A stretch of DNA of 64,000 nt. It comes from Enterobacter pseudoroggenkampii (GTDB lineage: Bacteria; Pseudomonadota; Gammaproteobacteria; Enterobacterales; Enterobacteriaceae). Position 1 is the first letter of the stretch; every line of letters starts with the position of its first letter. The stretch spans positions 171,117-235,116 of the forward strand of contig NZ_JAPMLV010000005.1 of NCBI RefSeq assembly GCF_026420145.1. Reading direction: 5' to 3'. The notes below the pieces were generated by a model. That model saw only the letters and a list, made by a program, of their open reading frames with translations, had not been told where the DNA came from and did no database searches. This document shows positions 1-64,000 of the stretch, piece by piece. The translations under genes were made by a program, and so were the position numbers.

Positions 1-642
1 CACCTGATCTTTACCGTATTTGCTGGTATCGACGGGTGGCAGCATTTCGACAATCACCAGCCCGTTATTCAGGCGGTTAAGATTAATCTTATTCGAAGTA
101 TTGGAAACGCACACAGGAATAATTGGAACACCTGCCGCAATTGCAGCGTGAAACGCACCGGTTTTAAACGGCAGCAGGCCGCGGCCGCGGCTGCGCGTCC
201 CTTCCGGGAACATCCAGATTGAAATTTTGCGCTTTTTAAAATGATTCACCACTTCCGCAATGGTGCTGTGCGCTTTTGCACGGTTATTACGGTCGATCAG
301 CAGGTTACCGGTAAGCCAGTACAGCTGACCAAAAAACGGGATCCACAGCAGGCTTTTTTTGCCCACCGTCACGGTCGGTGGAAGCACGATATTAGAGGCC
401 GTTACCATATCGTAGTTGTTCTGATGGTTGGCGATATAGATGGCGTTACCGAAATTCTCCGCCCCTTCCGGCAGACGTTTTTCAACCTTCAGACCGAACA
501 GCGGCGCAAGGCGACCAAACATATGGCCGAAGGTGGCGACATGCTTCGGATTACGCGGGCTGAACAGGCAATAAATAGAGCCGAAAATACAGACCAGAAT
601 GCAGTAGATAACGGTAAGAATAAGACGAACAATATATAGCAT
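1..642 (-). CDS. plsC: 1-acyl-sn-glycerol-3-phosphate acyltransferase, 3' end outside window
   Basis: PlsC acylates lysophosphatidic acid to phosphatidic acid at the inner membrane, the second acylation of phospholipid synthesis. The 214 visible residues begin MLYIVRLILTV, with a hydrophobic N-terminal segment. The acyltransferase HX4D motif is present as HQNNYD and the substrate motif as FPEGTRSRG. The E. coli protein is about 245 residues, so roughly 30 C-terminal residues lie off the left edge. The start at 642 is preceded by AGAGG. parC lies upstream on the same strand, as in E. coli. Identity is secure from sequence and neighbours. Confidence 0.96.
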   Translation of the reverse strand, partial: MLYIVRLILTVIYCILVCIFGSIYCLFSPRNPKHVATFGHMFGRLAPLFGLKVEKRLPEGAENFGNAIYIANHQNNYDMVTASNIVLPPTVTVGKKSLLWIPFFGQLYWLTGNLLIDRNNRAKAHSTIAEVVNHFKKRKISIWMFPEGTRSRGRGLLPFKTGAFHAAIAAGVPIIPVCVSNTSNKINLNRLNNGLVIVEMLPPVDTSKYGKDQV

Positions 643-805
643 AGCGACCTCTGAAGCCCCAACAGCTGACAATTATACTTCACCTGTGGCCAGGTAAGGA
701 CTTTATTACGAGCGCGTATTGTTAATCGCAACGCACGAATTAACAACGATTTTACGGGAAATTTTATTGAAATTCCCCCTCCGGACAGAGGGGGATATCA
801 CGACA

Positions 806-3064
806 TTACTCTTCGCTGTCACCCGCGGTGCTGCGTGCAGGAGAGTCAATCTCCACGCGGTCAATACGCTGCAGACCGCGCATCAGCGAGCCACGGCGAC
901 CGCGCTCACCCACCACCTTCTGCAGCTCTTCCGGACGAAGCTTGATTTTGCGCTTGCCGACGTGAATGGTCAGCGTGCTCTGCGGCGGCAGAAGGAAGAG
1001 GTGCGCCAGGCCATCTTCGCCTTTCGCGGCCTCCGCCGACGGGATGTTGATAATCTTGTTGCCCTTGCCTTTCGACAGCTCCGGCAGATCGCTGACCGGG
1101 AACATCAGCATACGTCCGGCGGTAGTGATCGCCAGCAGCATGTCGCTTTCGTTCTCAATCACCAGCGGCGCCATCACGTGAGCGTTGTCCGGCAGGCTAA
1201 TCAGCGCCTTACCGGCACGGTTGCGGGAAACCAGGTCGTTAAAGGTACAGATAAAGCCGTAGCCCGCATCGGACGCCAGCAGCAGCTTCTGCTCATCGGC
1301 TTCCATCAGCATATGGTCAACCGTCGCCCCCGGCGGCAGCGTCAGCTTGCCGGTGAGCGGCTCGCCCTGCCCGCGCGCGGAAGGCAGCGTGATCGGGTCG
1401 ATGGCGTAGCTGCGGCCGGTGGAGTCGATAAACGCCACCGGCTGGTTGCTCTTCCCTTTCACCGCCGCTTTGAAGCTGTCGCCCGCTTTGTAGCTGAGCC
1501 CCGGCGCGTCGATATCGTGGCCTTTGGCGCTGCGCACCCAGCCGCTCTGCGACAGGACAATGGTCACCGGCTCGGACGGTTGCATGTCGTGCTCGTTCAT
1601 CGCCTTCGCTTCTTCGCGCTCGTGCAGCGGAGAACGACGGTCGTCGCCAAACGCGTCGGCATCGGCCTGCAGCTCTTTCTTCAGCAGGGTGTTCATCTTG
1701 CGTTCGGACGCGAGGATCGCCTGCAGCTGATCGCGCTCTTTTTCCAGCTCGTTCTGCTCGCCGCGGATCTTCATCTCTTCCAGTTTGGCGAGATGGCGCA
1801 GCTTCAGCTCGAGGATCGCTTCGGCCTGGGTTTCGCTGATGCCAAAGCGCGACATCAGGGCCGGCTTCGGCTCGTCCTCGGTACGGATGATCTCAATCAC
1901 CTCGTCGATATTGAGGAACGCCACCAGCAAACCTTCAAGGATATGCAGGCGCTTAAGCACTTTCTCCAGACGATGGTTCAGACGACGGCGTACCGTATCG
2001 CGGCGGAACGTCAGCCATTCGGTGAGGATCTCCAGCAGGTTTTTCACCGCCGGGCGTCCGTCGAGGCCGATCATGTTCAGGTTGATGCGGTAGCTTTTTT
2101 CCAGATCGGTGGTGGCAAACAGGTGGTTCATCACCTGCTCCATGTCCACGCGGTTGGAGCGCGGCACAATCACCAGACGGGTCGGGTTCTCGTGGTCAGA
2201 CTCGTCGCGCAGGTCGTCCACCATCGGCAGCTTTTTATTGCGCATCTGGGAGGCGATCTGCTCCAGCACTTTGGCACCGGAAACCTGATGCGGCAGCGCG
2301 GTGATCACCACGGCGCCGTCTTCTTTATTCCACACCGCGCGCATGCGCACGGAGCCGCGACCGTTCTGGTAGATTTTGCGAATTTCCGCACGCGAGGTAA
2401 TGATTTCGGCTTCGGTCGGGAAATCCGGACCCTGAACGATATCCAGCAGATCGTCGAGCGAGGCTTTCGGCTGCTCAATCAGGGTGATAGCGGCTTTCGC
2501 CACTTCACGCAGGTTGTGCGGCGGAATGTCCGTCGCCATACCGACCGCAATACCGGTGGTGCCGTTCAGCAGGATATTCGGCAGACGCGCAGGCAGCATC
2601 TTCGGCTCCTGCAGCGTACCGTCGAAGTTCGGTACCCAGTCAACGGTCCCCTGACCCAGCTCGCCCAGCAGCACTTCGGCATATTTAGACAGACGGGATT
2701 CGGTATAACGCATCGCCGCGAAGGATTTTGGATCGTCCGGCGCACCCCAGTTCCCCTGGCCATCCACCAGCGGGTAGCGGTAAGAGAACGGCTGGGCCAT
2801 CAGCACCATCGCTTCATAGCAGGCGCTGTCGCCGTGCGGATGATATTTACCCAGCACGTCACCGACGGTACGGGCGGATTTCTTGAACTTGGCGGTGGCG
2901 TTCAGCCCCAGCTCGGACATCGCATAGACGATGCGGCGCTGAACGGGCTTCAGGCCATCCCCGATAAACGGCAACGCCCTGTCCATGATGACGTACATGG
3001 AGTAGTTCAGGTAGGCGTTTTCCGTGAATTCATGTAGCGCGAGGCGCTCTGCCATATCGCTCAT
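806..3064 (-). CDS. parC: DNA topoisomerase IV subunit A
   Basis: ParC is the cutting and rejoining subunit of topoisomerase IV, which decatenates daughter chromosomes together with ParE (encoded at 14119-16011). The 752 residues begin [10 protein letters not shown]. The catalytic tyrosine is Tyr120 in [11 protein letters not shown]. The quinolone-determining positions are Ser80 and Glu84, the wild-type residues, so no classic ParC fluoroquinolone-resistance substitution is seen there. C-terminal beta-pinwheel repeats follow from about residue 500. The long open frame on the opposite strand across this gene is a high-GC shadow. Confidence 0.99.
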
Positions 3065-3151
3065 TACGTGTGATTCCTCAACTCAGAAACCGAAGGGTTT
3101 CAGGCAATATTGCCGCAGATACTACCTTATCTGGCGAGTTGAGTCACAAAG

Positions 3152-3177
3152 AAAAAGGGCCGCTTATGCGGCCCTTT
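3152..3177 (-). terminator. Rho-independent terminator after ygiW
   Basis: AAAGGGCCGC, a four-base loop, then GCGGCCCTTT make a 10-bp GC-rich hairpin just past the ygiW stop. Read on the minus strand it continues into a T run, as a ygiW terminator should. Confidence 0.8.
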
Positions 3178-3182
3178 CAGGG

Positions 3183-3584
3183 TTATTTGTTCAGCTTAAT
3201 GACCTGCTTCACGTCGATTTCAAAATCGTTCCACTCTTTATCGACCTTGCCCTGGATTTCCACTTTATCCTGAGGGGTGACGGTCACGCCGTTCCAGCGC
3301 TTGTGGTCAATTTCCACGTTCACCGTGCCGGTCTCATCGCGGAAGGTGTAGCGGTCATCGGACAGGCGCTGGGTGATGTTCCCGCGCAGCTTCACCCAAC
3401 TGTCGTCCTTCATCTCTTTCACCTTCACCGCGGTAGTGAGGTTGGCGTCATTATCGACAAAACCGCCTGCCTGCGTTTGGGTCTGGGTCTGTGCGGCAGA
3501 CGGGCCGTTAAATCCGCCCTGCGCGGCAAAAACGGGGGCAGTGGTCATCATCATGATGGCGGCAATAGCAGCGAATTTTTTCAT
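3183..3584 (-). CDS. ygiW: BOF-family periplasmic stress protein YgiW
   Basis: A 133-residue secreted protein of the bacterial OB-fold (BOF) family, linked in E. coli to peroxide and cadmium stress. A signal peptide begins MKKFAAIAAIMMMTTAPVFA. The mature part has the family core with VKLRGNITQRLSDDRYTF and IDHKRWNGVTVTP. The start at 3584 was chosen over a longer frame because it has GGGAGA eight bases upstream and gives a clean signal peptide. It is divergent from qseBC, so shared control from the 138-bp gap is likely. A glutamine/threonine-rich stretch (TQTQTQ) lies just after the signal peptide. Confidence 0.93.
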   Translation of the reverse strand: MKKFAAIAAIMMMTTAPVFAAQGGFNGPSAAQTQTQTQAGGFVDNDANLTTAVKVKEMKDDSWVKLRGNITQRLSDDRYTFRDETGTVNVEIDHKRWNGVTVTPQDKVEIQGKVDKEWNDFEIDVKQVIKLNK

Positions 3585-3633
3585 ATTAACTCTCCCTTTA
3601 ATCTGGTTTCGCAGTCCATTAAACAGGGTAATC

Positions 3634-3650
3634 CTTAACAACTTCTTAAG
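3634..3650. promoter_or_regulatory. QseB/PmrA-type response-regulator box
   Basis: CTTAAC, five bases, then CTTAAG form a direct-repeat half-site pair with the spacing known for PmrA and QseB-type OmpR-family regulators. It lies between the divergent ygiW and qseBC starts, so autoregulation by QseB is the natural reading. The match is seen in sequence; the binding protein is inferred. Confidence 0.55.
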
Positions 3651-3722
3651 GGAAAAATTTATTTATTATTGCTGTACAGCAGGCGCTTACAGAGGGTTTA
3701 CTGACGGCATCAAGGAGGGAAC

Positions 3723-4382
3723 ATGCGCATTTTACTGGTAGAAGACGACAGGTTAATCGGTGACGGTATCAAAGCGGGGTTAAGCAAAATGGGCTTTAGC
3801 GTGGACTGGTTTACCGACGGTAAAACCGGTCAGGCCGCGCTCGCGTCTGCGCCCTATGATGCCGTGGTGCTGGATCTGACGCTGCCGGAAATCGACGGTC
3901 TGGACATCCTGCGCGCGTGGCGCGAAAGCGGGCGCAGCGAGCCGGTATTGATCCTGACCGCGCGGGATGCGCTTAACCAGCGCGTGGAAGGGCTGCGTCT
4001 TGGCGCGGATGATTATCTCTGCAAGCCGTTCGCGCTGATTGAAGTGGGTGCCCGCCTCGAGGCGCTGGTCCGCCGCAGTCACGGCCAGACGCATAGCGAG
4101 CTACGCCACGGCAAGGTCACGCTCGATCCGACCCGACTCGTCGCCACGCTGGACGGTGAGCCGCTGACGCTCAAGCCGAAAGAGTTCGCGCTGCTGGAGC
4201 TGTTAATGCGTAACGCGGGTCGGGTGCTGCCGCGAAAGCTTATCGAGGAAAAACTGTATACCTGGGACGACGACGTCTCCAGCAACGCCATCGAAGTGCA
4301 CGTTCATCATCTGCGCCGCAAGCTTGGCAGCGAGTTTATCCGCACCGTGCACGGCATCGGCTATATCCTGGGTGACGCATGA
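3723..4382 (+). CDS. qseB: Two-component response regulator QseB
   Basis: OmpR/PhoB-type regulator of 219 residues. The receiver domain (about 1-115) has the acidic pair in VEDD, phosphoacceptor Asp51 in VVLDLTLPE, and the conserved lysine in CKPF. A winged-helix DNA-binding domain fills about 125-217 and ends [18 protein letters not shown] lies just before the ATG. The stop overlaps the qseC start by four bases, so the pair is translationally coupled. In E. coli and Salmonella it controls motility and virulence genes and cross-talks with PmrAB. Confidence 0.97.
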
Positions 4383-5728
4383 AGCTGACGCAACGCCTGA
4401 GCCTGAAGCTGCGCCTGACGCTCCTTTTTTTAGCGCTTTCCCTGACGGCATGGTTTGCCGCCAGCCTGGTGGCCTGGCAGCAGACCACCCACAAGCTGGA
4501 TAAGCTCTTCGACACGCAGCAGATGCTGTTTGCCAAACGGCTGCTGACGATGGATCTTGACGAGATCCGCGCCCCCGAACGCATGCGTGAGATCCCCAAA
4601 AAAGTGAAGCATGGTCGTCTGGATGACGACGCGCTGGCTTTCGCCATTTACAGCGTCGAGGGCAAAATGCTGCTGAACGACGGCGAGAACGGGCGCGATA
4701 TTCCGTACCACTATCGCCGCGACGGGTTTGATAACGGGCAGCTCCAGGACGACAACGACGAATGGCGTTTCCTGTGGCTGACCTCACCCGACGGGAAGTA
4801 CCGCGTGGTGGTCGGTCAGGAGTGGGAGTACCGCCAGGATATGGCGCTGGACGTGGTCAGCTCACAACTGACCCCCTGGCTGGTGGCGCTGCCCGTGATG
4901 TTGCTGCTGCTGGTTCTCCTCCTCAGTCGGGAGCTGAAGCCACTGAAAAAGCTGGCACAGACCCTGCGCTCCCGCTCGCCGGACGCCACAGATAACCTGC
5001 CGACGGAGGGCGTACCAACAGAAGTACGCCCCCTGCTCGACGCGCTGAATCATCTCTTCGCGCGCACCCAGGAGATGATGACCCGCGAGCGCCGCTTTAC
5101 GTCCGATGCGGCCCACGAGCTGCGCAGCCCGCTGGCGGCCCTGAAGGTACAAACTGACGTGGCGCAGCTCTCTCATGACGATCCGCAGGCGCGGGAAAAG
5201 GCGCTGATGCAGCTGCATGCGGGAATCGACCGCGCTTCCCGGCTGGTGGACCAGCTCCTCACGCTGTCGCGTCTGGATACGCTGGACAACCTGGACGATG
5301 TCGAACCTATAACGCTTGCCGATCTACTGCAGTCGGCGGTGCTGGATATCTGGCATCCGGCGCAGCAGGCGGGCATTGATGTTCGCCTGAATATCCATGC
5401 ACCAGAGGTTACACGTACGGGCCAGCCGCTGCTCCTGAGCCTGCTGGTGCGCAACCTGCTGGATAACGCGATTCGCTACAGCCCGCACGGCAGCGTGGTG
5501 GACGTGACGCTTGACGCGCGTAGCTTTAGCGTGCGCGACAATGGTCCCGGCATTTCACCGGACGCGCTGGCGCGCATCGGCGAGCGCTTTTATCGTCCGC
5601 CGGGTCAGGATGCCACGGGCAGCGGGTTGGGATTATCCATCGTAAAACGCATCGCCGCCCTGCACGGGATGCGCGTCTCGCTGAGCAATGCCCCTGAAGG
5701 TGGTTTTGAAGCGAAGGTCATCTGGTAA
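4379..5728 (+). CDS. qseC: Sensor histidine kinase QseC
   Basis: Inner-membrane sensor kinase of 449 residues, partner of QseB. A first membrane helix lies near residues 12-32 and a second near 163-182 ([16 protein letters not shown]), with a periplasmic sensor between them. The HisKA phosphoacceptor is the histidine in [12 protein letters not shown]. The ATPase domain shows the N box [18 protein letters not shown] and GSGLGLSIV. In enterobacteria it is reported to respond to autoinducer-3 and adrenaline-type signals. That ligand role is from the literature, not readable here. Confidence 0.97.
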
Positions 5729-5833
5729 GGAATTATTGCGTTTAATGCAAAAGACTTTGCACATTTTGCTCATTTTTCCGCTCCGTCCTCGCGCGTAGAA
5801 TACTCGCCATACTCACATCATCGAGGACAAATA

Positions 5834-6415
5834 ATGAGCAACATTCTGATTATCAACGGTGCAAAAGAATTTGCGCACTCTAAAGGCCAGCTGAATGACA
5901 CCCTGACCGAGGTCGCGGACGGTTTCCTGCGCGACGCCGGGCATGATGTTAAGGTCGTGCGTGCAGACAGCAACTACGATGTGAAAGCAGAAGTGCAGAA
6001 CTTCCTGTGGGCTGACGTGGTGATCTGGCAGATGCCAGGCTGGTGGATGGGCGCGCCGTGGACCGTGAAAAAATACATGGACGACGTGTTCACCGAAGGT
6101 CACGGCTCACTGTATGCCAGCGATGGCCGCACCCGCTCTGACGCGTCCAAAAAATACGGTTCAGGCGGTCTGATTCAGGGCAAAAAATATATGCTGTCAC
6201 TGACCTGGAACGCGCCGCTGGAAGCCTTCACCGAGAAAGATCAGTTCTTCGAAGGCGTGGGCGTGGACGGTGCGTATCTGCCGTTCCACAAGGCGAATCA
6301 GTTCCTGGGCATGGATCCGCTGCCGACCTTTATCGTCAACGACGTGATTAAAATGCCTGATGTCCCGAGCTATATCGCAGAATATCGCAAGCATCTCGCG
6401 AAAATTTTTGCTTAA
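5834..6415 (+). CDS. mdaB: NAD(P)H quinone oxidoreductase MdaB
   Basis: Cytosolic flavodoxin-fold quinone reductase of 193 residues that reduces quinones by two electrons, limiting redox cycling. It begins MSNILIINGAKEFAHSKGQL and has the family's flavin-binding WQMPGWWMGAPWTVKKY segment. GAGGA precedes the ATG. ygiN follows 31 bases later on the same strand, and the E. coli pair is thought to form a quinone/quinol cycle. Probably an independent unit from qseBC, since a 105-bp gap separates them. Confidence 0.96.
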   Translation: MSNILIINGAKEFAHSKGQLNDTLTEVADGFLRDAGHDVKVVRADSNYDVKAEVQNFLWADVVIWQMPGWWMGAPWTVKKYMDDVFTEGHGSLYASDGRTRSDASKKYGSGGLIQGKKYMLSLTWNAPLEAFTEKDQFFEGVGVDGAYLPFHKANQFLGMDPLPTFIVNDVIKMPDVPSYIAEYRKHLAKIFA

Positions 6416-6446
6416 CTGGTAGCCTGGAATTAAAGGAGTAGTAAAC

Positions 6447-6761
6447 ATGCTTACCGTTATCGCAGAAATCCGTACTCGTCCAGGTCAACATCACCGCCAG
6501 GCGGTGCTGGATCAGTTCGCGAAAATTATCCCGACCGTACTGAAAGAAGAAGGCTGCCACGGCTACGCGCCGATGGTGGATGCCGCCACTGATGCCAGCT
6601 TCCAGGCGACCGCGCCGGACTCGATCATCATGGTTGAGCAGTGGGAAACCGTCGCACATCTTGAAGCGCATCTGCAGACCGCGCACATGAAAGCGTGGAG
6701 CGACGCGGTGAAGGGTGACGTGCTGGAAACCCACATCCGTATTCTGGAGCAAGGGGTTTAA
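6447..6761 (+). CDS. ygiN: Quinol monooxygenase YgiN
   Basis: A 104-residue antibiotic-biosynthesis-monooxygenase (ABM) fold protein that oxidises quinols such as menadiol back to quinones. It begins MLTVIAEIRTRPGQHHRQAV and has the ferredoxin-like ABM core with EQWETVAHLEAHLQTAHM. AAAGGAG lies before the start. It closes the mdaB-ygiN operon. A repeat cluster with hairpins follows at once and probably protects or ends the transcript. Confidence 0.95.
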   Translation: MLTVIAEIRTRPGQHHRQAVLDQFAKIIPTVLKEEGCHGYAPMVDAATDASFQATAPDSIIMVEQWETVAHLEAHLQTAHMKAWSDAVKGDVLETHIRILEQGV

Positions 6762-6778
6762 GTTTCCCCTCACCCCGG

Positions 6779-6839
6779 CCCTCTCCCCAAGGGAGAGGGA
6801 GAACAGATCCAGGCCCGGTAAGCGCTAGCGCCACCGGGC
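6779..6839. repeat. Palindromic CCCTCTCCC repeat plus REP unit
   Basis: CCCTCTCCC/GGGAGAGGG (6779-6799) is followed by a REP-type palindrome GCCCGGT...ACCGGGC (6813-6839) with the usual GCGCTAGCGC centre. It fills the convergent gap between ygiN and the RpiR gene and may act as a bidirectional transcript end. Confidence 0.8.
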
Positions 6840-6849
6840 TTTGTTGTTT

Positions 6850-7725
6850 TTAGCTGCTTTTCTTCCCCGGCTTTAACCCGCGATAGAGCTCATTGATGCG
6901 CTTCATTGACTTAATGGTGCGCTGCGGCTCGGTGGAGGCGACGGATAAAATGATCATCTCCAGACACAGCAGCACCGTGCCGTGGAGCGGGATTTTGCCC
7001 TTTTCGCCGCCGCGCGGAACGTGGATCACCACGCTGGCCTCCTTACTGAAACGCGAATCAAGGGCGTTGGTCAGCAGGATGGTGGGAATGCCCAGACGTT
7101 TTGCTTCACGCAGGGTGGTTTGCCCCTCCCGGTGCGCGGATTTCTGCGCCATCATTACCAGCACGTCGCCGCGCTGAAGCGCAATCAGCTGTTCGGCAAG
7201 CCCGATCCCGGTACGGTTGAGCGGCGTGGCGGGTAACCCCATACGGCTGAAAAGCCTGGCGGTGTACTCGGCCAGAATGCCGGATGCACCAATGCCAAAT
7301 ATGGCGACCTGCCTTGCCTGCGCCAGCAGAGAGACCGCCTGCGCCATCGCGTAGCGGTTATGGGGCTCGGATAACACCTCACAGGTGTGTTGATGCCCCT
7401 CCAGCACGAAATCAATGCTCGCGTTGACGTCGCTGGCGAGCGTGTTCACCGTGGTGGACATCTTTTCGCTGGAGGTGACCACTGGGCCAAACCACTGCTC
7501 CAGCGTCTGCTTGAGATCGCGCAGCCCGGCGAAACCCAGCGCCTGAATGGCGCGGACTACCGTGGCATCCGAGGTTTTCAATACGGCGGCAATCTCCATG
7601 GCGGTCTGCTCCATCACCGCTTCGCGGTTGTCATGGATATAGCGTGCGACCTGCAGCAGACGCGGCGTCAGCTGATGCGCCCGCGAGCGGAATCGCTCAC
7701 CGTAAACATCGACTCTTCGGATCAT
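6850..7725 (-). CDS. RpiR/MurR-family transcriptional regulator with SIS domain
   Basis: A 291-residue regulator. The N-terminal RpiR helix-turn-helix (about 1-80) includes MEIAAVLKTSDATVVRAIQA. A SIS sugar-phosphate-binding domain (about 120-260) includes GIGASGILAEYTARLFSRMG. The gene overlaps the stop of the siderophore binding-protein gene by four bases, so it is the last cistron of the iron operon. RpiR proteins normally sense sugar phosphates in sugar operons, so this partnership is unusual. It could regulate the operon or a distant metabolic target. The family is clear; ligand and target are unknown. Confidence 0.88.
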   Translation of the reverse strand: MIRRVDVYGERFRSRAHQLTPRLLQVARYIHDNREAVMEQTAMEIAAVLKTSDATVVRAIQALGFAGLRDLKQTLEQWFGPVVTSSEKMSTTVNTLASDVNASIDFVLEGHQHTCEVLSEPHNRYAMAQAVSLLAQARQVAIFGIGASGILAEYTARLFSRMGLPATPLNRTGIGLAEQLIALQRGDVLVMMAQKSAHREGQTTLREAKRLGIPTILLTNALDSRFSKEASVVIHVPRGGEKGKIPLHGTVLLCLEMIILSVASTEPQRTIKSMKRINELYRGLKPGKKSS

Positions 7726-8675
7726 CGTGACGCCTCCGGCAGCGGACGCCCGGCAATCTGCGACTGCACCTGCGCGGCCATCAGCCCTAATGACGCGAAC
7801 GAATTCGAGATGGCCTCTTCACGCGAGATCAGCACGTAGCGCCCGGTTCGGCAGGCATTCAGGAACTGACACCAGCCCGGCATGACCGCATCCATCGCCG
7901 CCAGCTCGTCCTGCGGTTTACCGCCCGTATCCCCGCGCCAGGTGGCGAAGACGAAATCGGCATCCAGCTCCGGCAGGCGCTCGGCGCTGACGTCAATCCG
8001 CCCCCCTTCCGGGATGGACTCAATCAGTGGCGGGAATTTGAATCCGGCGTCGCGCAGCACGCGACCCAGCGAGTGGTAGCTGTGCATGGCGTTGATTTTC
8101 CCCTGATTAGCCTGAATCACCGACACAGTGATTTTGCGCGTGTCGATGGTCGCCTTCAGCGCCTTGATTTGTTCCTGATAGCGGCGTTCCAGAGTGTTTA
8201 GCCTTGCCTGCGTGCCCGTGAGCTGCGCCAGCTTGCGGTAGATTTCCGGCGCGCCGCCGTCGAGATGATCGATGCTCACCGTCGGGGCAATTTTTTCCAG
8301 CTGTTCCACCGGGGTGTTGCGCGTCGGCTCGGTGATAATCAGGTCAGGCTTTGCGGCGGCGATGGCCTCTATGTCGATATCGGCCGTGCCGATAAATTTG
8401 ATATCGGAATTATCGAAGTCGACGCCGGTCAACATGCCGCTGGAGCGCAGAAAGTGGCTGCCGTCCGGCCGCGTGCGGCCATGGCTCGCCACCGGCGGCA
8501 CGCCAAGCTCAATCAGCGGAATGGTGATATCCAGATCGTGTAATGAAACAATCCGCTTCGGATGAACCGGCACAACGACTTTGCGTCCCAAATCGTCGGT
8601 AAATACCTGCGTCGGCTCCGCCGCGCTCACCGCGAACCCCACCAGCAACAGCATCGAAAACAGTATGCGCATCAT
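7722..8675 (-). CDS. Iron-siderophore ABC transporter substrate-binding protein
   Basis: A 317-residue periplasmic binding protein of the FecB/FhuD helical-backbone class. A signal peptide (MMRILFSMLLLVGFAVSAA) precedes the family start DDLGRKVVVPVHPKRIVSL. The conserved AAAKPDLIITEP follows near residue 115. It should hold a ferric siderophore and dock on the two permeases encoded upstream (8682-9722 and 9719-10702). The gene starts six bases after the second permease and overlaps the RpiR gene. Which siderophore it carries cannot be read from sequence. Confidence 0.9.
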   Translation of the reverse strand: MMRILFSMLLLVGFAVSAAEPTQVFTDDLGRKVVVPVHPKRIVSLHDLDITIPLIELGVPPVASHGRTRPDGSHFLRSSGMLTGVDFDNSDIKFIGTADIDIEAIAAAKPDLIITEPTRNTPVEQLEKIAPTVSIDHLDGGAPEIYRKLAQLTGTQARLNTLERRYQEQIKALKATIDTRKITVSVIQANQGKINAMHSYHSLGRVLRDAGFKFPPLIESIPEGGRIDVSAERLPELDADFVFATWRGDTGGKPQDELAAMDAVMPGWCQFLNACRTGRYVLISREEAISNSFASLGLMAAQVQSQIAGRPLPEASR

Positions 8676-8681
8676 AGTCCC

Positions 8682-9722
8682 CTAAAATCTGTCCCGACGC
8701 TGCCAGAGCAGCAGCAGGAAAAACGGTCCGCCAATCAATGAAATTACAATCCCCGCCGGCAGCTGCAGCGGGAGGAATGCCAGACGTCCGACGTTATCCG
8801 CCAGCAGCACCAGCAGCGCGCCCAGCACGGCGCTTCCCGTCAGGAGCGCGGTTTGCCCACCGCGCAGCAGCAGGCGCGCCATGTGCGGAGCAATCAGCCC
8901 CACGAAGCCAATACTGCCCACGCAGGAGACGCAGGCCGCCGTCAGCACCACCGGGGCGAGAACCCGCAGCAGCGCCAGCCGGGTTGTGCGCACGCCAAGA
9001 CCTGCGGCGGCCTGATTGCCGAGCAACGCCACGTCCGCGGCCCGGGCGGTAAACAGCAGCAGCGCAAACGCGGGAGCCGTCCAGAGCGCGGCCAGCCCTA
9101 CCAGCGTCCAGTTGGCCGCGTGCAGGCTTCCCGCCAGCCACAGCATCGCCGTCTGCACGTCGCGCACGTCGGCGGTGGTGATAAAGACGCCCATTGCCGC
9201 GGCAAACGCCCACGACACGCCGATGCCGATCAGGATGAACCGCGGGCGCGAGATATCGCGCGCCAGGGCGATAACCAGCAGCGCGGTGAGCAGCCCACCG
9301 GCCATGCCGACCAGCGGACGCCAGGCCAGGCCCAGCGCCGGGAACTGAAAAATCAACAGCAGTACCGCCGCGCTACAGCCCTCCTTTACGCCGATAAGCC
9401 CGGGGTCAGCCAGACCGTTGCGGGTGATGGACTGCATTGCCGCCCCTGCCATGCCGAGCATGGCGCCGCACAGTATCGCCATCAGCAGGCGCGGCAGGCG
9501 GATGTCCAACACGACGTAGCGCGTCTCGGCCGTCAGACTTTCAGGCGAAAAAAGCGCGCGCCCGATGGCAGAGGCGGGAATGGGTAGAGAACCGTGCGTC
9601 AGGCCAAAGCCCAGCAGACTTAGCGCCGCCAGCGCGAAAAGCGACAGGTACGCCAGCGCCTTCGGACGAACCAGCGCCGACAGGTAGCCAACGCGGATCG
9701 CGCGGAGTCCGGCCCGGTTCAT
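8682..9722 (-). CDS. Iron-siderophore ABC transporter permease (second)
   Basis: A FecCD/BtuC-family inner-membrane permease of 346 residues starting MNRAGLRAIRVGYLSALVRP. Family marks are DIRLPRLLMAILCGAMLGMAGAAMQ split across the first helices and GSIGFVGLIAPHMARLLL, the loop that meets the ATPase. The open frame extends further upstream, but the start at 9722 sits in an ATGA overlap with the preceding permease stop, so it is preferred. It most likely forms a heterodimer with the product of 9719-10702. Confidence 0.9.
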   Translation of the reverse strand: MNRAGLRAIRVGYLSALVRPKALAYLSLFALAALSLLGFGLTHGSLPIPASAIGRALFSPESLTAETRYVVLDIRLPRLLMAILCGAMLGMAGAAMQSITRNGLADPGLIGVKEGCSAAVLLLIFQFPALGLAWRPLVGMAGGLLTALLVIALARDISRPRFILIGIGVSWAFAAAMGVFITTADVRDVQTAMLWLAGSLHAANWTLVGLAALWTAPAFALLLFTARAADVALLGNQAAAGLGVRTTRLALLRVLAPVVLTAACVSCVGSIGFVGLIAPHMARLLLRGGQTALLTGSAVLGALLVLLADNVGRLAFLPLQLPAGIVISLIGGPFFLLLLWQRRDRF

Positions 9723-10702
9723 TTGAACATCCTCGACGCCATAAAGATGAACACGGGCGCGCCGACCAGGGCCGTCATGATGCCGGTTGCCAGCTCCCAG
9801 GGAGTAAACAGCGTGCGGGCAGCGATGTCCGCCAGCAGCAGCACCAGCGCGCCGCACAGGGCCGACAGCGGCACCATGACGCGTAAATCGACCGACACCA
9901 GACGGCGGATGAGCTGCGGCACCACAAGGCCGATAAAGCCAATCGGCCCGGCGACAGAGACGGCCGCGCCGCAGAGCAGCGCGATGGCCAGCAGGGCGAG
10001 CAGGCGGGTTTTCAGCAGCGACACGCCAAGCCCCTGGGCCATCCGGTCTCCCAGCGCCAGCATGTTGAGCGAGGGCGACAGCCCGATAGCGAGAACAAAA
10101 CCGGCGGATGCCGCCCACAGGGCGCTCTGGAGCATCTGCGCATTGACTCCGGCGATATCACCCGCCAGCCAGGTGCGCATGGCGAGCAGCGTCTGTTCAT
10201 CGAGGAGTAACACCGCGGCGGTAATCGACGAGGCAAACGCCGACATCGCCACGCCGCACAGCGTGACCTTCATCGGCGTAAGCCCGGTGCGACCGGACGA
10301 GGAAAACATCAGCACCAGCAAAAATAGCGCGGCGGCACCGGCGGCGGCAACGAGCGGGCGACCAAACGGCAGCGACAGCCCAAGTGCGCTGGTAATCACC
10401 ACCGCCAGCGCAGCCCCGGCGTTGAGTCCCAGAATATGCGGCTCGCCGAGCGGGTTGCGGATCACGGACTGCAGCAGCACGCCCGCCACGCCGAGCGCGG
10501 CGCCCGTCACTATCGCGGCGCAGAGGCGCAGCAGTCGTAGTCTGATGATGACGTTATGGTCGAAATTGCGCGGATCGAAATGGAAGAATGCCTCCACCAC
10601 CGTTAGGGGAGGAATAAACCGCGCCCCGATGCCAAGATGCACAATCGCGCCCAGCACCAGCAGCAATGTAAAAATCAGGAAGGCCAGAGAGGAGCGCATC
10701 AT
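9719..10702 (-). CDS. Iron-siderophore ABC transporter permease (first)
   Basis: A FecCD-family permease of 327 residues with about nine hydrophobic helices, starting MMRSSLAFLIFTLLLVLG. It has the family segments IRLRLLRLCAAIVTGAALG and GPIGFIGLVVPQLIRRL. It overlaps both neighbours by four bases (ATPase upstream, second permease downstream), so the operon is tightly coupled. Substrate specificity is not visible. Confidence 0.9.
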   Translation of the reverse strand: MMRSSLAFLIFTLLLVLGAIVHLGIGARFIPPLTVVEAFFHFDPRNFDHNVIIRLRLLRLCAAIVTGAALGVAGVLLQSVIRNPLGEPHILGLNAGAALAVVITSALGLSLPFGRPLVAAAGAAALFLLVLMFSSSGRTGLTPMKVTLCGVAMSAFASSITAAVLLLDEQTLLAMRTWLAGDIAGVNAQMLQSALWAASAGFVLAIGLSPSLNMLALGDRMAQGLGVSLLKTRLLALLAIALLCGAAVSVAGPIGFIGLVVPQLIRRLVSVDLRVMVPLSALCGALVLLLADIAARTLFTPWELATGIMTALVGAPVFIFMASRMFK

Positions 10703-11511
10703 GGTTGAACAGCGCCCTGCCGAAACGGCATAAAGAACGGCTTGCCGGTCAACGGGTTTAGGGACATATGCACGTCTACATCAAACACCGCTTTGATCAG
10801 CTCCGGCGTGCAGGCATCGCCCTCATGCAATACGCCCTCAACTTTTCCCTGGCGTAAAAAGACCAGCGAATCGCCGTAGTTCACGGCGAAGTTGAGATCG
10901 TGCAGCACCACCACCACCGTACGCCCGTGCTGGCGGGTCAGGGCGTGCAGCAGCTCCAGGATCTCCACCTGGTAGCGGAGATCGAGATACGTCGTCGGCT
11001 CGTCAAGCAGGATATACGGCGTTTGCTGCGCCAGCGCCATGGCGATCCAGCAGCGCTGACGCTGCCCGCCGGATAAGCTTTCCACCAGCATATGGGCAAA
11101 CTCTGCCGTGCCGGTCAGACGCAGGGCCTCTTCCACCGCCCGCTCGTCCTCGTCGCTCCACTGGCGCATAAAGTTCTGCCAGGGAAAACGCCCGCGCGAG
11201 ACCAGCTCAAAAACGGTTAACCCTTCCGGCAGCAGTGGAGACTGCGGGAGAATGCCAAGCTGACGGGCGACCGCTTTGGTGGGCTGCTCATGAATGGCTT
11301 TACCGTCCAGCAGCGCGGTTCCCCCCAGCGGCTGCAGCAGCCGCGCGATAGTGCTCAACAGCGTGGATTTCCCACAGCCGTTCGCCCCTACCAGCACCGT
11401 CATTTTCTGCTGCGGGATGGCAAGGGAGATATCATCAACGATGATTTTTTTCTGATAGCCCGCAGAGAGGTTCTCCAGAACCAGACCCGGTTTGTGTGTG
11501 TTGTGAGCCAC
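10699..11511 (-). CDS. Iron-siderophore ABC transporter ATP-binding protein
   Basis: A FepC/FecE-type ATPase. Walker A is VGANGCGKSTLL, the signature is LSGGQRQRCWIAMALAQ, Walker B is YILLDEPTTYLDL, and the switch histidine is in VVVVLHDLNFA. The open frame continues upstream to 11652 but that part is unlike the family. The GTG at 11511 (VAHNTHKPGLVLENLSAGY) gives 270 residues, the normal size, and leaves room for the Fur-like box 33 bases upstream. This is the first gene of the minus-strand iron operon. The start is inferred. Confidence 0.88.
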   Translation of the reverse strand: MAHNTHKPGLVLENLSAGYQKKIIVDDISLAIPQQKMTVLVGANGCGKSTLLSTIARLLQPLGGTALLDGKAIHEQPTKAVARQLGILPQSPLLPEGLTVFELVSRGRFPWQNFMRQWSDEDERAVEEALRLTGTAEFAHMLVESLSGGQRQRCWIAMALAQQTPYILLDEPTTYLDLRYQVEILELLHALTRQHGRTVVVVLHDLNFAVNYGDSLVFLRQGKVEGVLHEGDACTPELIKAVFDVDVHMSLNPLTGKPFFMPFRQGAVQP

Positions 11512-11543
11512 GTGAACGCCAACGTAATGAAAAACCAACAAAT

Positions 11544-11562
11544 AAAAATAAAACTCATTCTC
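11544..11562 (-). promoter_or_regulatory. Fur-like box for the ABC operon
   Basis: On the minus strand GAGAATGAGTTTTATTTTT matches the 19-bp Fur consensus at 12 positions by eye. It lies 33 bases upstream of the chosen GTG start of the ATPase gene, where repressor binding would block initiation. Confidence 0.5.
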
Positions 11563-11772
11563 TTTTGAGAGTTTGACGCTGCGCCATGTAGTAGTCAAGC
11601 GAAGAAACACCCTGAATAAATCAGGGGTAACCCAGAGTAAAGATGAACGCATTAAGGTTTATAAGAACATTAATTTCAATAAGTTAATTCACATCCCTAT
11701 GCGCTTATCTGCACATTTAAACGCTGTAGTCGATTTTTTCTTTTTTCGATTTACTACTACATCCCCGCATGA

Positions 11773-11791
11773 TTGAATGATTCTCAATTAC
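11773..11791. promoter_or_regulatory. Fur-like box for the TonB-dependent receptor
   Basis: TTGAATGATTCTCAATTAC; its complement contains the strong Fur half TGAGAATCATT and agrees with the 19-bp consensus at 12 positions by eye. It lies about 100 bases before the receptor ATG. Confidence 0.55.
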
Positions 11792-11893
11792 ATGTCCGAT
11801 GCCACTTCCGGCTAACGGACAGACCGTAAAGAGCAATGACTCACACAGTTTGCCGCGAACGCATTCGCGGTATATTTCGGGATAACAGATGTA

Positions 11894-14035
11894 ATGGCTA
11901 CGTTCACACCTTCACTCTCTGGGGTAAAAGGGCGCGCGCTCTTTTCACTGCTGTTTATGGCGCCGCTGGCGCAGGCAGCAGACACCACCGCGGCTAAAGA
12001 CGGCGAAACGCTTACCGTCACCGCCGATCCAAATACTGCGGCGGAAGCCACCAACGGCTATCAGCCGCTGAATACCTCCACCGCGACGTTAAGCAACATG
12101 CCGATGCTGGATATCCCGCAGGTGGTCAATACCGTCAGCGATAAAGTGCTGGAGGATCAGCACGCCACCACGCTGGACGAAGCGCTCTATAACGTCAGCA
12201 ACGTGGTGCAGACCAACACCCTGGGCGGTACGCAGGATGCCTTCGTGCGCCGCGGGTTTGGCGCGAACCGCGACGGCTCGATCATGACCAACGGCCTGCG
12301 CACCGTGCTGCCGCGCAGCTTTAATGCTGCAACCGAGCGCGTGGAGGTGCTGAAAGGCCCGGCCTCAACGCTCTATGGCATTCTCGATCCGGGCGGCCTG
12401 ATTAACGTCGTCACTAAACGCCCGGAGAAGACCTTCGGCGGCTCGATTTCTGCCACCTCTTCCAGCTTTGGCGGCGGCACCGGACAGGTCGATGTTACCG
12501 GCCCGATTGACGGCACGCGCCTGGCGTATCGCCTCACGGGTGAGTATCAGGACGAGGATTACTGGCGCAATTTCGGCACCGAACGCAGCACCTTTATCGC
12601 TCCGTCGCTCACCTGGTTCGGCGACGATGCCACCGTGACCGTGCTCTATTCGCATCGTGACTATAAGACGCCGTTCGATCGCGGAACGATCTTCGATCTC
12701 AACACTAAAAAGGCCGTCGATGTCGATCGCAAAACCCGCTTTGACGAGCCGTTTAACATCACCGACGGCCAGTCCGACCTCGCTCAGCTCAACGCGGAAT
12801 ATCGCCTCAACAGCCAGTGGACCGCGAAGTTTGACTACAGCTACAGCCAGGACAAATACAGCGATAACCAGGCCCGCGTGATGGCCTACGATTCAAAAAC
12901 CGGCAACCTGACCCGCCGCGTGGATGCGACCCAGGGCTCGACCCAGCGCATGCACAGCACCCGCGCAGATCTTCAGGGGAACGTGGATATCGCAGGCTTT
13001 TACAATGAGATCCTCACCGGCGTGTCGTATGAGAATTACGACCTGCTGCGCACGGACATGATGCGCTGTAAAAACGTGAAGGATTTCAATATCTATCACC
13101 CGACGTATGGCAATCTCGGCAAATGCACCACCGTGTCGGCGTCCGACAGCGACCAGACGCTCAAGCAGGAAAGCTACTCTGCGTACGCGCAGGATGCCCT
13201 GTACCTGACCGATAAGTGGATCGCCGTCGCCGGGATGCGCTATCAGTATTACACCCAGTACGCGGGCAAAGGCCGCCCGTTCAACGTCAACACCGACAGC
13301 CGTGACGAACAGTGGACGCCGAAGCTGGGGCTGGTCTATAAGCTCACGCCAGCGGTCTCGCTGTTTGCCAACTACTCGCAGACGTTTATGCCGCAGTCGT
13401 CCATTGCGAGCTACATCGGCGACCTGCCGCCGGAAACGTCGAATGCTTACGAAGTGGGCGCGAAGTTCGACCTGTTCGACGGGGTTACCGCCAATATCGC
13501 GCTGTTTGATATTCATAAACGCAACGTGCTGTACAACGAAAGCGTGGGGGGTGAAACCATCGCCAAAACGGCGGGCCGCGTGCGCTCCCAGGGCGTGGAG
13601 GTGGATCTAGCCGGATCGCTGACCGAGAACACCAATATCATCGCCAGCTATGGCTATACCGACGCTAAGGTGCTGGAAGACCCGGACTATGCGGGCAAAC
13701 CGCTGCCGAACGTGCCGCGCCATACCGGCTCCCTGTTCCTGACCTACGATATTCACAATGCGTTTGCCGGGAATACCCTGACGCTGGGCGGCGGCGGGCA
13801 CGGCGTAAGCCGTCGTTCCGCAACCAACGGTGCGGATTACTATCTGCCGGGCTATTTCGTGGCGGATGCGTTTGCGGCGTATAAGATGAAGCTGCAGTAT
13901 CCGGTGACGCTGCAGGTGAACGTGAAGAACCTGTTTGATAAGACTTACTACACCTCATCTATCGCAACCAACAATCTGGGTAACCAGATTGGCGACCCGC
14001 GCGAAGTGCAGCTGACGGTGAAGATGGAGTTTTGA
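11894..14035 (+). CDS. TonB-dependent ferric-siderophore outer-membrane receptor
   Basis: A 713-residue outer-membrane receptor. After a signal peptide ending near LAQA comes a TonB box ETLTVTA at about residues 37-43. A plug follows with VEVLKGPASTLYG and LINVVTKRP, then a beta-barrel ending in aromatic VKMEF. There is no N-terminal signalling domain, so it should not drive a FecIR-type sigma cascade. It is divergent from the ABC operon, the usual arrangement for one siderophore route. The general FoxA/FhuA/FpvA class fits, but the ligand is not assignable. The ATG has only a weak upstream ribosome site. Confidence 0.9.
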   Translation: MATFTPSLSGVKGRALFSLLFMAPLAQAADTTAAKDGETLTVTADPNTAAEATNGYQPLNTSTATLSNMPMLDIPQVVNTVSDKVLEDQHATTLDEALYNVSNVVQTNTLGGTQDAFVRRGFGANRDGSIMTNGLRTVLPRSFNAATERVEVLKGPASTLYGILDPGGLINVVTKRPEKTFGGSISATSSSFGGGTGQVDVTGPIDGTRLAYRLTGEYQDEDYWRNFGTERSTFIAPSLTWFGDDATVTVLYSHRDYKTPFDRGTIFDLNTKKAVDVDRKTRFDEPFNITDGQSDLAQLNAEYRLNSQWTAKFDYSYSQDKYSDNQARVMAYDSKTGNLTRRVDATQGSTQRMHSTRADLQGNVDIAGFYNEILTGVSYENYDLLRTDMMRCKNVKDFNIYHPTYGNLGKCTTVSASDSDQTLKQESYSAYAQDALYLTDKWIAVAGMRYQYYTQYAGKGRPFNVNTDSRDEQWTPKLGLVYKLTPAVSLFANYSQTFMPQSSIASYIGDLPPETSNAYEVGAKFDLFDGVTANIALFDIHKRNVLYNESVGGETIAKTAGRVRSQGVEVDLAGSLTENTNIIASYGYTDAKVLEDPDYAGKPLPNVPRHTGSLFLTYDIHNAFAGNTLTLGGGGHGVSRRSATNGADYYLPGYFVADAFAAYKMKLQYPVTLQVNVKNLFDKTYYTSSIATNNLGNQIGDPREVQLTVKMEF

Positions 14036-14044
14036 CGTAAAAAA

Positions 14045-14104
14045 GCCCGGTGGCGCTAACGCTTACCGGGCCTACGATCCATTCCCTCTCCCACAGGGAG
14101 AGGG
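14045..14104. repeat. REP unit plus CCCTCTCCC palindrome
   Basis: A REP palindrome GCCCGGT...ACCGGGC (14045-14071) is followed by CCCTCTCCC/GGGAGAGGG (14084-14104), in the convergent gap between the receptor gene and parE. It has the same pairing as at 6779-6839, in the opposite order. Confidence 0.8.
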
Positions 14105-14118
14105 TTAGGGTGAGGGCA

Positions 14119-16014
<1,896 letters not shown>

Positions 16015-16039
16015 TTAAACTAGCAATTCGCATTGATTG

Positions 16040-16621
16040 TCAGTGGCTGTGCAGTCCAAGAAAATCGACAATCTGGGTGAAATGATTCTCAAAGCCCGTG
16101 AAAGCATGGTTTCCGCCCTCTTCTATTGTCTGGCGGCAGGAGGCGTAATACGCCACTGCCTGGCGGTAATCCAGCACTTCATCTCCCGTCTGCTGCAGCA
16201 GCCAGATGAGATCCGGCGCCTCGAGCGGGTCGACCTGCATAACTTTGAGATCGTAAATATGGCGTGACTCTAGCACATATTGCTGGCCCGTGTAGGGGTT
16301 CTCGTTTTCGCCAAGAAAGTCCCGCAGCAGCTCAAATGGCCGAACCGCCGGATTAACCACAACGGCGGGCAGCATAAAGCATTGCGAGAGCCAGGTGGCG
16401 TAATACCCGCCCAGGGATGAACCGACCACACCAAAGGTTTCGCCGCCGTGCGCAAGCACAATGGATTCCAGCATCTCCGCGGCCTCTGCCGGGTAAGGCG
16501 GCAGCTGAGGGATAATCATCTCAACGTCGGGGTGATGCTCGCTCAGCCACTGGCGAAACTGTGTCGCTTTTGCGGAGCGTGGCGAGCTGTTGAATCCGTG
16601 CAGATAAAGGAGCGTAGACAT
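16040..16621 (-). CDS. yqiA: Esterase YqiA
   Basis: An alpha/beta-hydrolase of 193 residues, shown in E. coli to cleave short-chain acyl esters. It begins [19 protein letters not shown]. The nucleophile elbow [12 protein letters not shown] carries the catalytic serine, and the late histidine is in GGNHAFTGF. The ATG at 16621 shares one base with the cpdA stop (TGATG), so I prefer it to the TTG three bases upstream. It is part of the nudF-yqiB-cpdA-yqiA-parE gene string on the minus strand. Confidence 0.94.
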
Positions 16622-17448
16622 CAATAGCCTTCTGAAGCGGTATCCGGGCGGAATTTTGCACCCGTCAAACGGCAGACTTCCGTGGTCAGCGTGCCGTCGG
16701 CATGCAGTTCCAGCCAGCGCCAGCCTGGCGCGATGGTATCCAGCGTAAAGTTGGCGCAGTGCGGCTTAAACTGAACGCAGGTCGACGGCGTCGCCAGCAT
16801 GCGGCGCCCGTTCCAGTCGAGATCCTGTTCCTGGTGAATATGCCCACACAGCAGATTTTTCACCCGCGGGAACTTCGCCAGCACGTGATCCAGCGCCGCG
16901 GAGTTGCGCAGGCTGTGCTGATCGAGCCAGCTGCAGCCCGCCGGCAGAGGGTGATGATGAAGCAACAGCAGCGTGTGGCGTTCCGGTTCAGCAGCCAGTT
17001 TGGTCTCAAGCCAGTCGAGCTGAAACTCGCTTAACTCACCGTGCGGGACGCCAAACACCTGACTGTCCAGCAGCAGGATCTGCCACTGTTCACCCGCAAA
17101 AACACATTTCGCCGGAGAAATACCCGCATCCTGAAGAGAACTGTACATGGCAGGCTGGAAGTCATGGTTTCCCGGCAGCCAGACGCAAGGCACGCTAAAG
17201 CTCGCGATGCCTTCAGCAAAATGCTGGTAGGCCGCGGAAGATTGGTCCTGCGCCAGATCGCCCGTTGCGACAATCAGATCGCATGCACGGTTTTCAGCGT
17301 GAATGGCACTCAGTACCGCCTGATAACTCTCCCAGGTATTCACCCCCAGCAGCGTTTCATGCTTTTCGGCAAAAAGGTGGGTATCGGTGATTTGTAATAT
17401 CCTGACTGGCGCCCCACCAGCAACAGTCAGGTTCAACAGGCTTTCCAA
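16621..17448 (-). CDS. cpdA: 3',5'-cyclic AMP phosphodiesterase
   Basis: CpdA hydrolyses cAMP to AMP and so limits CRP signalling. The 275 residues carry the metallophosphoesterase metal motifs in order: [22 protein letters not shown] and CGHIHQEQD, plus LLLLHHHPL. These bind the iron/metal pair in the cytosol. It lies between yqiB and yqiA and is translationally coupled to yqiA, as in E. coli. Confidence 0.97.
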
Positions 17449-17475
17449 ATGGTGTCCTTAGGTAGGTTTATGACG

Positions 17476-17898
17476 CTAACAAACCGGAATCGCCATTGCT
17501 CCATGTGCTAAACAATATCTTAGCCAGTCGGCTAAAAACTGGTTAATTTGATGCTTTTCGTCGCGTTGATGCAACTTTTTATTCGGGTAATCATACCGCG
17601 CCTTGAAGCGAAAGATCTGCTGGCTTGAACACACTTCAGCGACCATCGCGTCGTGATAGAGGCGTACCGTCATCGACGGCAGGCTCCAGTAGCTAATGCT
17701 GGGTGCCGTTTGCTCAATCTCCACCAGCGTAGTGTAGCGCGTTGATTCTGTTATCGTTAATCGATACTGCGCGTTGCTCACCTGATAGCTTACCGTTTCG
17801 CCGGGTGCGTCGTTTTTTGGCAGCAGGCGGCGCAATTGTGCGAAATTGGTTTCGCACAGGCGCATCATTTCTGGGAAGTCAGGCGTATAGCGCTTCAT
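17476..17898 (-). CDS. yqiB: DUF1249 family protein YqiB
   Basis: A conserved 140-residue protein of unknown function. The start [18 protein letters not shown] at 17898 matches the family and overlaps the nudF stop by four bases. A longer frame exists upstream but would run inside nudF. It is basic, with no signal peptide or membrane helix. Conserved linkage with nudF and cpdA hints at nucleotide metabolism, but no activity can be claimed. Confidence 0.92.
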
Positions 17899-18527
17899 TT
17901 TTTCCACTCGTTTCGTAATGTCTGATAATGCAGCTGTAGCCATTGCAGGGCGATGACAGATGCTGCGTTGTCGATTTTCCCCTCTTCTACCCACTGATAA
18001 GCCTGCTCCCGGCTTACCACATGAACACGAATATCTTCGTTTTCATCAGCCAGACCGTGAATGCCTTCTGCGGTCGTGGCGTCCACTTCGCCCACCATTA
18101 TGGATAAGCGTTCGCTGGTGCCTCCCGGGCTTGCCAGATAGCTCAGCACCGGTTTGGTACGGCCGACCACCAGCCCCGCCTCTTCCAGCGCCTCGCGCCG
18201 GGCGACGTCCTCGACCGACTCGCCTTCTTCGATCATCCCGGCCACCATCTCCAGCAGCCACGGGCTCTCACTGACGTCATAAGCGGCGATGCGGATCTGC
18301 TCCACCAGCACAACTTCGTCACGCACTGGGTCAAAGGGTAGCAAGACTGCCGCATGCCCGCGCTCAAAAATTTCGCGTCTGATTTCGCCGCTCATTTCCC
18401 CGTTAAACAGGCGATGCCTGAAACGGTAAAGATCCATTGAAAAAAAACCGCTATAAAGCGTTTCTCGTGCAATAATTTCTACATCGTTTTTGGCGAAAGT
18501 CACGGGCAACTTATCTGGTTTTTGCAT
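17895..18527 (-). CDS. nudF: ADP-ribose pyrophosphatase
   Basis: NudF splits ADP-ribose to AMP and ribose 5-phosphate. The 210 residues contain a full Nudix box starting [20 protein letters not shown] and continuing AGL. It begins [18 protein letters not shown]. It heads the minus-strand string nudF-yqiB-cpdA-yqiA and is divergent from tolC, sharing a 198-bp gap. Confidence 0.97.
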
Positions 18528-18628
18528 GAGTCGAGTCCTGGTAGCAATGGTTATGAAATTATGAATTTCAAGGCTGTTTGGCTGCCGTTTGTAAGGCTAT
18601 ATGGTAGATTGGTGCAAATTACCGCCAG

Positions 18629-18647
18629 ATGGCACGTAACGCCAACC
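18629..18647 (+). promoter_or_regulatory. marbox (MarA/SoxS/Rob site) of tolC
   Basis: ATGGCACGTAACGCCAACC fits the degenerate 19-base marbox consensus (AY-N-GCAC then RYYAAAY) with one mismatch and lies 79 bases before the tolC ATG. MarA, SoxS and Rob activation of tolC is established in E. coli, and the site is conserved in position. Confidence 0.72.
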
Positions 18648-18725
18648 TTTTGGTATGGAAGATTCTGTTAGAATCGGCAATTATTTTTTAATTAGATCAG
18701 CGCTAATACTGCTTCACAACAAGGA

Positions 18726-20219
18726 ATGCAAATGAAGAAATTGCTCCCCATCCTTATCGGCCTGAGCCTGACGGGCTTCAGTGCAATGAGCCAGGCGGAA
18801 AACCTGTTACAGGTCTACCAGCAGGCACGTCTGGGCAACCCTGATTTACGTAAATCAGCGGCCGATCGTGATGCTGCGTTTGAAAAGATTAACGAAGCGC
18901 GTAGCCCCTTGCTGCCACAGTTAGGGTTAGGTGCAGATTATACCTACAGCAACGGTTTCCGCGACGCTAACGGCGTAAACTCCAATGCTACCAGCGCCTC
19001 ACTGCAATTAACACAGACGCTGTTTGATATGTCCAAATGGCGTGCCCTGACCCTGCAGGAAAAAAGCGCAGGCATCCAGGATGTGACCTATCAGACCGAC
19101 CAGCAGACGCTGATCCTGAACACGGCCACGGCGTATTTCAACGTGCTGAGCGCGATTGACGCACTCTCCTACACCGAAGCGCAGAAACAGGCGATTTACC
19201 GCCAGTTAGATCAAACTACCCAGCGCTTCAACGTGGGCCTGGTGGCGATCACCGACGTGCAGAACGCCCGTTCACAGTACGACACCGTGCTGGCCAACGA
19301 AGTGACCGCGCGTAACAACCTCGATAACGCGCTGGAATCCCTGCGTCAGGTCACCGGGAATTATTATCCTGAGCTGGCGTCTCTGAACGTCGACAGCTTT
19401 AAAACGGATAAACCGCAGGCCGTTAACGCCCTGCTGAAAGAGGCGGAAAACCGCAACCTGACGTTGCTGCAGGCGCGTCTGAGCCAGGACCTGGCCCGCG
19501 AGCAAATTCGTCAGGCGCAGGACGGTCATCTGCCAACCCTGAGCCTGAGCGCCTCTACCGGTATCTCTGACACCACCTACAGTGGCTCTAAAACGAATGG
19601 TGCCAATTCGCAGGGTTATAATGACAGCAATATGGGCCAGAACAAGGTGGGCCTGAGCTTCTCTCTGCCGCTGTACCAGGGCGGTCAGGTCAACTCCCAG
19701 GTGAAACAGGCGCAGTACAACTTTGTTGGCGCGAGCGAGCAGCTGGAAAGCGCCCACCGTAACGTGGTGCAGACCGTGCGTTCCTCCTTCAACAACGTGA
19801 ACGCCTCGATCAGCAGCATCAACGCCTATAAACAGGCCGTTGTGTCTGCACAGAGCTCCCTGGACGCGATGGAAGCGGGTTACTCGGTCGGTACACGTAC
19901 TATCGTTGACGTGCTCGACGCGACCACCACGCTGTACAACGCGAAGCAGCAGCTCTCCAGCGCGCGTTATCAGTACCTGATTAACCAGCTGAACATTAAG
20001 CAGGCTCTGGGTACGCTGAACGAGCAAGACCTGCAGATGCTGAACAGCGCGCTGGGCAAACCGGTCTCCACCTCTCCGGAGAGCGTTGCACCTGAGAATC
20101 CTGACCAGGTTGCCGCGGTTGATAACTTCAACGCTAACAGCAACACCCCTGCTGCACAGCCCGCTGCCGCGCGTACCACAGCGCCTGCCAGCAAGGGCAA
20201 TAATCCGTTCCGTAATTAA
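18726..20219 (+). CDS. tolC: Outer-membrane efflux channel TolC
   Basis: TolC forms the trimeric outer-membrane channel for AcrAB, other RND pumps and type I secretion. The 497 residues start MQMKKLLPILIGLSLTGFSA, a signal peptide cleaved before ENLLQVYQQ. The two OEP repeats occupy about 25-220 and 240-440, and the hallmark GADYTYSNGFRDANG is present. A disordered alanine/proline/threonine-rich tail ends NPFRN. AAGGA precedes the start. MarA/SoxS/Rob control is likely from the upstream marbox. Confidence 0.99.
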   Translation: MQMKKLLPILIGLSLTGFSAMSQAENLLQVYQQARLGNPDLRKSAADRDAAFEKINEARSPLLPQLGLGADYTYSNGFRDANGVNSNATSASLQLTQTLFDMSKWRALTLQEKSAGIQDVTYQTDQQTLILNTATAYFNVLSAIDALSYTEAQKQAIYRQLDQTTQRFNVGLVAITDVQNARSQYDTVLANEVTARNNLDNALESLRQVTGNYYPELASLNVDSFKTDKPQAVNALLKEAENRNLTLLQARLSQDLAREQIRQAQDGHLPTLSLSASTGISDTTYSGSKTNGANSQGYNDSNMGQNKVGLSFSLPLYQGGQVNSQVKQAQYNFVGASEQLESAHRNVVQTVRSSFNNVNASISSINAYKQAVVSAQSSLDAMEAGYSVGTRTIVDVLDATTTLYNAKQQLSSARYQYLINQLNIKQALGTLNEQDLQMLNSALGKPVSTSPESVAPENPDQVAAVDNFNANSNTPAAQPAAARTTAPASKGNNPFRN

Positions 20220-20261
20220 GAGTGTCATCAGGCCTGCTGCGGCCTGATGCCCTCACCCCGC

Positions 20262-20282
20262 CCCTCTCCCACAGGGAGAGGG
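20262..20282. repeat. CCCTCTCCC palindrome between tolC and ygiB
   Basis: CCCTCTCCC, ACA, GGGAGAGGG, preceded by GCCTGATGCCCTCACCCC. It is one of six copies of the same unit in the window. It could stabilise tolC mRNA ends. Confidence 0.8.
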
Positions 20283-20409
20283 AGCATCTGAATCACATCC
20301 GAACGTAAGCCAACGTAAAGATCCCCCTGATTCCGCCCCTCTTCGCTTCATTTTCAACCACTCATCCTCTATCCTGAGCGTTATTACCACTGGGTCCTGG
20401 AAGACAAAG

Positions 20410-21078
20410 ATGAAACGGACAAAATCTATCAATCACGCTTCGTTCCGCAAGAGCTGGAACGCGCGTCACCTCACCCCTGTCGCGCTGGCGGTTACGGCTG
20501 TCTTTATGCTGGCAGGCTGTGAGAAAAATGACGAAACGGTTTCGCTGTATCAAAACGCAGACGACTGCTCTGCCGCAACCGGCAAAGCCGCCGAGTGTAA
20601 AACGGCTTATACGAGTGCGCTGAAAGAAGCAGAACGTACCGCGCCGAAATATGCCTCACGCGAAGACTGCGTGGCGGAATTCGGTGAAGGTCAGTGCCAG
20701 CAGACACCGGTCCAGGCCGGCACCGCACCTGAAAATCAGGCGCAGGCGCAGTCCAGCGGCAGCTTCTGGATGCCGCTGATGGCAGGCTACATGATGGGTC
20801 GTCTGATGGGCGGCGGTGCAGGCTACCAGCAGCAGCCGCTGTTTAGCTCGAAAAACCCGGCCAGTCCGGCTTACGGCCAATATACCGATGCCAGCGGTAA
20901 AGGCTACGGCGCAGCGACGCCTGGCCGCACCGTGACGGTACCGAAAACGGCAATGGCGCCGAAACCTGCGACGACCAGCACCATTACCCGCGGCGGGTTT
21001 GGTGAATCGGTGGCGAAGCAGACCAGCATGCAGCGCAGCGCGACAGGCACCTCCTCTACTCGCTCAATGGGCGGCTGA
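20410..21078 (+). CDS. ygiB: DUF1190 family protein YgiB, lipoprotein-like
   Basis: A 222-residue protein with a basic N-terminus, a hydrophobic stretch ([14 protein letters not shown]) and a possible lipobox LAGC near residue 33. Paired cysteines follow in [13 protein letters not shown] and a glycine/methionine patch [16 protein letters not shown]. The C-terminal third is low-complexity serine/threonine. It ends two bases before ygiC, so the two are one operon downstream of tolC. No enzymatic function is known. Confidence 0.93.
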
Positions 21079-21080
21079 TC

Positions 21081-22241
21081 ATGGAACGAGTCAGTATCAC
21101 CGAGCGCCCGGACTGGCGCGAAAAAGCCACCGAGTACGGTTTTAACTTCCACACCATGTACGGCGAGCCGTACTGGTGTGAAGACGCTTACTACAAGCTC
21201 ACGCTGGCCCAGGTTGAGAAGCTGGAAGAGGTGACGGCAGAGCTGCATCAGATGTGCCTGAAGGTCGTGGAAAAGGTCATCGACAGCGACGAGCTGATGG
21301 CAAAGTTCCGCATTCCGAAGCACACCTGGAGCTTTGTCCGCCAGTCGTGGAAAACAAATCAGCCTTCGCTTTACTCTCGCCTGGATCTGGCGTGGGACGG
21401 CAAAGGTGAACCGAAGCTTCTGGAAAACAACGCCGATACCCCAACTTCCCTGTACGAAGCGGCGTTCTTCCAGTGGATCTGGCTGGAAGACCAGGCCAAT
21501 GCCGGAAACCTGCCGGAAGGCAGCGACCAGTTCAACAGCCTGCAGGAGAAGCTGATCGAGCGCTTCGCCGAGCTACGCGAGCAGTTTGGCTTCAACCTGC
21601 TGCATCTCGCCTGCTGCCGCGACACGGAAGAAGACCGTGGCACGGTTCAGTATCTGCAGGACTGCGCTGCCGAAGCGGAAGTGGCGACCGAGTTCCTCTA
21701 TATCGAGGATATCGGACTGGGTGAAAAAGGTCAGTTTACGGATACGCAGGATCAGGTGATCAGCAACCTGTTCAAGCTCTACCCGTGGGAGTACATGCTC
21801 CGCGAGATGTTCTCCACCAAGCTGGAAGATGCTGGCGTGCGCTGGCTGGAACCGGCCTGGAAGAGCATTATCTCTAACAAAGCCCTGCTGCCGATGCTCT
21901 GGGAGATGTTCCCGAATCACCCGAACCTGCTGCCGGCGTATTTTGCGGAAGATGATTACCCGCAGATGGAGAAATACGTCGTTAAGCCGATCTTCTCCCG
22001 CGAAGGCGCGAACGTGTCGATTATCGAAAACGGTAAGACGCTGGAAGCGGTTGAAGGGCCGTACGGCGAAGAAGGGATGATCGTCCAGGAGTTCTATCCA
22101 CTGCCGAAATTTGGCGACAGCTATACGCTGATTGGCAGCTGGCTCATCAACGATCTGCCAGCCGGAATTGGCATTCGCGAAGATCGCGCGCTGATCACGC
22201 AGGATCTGTCGCGGTTCTATCCGCATATTTTTGTGGAGTAA
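21081..22241 (+). CDS. ygiC: ATP-grasp glutathionylspermidine-synthase-like protein YgiC
   Basis: A 386-residue protein of the glutathionylspermidine synthase C-terminal (ATP-grasp) family. It begins [20 protein letters not shown]. Nucleotide and metal-site segments include [35 protein letters not shown] and [12 protein letters not shown]. It lacks the amidase half of bifunctional GspSA, so a ligase forming peptide-like bonds is plausible. The real substrate is unknown. It is coupled to ygiB by a two-base gap. Confidence 0.93.
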
Positions 22242-22268
22242 GACTGCGGCCTGATGCCCTCACCCCAG

Positions 22269-22289
22269 CCCTCTCCCACAGGGAGAGGG
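22269..22289. repeat. CCCTCTCCC palindrome after ygiC
   Basis: CCCTCTCCC, ACA, GGGAGAGGG, again preceded by GCGGCCTGATGCCCTCACCC. Same unit as at 20262 and 25478. Confidence 0.8.
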
Positions 22290-22300
22290 TGCACACACTA

Positions 22301-22327
22301 AAAACGGCAACCTGAAGTTGCCGTTTT
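22301..22327. terminator. Bidirectional terminator between ygiC and ygiD
   Basis: AAAACGGCAAC, a five-base loop and GTTGCCGTTTT form an 11-bp hairpin with an A run on the left and T run on the right, suited to stopping transcripts from both convergent genes. Confidence 0.85.
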
Positions 22328-22331
22328 GCTT

Positions 22332-23123
22332 TTATTTCCCCACCTGCACCGACAGCATACTCAGACTCCCCATCTCAATACCGTCAACCGGGATCGTAAC
22401 CGGCTCCTGACCATCCCACGCGCCAAGCACGTACAGCAGCGGCAGGAAGTGTTCCGGCGTCGGGTTAGAAAGCGAACCGCCCTCATGATCCAGATAGTTC
22501 ACCAGCGGATGCTCCTCAGCCGGCCCCTGCCACGTCAGGTTTGCTTTAACGTAGTCGTTAAAAGCGGTCGCCCACGGGTAAGGCGTATTCTCACCGTGCC
22601 AGCGCGCCGTGCGCAGGTTGTGCACCACGTTGCCGCTTGCCACCAGCATGATGCCTTCATCACGAAGCGTTGCCAGCTTGCGGCCCATCTCCAGATGCCA
22701 GGCGGCCGGTTTGGTGCTGTCGATGCTCAGCTGCACCATCGGGATATCCGCATCAGGATACATTTTAATCAGCACGCCCCAGGAGCCATGGTCAAAACCC
22801 CAGGCTTCTTTATCCAGCGTTACAGGAACAGGCGCCAGCAGATCCACCAGCCTTTGTGCCAGCTCAGGCGAGCCGGGGGCTGGATAATGCGTGTCATACA
22901 GCGCCTGCGGGAAGCCGCCAAAATCATGAATGGTTTTTGGCGCTTCCATGGCAGTCACGCCCGTTCCACGGGTGAACCAGTGCGCGGATACCACCACAAT
23001 CGCTTTTGGACGCGGCAACGTCTCGCCCAGGCTACGCCATACGCGGGTATAGACGTTGTCTTCCAGAACGTTCATAGGGCTGCCGTGACCTAAAAACAGG
23101 GCTGGCATACGGGAAGAAGTCAT
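22332..23123 (-). CDS. ygiD: 4,5-DOPA dioxygenase extradiol family protein YgiD
   Basis: A 263-residue non-haem metal dioxygenase of the LigB/DODA family; E. coli YgiD opens the ring of L-DOPA. It begins MTSSRMPALFLGHGSPMN, where the histidine in LGHGSP is a metal ligand. Other expected ligand histidines lie in SAHWFTRG, WGFDHGSWG and ASGNVVHNLR. The start agrees with the family core, though some relatives begin a few residues earlier. It is divergent from zupT. The physiological substrate is uncertain. Confidence 0.92.
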   Translation of the reverse strand: MTSSRMPALFLGHGSPMNVLEDNVYTRVWRSLGETLPRPKAIVVVSAHWFTRGTGVTAMEAPKTIHDFGGFPQALYDTHYPAPGSPELAQRLVDLLAPVPVTLDKEAWGFDHGSWGVLIKMYPDADIPMVQLSIDSTKPAAWHLEMGRKLATLRDEGIMLVASGNVVHNLRTARWHGENTPYPWATAFNDYVKANLTWQGPAEEHPLVNYLDHEGGSLSNPTPEHFLPLLYVLGAWDGQEPVTIPVDGIEMGSLSMLSVQVGK

Positions 23124-23286
23124 GGTGATATCCTTACAGAAGGTGTCAATTTAATGGTGCTACATTACGCGCAATCCGGCAAAGATGAACGCAGATAAGC
23201 GTGAAGATCATCATCAGGAAATTTGAATGTAAGGAATGTGTAAAGCCGGGGTTCGCCCCTCGCTTTGCCAGAAATGAATCATTTAT

Positions 23287-23305
23287 ATTAATGAGAATCA
23301 TTATC
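23287..23305. promoter_or_regulatory. Fur box upstream of zupT
   Basis: ATTAATGAGAATCATTATC agrees with the 19-bp Fur consensus at 16 positions by eye. It ends 14 bases before the zupT ATG, so bound Fur would cover the ribosome-site region and probably the start of transcription. Confidence 0.7.
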
Positions 23306-23319
23306 ACAAGGAGTTATGC

Positions 23320-24093
23320 ATGTCAGTCCCCTTGATCCTGACCATACTCGCGGGCGCTGCGACCTTTATCGGTGCGATCCTCGGCGTACTTGGTCAAAAG
23401 CCCTCTAACCGCGTACTGGCCTTCTCGCTGGGCTTTGCTGCCGGGATCATGCTGCTCATCTCCCTGATGGAGATGCTGCCTGCCGCGCTGGGCACAGAAG
23501 GCATGTCTCCGCTGCTGGGTTACGGCATGTTTGTTTTTGGCCTGCTGGGGTACTTTGCCCTCGACCGGATGCTGCCGCACGCGCATCCGCAGGATTTAAT
23601 GCAGAAAAACGTAACGCCCATGCCGCGGAATATTAAGCGAACGGCGGTTCTGCTGACGCTGGGCATCAGCCTGCATAATTTCCCGGAAGGGGTCGCCACC
23701 TACGTGACGGCCAGCAGCAATCTGGAAATGGGCTTTGGCATCGCACTGGCGGTGGCCTTACACAATATTCCTGAAGGACTGGCCGTCGCCGGACCGGTCT
23801 ATGCCGCCACGGGCTCGAAACGCACCGCAGTGTTCTGGGCAGGTATTTCCGGGATGGCCGAAATCCTTGGCGGCGTGCTGGCCTGGCTGATCCTTGGTAG
23901 CCTGGTCTCTCCGGTAGTGATGGCGGCGATTATGGCAGCGGTAGCCGGGATCATGGTTGCACTTTCGGTGGATGAACTGATGCCGCTGGCGAAGGAGATA
24001 GATCCTAACAACAACCCCAGCTATGGCGTGCTGTGCGGAATGTCGGTGATGGGATTAAGCCTGGTTCTGCTGCAGACCGCAGGAATCGGGTAA
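23320..24093 (+). CDS. zupT: ZIP-family divalent metal transporter ZupT
   Basis: An inner-membrane uptake system for zinc and, less specifically, iron, manganese and cobalt. The 257 residues form about eight helices. The two ZIP metal motifs are HNFPEG (helix IV) and HNIPEG (helix V). AAGGAG precedes the ATG. The near-perfect Fur box directly upstream suggests iron-dependent repression. Convergent with ribB, with a shared terminator between them. Confidence 0.97.
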
Positions 24094-24124
24094 AAAAACG
24101 CCGGGATATCCCGGCGTTTTTATT
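24092..24124. terminator. Bidirectional terminator between zupT and ribB
   Basis: AAAACGCCGGG, ATAT, CCCGGCGTTTT: an 11-bp hairpin flanked by A and T runs, serving the two convergent genes. Confidence 0.88.
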
Positions 24125-24125
24125 A

Positions 24126-24779
24126 TCAGCTGGCTTTGCGCTCGTGCGCCTGGCGATACTCCACCAGATCTTCAATCGTTACCACCGGCATGTTGTGCAG
24201 ACGCGCAAAGGTGATGCACTCCGGCGCGCGCGCCATAGTGCCGTCATCGTTGGTCAGTTCACACAGCACACCCGCAGGTTTGAAGCCCGCCAGCGTCACC
24301 AGGTCGATGGTCGCTTCGGTGTGACCGCCGCGGGTCAGGACGCCGCCCGCCTGCGCGCGCAGTGGGAAGACGTGGCCTGGACGATGCAGATCGGATGGCT
24401 TCGCACCGTCAGCAATCGCGGCACGTACGGTGGTCAGGCGGTCAGCCGCAGACACACCGGTGGTCACGCCATGCGCCGCTTCAATAGTCACGGTAAAACC
24501 GGTACCAAAGGCGCTGGTGTTGTTTTCGACCATCATCGGCAGCTCGAGCTGCTTACGACGATCTTCGGTAATACACAGGCATACGATGCCGCTGCCGTGA
24601 CGGATGGTCAGCGCCATCTGTTCAACGGTCATGTTTTCGGCGGCGAAAATCATGTCGCCTTCGTTTTCACGGTTTTCATCGTCAAGCACCATCACACCGC
24701 GGCCTTCGCGCAGTGCATCCAGTGCATGTTCAACACGTTGAGTTGAAGTGCCAAAAGAGGAAAGTAGCGTCTGATTCAT
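24126..24779 (-). CDS. ribB: 3,4-dihydroxy-2-butanone 4-phosphate synthase
   Basis: RibB makes the four-carbon unit of riboflavin from ribulose 5-phosphate, releasing formate. The 217 residues begin [20 protein letters not shown]. The magnesium/substrate loop is [16 protein letters not shown], and [11 protein letters not shown] and [11 protein letters not shown] complete the active site. It is monofunctional, without a fused GTP cyclohydrolase II. An FMN riboswitch occupies its long leader. Confidence 0.98.
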
Positions 24780-24889
24780 GGTAAAAAAACCTCATTAACA
24801 TTATGGTTACCAGAATCAGGGCAGTCTTAGGAGCGCCGTATAAGCGGCAAAAAGATAACGTGAGCGGGCCCATGCCCGACTGGATCGTT

Positions 24890-25029
24890 ACTCTCTCCCA
24901 TCCGGACTCTAACCGTCGGCTCCGGAATTACACCGGATCTGCTGACCTTTGAGTTTTCACCCAAAGCGCTCGCGGGCTTTCAGCGTCACGCTGATTTACC
25001 GCCGGTGGGGAATTTCGCCCCGCCCTGAG
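24890..25029 (-). ncRNA. FMN riboswitch (RFN element) in the ribB leader
   Basis: On the minus strand the leader starts with GGGCGGGGCGAAATTCCCC, continues through ACCGGCGGTAAAT and GCCCGCGAGCG, and closes with GACGGTTAGAGTCCGGATGG. This is the conserved six-stem FMN aptamer order. A hairpin at about 24863-24880 followed by a T-rich stretch lies between aptamer and gene and could be the expression platform. FMN binding is expected to repress ribB. The element accounts for most of the 376-bp gap 24780-25155. Confidence 0.93.
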
Positions 25030-25155
25030 AATAAGCGAGATAACTATAACGCTATTGATTATCCTGGGCAATGCATAAGCATCAAACAATTTTGTTTACC
25101 CCGGGCATGACGCGCTACAATGGACACTAACACCTTTCCATCAAGGGAAACGACA

Positions 25156-25452
25156 ATGATTAACCCGAAGAAAATTGAGCAAATTGCGCGTCAGGTTCAT
25201 GAATCCATGCCGAAAGGCATTCGTGAATTTGGTGATGACGTTGAGAAGAAAATCCGCCAGACGCTGCAGGCGCAGTTGGTTCGCCTTGATCTAGTCAGCC
25301 GCGAAGAGTTTGACGTGCAGACCCAGGTTCTGCTGCGCACCCGCGAGAAGCTGGCGCTGCTGGAACAGCGTCTGACCGAGCTGGAAAACCGCAATGCGCC
25401 GGAAGAAGTGAAACCGGCACCGGCTATTCCGCCGGTGGATAACCAGGAGTAA
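25156..25452 (+). CDS. ubiK: Ubiquinone biosynthesis accessory factor UbiK
   Basis: UbiK (YqiC, BMFP family) is a coiled-coil, membrane-associated partner of UbiJ in aerobic ubiquinone synthesis. It has 98 residues starting [19 protein letters not shown]. The long C-terminal helix runs through [18 protein letters not shown]. The open frame extends 12 codons upstream, but the ATG at 25156 matches the family and follows AAGGGAAA. Confidence 0.95.
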
Positions 25453-25477
25453 GTGCGGCCTGATGCCCTCACCCCAG

Positions 25478-25498
25478 CCCTCTCCCACAGGGAGAGGG
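25478..25498. repeat. CCCTCTCCC palindrome after ubiK
   Basis: CCCTCTCCC, ACA, GGGAGAGGG, with the same 5' flank GCGGCCTGATGCCCTCACCC as the copy after ygiC. Confidence 0.8.
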
Positions 25499-25507
25499 TG
25501 AAAAAAT

Positions 25508-25534
25508 AAACGGGCCAGCTGGCCCGTTTTTTTT
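25508..25534. terminator. Terminator between ubiK and hldE
   Basis: The perfect palindrome ACGGGCCAGCTGGCCCGT (25510-25527) is followed by a T run and preceded by A-rich sequence, so it can serve both convergent genes. Confidence 0.85.
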
Positions 25535-26963
25535 ACTGACTGTCTTTCTGGATCTTCCTGATGATGTTGGTGGTGGAACACCCGTCCTCAAAGTTGAGCA
25601 CCATCACCTCGCCGCCGTTGGCCCAGACCTCTTCGCTGCCCGCGATTTGCTCCGGCTTGTAATCCCCGCCTTTTACCAGCAGATCCGGCAGAATACCGGC
25701 AATCAGGCGCTGCGGTGTGTCTTCTTCAAACGACACCACCCAGTCCACGGCTTCCAGCGCGCCGAGCACGATCATCCGCTGCTCAAGCGGGTTCACCGGA
25801 CGCGTTTCACCCTTCAGGCGTTTCGTCGACGCATCGCTGTTGACCGCCACAATCAGGCGATCGCCCAGCTTGCGCGCATTCGCCAGATAGGAGACGTGGC
25901 CCGCGTGCAGGATGTCAAACACGCCGTTGGTCATCACCACTTTCTCACCGCGCTTGCGCGCGGCGGCGACGGCCACTTTAAGCTCGTCTTCGGTCATAAC
26001 GCCAAAACCGGTGTCCGCACGGCCGCGCACCGCGTTTTCCAGCTCGATTGGGGAAACGGTTGAGGTACCGAGCTTACCAACGACCACACCCGCCGCGGCG
26101 TTAGCGAAGTAGCACGCCTCTTCCAGAGAGTTTCCTGCGGCCAGCGTCGCCGCCAGCACGCCGATCACCGTATCACCGGCACCGGTCACATCGTACACTT
26201 CCTGCGCCTGGGTTGGCATATGCAGCGGTGCCTTGCCCGGCTGCAACAGCGTCATCCCCTGCTCGGAGCGGGTCACCAGCAGCGCGGATAGCTCAAAGTC
26301 AGCAATGATCTTCATGCCGCGCTCAACCAGTTCTTCCTCAGTTTTGCACTTGCCCGCCACCGCCTCAAACTCGGAGAGGTTTGGCGTCAGCAGCGTCGCG
26401 CCGCGATAGCGCTCAAAGTCGGTGCCTTTCGGGTCGATCAGCACCGGCACGCTGGCTTTACGCGCCAGCTGGATCATCGTCTGCACGCTCGCCAGCGCGC
26501 CTTTCGCGTAGTCGGACAGCACCAGCGCGCCGATATTGCCCAGCGCCTGGTTAATGCGCTCGTGCAGCGGCTCGGGATCAACGCCTTCGAACCCTTCTTC
26601 AAAGTCGAGGCGGATCAGCTGCTGGTTGCGAGACAGCACGCGCAGCTTGGTGATGGTTGGGTGGGTCGGAACCGAAACGAAGTCGCACTTCACGTTCACG
26701 TCCGCCAGCGACTTGCTCAGCGCGCGCGCCGCATCGTCGATACCGGTCAGGCCAACCAGACGCGAGTGCGCGCCCAGAGAGGCAATGTTCATCGCCACGT
26801 TTGCCGCGCCGCCGGGACGCTCTTCAATGGTGTCGACCTTTACCACCGGTACCGGTGCTTCCGGAGAGATGCGGCTGGTCGGCCCATACCAGTAGCGATC
26901 CAGCATCACATCCCCAACAACCATTACTCCAGCACGTTCAAACTCTGGCAGTGTTACTTTCAT
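25533..26963 (-). CDS. hldE: Bifunctional heptose 7-phosphate kinase / heptose 1-phosphate adenylyltransferase
   Basis: HldE carries out two steps to ADP-heptose for the LPS inner core. Of 476 residues, about 1-318 are a ribokinase-fold kinase ([11 protein letters not shown] substrate site, [12 protein letters not shown] catalytic aspartate). About 344-476 are a nucleotidyltransferase with [18 protein letters not shown]. glnE lies 40 bases upstream on the same strand. Full length. Confidence 0.98.
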
Positions 26964-27003
26964 TCCTGACTCCAGAAAGATTCACAATTTGCGCGCGATA
27001 ATA

Positions 27004-29859
27004 TCACACTTGATTTGTTACGCACGGTTCCACCAGCCACTTCTGCCAGCTGGCCGTTACCTGAGCGCGTTCAGCAGTGAAACAGTCCAGCGCCACGTGC
27101 CCCGGTTCCTCCTGCAGCGCCAGGTGATGAAGCTCGTCGCGCAGCGTCGTGTAGGCGCGGGTTAAGGCCTGCGCCTCCTGTTCGTCCATGATGTCGTTTT
27201 GCGCCAGCAGTTCCAGAATGCGCACGTTATCAGACCAGCGGGTCAGCTTCGGCTTGTCGTGGGCGTGGAGCAGCACCAGATACTGGGTAATGAACTCAAT
27301 ATCGGTGATCCCGCCCTCGTCGGCTTTGATATCAAAACGATCGCGGTGTTTATTGCCGAGATGCGCGCGCATTTTCTCGCGCATCTCGCGCACTTCGGTC
27401 TGCAGCGTACTGCCCTCGCGTGAGGTGGTCATGACGTCCTTACGGATGGCATCGAACTGCGTTTTGAGCTGCGGATCGCCATACACCACGCGGGCGCGCA
27501 CCAGCGCCTGATGCTCCCACGTCCAGGCTTCATTCTTCTGGTAATCGGCGAAGGATTCCGTTGAGGTCACCAGCATGCCCGCCGCGCCGGACGGACGCAG
27601 GCGCGCATCGACTTCATACAAAATGCCCGACGAGGTGCGGGTGCTGAACAGGTGCATGATGCGCTGCGCCAGGCGCAGGTAGAACTGACGCCCGTCAATC
27701 TCGCGCTCGCCGTCGGTCATCACGTCAACCGGGCAGTCGTGCAGGAAGATTAAATCCAGATCGGAGCTGTATCCCAGCTCCCAGCCGCCGAGCTTGCCGT
27801 AACCGACCACGGCAAACCCTCGCCCCTCACGGTCAGCAAGGTGCTTCGGCTGGCCGTAGCGGGCCACCATCTGCACCCACGCCTGCTGCACTACCGCGTC
27901 GATGATCGCCTCCGCGAGCCAGGTTAAGTGATCGCTCACTTTCATCACCGGCAGCGTTCCGGCGATATCCGCAGCCGCCACGCGCAGCATCTGCGCCTGC
28001 TTAAACTGGCGCAGCGCCTCCAGCTGCTGCTCTTCGTCTTCTTCCGGCACGCGCAGCAGATACTGACGCAGCTCGTCCCGGTAGGCATCCGTCGCCGTGG
28101 GTTGATACAGGGTGTTCGGGTCGAGCAGTTCATCCAGCAGCAGCGGATAGCGCGCCAGCTTGTTGGCCACCATCGGCGAGGCGGCGCAGAGCGTAATCAG
28201 ATGCTTCAGCGCCCCCGGAAACTCGCTCAGAAGCTCAAGGTACGTGGTACGCGTGATGATCCCACTCAGCAACGGCATCATGCGCGACAGCGGCACCGGC
28301 GCATCCGCCCGCGAGCAGACCTCGCTCAGCAGGTGCGGCATCAGGTGATCCAGCACCTGACGGCCGCGCGGGCCGATGGCGCGTTTGTTCAGCTCAAGAC
28401 GGAAATCGGCGATTAGCGCCACCACGCGATGCCGGGCATCGTCACTCAGGTGCGCCAGCACGGGGGTCGTGTCATCTTCCTGGAGCGCATCCTGCCACAG
28501 CTCGCGCCAGTGCTCGGAAAGCGCATCGTCCTGCGATTCGCTTTCGTCATCACCGATCAGTTCGTTAAAGATGCGGCGCACGCCTGCCATATGGGCATCG
28601 AGCCGTTCGGTCAGCGTTGACCAGTCGTCCACCCGCATCCCCCAGGCCAGACGCGCCCGGTTAAGGTCATCCCCCGGCAGGGTCTGAGTCTGTTCGTCGT
28701 TGATACTTTGCAGCAGGTTTTCCAGACGACGCAGGAACAGATAGGCCTCGCGCAGGGTTTGCGCGTCGCCGTCCGGCAGCAGGTGCAGCTGCTCGATGGC
28801 GCTCAGCGTCGGCAGCAGTGAACGGGACTGTAACGACGGCTCACGCCCGCCGCGAATCAGCTGGAAGACCTGGACGATAAATTCGATTTCGCGAATGCCG
28901 CCCGCGCCAAGCTTGATGTTGTCCTTCAGCCCACGACGGCGAACCTCACGGGCGATCATCCCTTTCATATTACGCAGGGACTGGATGACGCTGAAGTCGA
29001 TATAGCGACGGAACACGAACGGGCGCAGCATGGCGCGCAGCTCGTTGGCGTAGGCGTCGTCGCTGTCGCCCATGATCCGCGCTTTAACCATCGCATAACG
29101 CTCCCAGTCGCGCCCCTGCTCCTGGTAATAATCTTCCAGCGCGGCAAAGCTCAGCACCAGCGGGCCACTGTCACCGAACGGCCGCAGGCGCATGTCCACG
29201 CGGTAAACAAAACCGTCCTGCGTGGGCTGATCCAGCGCCTTAATCAGACGCTGACCGAGGCGGGTAAAGAACTGGGCGTTGTCCAGCTCGCGACGGCCGC
29301 CGCGCGTGGAGCCGTTCTCAGGCCAGGCAAAAATCAGGTCGATATCGGAGGAGAAGTTCAGCTCGCAGCCGCCCAGCTTGCCCATCCCCAGAATCAACAG
29401 CGGCTGAGGAACCCCTTCCTCGCTGCACGGCGTGCCCCACTCTTTACAGCAGGCGGCGTAGAGCCAGTCGCGCGCGGCGACAATCAGCGTTTGCGCCAGC
29501 TCGCTTAGCTGCTGCAGCGTACTCTCTTCGCTCACAAGCTCCAGCGCCTGAGCCCAGGCAATGCGCACCATCATCCGACGGCGGAACTGACGCAGGACGC
29601 GCATCAGCGTCGTCTCATCCGCTACGTCTTCAAGCGCGGCATGCAGCCAGCCGGCATAGTGCCGCCACTCGTCCGCCTGCGGCGGTGCGTTCTCAAGCTC
29701 CACCAGCCAGTTCGGGTAGGCGGTGATGCTTTCCTGCACAAAATCACTGAAGGCGAGCACGCTTTTCGCCTGCTCGCTTAAGGATGACGCCGGTAATGAT
29801 TCAGGCAGACGTTCGCACACGGTCTGCCACTGCTGCTGTAACGGTGAAGAAAGCGGCAT
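27004..29859 (-). CDS. glnE: Bifunctional glutamine synthetase adenylyltransferase / adenylyl-removing enzyme
   Basis: GlnE sets glutamine synthetase activity by adding or removing AMP under PII control. The 951 residues contain two nucleotidyltransferase domains with the paired signatures [19 protein letters not shown] (N-terminal, deadenylylating) and [19 protein letters not shown] (C-terminal, adenylylating), joined by a helical regulatory linker. It lies between ygiF and hldE as in E. coli. Confidence 0.98.
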
Positions 29860-29880
29860 TTTAGGGGTTCCTTGCCAGAG

Positions 29881-31182
29881 TTAACGTTTTCCGCTGTGCA
29901 GCCAGAACGGCTCCTGCGAAATGGCCTCGTTACGGAAATGCTCGATCTCAATATGCTGGCGGGTTTCGATGGCATGCTTCAGCCCCTGCCAGTTTTCCAG
30001 CCACGCCTGCGCCTGTGGCCCGTCGTAGGCACCGGAAAGGAGCAGCATGCTGTCGATGTTGCGCGACAGACGGGGAAGCTGATCGCCATACTTATCGCCG
30101 AGCGGATAGGCAAAGGTGCTCTTCAGTTCAGCGGCATGACGGGAAAGATGAATATCCGCGAAACGCTTAAAGTTTTCCGCGATTTTGGCCTCTGCTTTCG
30201 CATCCAGGAAGGCGCGCCAGCCGCGCGTCACCAGAAACTCGGTCAGCGCCAGTTTTGCCGTGGCGGTTTGCGGGCTGTAGATCGCCGTTTGCGCCGAGAC
30301 ATCGGAGAGCATCAGCGTTTCGGTCTGCGTCAGCAGGTCACGTAAGTGAGCGCTCGCTTTGCGAGGAACAATACCGCCGAACAGCGCAAGGGTATGGCGC
30401 ACCAGAGCAATCGCCGCCAGCACGTGGGATTTGGCGTTTTTCACATTCCGCACCCACAGCTCTTCATGGTATTGCCACTGAGAAAGCGCCAGCTCCAGCG
30501 CGGCTTCCAGACCCTGTTCAACGCTGGCTTTCGGCGCAACGTGCAAAATGGTCGTCTCTTTCAGCACGCGCGGCGCATTTCCGGCGGCCAGATGGTAACC
30601 TCGCGCGGCTTTACTCAGGCTTCCCTGACGTAATCCGGACTGGTTTACCAGCCTGCGCGCCAGCTTCAGCACGTCATTTGCGTCACCTTCCAGCAGCTCA
30701 AGCTCCAGTTCGCAAATCGGTTCCTGGAACTCACCCGCCTTCACGTCCCCCAGATCGAGGGCGATTTCGATGCGGCTTTTGCCTTCCGTCACCAGCCATT
30801 TTTCGCGCCAGAAATCGGTGCTGAACAGCGGCTGTACCTGTTCCGCCAGCGTGGAAGGCAGTTCGCCTTCCGGCCAGACCTCCGCCGGGAAACGTTCCAG
30901 CTCAAGTTCTGGCTTGCTGATGTCGATATTGTATTCCGGGCGCTGATGCAAGCCGCCGACCACGCGGCCGGCAATTTTCATCGTCATCTCGTAGCGCCCG
31001 CCCGCGCCCCGGATACGCAGCCCCATATCGTGGCGGCGCAGCCAGTTGTCTGGCGTTTCGTAATAGATATTAAGCAGTTGTACCGGTGCATGGTGTTCGC
31101 CGGAAAGCGTATGCAGATGCTGGCGGAGTGCGTCAACGCTGTCTTTTTCGACGATAAACTTTAATTCGATTTCTTGTGCCAT
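29881..31182 (-). CDS. ygiF: Inorganic triphosphatase YgiF
   Basis: A 433-residue CYTH-CHAD protein that hydrolyses tripolyphosphate. The N-terminal CYTH tunnel domain (about 1-200) starts with the signature EIELKF. The CHAD domain (about 220-420) is histidine- and arginine-rich, with LRDLLTQTETLM. glnE follows 21 bases downstream. The intracellular purpose of the activity is unresolved. Confidence 0.95.
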   Translation of the reverse strand: MAQEIELKFIVEKDSVDALRQHLHTLSGEHHAPVQLLNIYYETPDNWLRRHDMGLRIRGAGGRYEMTMKIAGRVVGGLHQRPEYNIDISKPELELERFPAEVWPEGELPSTLAEQVQPLFSTDFWREKWLVTEGKSRIEIALDLGDVKAGEFQEPICELELELLEGDANDVLKLARRLVNQSGLRQGSLSKAARGYHLAAGNAPRVLKETTILHVAPKASVEQGLEAALELALSQWQYHEELWVRNVKNAKSHVLAAIALVRHTLALFGGIVPRKASAHLRDLLTQTETLMLSDVSAQTAIYSPQTATAKLALTEFLVTRGWRAFLDAKAEAKIAENFKRFADIHLSRHAAELKSTFAYPLGDKYGDQLPRLSRNIDSMLLLSGAYDGPQAQAWLENWQGLKHAIETRQHIEIEHFRNEAISQEPFWLHSGKR

Positions 31183-31408
31183 AGCCTTGTACTTTTGCGT
31201 GCGTCACAGACGCGTCAATGAGGGCGAACTTCCTCGCCATTTGTTTGTCAGTACATAGTATTTTGCGCCAAATTGCCATGCAATGAGCAATTTGTCGGGC
31301 GTAAATGTGTAGAGTCGTGACACAGATGATTCTGATTGCTGACGAATGCTTTGCGTAGAGACACTGTTGCCACTACTATCGTTCCACTATTTATGAAAAT
31401 AACGACTA

Positions 31409-32032
31409 ATGATGCTTAAATTACGCCTGATTGGACTTACTTTACTCGCTTTTAGCGCCGCAACCGCCGTGCACGCTGAAGAAAAGCGTTACGTTTCTGA
31501 CGAACTGAACACCTGGGTACGCAGTGGCCCCGGAGATAATTATCGCCTCGTGGGCACGGTAAATGCCGGCGAGGAAGTCACCCTGTTACAAACCAATGCG
31601 GACACCAACTACGGTCAGGTTCGCGACAGTACCGGTCGTACTTCCTGGATCCCGCTGAAAGAGTTGAGCACCGTGCCAAGCCTGCGCACGCGCGTGCCGG
31701 ATCTGGAAAACCAGGTGAAGACCCTGACCGACAAGCTGAACAACATCGACGGCACCTGGAACCAGCGCACCGCTGAAATGCAGCAGAAAGTGGCGCAAAG
31801 CGACGGTGTGATTAACGGCCTGAAAGAAGAGAACCAGAAACTGAAAAACGAGCTGATTGTCGCGCAGAAGAAAGTGAATGCCGCCAACCTGCAGCTCGAC
31901 GACAAACAGCGCACCATTATCATGCAGTGGTTTATGTATGGCGGTGGCGTGCTGGGCGTGGGTCTGGTACTGGGTCTGGTCCTGCCGCATCTGATCCCAA
32001 GCCGTAAGCGTAAAGACCGCTGGATGAACTAA
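31409..32032 (+). CDS. ygiM: SH3-domain membrane protein YgiM
   Basis: A 207-residue envelope protein, TIGR04211 family. A signal peptide (LRLIGLTLLAFSAATAVHA) leads into a bacterial SH3 domain, with WVRSGPGDNYRLVGTVNAGEEV at about 35-57 and a peptidoglycan-contact character. A coiled coil (about 90-170) and a C-terminal membrane helix (WFMYGGGVLGVGLVLGLV) follow, then a basic tail. cca follows 60 bases downstream. Exact role unknown. Confidence 0.92.
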   Translation: MMLKLRLIGLTLLAFSAATAVHAEEKRYVSDELNTWVRSGPGDNYRLVGTVNAGEEVTLLQTNADTNYGQVRDSTGRTSWIPLKELSTVPSLRTRVPDLENQVKTLTDKLNNIDGTWNQRTAEMQQKVAQSDGVINGLKEENQKLKNELIVAQKKVNAANLQLDDKQRTIIMQWFMYGGGVLGVGLVLGLVLPHLIPSRKRKDRWMN

Positions 32033-32092
32033 TTCGTCTTCTCTGCCAGACTTACGTATCATTCTGGAAAAGAGAAAACGGGAGAGTTGGGC

Positions 32093-33334
32093 GTGAAGAG
32101 TTATCTGGTCGGTGGTGCGGTACGTGATGCGTTGTTAGGTCTGCCGGTCAAAGATAAAGACTGGGTGGTGGTTGGCGCCACCCCTGAAGAGATGCTCGAC
32201 GCGGGCTACCAGCAGGTAGGCCGCGATTTTCCCGTGTTCCTGCACCCGAAAAGCCGTGAAGAGTATGCCCTGGCGCGTACCGAGCGGAAATCGGGCTCGG
32301 GCTATACGGGCTTCACCTGCTATGCCGCGCCGGACGTGACGCTGGAGCAAGATCTCCTGCGCCGCGATCTCACCATCAACGCGCTGGCGCAGGACGAGCA
32401 CGGGCAGATCGTTGACGCCTATGGCGGTCAGGACGATCTGCGCAACCGTCTTTTACGTCACGTCTCCCCGGCGTTTTCTGAAGATCCGCTCCGCGTGCTG
32501 CGCGTGGCGCGCTTTGCCGCGCGTTACGCCCATCTCAGTTTCCGTATTGCCGATGAGACAATGGCGCTGATGACCGCCATGACCGAGGCGGGCGAGCTGG
32601 AACACCTGACGCCAGAGCGCGTCTGGAAAGAGACGGAAAATGCGCTCACCACGCGCAACCCGCAGGTCTTTTTCCAGGTCCTGCGCGACTGCGGCGCGCT
32701 GAAGGTGCTGTTCCCGGAAATAGACGCGCTGTTTGGCGTACCTGCCCCGGCAAAATGGCACCCGGAAATTGATACCGGCGTACATACGCTGATGACCCTG
32801 AGCATGGCGGCCATGCTCAGCCCTGACGTGGACGTGCGCTTTTCCACCCTGTGCCACGATCTCGGCAAAGGCTTAACGCCAAAAGAATTCTGGCCTCGGC
32901 ACCACGGACACGGTCCGGCAGGGGTGAAGCTGGTCGAGGGGCTGTGCCAGCGTCTGCGCGTGCCGAACGAGATCCGCGATCTGGCGAAGCTGGTGGCCGA
33001 ATTCCACGATCTGATCCACACCTTCCCCATTCTGAAACCGGCCACCATCGTTAAGCTTTTCGATAATATCGACGCCTGGCGCAAACCCCAGCGCGTAGAG
33101 CAAATCGCGCTGACCAGCGAAGCTGACGTGCGCGGGCGTACCGGGTTTGAAGCGTGCGATTACCCGCAGGGACGTTTACTGCGTAAAGCCTGGGAGGTGG
33201 CGAAAGCGGTGCCCACGAAGGACGTCGTCGAGGCGGGATTCAAAGGACCGGAAATTCGCGAAGAACTCACGAAACGGCGAATTCAGGCGGTGTCTGACTG
33301 GAAAGAAAAGCATTGCCCTCAGCCAAAAGACTGA
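32093..33334 (+). CDS. cca: Multifunctional CCA tRNA nucleotidyltransferase
   Basis: Cca adds or repairs the 3' CCA of tRNAs and, in this class, also has phosphatase and 2',3'-cyclic phosphodiesterase activity from a C-terminal HD domain. The nucleotidyltransferase signature is [20 protein letters not shown] with catalytic aspartates. [12 protein letters not shown] and the HD motif CHDLGKGL follow. I chose GTG at 32093 (VKSYLVGG) because GGAGAG sits just upstream and it matches E. coli length at 413 residues; a TTG two codons earlier is less likely. Confidence 0.96.
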
Positions 33335-33344
33335 GGGCCATCGG

Positions 33345-34166
33345 TCAGAAGAAGACCACGTACACCGCAGCCGCGACGATAAAGCGATAGATCGCGAACG
33401 GAATAAACGAGATACGCTTAATCAACTGCAGGAAGGTTTTGATGGCAATCAGCGCCACGATAAACGCGGTGATGAAGCCAACGGCGAACATCGGAATGTC
33501 GCCTGCCGTCAGGAAGTGATAGCTCTTATAGACGTCGAGTACGGTGGCGCCCATCATCATCGGCACCGCCAGCAGGAACGAGAACTCTGACGCGGCGTAA
33601 CGGCTTACGCCCATCAGCATCCCGCCGGAGATGGTAGCGCCTGAACGCGAGAAGCCCGGCCACAGCGCCAGACACTGGAAGCAGCCAATGATAAACGCCT
33701 GACGATACGTCATATCGTCCAGCCCTTCCGCGCGCGGCGTTTTTGGCTTCAGCACTTCCGCGGCGATCAGCAGGAAGCCCCCCACCACCAGCGCGTACAT
33801 CACGTTAATTGGGTTAAACAGCGATTTGATGGCGTCGTGGAAAACCAGGCCCAGCACCACCGCAGGGATCATCCCGAGCAGAATATGGATCAGCGACAGG
33901 CGACCTTTACTCATCCCTTCGTGCTGCGGCGGACGGCCAAAATGGATGCCGATCAGACCAAACAGACGGCGCCAGAACATCACGACCACCGCCAGAATCG
34001 AACCCAGCTGGATCACCACTTCAAACGTTTTTGCGGTATCCCCTTCAAAGCCCAGCAGATGGCCAACGATAATCATATGGCCCGTACTGGACACCGGCAA
34101 AAACTCCGTCAATCCTTCGACCACACCCAGTATTGCCGCCACCAGCAGCGAGTGCATATCGCTCAT
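33345..34166 (-). CDS. uppP: Undecaprenyl-diphosphate phosphatase
   Basis: UppP (BacA) recycles the lipid carrier of peptidoglycan and O-antigen synthesis; extra copies give bacitracin resistance. The 273-residue inner-membrane protein has [14 protein letters not shown] near the N-terminus and the phosphatase segment [10 protein letters not shown] at about 170-180. Convergent with cca, separated by ten bases. Confidence 0.97.
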
Positions 34167-34271
34167 CTATAAACCCCTAAAAAGATATAAAAAAACGGTG
34201 TCCCATACGGACAACCGATAAGATACAGTCCTGAGACCGGTATAACCTAAATTGGTTTAGCAATTATGACG

Positions 34272-34640
34272 TTAATTCTTGCCTTTCAGATTTGTGCCAC
34301 GCTCAATGATGACGCCAACGTTGGCGGCGCGCGCCACCGCGCCCGGCTTGCTCAGCTTGATGCGCACCCACGGTGAGTTAAATTTTTTCAGCAGCAATTC
34401 TGCGACTTCTTCAGCCACCCGTTCGACCAGCGCAAAACGTTGCCCTTCCACATGGTTGATGACCATTTCACTGATGTCGGCATAGCTCAGACAGTCGTTC
34501 ACGTCATCGCTTTTTGCCGATTTGCGGTTATCCCAGCCCATTTCGATATCGAACACCAGTTTCTGCTCGATGGTCTGTTCCCAGTCGTAAACACCAATAG
34601 TGGTGATTACCGAAAGTTGCTCTATAAATACAATATCCAT
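34272..34640 (-). CDS. folB: Dihydroneopterin aldolase / epimerase
   Basis: FolB converts dihydroneopterin to 6-hydroxymethyl-dihydropterin in folate synthesis. The 122 residues begin [22 protein letters not shown]. The catalytic lysine is in [14 protein letters not shown] chose ATG at 34640, one codon inside a GTG-started frame, to match the family. Divergent from plsY. Confidence 0.97.
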
Positions 34641-34747
34641 CACGACCTGCCTGCTTTTTGGCTAAACCGGATACCACTTCCGGCGAATTATGCGTATTAT
34701 CCACAGATGCTGAGAATACAGATACATTTTCAAAACGGAACAGCGTT

Positions 34748-35368
34748 ATGAGTGCAATCGCGCCTGGAATGATCCTCCTCGCCTATCTTTGCGGCTCAAT
34801 CTCCAGCGCCATTCTGGTCTGCCGCATTGCCGGGTTACCTGACCCGCGTGAAAATGGTTCCGGGAATCCGGGGGCGACCAACGTACTACGAATTGGCGGC
34901 AAGGGAGCAGCCGTAGCGGTTTTGATTTTTGATGTTCTGAAAGGGATGCTACCCGTCTGGGGCGCGTATGCGCTGGGCGTCACGCCGTTCTGGCTGGGGC
35001 TCATTGCTATTGCTGCCTGCGTCGGCCACATCTGGCCCGTATTCTTCGGCTTTAAAGGCGGCAAAGGTGTGGCGACCGCCTTTGGTGCCATTGCCCCCAT
35101 CGGCTGGGACTTAACCGGCGTCATGGCCGGGACCTGGCTTCTGACCATTCTGCTGAGCGGCTATTCGTCGCTGGGCGCCATCGTCAGCGCGCTGATCGCC
35201 CCGTTCTACGTCTGGTGGTTCAAACCCCAGTTTACCTTCCCGGTGTCGATGCTCTCCTGTCTTATCCTGCTGCGTCATCACGACAATATCCAGCGCCTGT
35301 GGCGTCGTCAGGAGACCAAAATCTGGACGAAGCTCAAGAGAAAGAAAAAAGACGCTCCGAAGGGTTAG
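34748..35368 (+). CDS. plsY: Glycerol-3-phosphate acyltransferase PlsY
   Basis: PlsY transfers an acyl group from acyl-phosphate to glycerol 3-phosphate at the inner membrane. The 206 residues have the family motifs GSGNPGATN and FKGGKGVAT and about five helices. The start at 34748 ([20 protein letters not shown]) is chosen over an upstream extension because it matches the family. It is divergent from folB. In E. coli K-12 ttd genes follow; here an MFS gene and urease do. Confidence 0.97.
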
Positions 35369-35452
35369 TTATGCCTTATAGCCAAATGTGATTTTGGTCA
35401 CCTTCTGCCTGTGGTAACTGTTAGGGACACAACACAACCACATAAGAAGAAA

Positions 35453-36919
35453 ATGGCTGAAATCACAGAATCTACTCCCCTTTCAACGGCAGGTATTCCC
35501 CCTGATGGCGACATCCAGTGGGTGCGCAGTGCATCGGATGTATCACGTCTCGTTAATGACGGTTCTCAGGGCCGGGCAAACGCCCGTATCGTAGTCGGTA
35601 TCGCGCTGGGCGGAATTTTCCTTGATGCCTACGATCTGGGCGCGCTGGCATTCGGCATTAAAGACATCACCCGCGAATTTAACCTGACGCCCGCCGGTAC
35701 CGGTATGGTGGCCTCGGCCATTACCTTTGGCGCCATTGTCGGGGCGCTGCTTGGCGGCTATCTCACGGATAAAATCGGGCGCTACCGCGTGTTTATGGCT
35801 GATATGGTGTTCTTCGTGGTGGCCGCCATCGCCTGTGCGCTGGCCCCGAACGAATATGTGCTCGCGGGCGCCCGCTTTGTGATGGGGCTCGGGGTCGGGA
35901 TCGATCTTCCCGTAGCGATGGCGTTTTTAAGCGAGTTCGCCAGGCTGAAAGGGCCCGGTAATAAGGCCTCCAGCGTCGCGATGTGGTGCCCCACCTGGTA
36001 TGCCGCCATCAGCATCTCCTACCTGCTGGTGCTTTTCTTCTACGCCGTGCTGCCGGAAAGCCACAGCGACTGGCTGTGGCGTTTGATTCTCGGCTTTGGC
36101 GCGGTGCCCGCGCTGGTGATTATCGCCATCCGCAGCCGCTACATGAGCGAATCGCCGGTCTGGGCGGCGAATCAGGGCAACCTGAAAGAGGCGGCGTCCA
36201 TTTTACGCCAGTCGTATAACATCAATGCCCACGTGCCGCAGGACGCGCTCAGCCAGCCCGCACCTGTCGTGAATAAAGCGAAATGGTCAAACTATCTGAA
36301 CCTGTTCCGCGGCATCTACTTACGCCGCACGACGCTCGCCACGCTGCTGTCCGTCGTCTCCTCGTTTGCCTATAACGCCGTGGCGTTTGGCCTGCCGGTG
36401 ATCATCTCCAGCTTCTTTGTCCAGTCGATGCTCACCACCATCCTGATATCTCTGGCGCTTAACCTGCTGTTTGCCTTCGTTGGCGGACTGCTGGCGGTAC
36501 GCTACGTACCGCGCTTCGGCGCCTGGCGGATGTCGCTTGCGGGTTATGCCTGCCAGCTGGTCGCGCTGCTGGGACTGGCGCTGATTGGTCGCCCTGAAGG
36601 CGCCACCGTGGGCGTTCTCGCCGTGGCGATGCTGGCGCTATTCCTGTTCGGTCAAGGCTTTGGCCCGGGCGCGCATACCATGACGTTCGCCTCGCTGAGC
36701 TACCCGACCTCGCTGCGCGGCGTTGGCGTCGGCCTTAACCAGACGCTGATGCGCAGCAGCTCGACGCTGTCGCTGTTCCTGTTCCCGCTGCTGGTCGCCT
36801 CGCTGGATACCGCCGTGTTCTGGGTAATTGCGCTGGCGCCGTTTATCGGCCTGGCATCGCTGCTGGCAATCCGCTGGGAGCCGTCCGGGTATGATGTGGA
36901 TGCGGAGGATTACCGCTAG
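35453..36919 (+). CDS. MFS transporter, sugar/organic-acid:proton symporter type
   Basis: A major-facilitator protein with twelve predicted helices, 488 residues from MAEITESTPLSTAG. The frame could begin 14 codons earlier at a non-preferred codon. The conserved loop-2/3 motif GGYLTDKIGRYRVF and helix-4 region ARFVMGLGVGIDLPVAMAFLSEF resemble the sugar-porter and aromatic-acid branches. The substrate cannot be deduced. It stands alone between plsY and ureD and ends at its own terminator. Confidence 0.85.
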   Translation: MAEITESTPLSTAGIPPDGDIQWVRSASDVSRLVNDGSQGRANARIVVGIALGGIFLDAYDLGALAFGIKDITREFNLTPAGTGMVASAITFGAIVGALLGGYLTDKIGRYRVFMADMVFFVVAAIACALAPNEYVLAGARFVMGLGVGIDLPVAMAFLSEFARLKGPGNKASSVAMWCPTWYAAISISYLLVLFFYAVLPESHSDWLWRLILGFGAVPALVIIAIRSRYMSESPVWAANQGNLKEAASILRQSYNINAHVPQDALSQPAPVVNKAKWSNYLNLFRGIYLRRTTLATLLSVVSSFAYNAVAFGLPVIISSFFVQSMLTTILISLALNLLFAFVGGLLAVRYVPRFGAWRMSLAGYACQLVALLGLALIGRPEGATVGVLAVAMLALFLFGQGFGPGAHTMTFASLSYPTSLRGVGVGLNQTLMRSSSTLSLFLFPLLVASLDTAVFWVIALAPFIGLASLLAIRWEPSGYDVDAEDYR

Positions 36920-36928
36920 TCCCGCAAA

Positions 36929-36955
36929 CCGGCTCACAAGAGCCGGCTTTTTTAT
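36929..36955 (+). terminator. Terminator after the MFS gene
   Basis: ACCGGCT, six bases, AGCCGGC and a T run form a short GC-rich hairpin that separates the MFS gene from the urease operon. Confidence 0.8.
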
Positions 36956-37036
36956 CCATAAGCGACTCATATGACAGCCTTCATTTCCGCCAGGGCATAC
37001 TGAAACGTATCCCGATGGTGTGGAAATGGATGCAGC

Positions 37037-37864
37037 ATGTTAGCAGCTCAGGTCACTGATAATTCGTACAAAGGCTGGCAGGCATCGCTTGCCCTGCAGT
37101 TTTGTCACACTTCTGAGAAAACCCTCCTGCACTCCGCCCACCACGTCGGGCCGCTCACCGTTCAACGTCCGTTTTACCCCGAAGGGGAAACCTGCCACCT
37201 TTACCTGCTGCACCCGCCGGGCGGGATTGTGGGCGGTGACACGCTGGACATTTCCGTTCGGCTGGACGCCAAAAGCCATGCGCTTATCACCATGCCCGGC
37301 GCCAGCAAGTTCTATCGCAGCAGCGGCCCGCAGGCTCGTCTGAGCCAGCATTTTTATCTCGAGGAAGATTCCACCCTGGAGTGGCTGCCGCAGGACACGA
37401 TTATTTTTCCCGGCGCGAATGCCGCGCTGCGCTCCGTTTTCCACCTGAAGGCCTCCAGCACGCTGCTGGCGTGGGAGCTGTACTGCCTGGGCCGCCCGGT
37501 GATAAACGAAACCTTCAGCCACGGCACGCTGGAGAGCCGTCTTGAGGTGTGGGTAGATGACGAGCCGCGCCTGATTGAGCGTCAGCACCTTAGCGACGGC
37601 GATCTCACGCCCGTCGCCGGGCATCCGTGGATTGGCACGCTGCTGTTCTACCCTGCCCGGGAAGAACATCTCGACGCGGTGCGTGAACGCCTCGCACCGC
37701 TGGAAAATTATGCAGGTGCAACGCTCACCGATGGCCTGCTGTCGGTGCGTTTTCTCTCCCACGATAACCTGATTTGTCAGCGGGTGATGCGCGACGTCTG
37801 GCAGTCGCTTCGCCCGCTTCTCACCACCAAAACCGCCTGTTCGCCGCGTATCTGGCAGACATAA
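37037..37864 (+). CDS. ureD: Urease accessory protein UreD
   Basis: UreD binds the UreABC apoenzyme and, with UreF and UreG, delivers nickel. The 275 residues include [12 protein letters not shown] and [13 protein letters not shown], typical of UreD/UreH. It is the first gene of ureDABCEJFG, an operon with gaps of a few bases. No ureR gene is seen next to it, so urea-induced UreR control is not supported; nitrogen control is possible but not visible. Confidence 0.95.
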
Positions 37865-37874
37865 GAGAAACGTT

Positions 37875-38177
37875 ATGGAACTGACCCCCAGAGAAAAAGA
37901 CAAGCTGTTGCTGTTCACCGCCGCGCTGGTTGCCGAACGCCGCCTTGCGCGCGGGGTAAAGCTCAATTACCCGGAATCGGTCGCGCTGATCAGCGCCTTC
38001 ATCATGGAAGGCGCGCGCGATGGCGAAACCGTCGCCTCGCTGATGGAGGCAGGCCGCCACGTCCTGAGGCGCGACCAGGTAATGGAGGGCGTCCCGGAGA
38101 TGATCCCGGATATTCAGGTCGAAGCCACCTTCCCGGACGGATCGAAGCTCGTCACCGTCCATAACCCGATCGTCTAA
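37875..38177 (+). CDS. ureA: Urease gamma subunit
   Basis: The small structural subunit (100 residues) of nickel urease, which splits urea to ammonia and carbamate in the cytosol. It begins [23 protein letters not shown] and contains [21 protein letters not shown]. Eight bases separate it from ureB. Confidence 0.98.
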
Positions 38178-38184
38178 GGAGCGC

Positions 38185-38502
38185 ATGATGATCCCTGGCG
38201 AATATCAGATCCAGCCCGGCGCGATTGCGATCAACGTCGGGCGCGAAACCCAAGCCGTGATTGTTGAAAACCACGGCGACAGGCCGATCCAGGTCGGATC
38301 GCACTACCACTTTTACGAGGTCAACCCGGCGCTGAAGTTTGACCGTGAGGTGACCCGAGGCTACCGGCTGAACATCCCGGCGGGTACCGCCGTGCGCTTC
38401 GAGCCCGGCCAGAAGCGGGAAGTCACGCTGGTTCAGGTCGCCGGCGCGCAGCGCATTGTCGGCTTTCGCGGCGAGGTGATGGGCGAGGTGAAACATGGCT
38501 GA
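38185..38502 (+). CDS. ureB: Urease beta subunit
   Basis: The 105-residue beta subunit begins [21 protein letters not shown] and holds [14 protein letters not shown], typical of UreB. AAGGAG precedes the start. The 3' end overlaps ureC by eight bases, so the two are translationally coupled for equal subunit supply. Confidence 0.98.
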
Positions 38503-40198
38503 GATTTCACGCCGGGCCTATGCCGATATGTTCGGCCCCACAACCGGGGATAAAGTGCGGCTGGCCGACAGCGAGCTGTGGATCGAAGTGGAAGACGATC
38601 TCACGGTCTACGGCGAAGAGGTTAAATTCGGCGGCGGGAAGGTGATCCGCGACGGCATGGGTCAGGGGCAGATGACCGCAGACGGCTGCGTGGATCTGGT
38701 GCTGACCAACGCGCTGATCGTCGATCACTGGGGGATCGTAAAAGCCGATATCGGCGTCAAGGACGGGCGGATCTTTGCCGTCGGTAAAGCCGGAAACCCG
38801 GACATTCAGCCCGGTGTGACGATCCCGATTGGTGCCGCAACCGAAGTGATTGCCGCCGAAGGAAAGATCGTCACCGCTGGCGGGATCGACACCCACATCC
38901 ACTGGATCTGCCCGCAGCAGGCGGAAGAGGCGCTGGTCTCCGGCGTCACCACCATGATCGGCGGCGGCACCGGACCCGCGGCGGGCACCAACGCCACCAC
39001 CTGCACGCCGGGGCCGTGGTATATCGCCCGCATGCTGCAGGCTGCCGATACGCTGCCGGTGAATATCGGCCTGCTCGGCAAAGGTAACGGCTCCAGCCCG
39101 GATGCCCTGCGCGAGCAGATTGCCGCCGGCGCCATCGGGCTTAAAATCCACGAAGACTGGGGCGCGACGCCTGCGGCGATCAACTGCTCGCTGGAGGTGG
39201 CCGAAGAGATGGACATTCAGGTGGCGCTGCACAGCGACACGCTGAACGAGTCCGGGTTTGTCGAAGACACGCTGGCCGCCATTGGCGGGCGCACCATTCA
39301 CACCTTCCACACCGAAGGGGCGGGCGGTGGCCACGCGCCGGATATCATCACCGCTTGCGCGCACCCGAATATTCTGCCCTCTTCCACCAACCCAACGCTG
39401 CCCTACACGGTCAATACCATCGACGAGCATCTCGACATGCTGATGGTTTGCCATCACCTCGACCCGGATATCGCCGAGGACGTGGCGTTTGCAGAATCCC
39501 GCATTCGCCGGGAGACCATCGCCGCTGAAGACGTGCTGCACGATATCGGCGCGTTCTCGCTCACCTCGTCAGACTCTCAGGCCATGGGCCGCGTCGGGGA
39601 AGTGATTATCCGCACCTGGCAGGTCGCGCACCGCATGAAGGTCCAGCGCGGCGCGCTGCCGGAAGAGACAGGCGAGAACGATAACTTCCGCGTGAAGCGC
39701 TATGTCGCCAAGTACACCATTAACCCGGCGTTGACCCACGGTATCGCCCATGAAGTGGGTTCGATTGAGGCGGGCAAGCTGGCGGATCTGGTCGTCTGGT
39801 CTCCGGCGTTCTTCGGCGTCAAACCCGCCACCATCGTCAAGGGCGGGATGATCGCCTGCGCGCCGATGGGGGATATCAACGCCTCGATCCCCACGCCGCA
39901 GCCGGTGCATTACCGCCCGATGTTTGGTGCGCTGGGCGCCGCGCGCCACGCCACCCGACTGACGTTTGTCTCGCAGGCGGCCAGTGCGAACGGTATCCCG
40001 CAGCAGCTCAACCTGCAAAGCGCCACCGCGGTGGTAAAAGGCTGCCGGACGGTGAAAAAGGCGGACATGATCCACAACGGCCTGCAGCCGAACATCACCG
40101 TCGATTCGCAAACCTACGAGGTGCGCGTCGACGGCGAACTGATTACCAGCGAACCGGCTGACGTTCTGCCGATGGCGCAACGCTATTTCCTGTTTTGA
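38495..40198 (+). CDS. ureC: Urease alpha (catalytic) subunit
   Basis: The 567-residue catalytic subunit. Nickel-ligand histidines are in [10 protein letters not shown], the carbamylated lysine is in [12 protein letters not shown], further ligands lie in [11 protein letters not shown] and [14 protein letters not shown], and the flap carries [12 protein letters not shown]. All expected active-site residues are present, so the enzyme should be functional given the complete accessory set. Confidence 0.99.
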
Positions 40199-40207
40199 GG
40201 AGTGATG

Positions 40208-40672
40208 ATGATTTATCTGACCCAACGCCTGGACCATGCGCATCAAACTACCGCCAGCGTCACGCTGCCGATTGACGTGCGGGTGAAAAGCCGCGCCCGC
40301 GTGGCGCTTAACGACGGCCGCGAAGCCGGGCTGATGCTGCCGCGCGGCCTGCTGCTGCGCGGGGGCGACCTGCTGACCACCGACGACGGCAGCGAAGTGA
40401 TCGAAGTGATCGCCGCACCTGAGTCGGTCTCCGTGGTGCGCTGCGCCGATCCGTTCCTGCTCGCCCGCGCCTGCTACCACCTGGGCAACCGCCACGTGCC
40501 GCTGCAGGTCATGCCCGGCGAGCTGCGCTATCACCACGATCACGTTCTCGACGACATGCTGCGCCAGTTTGGGCTGGAGGTAACCTACGCCAGCCTGCCG
40601 TTTGAACCGGAAGCGGGCGCGTACGCCAGCGATGCCCACAGCCATAGCCACGCTCATACCCATTCACATTAA
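40208..40672 (+). CDS. ureE: Urease nickel metallochaperone UreE
   Basis: UreE stores and hands nickel to UreG. About 154 residues from MIYLTQRLDHAHQ, with the core histidine in GELRYHHDHVLDDML and a histidine-rich C-terminus HSHSHAHTHSH for nickel binding. Three in-frame starts (GTG, ATG, ATG) lie within six bases. The last best matches the family and the GAGGAG spacing. Confidence 0.95.
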   Translation: MIYLTQRLDHAHQTTASVTLPIDVRVKSRARVALNDGREAGLMLPRGLLLRGGDLLTTDDGSEVIEVIAAPESVSVVRCADPFLLARACYHLGNRHVPLQVMPGELRYHHDHVLDDMLRQFGLEVTYASLPFEPEAGAYASDAHSHSHAHTHSH

Positions 40673-40681
40673 GGATCCATC

Positions 40682-41221
40682 ATGCGCAAGTTACTCCCCC
40701 TGTTACTGCTGGCCTTTTCCGTTCCCGCGCTCGCGCATCCCGGCTACGGCGCCGACAGCTTTCAGGCCGGTTTTTTCCATCCGCTGACCGGGCTCGATCA
40801 TCTCCTGATGCTGACCGGTGCAGGCGTGCTGTCGGCGCTGAGCGGCCGCAAGCTCCTGCTGCCGTTTGCCACCCTCGGGATGATGCTTGTCGGTGCCGTT
40901 GCGGGCAGTCTGCTCGGCGGCTTTAGCGGCATGGAGATGCTGATTATCGCCTCGCTGGCGGTCAGCGGCGTGATGATGTTTAAAACCGAAAATCGCCTGC
41001 TGCTGGCGGTGCCTGCCCTGGCGATGTTCCACGGCTGGGCGCACGGCGTGGAGATGTCCGGCCATAACTTCTGGCTCTTCACCAGCGGGTTTATGTTCGC
41101 CAGCGCCACGGTGCTGTGCGCCAGTTTCGCCGCAGGATTGCTGCTGCGCCGTCACGACGGGCTGCGTAAAACCTTTGGCGGCGGGCTGATTGTGTCCGCC
41201 CTGCTGGCGCTGATGAGCTGA
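40682..41221 (+). CDS. ureJ: HupE/UreJ-family nickel permease
   Basis: A 179-residue inner-membrane protein with about six helices. The N-terminal segment after the signal-like [23 protein letters not shown] has the family motif [12 protein letters not shown], which binds nickel. A further histidine cluster is [13 protein letters not shown]. Placed between ureE and ureF, it probably imports or senses nickel for urease. Its stop overlaps the ureF start (TGATG). Confidence 0.93.
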
Positions 41222-41895
41222 TGGAGCACGCCCGTCAGAGGCTGCGCCTGATGCAGCTCTCCAGCAGCAGCCTGCCGGTCGGGTCGTTTACCTGGTCGCA
41301 GGGGCTGGAGTGGGCCGTTGAGGCGGGCTGGGTCACGGACGCCGACGCCTTTAAACGCTGGCAAATACAGCAGATGGAGCAGAGCTTTTTCTGCGTCGAT
41401 CTGCCGCTGTTTATCCGTCTTTATCAGGCCTGTGAGCAATCCTCTCTTACAAATGCAAAACGCTGGACGGCATACCTTCTCGCCTGCCGTGAAACGCGCG
41501 AGCTGCGCGAAGAGGAGCGCAACCGTGGGGCGGCCTTTACGCGACTGATTAAGAGCTGGGAACCTGACTGTCCGCCCGAATGGCTACCGCTGTTTATGCA
41601 AAGCCAGCTCTGCGGCATGGCCTGGCTCGGCGTACGCTGGGGCATTAGCGTGCGCGAGCTGGCGCTGAGCCTTGGCTACAGCTGGATTGAGAGCGCGGTG
41701 ATGGCAGGCGTCAAGCTGGTGCCGTTTGGGCAGCAGGCCGCACAGCAGCTGATTATCGAACTGAGCGACCACTACGCCGCTGGTTTTGAACAGGCATTTT
41801 TACGTCGCGACGACGCGCTGGGGGCAGCAACGCCGCTGTCCGCCATCGCCTCCGCGCGCCACGAAACCCAATATTCACGACTATTCCGTTCCTGA
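41221..41895 (+). CDS. ureF: Urease accessory protein UreF
   Basis: A 224-residue all-helical accessory protein that gates UreG GTPase action during urease activation. It begins [28 protein letters not shown] and includes [17 protein letters not shown]. It is translationally coupled to ureJ. Length and motifs are normal. Confidence 0.95.
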
Positions 41896-41904
41896 GGAGT
41901 CAAT

Positions 41905-42522
41905 ATGGCTGATTACAAACATCCCCTGCGCGTGGGCGTAGGCGGCCCGGTAGGATCGGGCAAAACCGCGCTGCTGGAAGCGCTCTGCAAGGCGATGCGC
42001 GATACCTACCATCTTGCGGTGGTAACCAACGATATCTACACCAAAGAGGATCAGCGCATTCTGACCGAGGCGGGCGCGCTGGCGCCGGAGCGCATCGTGG
42101 GCGTGGAGACGGGCGGCTGTCCGCATACCGCCATCCGCGAAGACGCCTCAATGAACCTGGCGGCGGTGGAAGCGCTCAGTGAGAAGTTCGGCAATCTGGA
42201 TCTGATCTTCGTTGAAAGCGGCGGGGATAACCTGAGCGCGACGTTCAGCCCGGAGCTGGCGGATTTGACTATTTACGTGATCGACGTGGCCGAAGGGGAA
42301 AAAATCCCGCGCAAGGGCGGGCCGGGGATCACCAAATCCGATTTTCTGGTGATCAACAAAACCGATCTCGCGCCGTACGTCGGTGCGTCGCTGGAGGTGA
42401 TGGAGCGCGACACCAACCGCATGCGCGGCGAGCGTCCATGGACCTTTACCAACCTGAAGGCGGGGGACGGTTTAGCGACGATTATTGCGTTTCTGGAAGA
42501 GAAAGGGATGCTGCGGGTGTAG
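41905..42522 (+). CDS. ureG: Urease accessory GTPase UreG
   Basis: A 205-residue SIMIBI-class GTPase that powers nickel insertion. P-loop [15 protein letters not shown], the nickel-binding CPH motif in [12 protein letters not shown], and the guanine motif NKTD are all present. Last gene of the operon. A REP pair follows. Confidence 0.98.
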
Positions 42523-42533
42523 TGCGGTTTGTT

Positions 42534-42600
42534 GCCGGGTGGCGGCTTCGCCTGACCCGGCCTACAAAACCGTAGGCTCGGTAAGCGCAGCGCCACCGGA
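42534..42600. repeat. Two inverted REP units (BIME-like) between ureG and tsaD
   Basis: GCCGGGT...ACCCGGC (42534-42561) is followed by a second, opposite-facing unit with GGTAAGCGCAGCGCCACCGG (to 42600), the two tails CCTAC and GTAGG facing each other. This is the classical BIME arrangement in a convergent gap. Confidence 0.8.
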
Positions 42601-42609
42601 CAAAAAAAC

Positions 42610-43623
42610 TCACGCCTCAGGCAGTTCCGCCAGCGGCCAGCGCGGACGCACGGACACGCTCAGGTCAGACGTTGCGCCAGCGTTCAGGCGCACCATACCC
42701 GCGTAGGCGATCATCGCCCCGTTATCGGTGCAGAATTCCGGACGCGCGTAGAACACTTCTCCGCGACGCTTTTGCATCATCTCGGCGAGCTTCGCGCGCA
42801 GCGTGCGGTTGGCGCTGACGCCGCCCGCCATCACCAGACGCTTAAAGCCGGTCTGATCCAGCGCGCGCTTGCACTTGATCATCAGCGTATCCACCACCGC
42901 ATCTTCAAACGCGCGGGCGATATCGGCGCGGGTCTGCTCGCTATCATCGTTATTGCGGATCGTGTTGGCCGCGAAGGTTTTCAGCCCGGAGAAGCTGAAG
43001 TCCAGCCCCGGACGATCGGTCATCGGGCGCGGGAAGACAAAGCGCCCTTCCGTTCCCTGTGACGCCATTTTCGACAGCATCGGCCCACCAGGGTAATCGA
43101 GTCCCAGCAGCTTGGCGGTTTTGTCGAACGCTTCACCGGCGGCATCGTCGATCGACTCGCCCAGCAGCTCGTATTTGCCAATGCCCGTTACGCTAATCAG
43201 CTGCGTGTGACCGCCGGAGACCAGCAGCGCCACAAACGGAAATTCAGGCGGATTATCTTCCAGCATCGGTGCCAGAAGGTGCCCTTCCATATGGTGAACC
43301 GGGATCGCCGGCACATCCCACGCGAAGGCCAGCGAACGGCCAACCGTTGCGCCGACCAGCAGCGCGCCGACCAGGCCCGGGCCTGCGGTATACGCCACTG
43401 CATCAATTTCTTTTGCCGTTAATCCTGCTTCTTTCAGCGCCGCCTGAATCAGGGGAACCGTTTTACGCACGTGGTCACGAGAGGCCAGTTCAGGCACGAC
43501 GCCGCCGTAGTCAGCGTGCAATTTCACCTGACTATACAGCTGGTTGGCCAGAAGCCCTTTTTCGTCGTCGTAAATGGCGATGCCGGTTTCATCGCAGGAT
43601 GTTTCAATACCCAGTACACGCAT
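42610..43623 (-). CDS. tsaD: tRNA N6-threonylcarbamoyladenosine synthase subunit TsaD
   Basis: TsaD, with TsaB, TsaE and TsaC, makes t6A37 in ANN-decoding tRNAs. The 337 residues begin [20 protein letters not shown]. Metal histidines are in [10 protein letters not shown] and the ASKHA nucleotide site in LVSGGHTQL and [11 protein letters not shown]. It is divergent from rpsU. Complete and essential-type. Confidence 0.98.
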
Positions 43624-43759
43624 GACTTGTTTTACCTCGTTTCAATACCGCGCAGTGTAGAGCCTGGGCGGGTTGATGTAAAACTTTGTTCGCCCCAGGA
43701 AGAAGGCTCGTGTATACTCCTCACCCTTATTAAAGTCCCTTTCAAAATCGCATCGGTGC

Positions 43760-43789
43760 TTTACAAAGCAGCAGCATTTGCAGTAAAAT
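43760..43789 (+). promoter_or_regulatory. Likely sigma70 promoter of rpsU-dnaG-rpoD
   Basis: TTTACA, an 18-base spacer and TAAAAT lie about 70 bases before rpsU. A second, weaker candidate has TATACT at 43713. E. coli has two tandem promoters here. Confidence 0.5.
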
Positions 43790-43820
43790 TCCGCACCATT
43801 TTGAAATAAGCTGGCGTTGA

Positions 43821-44075
<255 letters not shown>

Positions 44076-44079
44076 TTGG

Positions 44080-44099
44080 TTGAGGGCCTCAGCCCTCAA
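44080..44099 (+). terminator. Attenuating hairpin between rpsU and dnaG
   Basis: TTGAGGGC, four bases, GCCCTCAA directly after rpsU, without a long T run. It fits the partial terminator known in E. coli that keeps dnaG expression below rpsU. Confidence 0.6.
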
Positions 44100-44190
44100 T
44101 TGACAGACAGAGTAATAGTCGTAAGGCCGTGCTTCCGGAAGGAATGCGCGGCTTGTTTTCGTTTATAAGTCGCTTAAAATTTTGGGGCAT

Positions 44191-45936
44191 ATGGCCGGAA
44201 GAATCCCACGCGTTTTCATCAATGACCTGCTTGCCAGAACCGACATCGTCGATCTCATCGACGCGCGGGTAAAGCTGAAAAAGCAGGGCAAGAACTACCA
44301 TGCGTGCTGTCCGTTCCATAACGAAAAAACCCCCTCCTTCACCGTAAACGGTGAAAAGCAGTTCTACCATTGCTTCGGCTGTGGCGCACACGGTAATGCC
44401 GTCGATTTTTTGATGAACTACGACAAGCTCGAGTTCGTTGAAACCGTCGAAGAGCTGGCGGCGATGCATAACCTTGAAGTGCCGTATGAAGCAGGCAGTG
44501 GGCCAAGTCAGATCGAGCGCCATCAACGGCAAACGCTGTATCAACTGATGGATGGCCTGAATTCGTTTTACCAACAGTCTCTTAAGCACTCTGCGGCTGA
44601 GCCTGCGCGTCAGTATCTGAACAAGCGCGGACTGAGCGACGATGTCATTGCGCGTTTCGCTATTGGCTACGCCCCGCCCGGCTGGGACAACGTGTTAAAG
44701 CGTTTTGGCGGCAATAGCGAAGATCGTAAGTCTCTCATCGATGCAGGCATGCTGGTCACCAACGACCAGGGACGAAGCTACGACCGCTTCCGCGAACGGG
44801 TGATGTTCCCAATCCGCGACAAGCGAGGCCGGGTAATTGGTTTTGGTGGTCGCGTGCTGGGTGATGCCCTGCCGAAGTACCTCAACTCCCCGGAAACCGA
44901 TATTTTCCATAAAGGCCGCCAGCTTTACGGTCTTTATGAGGCGCAGCAGGATAACGCGGAACCTCCGCGTCTTCTGGTCGTCGAAGGCTATATGGACGTC
45001 GTTGCACTGGCGCAGTACGACATCAACTACGCGGTTGCATCGTTAGGAACGTCCACCACCGCCGATCATATTCAACTGCTGTTCAGGGTGACCAACAACG
45101 TCATCTGCTGTTACGACGGTGACCGCGCAGGACGCGATGCCGCCTGGCGCGCGCTGGAAACCGCGCTACCCTATATGACCGACGGGCGTCAGCTACGCTT
45201 TATGTTTCTGCCCGACGGTGAAGACCCGGATACGCTGGTGCGTAAAGAGGGCAAAGCGGCGTTTGAAGCGCGGATGGAGCAAGCTCAGCCGCTCTCCACG
45301 TTTTTGTTTAACAGCCTGATGCCGCAGGTCGATTTGAGTACCCCTGACGGGCGCGCGCAGCTCAGCACGCTGGCGCTGCCGTTAATCAGCCAGGTGCCCG
45401 GCGAAACGCTGCGCATCTATCTGCGTCAGGAGTTAGGCAACAAGCTCGGCATTCTGGATGACAGCCAGCTTGAACGTTTAATGCCTAAACAGGCTGAAAA
45501 CGGCGCGGTTCGCCCCGCGCCTCAGCTAAAACGCACAACCATGCGTATACTGATAGGGTTACTGGTACAAAACCCCGAACTGGCGCCACAGGTGCCGTCG
45601 CTGGCGGGTTTGAACCACGAAAAATTGCCCGGACTTGGCTTATTTTCAGAACTGGTCAACACGTGTTTATCACAGCCAGGTCTGACCACCGGACAACTTT
45701 TAGAACATTATCGCGGCACAAAAGAGGCCGCTACCCTTGAAAAATTGTCGATGTGGGACGATATAGCAGATAAGGACATTGCAGAAAAAACGTTCACCGA
45801 CTCACTCAACCATATGTTTGATTCGATGCTTGAGCTGCGCCAGGAAGAGTTGATAGCTCGCGAGCGCACACACGGTTTAAGCAGCGAAGAACGCCGGGAG
45901 CTCTGGATGATTAACCAGGAACTGGCGAAGAAATAA
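44191..45936 (+). CDS. dnaG: DNA primase
   Basis: DnaG lays RNA primers at the replication fork. The 581 residues start at ATG 44191 (MAGRIPRVFINDLLARTD), preferred to a TTG three codons upstream. The zinc-binding domain has HACCPFHNEKTPSF and YHCFGCGAHG. The TOPRIM core has VVEGYMDVVALAQ and DGDRAGRDAA. The C-terminal DnaB-binding helical domain ends NQELAKK. Confidence 0.99.
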   Translation: MAGRIPRVFINDLLARTDIVDLIDARVKLKKQGKNYHACCPFHNEKTPSFTVNGEKQFYHCFGCGAHGNAVDFLMNYDKLEFVETVEELAAMHNLEVPYEAGSGPSQIERHQRQTLYQLMDGLNSFYQQSLKHSAAEPARQYLNKRGLSDDVIARFAIGYAPPGWDNVLKRFGGNSEDRKSLIDAGMLVTNDQGRSYDRFRERVMFPIRDKRGRVIGFGGRVLGDALPKYLNSPETDIFHKGRQLYGLYEAQQDNAEPPRLLVVEGYMDVVALAQYDINYAVASLGTSTTADHIQLLFRVTNNVICCYDGDRAGRDAAWRALETALPYMTDGRQLRFMFLPDGEDPDTLVRKEGKAAFEARMEQAQPLSTFLFNSLMPQVDLSTPDGRAQLSTLALPLISQVPGETLRIYLRQELGNKLGILDDSQLERLMPKQAENGAVRPAPQLKRTTMRILIGLLVQNPELAPQVPSLAGLNHEKLPGLGLFSELVNTCLSQPGLTTGQLLEHYRGTKEAATLEKLSMWDDIADKDIAEKTFTDSLNHMFDSMLELRQEELIARERTHGLSSEERRELWMINQELAKK

Positions 45937-46090
45937 AGAAATTTAACGGCTTAAGTGCCGAATATCGATCGGGAAGCCCCCGGCAGCCGCACTGAGAGGC
46001 AGCGGCAAAAATATAAGTACGCCCTCGCTTTAAAGGTTGGCAGCCCCATCGCCGACACCAATCAAACGAATTAAGTGTGGATACCGTCTT

Positions 46091-47938
46091 ATGGAGCAAA
46101 ACCCGCAGTCACAGCTGAAACTTCTTGTCCAACGTGGTAAGGAGCAAGGCTATCTGACCTATGCCGAGGTCAATGACCATCTGCCGGAAGATATCGTCGA
46201 TTCAGATCAAATCGAAGACATCATCCAAATGATCAATGACATGGGCATTCAGGTGATGGAAGAAGCACCGGATGCCGATGATCTGTTGCTGGCTGAAACC
46301 TCCAACAACACTGACGAAGATGCGGAAGAAGCTGCTGCACAGGTACTGTCCAGCGTGGAATCTGAAATCGGGCGTACCACTGACCCGGTCCGCATGTACA
46401 TGCGCGAAATGGGTACCGTTGAACTGTTGACCCGCGAAGGCGAAATTGACATCGCAAAACGCATCGAAGACGGGATCAACCAGGTTCAGTGCTCTGTTGC
46501 CGAGTACCCGGAAGCGATTACCTATCTGCTGGAGCAGTACGATCGCGTTGAAGCGGAAGAAGCGCGCCTGTCTGACCTGATCACCGGTTTTGTCGACCCG
46601 AACGCTGAAGAAGATATGGCGCCTACCGCCACTCACGTCGGTTCTGAACTGTCTCAGGAAGAGATGGATGATGACGAAGACGAAGATGAGGAAGAGAGCG
46701 ACGACGACACCGCGGATGATGACAACAGCATCGACCCGGAGCTGGCGCGTGAGAAGTTTGCCGAGCTGCGTACCCAGTACGAAGTGACGCGTGACACCAT
46801 CAAAGCGAAAGGCCGCAGCCATGCTGCCGCACAGGAAGAGATCCTGAAACTGTCTGAAGTATTCAAACAGTTCCGCCTGGTGCCAAAACAGTTCGACTAC
46901 CTGGTAAACAGCATGCGCGTGATGATGGATCGCGTACGTACCCAGGAACGCATCATCATGAAGCTGTGTGTTGAGCAGTGCAAAATGCCGAAGAAGAACT
47001 TCATCACCCTCTTCACCGGCAACGAAACCAGCGAAACCTGGTTCAACGCGGCTATCGCGATGAACAAGCCATGGTCTGAAAAACTGCACGACGTGAAGGA
47101 CGATGTGCATCGCGGCCTGCAGAAACTGCATCAGATTGAAGAAGAGACCGGCCTGACCATCGAGCAGGTTAAAGATATCAACCGTCGTATGTCCATCGGT
47201 GAAGCGAAAGCCCGCCGTGCGAAGAAAGAGATGGTTGAAGCGAACTTGCGTCTGGTTATCTCTATCGCCAAGAAATACACCAACCGTGGTCTGCAGTTCC
47301 TGGATCTGATTCAGGAAGGCAACATCGGTCTGATGAAAGCGGTAGATAAGTTTGAATACCGTCGTGGTTACAAGTTCTCCACCTACGCAACCTGGTGGAT
47401 CCGTCAGGCGATCACCCGCTCTATCGCGGATCAGGCGCGCACCATCCGTATTCCGGTGCATATGATTGAGACCATCAACAAGCTCAACCGTATTTCCCGC
47501 CAGATGCTGCAGGAGATGGGCCGCGAGCCGACGCCGGAAGAGCTGGCCGAGCGCATGCTGATGCCGGAAGACAAGATCCGTAAAGTGCTGAAGATCGCCA
47601 AAGAGCCAATCTCCATGGAAACACCAATCGGTGATGATGAAGATTCGCATCTGGGTGATTTCATCGAGGATACCACCCTCGAGCTGCCGCTGGACTCTGC
47701 CACCACCGAGAGCCTGCGTGCCGCAACGCACGACGTTCTGGCTGGCCTGACCGCCCGTGAAGCGAAAGTCCTGCGTATGCGTTTCGGTATTGATATGAAC
47801 ACCGACCACACGCTGGAAGAAGTGGGTAAACAGTTCGACGTTACCCGCGAACGTATCCGTCAGATCGAAGCGAAGGCGCTGCGTAAGCTGCGTCATCCAA
47901 GCCGCTCTGAAGTGCTGCGTAGCTTCCTGGACGATTAA
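46091..47938 (+). CDS. rpoD: RNA polymerase sigma-70 factor
   Basis: The housekeeping sigma factor, 615 residues from [20 protein letters not shown]. The start at 46091 agrees with E. coli; the frame is open 18 codons upstream. Region 1.1 is N-terminal, and an acidic non-conserved stretch lies at about 193-216 ([19 protein letters not shown]). Region 2 has [18 protein letters not shown] and region 4.2 has [19 protein letters not shown] strong terminator follows. Confidence 0.99.
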
Positions 47939-47952
47939 TCCAGGTAAACAGC

Positions 47953-47982
47953 AAAAAGCTCCCAATCGGGAGCTTTTTTTTT
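47953..47982 (+). terminator. rpoD terminator
   Basis: AAAAAGCTCCC, AATC, GGGAGCTTTTT with a nine-base T run: a strong Rho-independent terminator. Confidence 0.93.
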
Positions 47983-47989
47983 GTTTATT

Positions 47990-48010
47990 CCCTCTCCCTG
48001 TGGGAGAGGG
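47990..48010. repeat. CCCTCTCCC palindrome between rpoD and mug
   Basis: CCCTCTCCC, TGT, GGGAGAGGG, followed by GTGAGGGCATCAG. The tail shows this copy is in the opposite orientation to those after tolC, ygiC and ubiK. Confidence 0.8.
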
Positions 48011-48041
48011 CCAGGGTGAGGGCATCAGCCCGCAGAGGCCC

Positions 48042-48548
48042 CTAAAGCCCCCGCACCATCAGCGCCTCATCCAGCTCCCGATAAGCCTCTACCAGCTTAT
48101 CCAGCGTCGCCCTGTTGAGCCCGCTCGGGTTTGGAAGCACCCACACCTGCGTCACGCCAATCATGATGCTCTGCTTACCCCACTTAGCCCCGCGCTGGCT
48201 AAACGCCTGCTCGTAGGCCTGCTTGCCGAGGATCGCCAGCGCGGCCGGCTGATAATCCTCTATCTTCTTGATCAGCTCCCGCCCGCCGCTGCGCAGCTCA
48301 TGCAGGTTGACCTCACTCGCCTGCACCGTAGGCCGCTCGACCAGCATGGTGATCCCGCAGCGCGTGTCCAGCAGATGCTGCTCCTCTTCGGGCTTGAGTA
48401 GCCTGTCGGTAAACCCGGCCTGGTAGATCACCTTCCAGAAGCGATTCCCCGGATGGGCGAAGTGAAAACCGGTGTGCGCCGAGGACTTGCCCGGGTTGAT
48501 TCCGCAGAACACCACCCGCAGGCCCGGGGCCAGAATATCGTTGATCAT
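48042..48548 (-). CDS. mug: G/U mismatch-specific uracil-DNA glycosylase
   Basis: Mug removes uracil and ethenocytosine from mismatches. The 168 residues from [20 protein letters not shown] contain the catalytic GINPG segment, [10 protein letters not shown] and the late WVLPNPSGL loop. The ORF could start seven codons earlier, but the family start fits here. It is the last core gene before ileX. Confidence 0.96.
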
Positions 48549-48673
48549 CTTTACTCCCGCTCGATACATCGTCAGGGAAGTATAAAGGATTGATTATGCG
48601 TTGTTTATAAAAACAGCAGGCAGGTGTGAATGGCTGGATTGCTGCGGGGAGTTACTTTATAATTCACCGCCAC

Positions 48674-48749
48674 GGCCCCTTAGCTCAGTGGTTAGAGCAG
48701 GCGACTCATAATCGCTTGGTCGCTGGTTCAAGTCCAGCAGGGGCCACCA
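48674..48749 (+). tRNA. ileX: tRNA-Ile2 (CAU anticodon, decodes AUA)
   Basis: A 76-base cloverleaf: acceptor GGCCCCT pairs with AGGGGCC, the T arm is GCTGGTTCAAGTCCAGC, and CCA is encoded. The anticodon loop CTCATAA gives CAU. The sequence matches the minor isoleucine tRNA whose C34 is changed to lysidine, not methionine tRNA. Its 3' half is the integration target for the mobile elements to the right. Confidence 0.97.
48722..48741 (+). other. Attachment-site core in ileX (left junction)
   Basis: GCTGGTTCAAGTCCAGCAGG is repeated exactly at 56771-56790. Flanking similarity extends leftwards through GACTCATAATCGC. The tRNA gene remains intact after insertion. Confidence 0.8.
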
Positions 48750-48794
48750 ATTTATCAATGACTTATGTTTAATTAAGTTTTTTAGAATTTCTCC

Positions 48795-48812
48795 AGGATA
48801 CCTATAGGATAC
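48795..48812. repeat. Heptamer direct repeats near left att, possible integrase arm sites
   Basis: AGGATAC occurs at 48795 and 48806, an 11-bp period, 46 bases from the tRNA end. Paired heptamers one helical turn apart next to an att core are typical of tyrosine-integrase arm sites. Inferred from layout only. Confidence 0.4.
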
Positions 48813-48987
48813 TTTAAGTAAGTAATCTGGAGTACCGATTTGGCTGAAATGCCTAACCGGCCAGTTGGGTCGTAGCGGCCATGTTTACTGGAAAAGCCTT
48901 TTGGCGACTGAAAACCTAAGCGCTACGGGTCTGAATTTCTTGCTCCCAACTCATCAAGAGACGGCAGGAACCTTTTGTGGAGGTCAT

Positions 48988-49134
48988 ATGATTGACTCTA
49001 TAAAGGGCTCAGACCTGCTGTCAAAGCGTATGGTGGCCTTGAGTGGCCTTCTGATAACGCTAAGCAACATTGGTCTAAGTCCATTTGTTGCCGTGCCTGT
49101 CGGCATCGCTCTTGTGTATATTTTACGTAAGTAG
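48988..49134 (+). CDS. Small single-helix membrane peptide, unknown
   Basis: A 48-residue ORF starting MIDSIKGSDLLSKRMVALSG. A good ribosome site (GGAGG, five bases before ATG) favours this start over a longer frame from 48865. Residues about 16-45 are a hydrophobic helix ending in basic LRK. It lies between ileX and the opposite-strand DUF4062 gene. No family is recognised. It may be a small membrane protein or toxin-like peptide; function is not assigned. Confidence 0.55.
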   Translation: MIDSIKGSDLLSKRMVALSGLLITLSNIGLSPFVAVPVGIALVYILRK

Positions 49135-49177
49135 CAGCGTAACAAGCCCGGCCCGGCGAAAGCCGGGCCACCCATTC

Positions 49178-50026
49178 TTAGAGTGCTTCATCCTCACTTA
49201 ACATTTCTGGCGCTAAATCTAAAAGTTCAGAGACTTCATTTAATCTCTTCTTAGAAAACATCCAAGCTTTCCCACCCCAACGAACTGCTATCCATTTTCC
49301 GCTCAGTTCTTTGAGTTGTTCCGCATAATCATTTGTGTCCCCTACCACTACAAACGCCTTTTCGGTGTAATCGATTAAGCGGATCTCATTAGAGCTAGAA
49401 GTTTTTTTTGCCTTAGCTTTTGGGATCGAAGCGGCAAGCGAAGAGCTATCAGCATCAAATTTCTTATCTTCGTGACTTTTCGCTGCCTTGACAGCTTTCA
49501 CATCCACCACCGTGTTAACTGAAACTTCTCGCAAAACGATTGTTAATTGGCGAGAAAGCTTCATTTTAAGCTCATCGACATTCGTATATTGCTCTTGTAT
49601 CCCCTTCTCTCGAATACTTTTTTTAAACTCTTTGAGTTTCTCAAGTTGTTGTGTATCAATAGCATCGAGGTCAACTTGTTTTTTCGAATAATAAAGCATT
49701 ACCGGTTTTTGTTGCCTCAGAAACCACTTAATCTCTTCAACAGTGCCACTTTCTTCAACTCCAGTAGGTGAACCTAATCGAGTCCAAAAAGCACCAATCA
49801 ACATGTCGCAGTTTCTAACCACTTGATTGTTGATAATACCCTGAGGTCTATCTCCCATAGTTGGAGCGCTATGCGACTCCCATTTAACTGGTAATAAAAC
49901 AAAACCAGTTTCATGAGAATTGAGGGCATTCCACTCGTAAAGACTCTCAGTAATGGCTTCTCTTTCTTCAGGAACATCTGATGGGGATGCAATCAGAACA
50001 TTCAACACAGTGGCTGGAAATGACAT
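49178..50026 (-). CDS. DUF4062 domain protein, candidate single-gene defence factor
   Basis: A 282-residue cytosolic protein. The N-terminus (VLIASPSDVPEEREAITESL, about 9-28) is the DUF4062 signature, a Rossmann/TIR-like fold often fused to or near immune genes. A conserved segment CDMLIGAFWTRLGSPTG follows near residue 73. After a lysine/serine-rich linker (about 190-210) a small C-terminal module EQLKELSGKWIAVRWGGKAW resembles short LK-GG-W modules attached to nucleic-acid enzymes. It is less GC-rich than the core and lies at the end of the satellite next to att. The defence role is inferred from family and place. Confidence 0.75.
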   Translation of the reverse strand: MSFPATVLNVLIASPSDVPEEREAITESLYEWNALNSHETGFVLLPVKWESHSAPTMGDRPQGIINNQVVRNCDMLIGAFWTRLGSPTGVEESGTVEEIKWFLRQQKPVMLYYSKKQVDLDAIDTQQLEKLKEFKKSIREKGIQEQYTNVDELKMKLSRQLTIVLREVSVNTVVDVKAVKAAKSHEDKKFDADSSSLAASIPKAKAKKTSSSNEIRLIDYTEKAFVVVGDTNDYAEQLKELSGKWIAVRWGGKAWMFSKKRLNEVSELLDLAPEMLSEDEAL

Positions 50027-50111
50027 TTTTTTTCCTCAATGATCTCATATGTAGGAATGGCCAACGATATTGCATTCTTTCTTTTACGTTTAAAATACCA
50101 TCAACATCGAG

Positions 50112-50320
50112 CTATATGCCATTGAGATTTAACAATCTTTCTTTGTGAGAAAGACTCATTTCAAAAGCGAACTCCTCATGTTCGGCTTGGAAAGTACCGA
50201 ACGCCATAAGCGCGGATACTGCGGGGTCTAAGGACTTCTTTTTGTTGGGCTTAATATTGGCATTAGCGTCAGATTCCATAACCACGTTACCAATCGCCCA
50301 AGCAAGAACAGGAGAAAATC
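50112..50320 (-). pseudogene. Terminase large-subunit C-terminal fragment
   Basis: About 60 residues in a different frame from the portal fragment, with PVLAWAIGNVVMESDANANI and KSLDPAVSALMAFGTF, typical of the nuclease-domain end of a phage TerL. The ATPase and most nuclease parts are missing. The left limit is the stop codon; the right limit is estimated, because the deletion junction with the portal fragment lies near 50300-50325. Confidence 0.75.
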
Positions 50321-50584
50321 TACCGGATGATTGCTCAGCCATTCCCGCGCCTCTCGCCCGTTATCGTTACGCACACGGTAGAGATAGCAGGGCATTGTTG
50401 CCACCGCTTCACTGATAACTGACACGGCATTCATCACCGCCGGCAGAGATTCCGCTGTACCCGCAGACACATACTCGCCTGAACCGGTATTTGGAATCCC
50501 TGCCATCGCCAGAAACTCATCAATGGTCATGCTGCGCTGCTCGAAGGGCTCAGACTTACGGCCAAACGGCCAGATATTCCACAT
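50228..50584 (-). pseudogene. Portal protein 5' fragment (HK97-type)
   Basis: It begins MWNIWPFGRKSEPFEQRS and is portal-like for about 92 residues (SLPAVMNAVSVISEAVATMPCYLYRV), then runs through about 25 unrelated residues to a stop. A normal portal has about 400 residues. The frame loss coincides with the start of TerL-like sequence in another frame, so a deletion removed the portal 3' part, the intervening genes and the TerL 5' part. It starts one base after the upstream ORF stop, the original coupling. Confidence 0.8.
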
Positions 50585-50585
50585 A

Positions 50586-51353
50586 TCAAAGCCCCGCTAA
50601 TTCAGCCCAGCGGGGACGGTTATCGCCAGCGCGGCGCAGTTCAGGATGTTGGGAGAAAAGCGAACGGTGCGCGATTTCCACACCAGACTCAGGATAAGCA
50701 GGCATAGACGTAACTGTGATTTCCCGCAGTTCAGCGGCGGTCACAGTGCGCAGGTATGGAGACCGGCCGATATCCCACGCTTCTTTCAGCGCACGGAAAC
50801 CAAAACTCATGCCGGAAATATCCCCACGTTCTACCAGCTCCAGCACATCATTCCCAAGCTGGGTATTCGGTGGAGTAAGTTCGAAGCGCAGCCCGGTTCC
50901 ACGTTTGACCGTCGCACCGCCCACAGATACCAGTTTCTGGTATTCGTTGGTTTTGGTGGTCTTCACCGTGGCAATAGAGCGCATAACGCTCTCATCCAGC
51001 AACTGGCGCATGATCTCTTTGTCCAGTTCAGGAATAACGGTATAGCCGCCCTCAGCAGGAACCAGTGTGGAGAGTGAGCGCATGTCCCCCGTCATAATGT
51101 AGTGGCGCAGTTCGTCATTGCTCACCGGCTCACCTTCAATGGAAGTACCAGGCAGATTTCGCTGAACGTCGGCAACGGCTTCAAGGCGGGTGATTTCAAC
51201 TTCAAGCGAATCTGCCTGGGCGCGGAGTTCGTCGAACTTTTTTCCCTCTTCTTCGTTCAGGCTGCGCTTTTCGGTATCGGCTTTGTCCAGCATGGAACGC
51301 ATCTGAGTTTTAAGTGCAGCTTTCTGCTGGCGTAATTCGAGTAATTTCTTCAT
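50586..51353 (-). CDS. In-frame fusion of capsid N-terminus to prohead-protease C-terminus
   Basis: A 255-residue ORF. Residues 1 to about 150 look like an HK97-fold major capsid protein: a coiled-coil scaffold-like delta domain MKKLLELRQQKAALKTQMRS and the capsid start LVPAEGGYTVIPELD. From about 153 (GLRFELTPPNTQLGNDVLEL) it is a HK97 prohead protease C-terminal half, with RGDISGMSFGF and REITVTSMPAYPES. The expected order is separate capsid, protease and portal genes, so a deletion joined two genes without breaking the frame. The protease catalytic histidine region is absent. Whether a product is made is unknown. Confidence 0.8.
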   Translation of the reverse strand: MKKLLELRQQKAALKTQMRSMLDKADTEKRSLNEEEGKKFDELRAQADSLEVEITRLEAVADVQRNLPGTSIEGEPVSNDELRHYIMTGDMRSLSTLVPAEGGYTVIPELDKEIMRQLLDESVMRSIATVKTTKTNEYQKLVSVGGATVKRGTGLRFELTPPNTQLGNDVLELVERGDISGMSFGFRALKEAWDIGRSPYLRTVTAAELREITVTSMPAYPESGVEIAHRSLFSQHPELRRAGDNRPRWAELAGL

Positions 51354-51498
51354 GGAGTGGTTTCCGTAACAATTAACGTTGAGACGTGAAACCAGCTCAG
51401 AAAAGAGGATGGCCGTTTAACCTTTTTCGGACTCTCTCCGGCTGTCTCGCACAGCTTGGTTAAACGGCCAGTGGCGGCTCACGTCTGAGTGCCACTCC
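51354..51498 (-). promoter_or_regulatory. Highly structured 5' leader of the capsid gene
   Basis: Three nested inverted repeats end exactly at the ATG. The outer pair is GGAGTGG/CCACTCC (51354-51360 with 51492-51498), the middle AGACGTGA/TCACGTCT (51382-51389 with 51479-51486), and the inner 13-bp perfect TGGCCGTTTAACC/GGTTAAACGGCCA (51410-51422 with 51458-51470). Inside the inner stem, the RNA can form two further hairpins, GCUGU/ACAGC and CGGA/UCCG, each with a five-base loop. No normal ribosome site precedes the ATG. Seen in sequence; function unknown. Confidence 0.7.
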
Positions 51499-51520
51499 TA
51501 AAGATATACATGCAAAATAT

Positions 51521-51547
51521 AAAAAAAGCCCCGTAGAATACGGGGGC
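51521..51547 (-). terminator. Terminator after the DUF4365 cassette
   Basis: On the minus strand GCCCCCG, a seven-base loop, CGGGGC and seven Ts. It lies 38 bases after the 373-aa gene, so the cassette and the capsid unit are transcribed separately. Confidence 0.88.
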
Positions 51548-51584
51548 ATGAATAAGTATATTTGAGCATGAAATATTTACAAAA

Positions 51585-52706
51585 TCAATTAATCTTCTGG
51601 TATAAAATATGAAAACCCATAACATCGATAAGTTTTGTTCGACGAGGAGTTACTAACAACTTACCAATTAAATGAACATTTTCTGATTTACTCTCGTGAG
51701 CCTTGATGGCCTGTATATAATGCTCCTCATCCAATTCCACAGTAACTTTCCGATTACTCTCGGATGGTTCTGCAATAGTGATCACTCCGCCGATTGAGTT
51801 GACATCTCTATTTAAGCGTGTGACAACACCGATAAGATGATAATCTTTGATATAATAGTCATCCGCATAGAAACGTTCTGCCTCTTCAATATATTTAATT
51901 TTCTCAGCAGAAATCATCACTTTTCCTCCTTGAAACATAAGTCTCTCAGCGCAAGGTGACTGTTGTACACCAAGTTCAATACTTCTGGATTTATTCTCAC
52001 CACTCAGACCAATTAATGCGGAACACAACGTCGCATTAACCCCGTCAGTCACTATGGAGCCAAATATTTTAATATCACCTGTCTGTTTATATTTTTCAAT
52101 GGCTTCATTTAGTTTTGACACGCTGCTCATCAATCTCTCGGTCACAGAACGAGAAAACGGGACCTGGCAATGATCCTGTTGACTATCCTCATCACTGTAA
52201 ATTGGTGCAACTAAATTTAGAACATAACTACCAACCTCGGTCTGACCCAGTTTTAAACTTGCTAAAAACCTTTCAACAACATCTGGGTTTTTCCCTGTGT
52301 ATTTCCCTTTTTGGGGTTTAACAATTGACCGAGCTGCAGAAACCATTAGCTCTTTTGTTTTACTGAATAATAATACTCCATCTGAAAATGGAATCTCTCC
52401 TCTGGAGACATCTTCATGTATTACTCTTAAACTGATAACATCACTACTGATATTATCAATTTCTTTAATTATATCCTGTTCCTTTTTATTTTCACTTTCA
52501 CACAGGGTTGCTATTAAATCATCAACCCTATTATCGAAATCTTTTAACTCTGTAGACAAAGGTTGTAAAATTTCATATTCGACATCATTTATTAAATGCC
52601 AGACATTAGCTAGTCCAGGTATTTCAGAAGATACAGACCATCCTTTGGAAACAAGATATTTCCCAAAGTCTTCTGTAACTATAAATTTTTTATTGTATAA
52701 TTTCAT
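51585..52706 (-). CDS. Unknown 373-aa protein, partner of the DUF4365-like nuclease
   Basis: I do not recognise this protein. It starts MKLYNKKFIVTEDFGKYLVS, one base after the DUF4365-like stop, so the two are translationally coupled. The first 150 residues are mostly helical and charged. The last 100 (from about KYIEEAERFYADDYYIKDYH) look beta-rich and could be an OB-like domain ending VMGFHILYQKIN. No membrane helix, ATPase motif or catalytic triad is evident. The gene is markedly AT-rich compared with the core, which suggests recent transfer. A sensor or adaptor for the nuclease is an inference. Confidence 0.7.
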   Translation of the reverse strand: MKLYNKKFIVTEDFGKYLVSKGWSVSSEIPGLANVWHLINDVEYEILQPLSTELKDFDNRVDDLIATLCESENKKEQDIIKEIDNISSDVISLRVIHEDVSRGEIPFSDGVLLFSKTKELMVSAARSIVKPQKGKYTGKNPDVVERFLASLKLGQTEVGSYVLNLVAPIYSDEDSQQDHCQVPFSRSVTERLMSSVSKLNEAIEKYKQTGDIKIFGSIVTDGVNATLCSALIGLSGENKSRSIELGVQQSPCAERLMFQGGKVMISAEKIKYIEEAERFYADDYYIKDYHLIGVVTRLNRDVNSIGGVITIAEPSESNRKVTVELDEEHYIQAIKAHESKSENVHLIGKLLVTPRRTKLIDVMGFHILYQKIN

Positions 52707-52707
52707 A

Positions 52708-53208
52708 TTATACGCTTTCCCTGTTGCTAGCAGCTTTCATCATGTCCTTAAGAAAGGAGGATGTCAATACTTGGGTGACAGGCATTTTTATTGTGACAGA
52801 AGATGTATTTTCAGTAGGCTCATAATCTCGAAGCGAACACCAATAACAGCAATTGTGAAGCGACACTCCTCTTTCACTATTTAAAAGCCATTCCGAAACA
52901 TCTTCTGGTAATTGAAGCAATACTAAATAGCGTGGTGAAAGAACGTTGTCACCAATAAGATCCATATAATTTTTCTTTTTTAATGCGTAAGATATTTTTC
53001 CATCTTTAACATCAAAATTTGAGGTGGATTTTAATTGCAGATCGATTTTGGGATTTCTTATTTTTCCGTCAGTAAATCCAGTTCCTTCAATAGTAATATC
53101 AACACTATCATCATCAACATCACACCTGGATATTTTGAAGCCTGCATGTGATGCCAGAGCATGTACATAAGCGATGTTAAATTGTTCCATCTGCTTAAAT
53201 TTGTCCAT
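52708..53208 (-). CDS. DUF4365-like protein, predicted PD-(D/E)XK nuclease
   Basis: A 166-residue protein. Residues about 8-60 follow the DUF4365 pattern: helix with ALASHAGFKI, then DDDSVDITIEG and PKIDLQLKST. The aspartate in VDITIE and the D-Q-K of IDLQLK would be the PD-(D/E)XK metal site. The second half has LQLPEDVSEWL and CCYWCSLRDYEP, common in this family. DUF4365 proteins occur in defence islands. It is the first gene of an AT-rich two-gene operon ending in a strong terminator. Nuclease assignment is by motif only. Confidence 0.7.
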   Translation of the reverse strand: MDKFKQMEQFNIAYVHALASHAGFKISRCDVDDDSVDITIEGTGFTDGKIRNPKIDLQLKSTSNFDVKDGKISYALKKKNYMDLIGDNVLSPRYLVLLQLPEDVSEWLLNSERGVSLHNCCYWCSLRDYEPTENTSSVTIKMPVTQVLTSSFLKDMMKAASNRESV

Positions 53209-53302
53209 TTTTCCGCCTGCTGTGCTTTTACAACAATTTTTCTTGTTCTGTTTGCCTCAACATATAACAAAAATTAGCTAAGGTATAGCCTGTACCTAAG
53301 CC

Positions 53303-53578
53303 CTACAGGACTGAAATCTCCCTCCTCATCCACTGGTAGGTACTGGTAATAAATCTCTGTAACTTTCTAAGTGCTCCATTAGGAGTCAAGTTGCTCAGTG
53401 TTTGCGACGATCCGTTCTCCGGAAAGGGTATGAACGATAAAACCGTGTGGTTCATCCCAGAAAAAGCCTCCTCCAACAAAGCACGTCGATAGTCTTTTAT
53501 CGACATAGTTTCGATACTTTGCGTACCGAACTTCTGATGGTGCTCCTTCCACTCAGTTTCAGTTATAGGCATATCCAT
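53303..53578 (-). CDS. Small unknown ORF beside the satellite origin
   Basis: A 91-residue ORF, MDMPITETEWKEHHQKFGTQ onward, hydrophilic with a basic C-terminal part (GALRKLQRFITSTYQWMRRE). It lies directly next to the iteron region and on the same strand as the primase remnant. No family is recognised. Its position fits a replication or copy-number accessory gene, or merely a leftover reading frame. Confidence 0.45.
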   Translation of the reverse strand: MDMPITETEWKEHHQKFGTQSIETMSIKDYRRALLEEAFSGMNHTVLSFIPFPENGSSQTLSNLTPNGALRKLQRFITSTYQWMRREISVL

Positions 53579-53614
53579 GGCTCCACGTATAAAATATAAA
53601 AATATGCATTTAAG

Positions 53615-53842
53615 TGTTCACCCCTTCACCATTGCGAATTTATACAATAAATTCATACTGTTAATCGATGTACACTTTACTTTTAAGTATTCACTAGTGT
53701 TCACCCTACACTTCACCCTTTAGACCAAAAGACAATCAAAAGGTGAACAGGTGAATACCTGGTGAATACTTTATAAATAAGTGTTCACCTCTTAACACAA
53801 TGTAATATATGAGATTTTTTACATGGTGAATGCTGGTAAACA
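53615..53842. other. P4-type replication origin with TGTTCACC iterons
   Basis: An AT-rich, gene-free 283-bp stretch (53579-53861). TGTTCACC is found exactly at 53615, 53698 and 53782, and inverted (GGTGAACA) at 53742. Near matches are ACTTCACC (53710), GGTGAATA (53750, 53761), GGTGAATG (53825) and GGTAAACA (53835). TGTTCACC is the type I iteron bound by phage P4 alpha at ori and crr. It adjoins an alpha C-terminal fragment, which carries the iteron-binding domain in P4. Confidence 0.72.
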
Positions 53843-53861
53843 CTTTATCTATAACTTTACT

Positions 53862-54392
53862 CTACCCTTCAATCTTTGAAGTTGTTGCACAGGATGGCAT
53901 CCATTCGTCTGAATCATCGTGCAGCATAACGTTTGACCTAATACCGTGCTTGGTCTTTCTCTTCTGATACGCCTTGCCATACTCAGCCATTGCACCAGGC
54001 ATATCGGTTCCGAATCGCATCAGCGATACGGGCTTGTTGAGACCATTGGCACGCATGTATGCAAGGTAGGCGTGATACAGATACTTTCGTGGGCTAAAGG
54101 GCACTATCTCAGCATTGCCGATAAACATCCCATCGCAAGCCACCGACGCCAGCAGGTAGCCGCAGAAGTCCACCAGCGAATCACCTTCACGTTTGATTGC
54201 CAGAGCCTCTTCGGATTTCTGCTGTTCATACAATAGCCGTCTTGCTTCGTCCTGATCTGCAAAACGTGTAAGCAGATGGCAGATTACTACAGCCAGCTCC
54301 CCTTCTATTTTTTCTGCGAGCATCGAGTCTCGTTCGTTTTCCGGTAACCCAATTTGTGCCCGGCGGGCAATCACAATGTACTTTTGATCCAT
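53862..54392 (-). pseudogene. C-terminal fragment of P4-alpha-type primase/helicase
   Basis: A 176-residue remnant. ENERDSMLAEKIEGELAVV and RKYLYHAYLAYMRANGLNKP then MPGAMAEYGKAYQKRKTKHG match the C-terminal end of satellite primase-helicases, which are about 770 residues in P4. The primase and helicase cores are absent, so the element cannot start its own replication with this protein. The retained part includes the region expected to bind the adjacent iterons. Confidence 0.72.
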
Positions 54393-54466
54393 GAACCGCT
54401 ACGGGTACGCCGTGAAAACTTACACGCGGCTAATCGGGTCATTGACCCGACTGCAAGGGATTTTTA

Positions 54467-54940
54467 CTATCGACTAAATTTCCCCTTGTCCCTGCCCTCG
54501 CCGCGGGCCGTTAAGTCGATTGACGGCGCGGCCGCTATTCCCTCAGCATCATAAAAAAATGCGGACGTTGTAAAGCTGTACACGGTGCCATAAACAGTAA
54601 ATGAGATATTGTTGCCTATACCGTCAACTTTCACACGGGCGGTGTTCGCTGTAAGCGTTGGGGCGATATGTTGTTTTTCGAGAGCCACCAGCGGATCGCC
54701 GTCAATCTTGCTCGCTAAAAAATAACGATACACTTCCCCCGTGGTCATGTTCGAGCCGTCATACTCAGTAATGTATAACCAGGTCCGGGACGTGAGCTGG
54801 CGAACTTCATAAAGCCGATCACTAACAGTTAAACGCTGTATATGCTGGAAATAACAGTACCCAGCGATCACGATGGCCATCGTAATTGTAGCCACCCAAT
54901 GCAACGCCTTAAACGCCCTAATAGTGGTGCTGCTTAACAT
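54467..54940 (-). CDS. Probable membrane immunity protein for the Ntox44-like toxin
   Basis: A 157-residue protein, MLSSTTIRAFKALHWVATIT onward, with one hydrophobic helix at about 14-32 and a periplasm-like soluble domain of beta character. Its start lies 22 bases inside the end of the toxin ORF, the coupling usual for toxin-immunity pairs. No named family is recognised. The immunity role is inferred from position and topology. If correct, the toxin is active in the periplasm. Confidence 0.6.
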   Translation of the reverse strand: MLSSTTIRAFKALHWVATITMAIVIAGYCYFQHIQRLTVSDRLYEVRQLTSRTWLYITEYDGSNMTTGEVYRYFLASKIDGDPLVALEKQHIAPTLTANTARVKVDGIGNNISFTVYGTVYSFTTSAFFYDAEGIAAAPSIDLTARGEGRDKGKFSR

Positions 54941-55220
54941 AGTCTATGCCTTGCTTTATCCAAAATTGGTCCATCGGATCATCACCAAACGGCGGGGCCC
55001 CCGTGAAATTCCCCCACTCTGGTCTTGATGTGCCGGCTTTCCACTGCGCCGCGCCGGCGGCAATAAGCAAAATCTTTGCAGGTATGCACGCTGCATAACC
55101 CACTGCGCCGTAATGAAAATTCCCGAAGTCAGCGTAAGCCCGTTTTTGTTGTTTGTAATCCCACACCCCGCCGTTTCTTACTCGCTCATAAAACCACGTA
55201 TACGTAAGCGGGGTAGCCAT
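54918..55220 (-). CDS. Ntox44-like polymorphic toxin domain
   Basis: A 100-residue ORF, MATPLTYTWFYERVRNGGVW onward. The pattern WFYERVRNGGVWDYKQQ, FGNFHYGAVGYAA, then GDDPMDQFWIKQGIDYV resembles bacterial toxin 44 (Ntox44), usually the C-terminal domain of large secreted toxins. Here it stands alone without a delivery domain, just divergent from hcp and overlapping a likely immunity gene. It may be delivered by binding Hcp, or be an orphan fragment. Family call from memory of the pattern. Confidence 0.6.
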   Translation of the reverse strand: MATPLTYTWFYERVRNGGVWDYKQQKRAYADFGNFHYGAVGYAACIPAKILLIAAGAAQWKAGTSRPEWGNFTGAPPFGDDPMDQFWIKQGIDYVKQHHY

Positions 55221-55513
55221 ATCCTGGACTCCGTGACGCGCCCGCGCGAGCCTAATGTTCGCGCAAAATTTCCAGCCCGCGGGGCGGGTAAATCGGTATA
55301 CATGCCATCGTTATTCCCTTTTGCCTGGCAAAACCAGCAACATAAGAGCAACGGCGCTGCACGGTACTGCTTGAGATCAATCAATCATTTTTATTATTAA
55401 TATCAATAATTAACGCGTTTTAATCACTCATACCGATAACACAATTTGTATCACCTGCGATCCGGTTTTAGCCGTTTAATGAGGGTTTACCCTCATAAAA
55501 TGGAGTTTTAAAA
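55221..55513. other. Divergent spacer between toxin and hcp
   Basis: A 293-bp gap. The half near the toxin is GC-rich with short open frames in other phases, possibly the remains of a longer toxin N-terminus. The half near hcp is AT-rich with promoter-like sequence. No attachment, terminator or repeat is evident. Confidence 0.45.
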
Positions 55514-56005
55514 ATGGCTATTCCAGCTTACATGTGGCTTAAAGACGATGGCGGCAACCTGATCAGGGGGTCTGTAGATGTTCAGGATCGTGAAAGTAGC
55601 GTAGAAATTCTCTCTTTTAGTCACGGCTTGCTTGTTCCAACCGATAGCAACACGGGCAAAATCACGGGTACACGCTTACATGCGCCGCTTATGATCGAGA
55701 AAGAATTTGATAGCTCCAGCCCGTATCTCTATAAAGCGGTAGCAACCGGCCAGACGCTTAAAAGCGTTGAAATTAAGTGGTACAGAATCAACGACGCGGG
55801 GCAAGAGGTCGAGTATTTCAACATGCTGCTTGAGAATGTGCGGGTAGTCAGCATTAACCCAGTTATGCATAACTGCAAAGAGCCAGGTTTACAGATGCAT
55901 AATCATAATGAGGGCGTACAGCTGCGCTATGAGCGGATCACCTGGAAGTATTGCGATGGGAACGTCCAATATTCAGACGCATGGAACGAGCGTGTAACAG
56001 CGTAA
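55514..56005 (+). CDS. hcp: Hcp family type VI secretion tube protein
   Basis: A 163-residue Hcp (hemolysin-coregulated protein), the T6SS inner tube and effector carrier. It begins MAIPAYMWLKDDGGNLIRGS and carries SPYLYKAVATGQTLKSVEIK and RYERITWKYCDGNVQYSD. TGGAG precedes the ATG. No other T6SS structural gene is in view, so it is an orphan that would use a machine encoded elsewhere. The nearby toxin-immunity pair suggests a cargo role. Confidence 0.92.
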   Translation: MAIPAYMWLKDDGGNLIRGSVDVQDRESSVEILSFSHGLLVPTDSNTGKITGTRLHAPLMIEKEFDSSSPYLYKAVATGQTLKSVEIKWYRINDAGQEVEYFNMLLENVRVVSINPVMHNCKEPGLQMHNHNEGVQLRYERITWKYCDGNVQYSDAWNERVTA

Positions 56006-56401
56006 AAAAAAGGGGGCGGTTAATCCGCCCTATATTGTTTTTAGTGCCAATTCTCTCGCCCCCTGGGTCTGCCAGCACGTAGCCTCCCTCGATAGCAATA
56101 CCCCGCTCGATCACCCGGTGCCGGCTCTCCGCACTTCTTATACGTTTGGGGTATTTTAATCATGCTTTATGCTGTTAAGCATTCTCTGGCAGTTATTGCG
56201 GCGTACCGCTGCCGCTGCGCGCGTTTTATCGGTCTGGTCTGGCAAATACATCACCTCAAGCCAGCGCGTTGCAGCGCGTCTCCATAGCTCCAAATTTTCG
56301 AGTTTCTCGGCTACGCTCACTTTGCACATGACCACCTGAATGAAGCGACATTGCTCAACCCACTAACACTTTTTTAAGGCGTTATTTTTATAAGACAAGC
56401 T
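56006..56401. other. Gene-poor spacer with one short ORF
   Basis: A 396-bp stretch. It contains a 41-codon ORF at 56162-56287 (MLYAVKHSLAVIAAYRCRCA onward) that resembles small leader-like ORFs seen near P4-type prophage ash/icd loci, but evidence is weak. The rest is GC-rich and shows no other gene. Confidence 0.35.
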
Positions 56402-56635
56402 ATGGAATGGGATACATTATTAGTATTGACCTGTGTACTTCTTTGCGGATTGTGGATGATTTTTCATTCAGCAAAAGCTCTTAGAAGTGGGGTCTTCGTC
56501 GGCTGGTATAAAGGCACATATGAAAATTACTACATCTACCGATCCGAAACACCTATCTACTTCTACTGGTATAACACTGTGTTTTCGCTGTTCGGCTCCT
56601 TTATGATTGGTTTTGGCGATTATCTTTTTTTATAG
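56402..56635 (+). CDS. Small two-helix membrane protein, unknown
   Basis: A 77-residue ORF, MEWDTLLVLTCVLLCGLWMI onward. Hydrophobic segments lie at about 5-22 and 56-76, separated by an aromatic-rich loop with many tyrosines. No family is recognised. It lies at the right end of the satellite, where an integrase would be expected. Low GC. Confidence 0.5.
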   Translation: MEWDTLLVLTCVLLCGLWMIFHSAKALRSGVFVGWYKGTYENYYIYRSETPIYFYWYNTVFSLFGSFMIGFGDYLFL

Positions 56636-56643
56636 GCATCATT

Positions 56644-56661
56644 GGCAGCAAAATGGCAGCA
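56644..56661. repeat. Heptamer direct repeats near right att, possible integrase arm sites
   Basis: GGCAGCA occurs at 56644 and 56655, an 11-bp period, about 90 bases before the att copy. The layout matches that near ileX but the heptamer differs. Confidence 0.4.
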
Positions 56662-56751
56662 GACCTATTCACTATGCTTTCATATTTGAAATTATTCGAT
56701 GCAACAACAAATTTAAAAAGTAAAGTATTGTTTTATAAGACTTTAAATTGG

Positions 56752-56797
56752 GACTCATAATCGCCAGGTTGCTGGTTCAAGTCCAGCAGGAGCCACC
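56752..56797 (+). other. Second att copy: degenerate ileX 3' half
   Basis: GACTCATAATCGC, then after changed bases GCTGGTTCAAGTCCAGCAGG and GCCACCA, copy the last 46 bases of ileX with a few substitutions. The 5' half of a tRNA is missing, so this is not a gene. It marks the junction between the satellite and the P2-like prophage. Confidence 0.8.
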
Positions 56798-56868
56798 AAA
56801 TTTTAGCTGTAGAATCATATGATTAAGCCACTCGATTGAGTGGCTTTTTTGAGCCGGTGACGCAGTCG

Positions 56869-57069
56869 CTAACCGTGGTTCAGCGAAGCCGTGCGGACAC
56901 GTTCAGAGGCACCGGGAGTCGCAATCAGGCGCTCCACGGACTCCATCGTCACGAACGTACAGCTGCAGTCCACGTTGGTGCACTGGTGATAGCGCTCTTT
57001 GGTATTTTCACTTAGATAGCGACTGGTACGCGCATGCGCTGAATGCTTGCACTTAGGACAATGAAACAT
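56869..57069 (-). CDS. ogr: P2 Ogr/Delta-type late transcription activator
   Basis: A 66-residue zinc-binding activator of P2 late genes. It starts MFHCPKCKHSAHARTSRYLS. The four cysteines are Cys4, Cys7, Cys30 and Cys35. A longer frame upstream is unlike the family. It lies last in the late block next to att, exactly as in P2. It contacts the host RNA polymerase alpha subunit at late promoters. Confidence 0.95.
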   Translation of the reverse strand: MFHCPKCKHSAHARTSRYLSENTKERYHQCTNVDCSCTFVTMESVERLIATPGASERVRTASLNHG

Positions 57070-57136
57070 GTACCCCTCCACTTGATTCACATTTTGTGAA
57101 TCAATAATACCCAAAATAAAACCAATAGCAACTGTA

Positions 57137-58291
57137 TTACTCACTATCAACAATAAATTTTTCGTCAGTGGCATTCAGTTCAAGCTTAAGCTGCGTGGTA
57201 AATCCGCTATCGTTGAGGGTATGCACCACCTCGCTGATGATCCACGCCTGCTCGTCAATGACGCGTTTAAAACCGTTTACCAATACCGGCGTTTCGGGGT
57301 ACAGATCGGCTCGCCCCAGCGCCAGTTGGATAGAAAAATTCACGGTACCCCGCTGCAGCGCGCGCCACTTCGCCTCTGCGGCCCTGAGAGCCTGCTCTTC
57401 AGAGGCATACACCGTGGTGAGCTCAAATACGTTTTCCGCCGATCCTACCAGCCTCTCTTGCGGCTTCTGCTCCTTGCCTCCTGGTTCTGCAATCGGCACG
57501 GCGGCTTCCGGGTGCTGCAGCCCCTCTGTCGCTTGCCCCTCAGGCAGACGATTAATACTCAATTGAGTATTTTGCTGTTTTGGGTCGCGCGTTTGCAGCC
57601 ATTTGGCCGTCACGCCGGAATAGTTTTCACGATCGGCAACGTAAAAAAGGTGCTTATCGCCGTCCCCACGCTCAATCATCATTAAGGGGATCGGCGTGCC
57701 GCTGGCCGTCACGGCGTGCCCCGCTTTCATAAAAATAACCTTGCCGGCTTTGATTGAAACAAAGGCACCATTACGTTCAGCCAGGCGGGTGAGAAACGCA
57801 GCGTCGGTCTCCTGAGACTGATCGATATGAGAAATAGCAATCGATGAAAGTCCCGCCGCAACGCTGGCAGTTAACTGGTTACGCTGAGCGATAGTATTGA
57901 CTATCGCGCCGATCGTCGTGTCATGCCACGACTGTTCGCGCCGCACGTTTAGCTTTCCACGAAAATCAGCACTGCATCCCCGAATCGTCAGCGTGTCCGG
58001 CGCGCCCCGAAATTCAATCGTATCGATCGTAAAGTTCCCTTTCGGCTGGAGCGGGGTTCCCTCCCATCCCAGCCATAAGGAGAGCTTTGCCCCCCGGGCC
58101 GGCAAGTCTAACAGCCCGTCGGAATCATCCAGTTGAATATCCAGCTGATCGGCTTCCAGTCCACGTTTGTCGATCATGCTCAGACTGATAAGACGATGGC
58201 TGAAATTTTGTGTGATATCGCGATCGTCAAGCTTAAGCATAAAATCAGGGGCGATTTTCCCACCCGCCCGGATATTCATTTCGGTGATCAT
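57137..58291 (-). CDS. D: P2-like tail protein gpD
   Basis: A 384-residue phage late-control/tail protein of the GPD family, equivalent to a baseplate hub next to gpU. It has DITQNFSHRLISLSMIDKRG and SHIDQSQETDAAFLTRLAERNG, both typical. The start overlaps the end of U by four bases. Full length; last structural tail gene of the block. Confidence 0.94.
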   Translation of the reverse strand: MITEMNIRAGGKIAPDFMLKLDDRDITQNFSHRLISLSMIDKRGLEADQLDIQLDDSDGLLDLPARGAKLSLWLGWEGTPLQPKGNFTIDTIEFRGAPDTLTIRGCSADFRGKLNVRREQSWHDTTIGAIVNTIAQRNQLTASVAAGLSSIAISHIDQSQETDAAFLTRLAERNGAFVSIKAGKVIFMKAGHAVTASGTPIPLMMIERGDGDKHLFYVADRENYSGVTAKWLQTRDPKQQNTQLSINRLPEGQATEGLQHPEAAVPIAEPGGKEQKPQERLVGSAENVFELTTVYASEEQALRAAEAKWRALQRGTVNFSIQLALGRADLYPETPVLVNGFKRVIDEQAWIISEVVHTLNDSGFTTQLKLELNATDEKFIVDSE

Positions 58292-58767
58292 CCCACCAGC
58301 CCTCCAATGCTATTACGTGCGCTCGTCACCAGCTCTTCGGCCTGGGTTCTCAGATCGCCAAACATCGTCATCAGCGATTCGTCCACGCGTTTCAGTTCCA
58401 GCGTAAAATTAATTTTTCGGGCGGTACCGTCACTGTAAAAATCCGAATGCGTATGCGTGACTTTTTCAATGATAAACATGCCGTGAATGATGCCGGTACC
58501 GTCTATCAACGGCCATGCCCGCCCCTCATTCGCCATCAGCTCAACCGCCTTGAGGGAAAGCCGCCCTCCCGTGAGCTCAGGGTAAAGCAGTCCGGAGAGG
58601 GTAAAAGATGTCTCGCCTTCGCCAAGGTACTGACAGGCTTTAGGTTTCCCGATCCGATCGTTGGACGCCCAGCGGTAATCCTTTGTAAACTGCATTGTCT
58701 GATAGGGTAAGGTTCGTCGTTCAAAGACAAACAGACCCAGCACCATTAACATTTTATCTCTCCTCAA
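58288..58767 (-). CDS. U: P2-like tail protein gpU
   Basis: A 159-residue tail-completion protein. It has VLGLFVFERRTLPYQTMQF at the N-terminus and ELKRVDESLMTMFGDLRTQA near the C-terminus. It overlaps T upstream and D downstream by four bases each, giving the usual T-U-D coupling. Confidence 0.94.
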   Translation of the reverse strand: MRRDKMLMVLGLFVFERRTLPYQTMQFTKDYRWASNDRIGKPKACQYLGEGETSFTLSGLLYPELTGGRLSLKAVELMANEGRAWPLIDGTGIIHGMFIIEKVTHTHSDFYSDGTARKINFTLELKRVDESLMTMFGDLRTQAEELVTSARNSIGGLVG

Positions 58768-61043
58768 CCATACATTAAGCTGGATTGCTGCCGTCTCGCT
58801 TTATCCTGTTCAATGCTATCTATTGTCTCCCGGATTTGACGCGTCAGATCCGTTGCGGAGGCCGTGCCCCCCTGCAGCGTGATGTGATATTCGCTTTTAC
58901 TCTGATCGACGTAAGAGCGTCCTCCCGGCACGAGGGTTGGCTGATACCCCTGGCCGACGCCAGAGATCCCCGCCACCGGAATGGACGAACTGCCCGCAGG
59001 AGAGGATGTCGCGTCTGCTTTTGCCGCCGCGGCATCGAGATTACCCGACTCGTTTTTGATAAGACCGAGTTTCTCCAGCAGCCAGCTGGCCTTGCCGCTC
59101 AGGCTGTTAAAGAGATTAAGCGGTGCCATTAACGCATCACCCAGCGCCTGTCCAAAAATCACGCCAGCGTTTTTACAGCCATCCAGCGTTTCCTGCGTCG
59201 CCTTGATCGGCGTAATCAAGTCGGTGAACCATTGCCAGATACCGCCCAGCTTCTCCGAGATAGCGTCAAATACCGTCATCACCGGTGAGAACAGCGCACC
59301 CAGCGGTGCGAAAGCCGTTGAAAGCCCTTCCATCACTCCGCCAAAGAAGGCGCTGATGGGCTCCCAGTATTTGAAAATCAGTAAGGCGCCGGCGGCAATC
59401 GCCGCGCCAAGGGCAATCACCGGCCAGCTAAGTGCGCCCAGCACCGTCATGATGGCACCGCCCACCACGCTGAATACCGTTCCTAACATCCCGGCCGCGG
59501 TGATAACCATATTGACGCCCGTCAGAACCGGGCCGAGAACCGTGCCTACGCCACCCAGTACGCCAGCAAACGCCTGCGCGCCGACAACAACGCTGGCGAG
59601 GGTCTGCGTTAGCTCAGGGTTGGCATTCACCCAAAGGGAGGCCGTGCCAAGCCAGCCGGTTGCGGTTGTTATCAGGTTACGCAGAGCGCCATCCGCTTTA
59701 TCAAATACATCAATCTTCAACCCGTTCCACGCGGCCTGGAGTCGGTTGATATCGCCGTCAAGATTATCGGTCTGCACGGAAGCCGCGAGCGCGGTACTGC
59801 CCTTCGCCCCTTGCAACTGCTGGCGTTTTTCATCAAGCGATCCATCACCCGCGGCGGAAGCCAGCGCCCCCGAGGCTTTTATGGCATCCGGAGACTGAAC
59901 ATGGCGCAACATCGCGCTGAGCGCGTCCCCGGCGGCGGCGCCTTTCATCCCTTTTTCCGCCAGAACGCCCAGCAGCGCGGTGGTCTCTTCAAGCCCCATA
60001 CCGGCGGCATCCGCAGCGGGCGCTGCAGAGGTGACGGCCGCCACCATCTCAGCGAGGCTAGTATTCGAGGAGGTAAAACCGCGGGTAAGCACATCTGCGA
60101 TGCGTCCCGCATCCGCATCGGCCAGGCTATACGCGGCCTGCGTGCTGGCGATCATATCGGCCGCTTTAGCCGCGTCGACATTCCCCGCCAGGCTGAGGTT
60201 GACCGTTGGCGCGGTGGCAGCAAGCAGCCCATCGGCGTCATAGCCTGAACGAGTCAGTTCGGTTTGTGCCCGAAGGACCGTATCTGCAGGTACTCCGGTC
60301 CTGGCACTGACCTCCCGCGCCTGCTGGCGAATCGCCTCAAGCCGGGAATCCCCCTTCGCCAGGCCAAGGTTTGCCTGAATGGCCGACATCTGCTTTTCAA
60401 CGCTGATGCCTGGCGCCATAAAGCGGGACGCCTGGTCAAAGCCCGCTTTGGCCATGCCCACACCCGCATTCGCAAGCTGGCGCACCCGCGCGGTAACGCG
60501 TTTGCCTGACTCGTAGCGATTCTGAACGGTACTCAGCCGCTCCTGCTGCTGGTTGACGCGGGCCAGCGCATCCCGCTGTCGGTTAAGCTGCTGCGTTTTT
60601 TCGCTGATGTGAGTTCGTAAACGACGCTCATCAGACGAGAGCGTACGCGTGTTGACTCCCGCCTGGGCGAGTTCAGTGCGCTGGCGCTGTACCGAATAGC
60701 GTAAGCTGTTGTACTCAAGCTTAAGGTCGGCCGCCGATTTTCGGGCTGCGGACAGCGCATCAGCCTGTGCCTGGGTAGGGTTTTGCGTGTTTTTAAGCTG
60801 CACCGCCAGCGCCGCTGCCTGTTGTTTCGCCTGAGCAAGCGACTGCTCCGTCACGGAGAGCTGGGCGTTTGCTTTCCTGAAGCCGTTAATACGCCCCGCC
60901 TGCTCGTCAAGCGCCCCCAGCGCCGTCTGCGAATCGTGGATATCGCTTGCGAGAGTGACGCTGGCGTTCTGGAGAGCGTTAAGCGGTCGGGTTGCCCGGT
61001 CGACTGCCTTAAGCAGCTCCTGAAGACTGACATTATTACTCAT
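58764..61043 (-). CDS. T: P2-like tail tape-measure protein gpT
   Basis: A 759-residue tape measure that sets tail length. Residues about 10-190 are coiled coil. A PhageMin_Tail domain follows (about 215-400, with FTSSNTSLAEMVAAVTSAAP), then a hydrophobic glycine/alanine-rich stretch at about 480-570 that should insert in the host membrane at DNA ejection. The C-terminus ends EQDKARRQQSSLMYG. P2 gpT is 815 residues, so this tail may be slightly shorter. It overlaps E' by eight bases. Confidence 0.95.
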   Translation of the reverse strand: MSNNVSLQELLKAVDRATRPLNALQNASVTLASDIHDSQTALGALDEQAGRINGFRKANAQLSVTEQSLAQAKQQAAALAVQLKNTQNPTQAQADALSAARKSAADLKLEYNSLRYSVQRQRTELAQAGVNTRTLSSDERRLRTHISEKTQQLNRQRDALARVNQQQERLSTVQNRYESGKRVTARVRQLANAGVGMAKAGFDQASRFMAPGISVEKQMSAIQANLGLAKGDSRLEAIRQQAREVSARTGVPADTVLRAQTELTRSGYDADGLLAATAPTVNLSLAGNVDAAKAADMIASTQAAYSLADADAGRIADVLTRGFTSSNTSLAEMVAAVTSAAPAADAAGMGLEETTALLGVLAEKGMKGAAAGDALSAMLRHVQSPDAIKASGALASAAGDGSLDEKRQQLQGAKGSTALAASVQTDNLDGDINRLQAAWNGLKIDVFDKADGALRNLITTATGWLGTASLWVNANPELTQTLASVVVGAQAFAGVLGGVGTVLGPVLTGVNMVITAAGMLGTVFSVVGGAIMTVLGALSWPVIALGAAIAAGALLIFKYWEPISAFFGGVMEGLSTAFAPLGALFSPVMTVFDAISEKLGGIWQWFTDLITPIKATQETLDGCKNAGVIFGQALGDALMAPLNLFNSLSGKASWLLEKLGLIKNESGNLDAAAAKADATSSPAGSSSIPVAGISGVGQGYQPTLVPGGRSYVDQSKSEYHITLQGGTASATDLTRQIRETIDSIEQDKARRQQSSLMYG

Positions 61044-61155
61044 GGTGGTTTCCGCTTCGCTGCAGCGCTTTTTCGCGCCATAAGAGGAGTTCGGTCACGC
61101 TAAGGGAGTACAGTTCTGACGGCGGCCAGTGAAAAATCACCGCGATATCCGCCAT
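61036..61155 (-). CDS. E': P2-like gpE' (frameshift extension of gpE)
   Basis: A short ORF, 39 residues from MADIAVIFHWPPSELYSLSV, matching P2 E'. It can be read as the extension of gpE by a -1 frameshift at the T TTT TTG heptamer (61209-61215). The extended frame then reads VTGFGSLKFPENLSVDDL into this ORF. gpE and gpE+E' are tail-assembly chaperones for the tape measure, like lambda G and GT. Confidence 0.9.
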   Translation of the reverse strand: MADIAVIFHWPPSELYSLSVTELLLWREKALQRSGNHHE

Positions 61156-61187
61156 CAGATCGTCGACCGACAGATTTTCGGGAAATT

Positions 61188-61496
61188 TCAGCGAGCCGAA
61201 GCCGGTGACAAAAAACCGATCACCTTACCGGCAAAAGAGAGCAGATCGCAGGCATCCAGGCGCGCAACCTCATGCTCGGTCAGCGCCGGAGAGGTCATTC
61301 GCGGCAGCACCTTAATCAGTGCATCGACGTCAGATTGCGCCAGCGACGCCAGCGATACCCCGCGCAGGGTTCCCGCATTAGGTTTGGATACCGTCACCTG
61401 TTCAATTTTTTGCTCACCGCGCTGAACGGGGCTATCAAGCGTGACGATATGTGGGTTTTCACTTTCGTTCATGGCGGTCTCGTTGATATTTTCCAT
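61188..61496 (-). CDS. E: P2-like tail assembly chaperone gpE
   Basis: A 102-residue protein starting MENINETAMNESENPHIVTL. It has GVSLASLAQSDVDALIKVLP and ends VIGFLSPASAR. The slippery T TTT TTG lies just before its stop, producing the longer gpE+E' by -1 shift. It sits between FII and T as in P2. Confidence 0.92.
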   Translation of the reverse strand: MENINETAMNESENPHIVTLDSPVQRGEQKIEQVTVSKPNAGTLRGVSLASLAQSDVDALIKVLPRMTSPALTEHEVARLDACDLLSFAGKVIGFLSPASAR

Positions 61497-61552
61497 TTCG
61501 TTACTCTTCTGAAAGTTAACTCACCGGCCGGTAATCCCGGCCGGTTAAAGGG

Positions 61553-62071
61553 TTACAGGCCGATGGCCTTACGGTGTTCTGCCAGACGATCGACGCCGTC
61601 GACTTTCAGCACCATGTTGATGATGTCGATCTCGATGATCTCTTTGCCATCAATGGTCAGCTGGTAGTACGCGCACTCGGTGGACATCTTGGTGGTGCCG
61701 CTCTCGCCCTGCTTGTTTTCACCGCCATCGAACTCTTTATGACGGCCGCGCATGACGATTTCGACGGCGGAGATTTCGCCGGTATCATCGCGCTGATAAG
61801 AGCCGGTAAAGCGCAGCGGTACGCTGTCCGCGCCCGGAGAGGCATACTGCGCCCACAGCGCGGCGTCCGGCAGACCGCCAACGGTCCACTCCAGCGCCAG
61901 GGCATCATCGTCCAGACCGAGGTCGACAGAGACCGAGCCCGGCATACCGCCGCCGCGATACTTCTCCAGCTTGCGGGTAAGCTTCGGTAGGGTCACAGAC
62001 TCAACAACGCCCATATAGCTCAGGCCATCGTTGAACATATTCAGGTATTTAAGTTTGCGTGGTAACGCCAT
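61553..62071 (-). CDS. FII: P2-like major tail tube protein gpFII
   Basis: A 172-residue tube subunit, MALPRKLKYLNMFNDGLSYM onward, with IVMRGRHKEFDGGENKQGES in the loop typical of P2 FII. Twelve bases follow the FI stop. It forms the inner tube inside the contractile sheath. Confidence 0.96.
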   Translation of the reverse strand: MALPRKLKYLNMFNDGLSYMGVVESVTLPKLTRKLEKYRGGGMPGSVSVDLGLDDDALALEWTVGGLPDAALWAQYASPGADSVPLRFTGSYQRDDTGEISAVEIVMRGRHKEFDGGENKQGESGTTKMSTECAYYQLTIDGKEIIEIDIINMVLKVDGVDRLAEHRKAIGL

Positions 62072-62082
62072 GCTGCAGCTCC

Positions 62083-63270
62083 TTAGCTATTAACCGAATC
62101 TGACAGGTCTGCCAGATAGGTATCGGTGATGCGCTGGCGCAGGGTCAGATTTTCCAGCGGCGGGACAGGGGTGTAGTCGTAATCGATATACAGTTTCCCC
62201 GCTTTCAGGGTTGATGCATCGTTAGACTCAGGGTCGTACCAGCAGGAGCCGTCGACGATATAGCCGTTGGTTTTCAGCTCGCGGAACTTGGCATTTATAC
62301 CGGAAACGATGTCGCGGATAAGCATTGGCGTGATGGGTTTATCCATCGCCCACGCGTGCGCTTCCGCCATGGTATCGGCCAGCACCTGCGCGGTACGGGT
62401 GTAGTTTTCAAAGACGAATAACGGGTCGTCAGAACAGGTACGGTTACCCCAGAATTTGAAGCCGTCGTTGCGAATCAGCGTGGTGACGCCCGCCTGGTTA
62501 AGCAGGTTCGCATCGGTAGCCTGTTCCTGCAGATCCCAGGAGACAGAGGCGCTTACGCCCGTAACGCCGTTGACGCCAACGTTTGACAGGGTTTTATGCC
62601 AGCCGATTGTCTGGTCGATTTTGGCGCGCAGGCCAAGCGCGCGGGCGGTTGCCCAGGCCGTCGTCGTTGCGTTCGTGGTGGTATCCCATGCCAGAAAATC
62701 AGGATGGATAACCATCAGCTCGCGCTGGCTGAAGTTTTTGCGGTAGTTGATCGCGTCAGAGATGGTTTTACAGCCCCATGCGCTGACGTAGCCGAACGCG
62801 CGCAGGCTCTGGCACATCGCGGCCAGTGCGGTCGCCACTTCCTGAGAATCCAGCCCCGGGACGCCGAGAATACGTGGCTTAACGCCGGTTACCGTTTTCG
62901 CAGTCAGAAGCGCCTTCAGGCCGGTATATTTACCGTTTTCATCGGTGGTACCGATGATGTTGGAAACGGTCTGCTTGCGCGCCTCTTCCGGTGTTTCAGC
63001 GGTGCCTTCAGCCACGCGAACAACAACGACAACCGGTTTACACTGGTCAGCGATCGCCTGCAGAGAAGCGGACAGCGTCCCCGCCTTACCGGCTTTCGCA
63101 ATCGCATTTTGCACGTTGGTAATGAGCACGGGCTCGTTTAAAGGAAATGTCTTGTCGTCAGCATCGCTGGCCGTACAGACCATACCGATGATTGCCGTCG
63201 AGACGGTGGAAATGGTGCGGGTGCCATCGTTGATTTCGATAACTTCCACGCCGTGGTGAAAATCACTCAT
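62083..63270 (-). CDS. FI: P2-like tail sheath protein gpFI
   Basis: A 395-residue contractile sheath subunit, MSDFHHGVEVIEINDGTRTI onward. Family marks are WGCKTISDAINYRKNFSQRE, FKFWGNRTCSDDPLFVFENY and YDYTPVPPLENLTLRQRITD. Full length. The first gene of the sheath-tube block; the invertase gene lies directly upstream on the same strand. Confidence 0.97.
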   Translation of the reverse strand: MSDFHHGVEVIEINDGTRTISTVSTAIIGMVCTASDADDKTFPLNEPVLITNVQNAIAKAGKAGTLSASLQAIADQCKPVVVVVRVAEGTAETPEEARKQTVSNIIGTTDENGKYTGLKALLTAKTVTGVKPRILGVPGLDSQEVATALAAMCQSLRAFGYVSAWGCKTISDAINYRKNFSQRELMVIHPDFLAWDTTTNATTTAWATARALGLRAKIDQTIGWHKTLSNVGVNGVTGVSASVSWDLQEQATDANLLNQAGVTTLIRNDGFKFWGNRTCSDDPLFVFENYTRTAQVLADTMAEAHAWAMDKPITPMLIRDIVSGINAKFRELKTNGYIVDGSCWYDPESNDASTLKAGKLYIDYDYTPVPPLENLTLRQRITDTYLADLSDSVNS

Positions 63271-63328
63271 CCGTTTAACTCCTTGGTTGGTTGGTGAGTG
63301 ATATTGTCGCGGTTGGAGTTGTTATGGG

Positions 63329-63922
63329 CTAACTGTCACCGTCCAGCGGTGACTGGCACAACGATTGTCCGATTACCGTGGCGGGGAATTTTTTATAAAG
63401 CGTGGAAACACCCACATCAAAAATTAACGCAACGCGCTGCCGGGATTCTCCGGCAGCAATCAGTCTTCCAGCCTGAGCCCATTCCTCCTGCGTCAATTTA
63501 GGGCGTCTGCCACCAATACGTCCCTGTTCCCGCGCTGCGGCCAGCCCGGCGCACGTTCTCTCGACAATGAGTTCACGCTCCATTTCAGCAAGCGCTCCCA
63601 TAATATGGAAGAAGAAACGCCCCATTGGCGTTGAGGTATCAATGCTGTCAGTCAAACTGCGGAAATTAATGCTTCGCTGGCGTAGTTCCTCGGTCATTGA
63701 AACAAGGTGGCGCATACTGCGCCCGAGCCGATCGAGTTTCCATACAACGAGAGTATCGCCCGCATTCAGCTGTCTGAGGGCACGATTGAGCCCTGGTCTG
63801 TTTGTCGATTTACCGCTGATTTTATCTTCAAAAATGAGCTCACATCCTGAACGCTGCAGCGCGTCACGCTGTAAGGCGGTGTTTTGTTCATTTGTTGACA
63901 CGCGTATGTATCCAATAAGCAT
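63329..63922 (-). CDS. Serine recombinase, Gin/Pin-type DNA invertase
   Basis: A resolvase/invertase of 197 residues from MLIGYIRVSTNEQNTALQRD. The catalytic serine is Ser9 in RVST, and arginines lie in LDRLGRSMRHL. The long E helix and a C-terminal helix-turn-helix (AQAGRLIAAGESRQRVALIF) follow. The ORF could begin six codons earlier, but GGAGAG precedes this ATG and relatives start MLIGY. It lies beside a gix/hix-like crossover site and should flip tail-fibre ends. The usual enhancer bound by Fis would be inside the gene's 5' part but was not verified. Confidence 0.95.
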   Translation of the reverse strand: MLIGYIRVSTNEQNTALQRDALQRSGCELIFEDKISGKSTNRPGLNRALRQLNAGDTLVVWKLDRLGRSMRHLVSMTEELRQRSINFRSLTDSIDTSTPMGRFFFHIMGALAEMERELIVERTCAGLAAAREQGRIGGRRPKLTQEEWAQAGRLIAAGESRQRVALIFDVGVSTLYKKFPATVIGQSLCQSPLDGDS

Positions 63923-63976
63923 GGTCTTTCTCTCCGTCAAAACCGGAAATCATGCCACTTAATTGATAAACACGCA

Positions 63977-64000
63977 TTTTCGAAAACCTTGGTTTGGGAG
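63977..64000. other. gix/hix/cix-like inversion crossover site, cut by window edge
   Basis: TTTTCGAAAACCTTGGTTTG and the next bases fit the 26-bp crossover site of the Hin/Gin/Cin/Pin family, whose core is AAAACCNNGGTTT with a two-base centre. It begins 55 bases upstream of the invertase start. The last two bases and the partner site lie outside the window. Confidence 0.8.

Follow-up and report, generated by a model that had tools for sequence, protein, structure and literature searches.

A conserved leader RNA before the capsid genes of satellites in Enterobacterales, with a predicted lock on the ribosome-binding site

Genomic context

The window is a 64,000-nucleotide stretch of Enterobacter pseudoroggenkampii contig NZ_JAPMLV010000005.1 (positions 171,117 to 235,116; coordinates below are those of the window), in which a leader region on the minus strand is followed by an open reading frame at 50586-51353 that starts with an ATG at 51353-51351. 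A first, sequence-only reading of the locus had taken this frame for a satellite capsid gene; Pfam matches (Phage_capsid and Peptidase_S78) and alignment with intact capsids identify a decayed gene of 255 aa, in which the N-terminal part of the capsid is fused in frame to the C-terminal part of the prohead protease. The N-terminal part of a portal gene follows at 50228-50584 on the same strand (Pfam Phage_portal, 26.6 bits, under the curated cut-off of 39.1), and a C-terminal fragment of the terminase large subunit was recognized by eye downstream of the capsid remnant. Upstream of the leader lie a D5-type primase fragment and the remnant of a phrog_1957-like gene (53303-53617, minus strand; PHROG phrog_1957 matches), a copy that is probably broken because its matches fall in two frames. 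An open reading frame at 54918-55220, also on the minus strand, matches the Pfam family Ntox44 (bacterial toxin 44).

Capsid-forming PICIs (cfPICIs) are laid out as an integrase, a regulator, a replication gene, and a capsid-protease-portal-connector-HNH-TerS-TerL series. By annotation, the intact relatives of the window element carry an integrase, a regulator, a replication gene, variable cargo, and then capsid-protease-portal-connector-HNH-TerS-TerL, an order that we take to be the cfPICI layout. Since the intact relatives have this layout and the window holds its remnants, with the capsid, protease, and portal genes all truncated, the element in the window is, on its gene content, a decayed cfPICI, and its leader is best regarded as a relic because the capsid gene behind it is truncated. 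Three of the relatives (L002, L003, and L005) possess by annotation their own HK97-type head genes, a terminase, and integration/replication genes and have no tail genes; the annotation of L002 and L003 was followed into flanking chromosomal genes at both ends, and that of L005 into the chromosome on one side. One gene of a further relative, L001, is annotated as a tail tape measure.

Structure of the leader

The leader, a 5' untranslated region of the head operon, occupies 51354-51496 on the minus strand and extends over approximately 143 nt, with the putative first transcribed base at one end and the nucleotide preceding the capsid ATG at the other, as judged from homologues, from a promoter-like block, and from a match to model R1 (51498-51351, minus strand; 138.8 bits, E 2e-35). 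This was the sole match of R1 in the window, the sequence of which is included in the model. Perfect inverted repeats of 13 nt (51410-51422 / 51458-51470), 8 nt (51382-51389 / 51479-51486), and 7 nt (51354-51360 / 51492-51498) had been described at this place by the sequence-only reading, together with two small hairpins, each with a loop of five bases, enclosed by the 13-bp stem; all three repeats are present, and both hairpins appear in the predicted fold. The minus strand folds to a minimum free energy of -68.0 kcal/mol, compared with -40.3 +/- 3.6 kcal/mol for 200 dinucleotide shuffles (z -7.69; 0 of 200 as low), and the plus strand has a z of -5.74.

The three repeats had been read as nested stems, an arrangement that did not hold up as the main fold: the best predicted structure consists of three successive hairpins, P1, P2, and P3, and with the named pairs scored this form has a lower energy than the nested one in all 52 aligned leaders. 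P1 (51471-51495) is a 5'-terminal hairpin, GUGGC-A-CUCA-GACG-UGAG-CC-GCCAC, and contains element A (GACGUGA, 51479-51485), the UGA of which can pair within P1, or the whole of which can pair with element B. P2 (51410-51470) is the 13-bp stem (51458-51470 / 51410-51422) with the two small hairpins in its loop, and is joined to P3 by a linker (51395-51409) that appears by eye largely pyrimidine in alignment A3. P3 (51358-51394) has the form UGGUUUC-A-CGU ... ACG-GAAACCA, its outer strands being TGGTTTC at 51394-51388 and GAAACCA at 51364-51358; its 5' strand includes element B (UCACGUC, 51383-51389), identified from the pairing statistics as the alternative partner of element A. The middle stem of the nested model corresponds to element A paired with element B, that is, to an alternative pairing between bases of P1 and P3. 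The earlier statement that no normal ribosome site precedes the ATG stands insofar as the Shine-Dalgarno-like sequence is weak, and has to be amended in that a GGA, the only such sequence near the ATG of the window, is present 10-12 nt before it, inside P3.

Immediately upstream of the leader are a promoter -10-like element, TATCTT (51501-51506), which belongs to a conserved block and has a putative function only, and a hairpin with a T run (51520-51545) that matches the consensus of an intrinsic terminator. In 116 upstream regions, with positions counted from P1, T is found at -33 to -31 in 114 or 115 and TATNTT occupies -11 to -6, with T-11, A-10, and T-6 present in all 116; the position of this promoter-like block leads us to place the putative transcription start on the first base of P1 or adjacent to it. 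Visual inspection of several relatives shows a terminator-like hairpin whose T run overlaps the -35 region of the putative capsid promoter.

The view that the leader belongs to no named RNA family was borne out by Rfam 15, the families of which gave no match at gathering scores within the leader; three weak matches (E 0.08-0.84) fall on the neighbouring terminator, outside it. A leader peptide was considered as well, as P1 can be read as GTG GCA CTC AGA CGT GAG CCG CCA, and was rejected in its long form: leader lengths differ by non-multiples of three, so there is no long conserved leader-peptide frame, a result that leaves room for a short peptide.

Conservation and covariation

Pairing statistics were calculated on 52 representative leaders in alignment A3, in which the row of L203 is misaligned in P2 and from which no row was dropped. 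The conserved pairing that the sequence-only reading had asked for in homologous capsid loci is present. P1 is near-invariant: pairing is kept in 99.8% of its cells, three of its nine pairs show changes in both bases, and two near-identical leaders (L025 and L187) differ at a single P1 pair, A-U in one and G-C in the other. P2 differs among leaders in both sequence and length while its pairing is kept, in 84.5% of cells, and 12 of its 13 pairs show changes in both bases. P3 is paired in 97.5% of cells and shows a few G-U changes; none of its 10 pairs was changed on both sides among the 52 leaders, a test with little power because the stem hardly varies. The case for P3 accordingly comes from its conservation, these G-U changes, its predicted energy, and its position, the end of P3 falling 3-6 nt before the ATG in all 121 distinct leaders scored. 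The covariation score was reached by 0 of 500 shuffles of the 52 leaders, a control that ignores relatedness.

The outer 7-bp stem, which had been presented as closing on the ATG and as a key feature, fared less well and is weakly supported. Only 80.9% of its cells are paired, four of its seven pairs show changes in both bases, and the stem ends in bases located upstream of the putative transcription start. The pairing of the first base of P1 with a base near the start is inconsistent: ATGG occurs with CCAT in three distinct leaders and with CCCT in three, and CCAT occurs with GTGG in five.

The pairing of elements A and B is possible in 98.1% of cells, with one of eight pairs changed on both sides. 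That change is coupled to P1: the bases at P1 position 10, at P1 position 15, and at the linked place in element B are A/U/A in 112 and C/G/C in 10 of 122 distinct leaders, and no mixed combination was found among them. The C/G/C form also occurs together with an unrelated P2 in L363, a leader recovered by one loose scan and by none of the others. On a tree of capsids of at least 300 aa, thinned to 46 with six leader-negative capsids added, the usual and variant leader alleles are interleaved, and either leaders have been exchanged or the change has recurred; because of this interleaving, exchange may underlie apparent repeats of the A-B change. Two loci with highly similar capsids, L017 and L310, bear the two different alleles, a pattern that suggests leader exchange between satellites.

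The comparison of leaders thus shows that the region is conserved and linked to the capsid start, that P1 and P2 have undergone compensatory changes, and that elements A and B have changed in a coupled way. Taken with the predicted folds, it supports a structured RNA that acts in cis on the capsid gene, has been conserved with covariation, and has its 3' hairpin tied to the start codon. In this respect the suggestion of a cis-acting RNA is upheld; its control of capsid translation is a prediction.

Predicted accessibility of the ribosome-binding site

In 30 chosen representatives, the Shine-Dalgarno region had a mean unpaired probability of 0.15, compared with 0.53 when the upstream sequence was shuffled, and in 25 of them at most one of 30 shuffles was as low. 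The best fold included P1 in 35 and P3 in 35 of 37 chosen representatives, one or the other being absent in three (L228, L017, and L308). Forcing the A-B pairing raised the unpaired probability of the Shine-Dalgarno region in all 37 (mean of 0.59, up from 0.16) and cost a median of 5.1 kcal/mol; around the start codon the mean unpaired probability was 0.56 in both states. When growing prefixes of seven chosen leaders were folded, P1 and A-B competed once element B had been made, and P1 with P3 mostly won after the 3' strand of P3 appeared. The A-B probability reached up to 0.36 in full-length L195, and P3 had a probability of only about 0.6 in the prefix folding of L203. As the energies favour P1 with P3, switching to A-B would need an additional factor. 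Two properties of RBS-sequestering leaders can be recognized here, namely a Shine-Dalgarno region that is paired in the default fold according to the energy prediction and a hairpin, P3, at a constant position relative to the start codon. As to a bistable switch, with two mutually exclusive conserved pairings, the A-B and P1 bases are coupled in 122 of 122 distinct leaders, yet only a single A-B pair position varies with pairing kept.

Distribution of the leader

The leader precedes intact HK97-type capsid genes across Enterobacterales. A blastn search with 261 bases around it matched 167 of 5,426 Escherichia coli genomes (156 over at least 80% of the query) and three of 50,697 phage records (two over at least 80%), and a search with 179 bases matched seven of 72,556 plasmids (five over at least 80%). 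Genome contigs held 82 relatives of the capsid, of which the 80 best were kept; the leader is present in 25 of these 80 (Enterobacter, Pluralibacter, Kosakonia, Pectobacterium, Erwinia, Winslowiella, Serratia, Hafnia, Proteus, Klebsiella, Phytobacter, Intestinirhabdus, Yersinia, and some Xenorhabdus) and absent in 55, so it is not general to this HK97-type capsid family. All 80 of the viral-contig relatives bear it, a figure that is biased because the 277 relatives there were ordered by similarity to a query that has the leader and the top 80 taken. One locus (L025:1441-4516) has tandem capsid genes, the first without and the second with this leader.

A degenerate P1 pattern gave 250 matches among the loci listed, some contigs being present more than once; 238 precede an ATGAARAAR capsid start, five precede a variant or degenerate capsid start, and seven are chance matches elsewhere. 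Scans with model R1 matched two of 394 genomes of the order, one weakly and by eye not at a leader, and none of 369 genomes of the class; these scans, which scored only eight candidates in each genome, are low in power. One of 394 genomes of the order was matched by a pattern search.

A phrog_1957-like gene, a member of a small conserved protein family, is often found upstream of the leader, from 92 nt away. It was considered as a necessary dedicated regulator and set aside, being present in only 142 of the 206 leader-bearing loci with at least 3 kb upstream (some contigs counted repeatedly).

Capsid loci without this leader

A second type of repeat was found in 37 of the 55 leader-negative loci, where at least 12 of 14 bases are able to pair with the capsid start, compared with 1.2% of shuffles that keep base composition only. 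Its 5' strand lies 51-62 nt before the ATG (for example in L048, L056, L082, and L084), its fullest form is TTTTTCATGGTGTT ... AACACCATGAAAAA, and the capsid AUG is itself in the stem. In 28 chosen loci of the 55, the AUG region had an unpaired probability of 0.18, compared with 0.60 in shuffles. Five loci of Gilliamella and Frischella have a shorter repeat in the same layout that reaches only 10 or 11 of 14, a score that shuffles often reach.

A third kind of leader is found in six Xenorhabdus loci (L029, L038, L042, L043, L071, and L077), where, by eye, CATGTAGG, CCTGCATG, and CCTACATGCAGAGG are mutually complementary CATG-containing segments, located within about 150 nt before the capsid ATG and capable of alternative pairings around an AGAGG ribosome site. 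Four of these loci were folded, and their predicted structures differ from one another. A sequence in the promoter spacer of the main leader, TTTTTCATG, was also evaluated as an anti-start sequence and was not retained: 76 of 85 distinct leaders have at least 10 of 14 pairs with the capsid start, compared with about 28% of simple shuffles, and none has 12 or more; the leaders are related, and the excess exists, but the anti-start idea is unproven. Frames with the motif YLSL[KT]G, presumably that of the type VI secretion protein Hcp, occur upstream of the capsid in 12 of 43 leader-negative loci with 3 kb upstream (for example L022:1556-2299 and L036:1504-2247) and in none of 98 leader-positive loci with 3 kb upstream.

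Discussion

We consider it somewhat more probable than its negation that the region is the 5' leader RNA of the cfPICI capsid-protease-portal operon, which would repress capsid translation by default and could refold through the A-B pairing. Going by the folding models, the leader probably hides the capsid ribosome-binding site until a signal refolds the RNA. Transcription would start at or next to the 5' base of P1, and in the default fold P1, P2, and P3 would form, with P3 covering the weak Shine-Dalgarno sequence; capsid translation is predicted to be low because P3 hides that sequence. Alternatively, element A of P1 could leave that hairpin and pair with element B on the 5' side of P3, which is predicted to open both P1 and P3 and to expose the Shine-Dalgarno region. 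An induction signal, a protein, or another RNA would favour this A-B state.

The coupled change of elements A and B could also be read statically, since a loop-loop contact between P1 and P3 would account for part of the A-B signal without a switch. Autogenous control, in which the capsid, another product of the head operon, or a host RNA-binding protein binds P1 and P3 as a repressor and A-B is part of one fixed fold with such a contact, would explain why P1 and the 5' strand of P3 are nearly invariant beyond the needs of pairing, and is in keeping with a leader that accompanies the capsid gene in satellites whose annotated replication genes differ. Related Xenorhabdus capsids without the leader argue against it, as does a phrog_1957-like neighbour in no more than 142 of 206 loci, and we regard this explanation as unlikely, if worth keeping in mind.

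RNAs of the put kind suppress termination without protein factors, and by analogy the leader might fold on RNA polymerase as a nascent-RNA antiterminator and let it pass terminators. The HK022 put RNAs, as presented in the available text of PMC9378689, are about 70 nt long with two stem-loops and act on RNA polymerase, and putL lies just downstream of PL; the leader would likewise sit at the very start of its operon and begins with conserved hairpins, but at about 143 nt with three main stems it does not have the put form. The fixed place of P3 before the ATG would have no reason under a put-like reading, and a search of HK022 and HK97 with model R1, which would miss unrelated sequences of like function, yielded nothing with an E value up to 10. 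We hold antitermination to be improbable.

That the 5'-terminal hairpin and strong stems are simply a stability or insulation element protecting the operon mRNA fits with P1 as the presumed 5' end of the transcript and leaves the invariant loops, the A-B coupling, and the pairing of the Shine-Dalgarno sequence unexplained; we give it little credence. Least credible of all is a DNA-level element (operator, packaging site, or replication origin), for although the palindromes adjoin an AT-rich region between the replication and head genes, the halves of P1 are unequally spaced (A versus CC), the sequence of P2 changes freely while its pairing persists, and the leader is common to satellites in which the annotated replication gene is of three different kinds (DNA primase, RepA helicase, and DUF927). 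A packaging signal had been one proposal of the sequence-only reading and found no support; expression control is favoured instead by the promoter-like block, by the constant spacing to the ATG, and by the way P3 overlaps the Shine-Dalgarno sequence. LR881103, the one satellite record encountered in linear form, opens 22 nt upstream of the gene for the terminase small subunit and not at the leader.

Extending the proposed translational lock to the loci with other leaders, we advance only tentatively, as a possibility we rather doubt, that cfPICI capsid genes are generally silenced at translation by leader RNAs. The leader described here would be a three-way switch, one set of seven bases pairing either in P1 or with the strand that forms the RBS hairpin, and at least two unrelated solutions would exist in Xenorhabdus satellites and perhaps Gilliamella, one being a repeat with the AUG in its stem and the other three CATG segments competing at the ribosome-binding site. 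Satellites that build their own heads should not do so before the helper supplies tails, and if the general reading is true, capsid translation would be the checkpoint that ties the shell made by the satellite to helper tails becoming available. A conserved leader with a predicted lock on the ribosome-binding site would offer a direct handle on the timing of satellite head production, and would be a new RNA family for annotating satellites. A narrow search of the open-access literature, with subscription papers mostly outside it, returned among the papers listed no report of this capsid leader and no description of RNA-level timing of satellite head production.

Several known systems resemble the leader in part. 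Like it, the put RNAs of HK022 are structured RNAs near the 5' end of a mobile-element operon, but the available text of PMC9378689 describes no link between them and a ribosome site. The window element shares with cfPICIs the gene layout of its intact relatives, the window copy itself being decayed. Riboswitch-like and protein-binding mRNA leaders have mutually exclusive pairings, and in one of the two states the Shine-Dalgarno sequence is hidden; exclusive pairings are likewise predicted here, in a leader that matches no Rfam family at gathering score. In phage T4, hairpins sequester the ribosome-binding site of late genes such as e and soc, silencing read-through transcripts and being missing from the late transcripts. 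The predicted role of P3 is similar in that a hairpin would hide the ribosome site of a phage late gene, but here P1, P2, and P3 would all be contained in the transcript born at the promoter, and an alternative pairing would be added to them.
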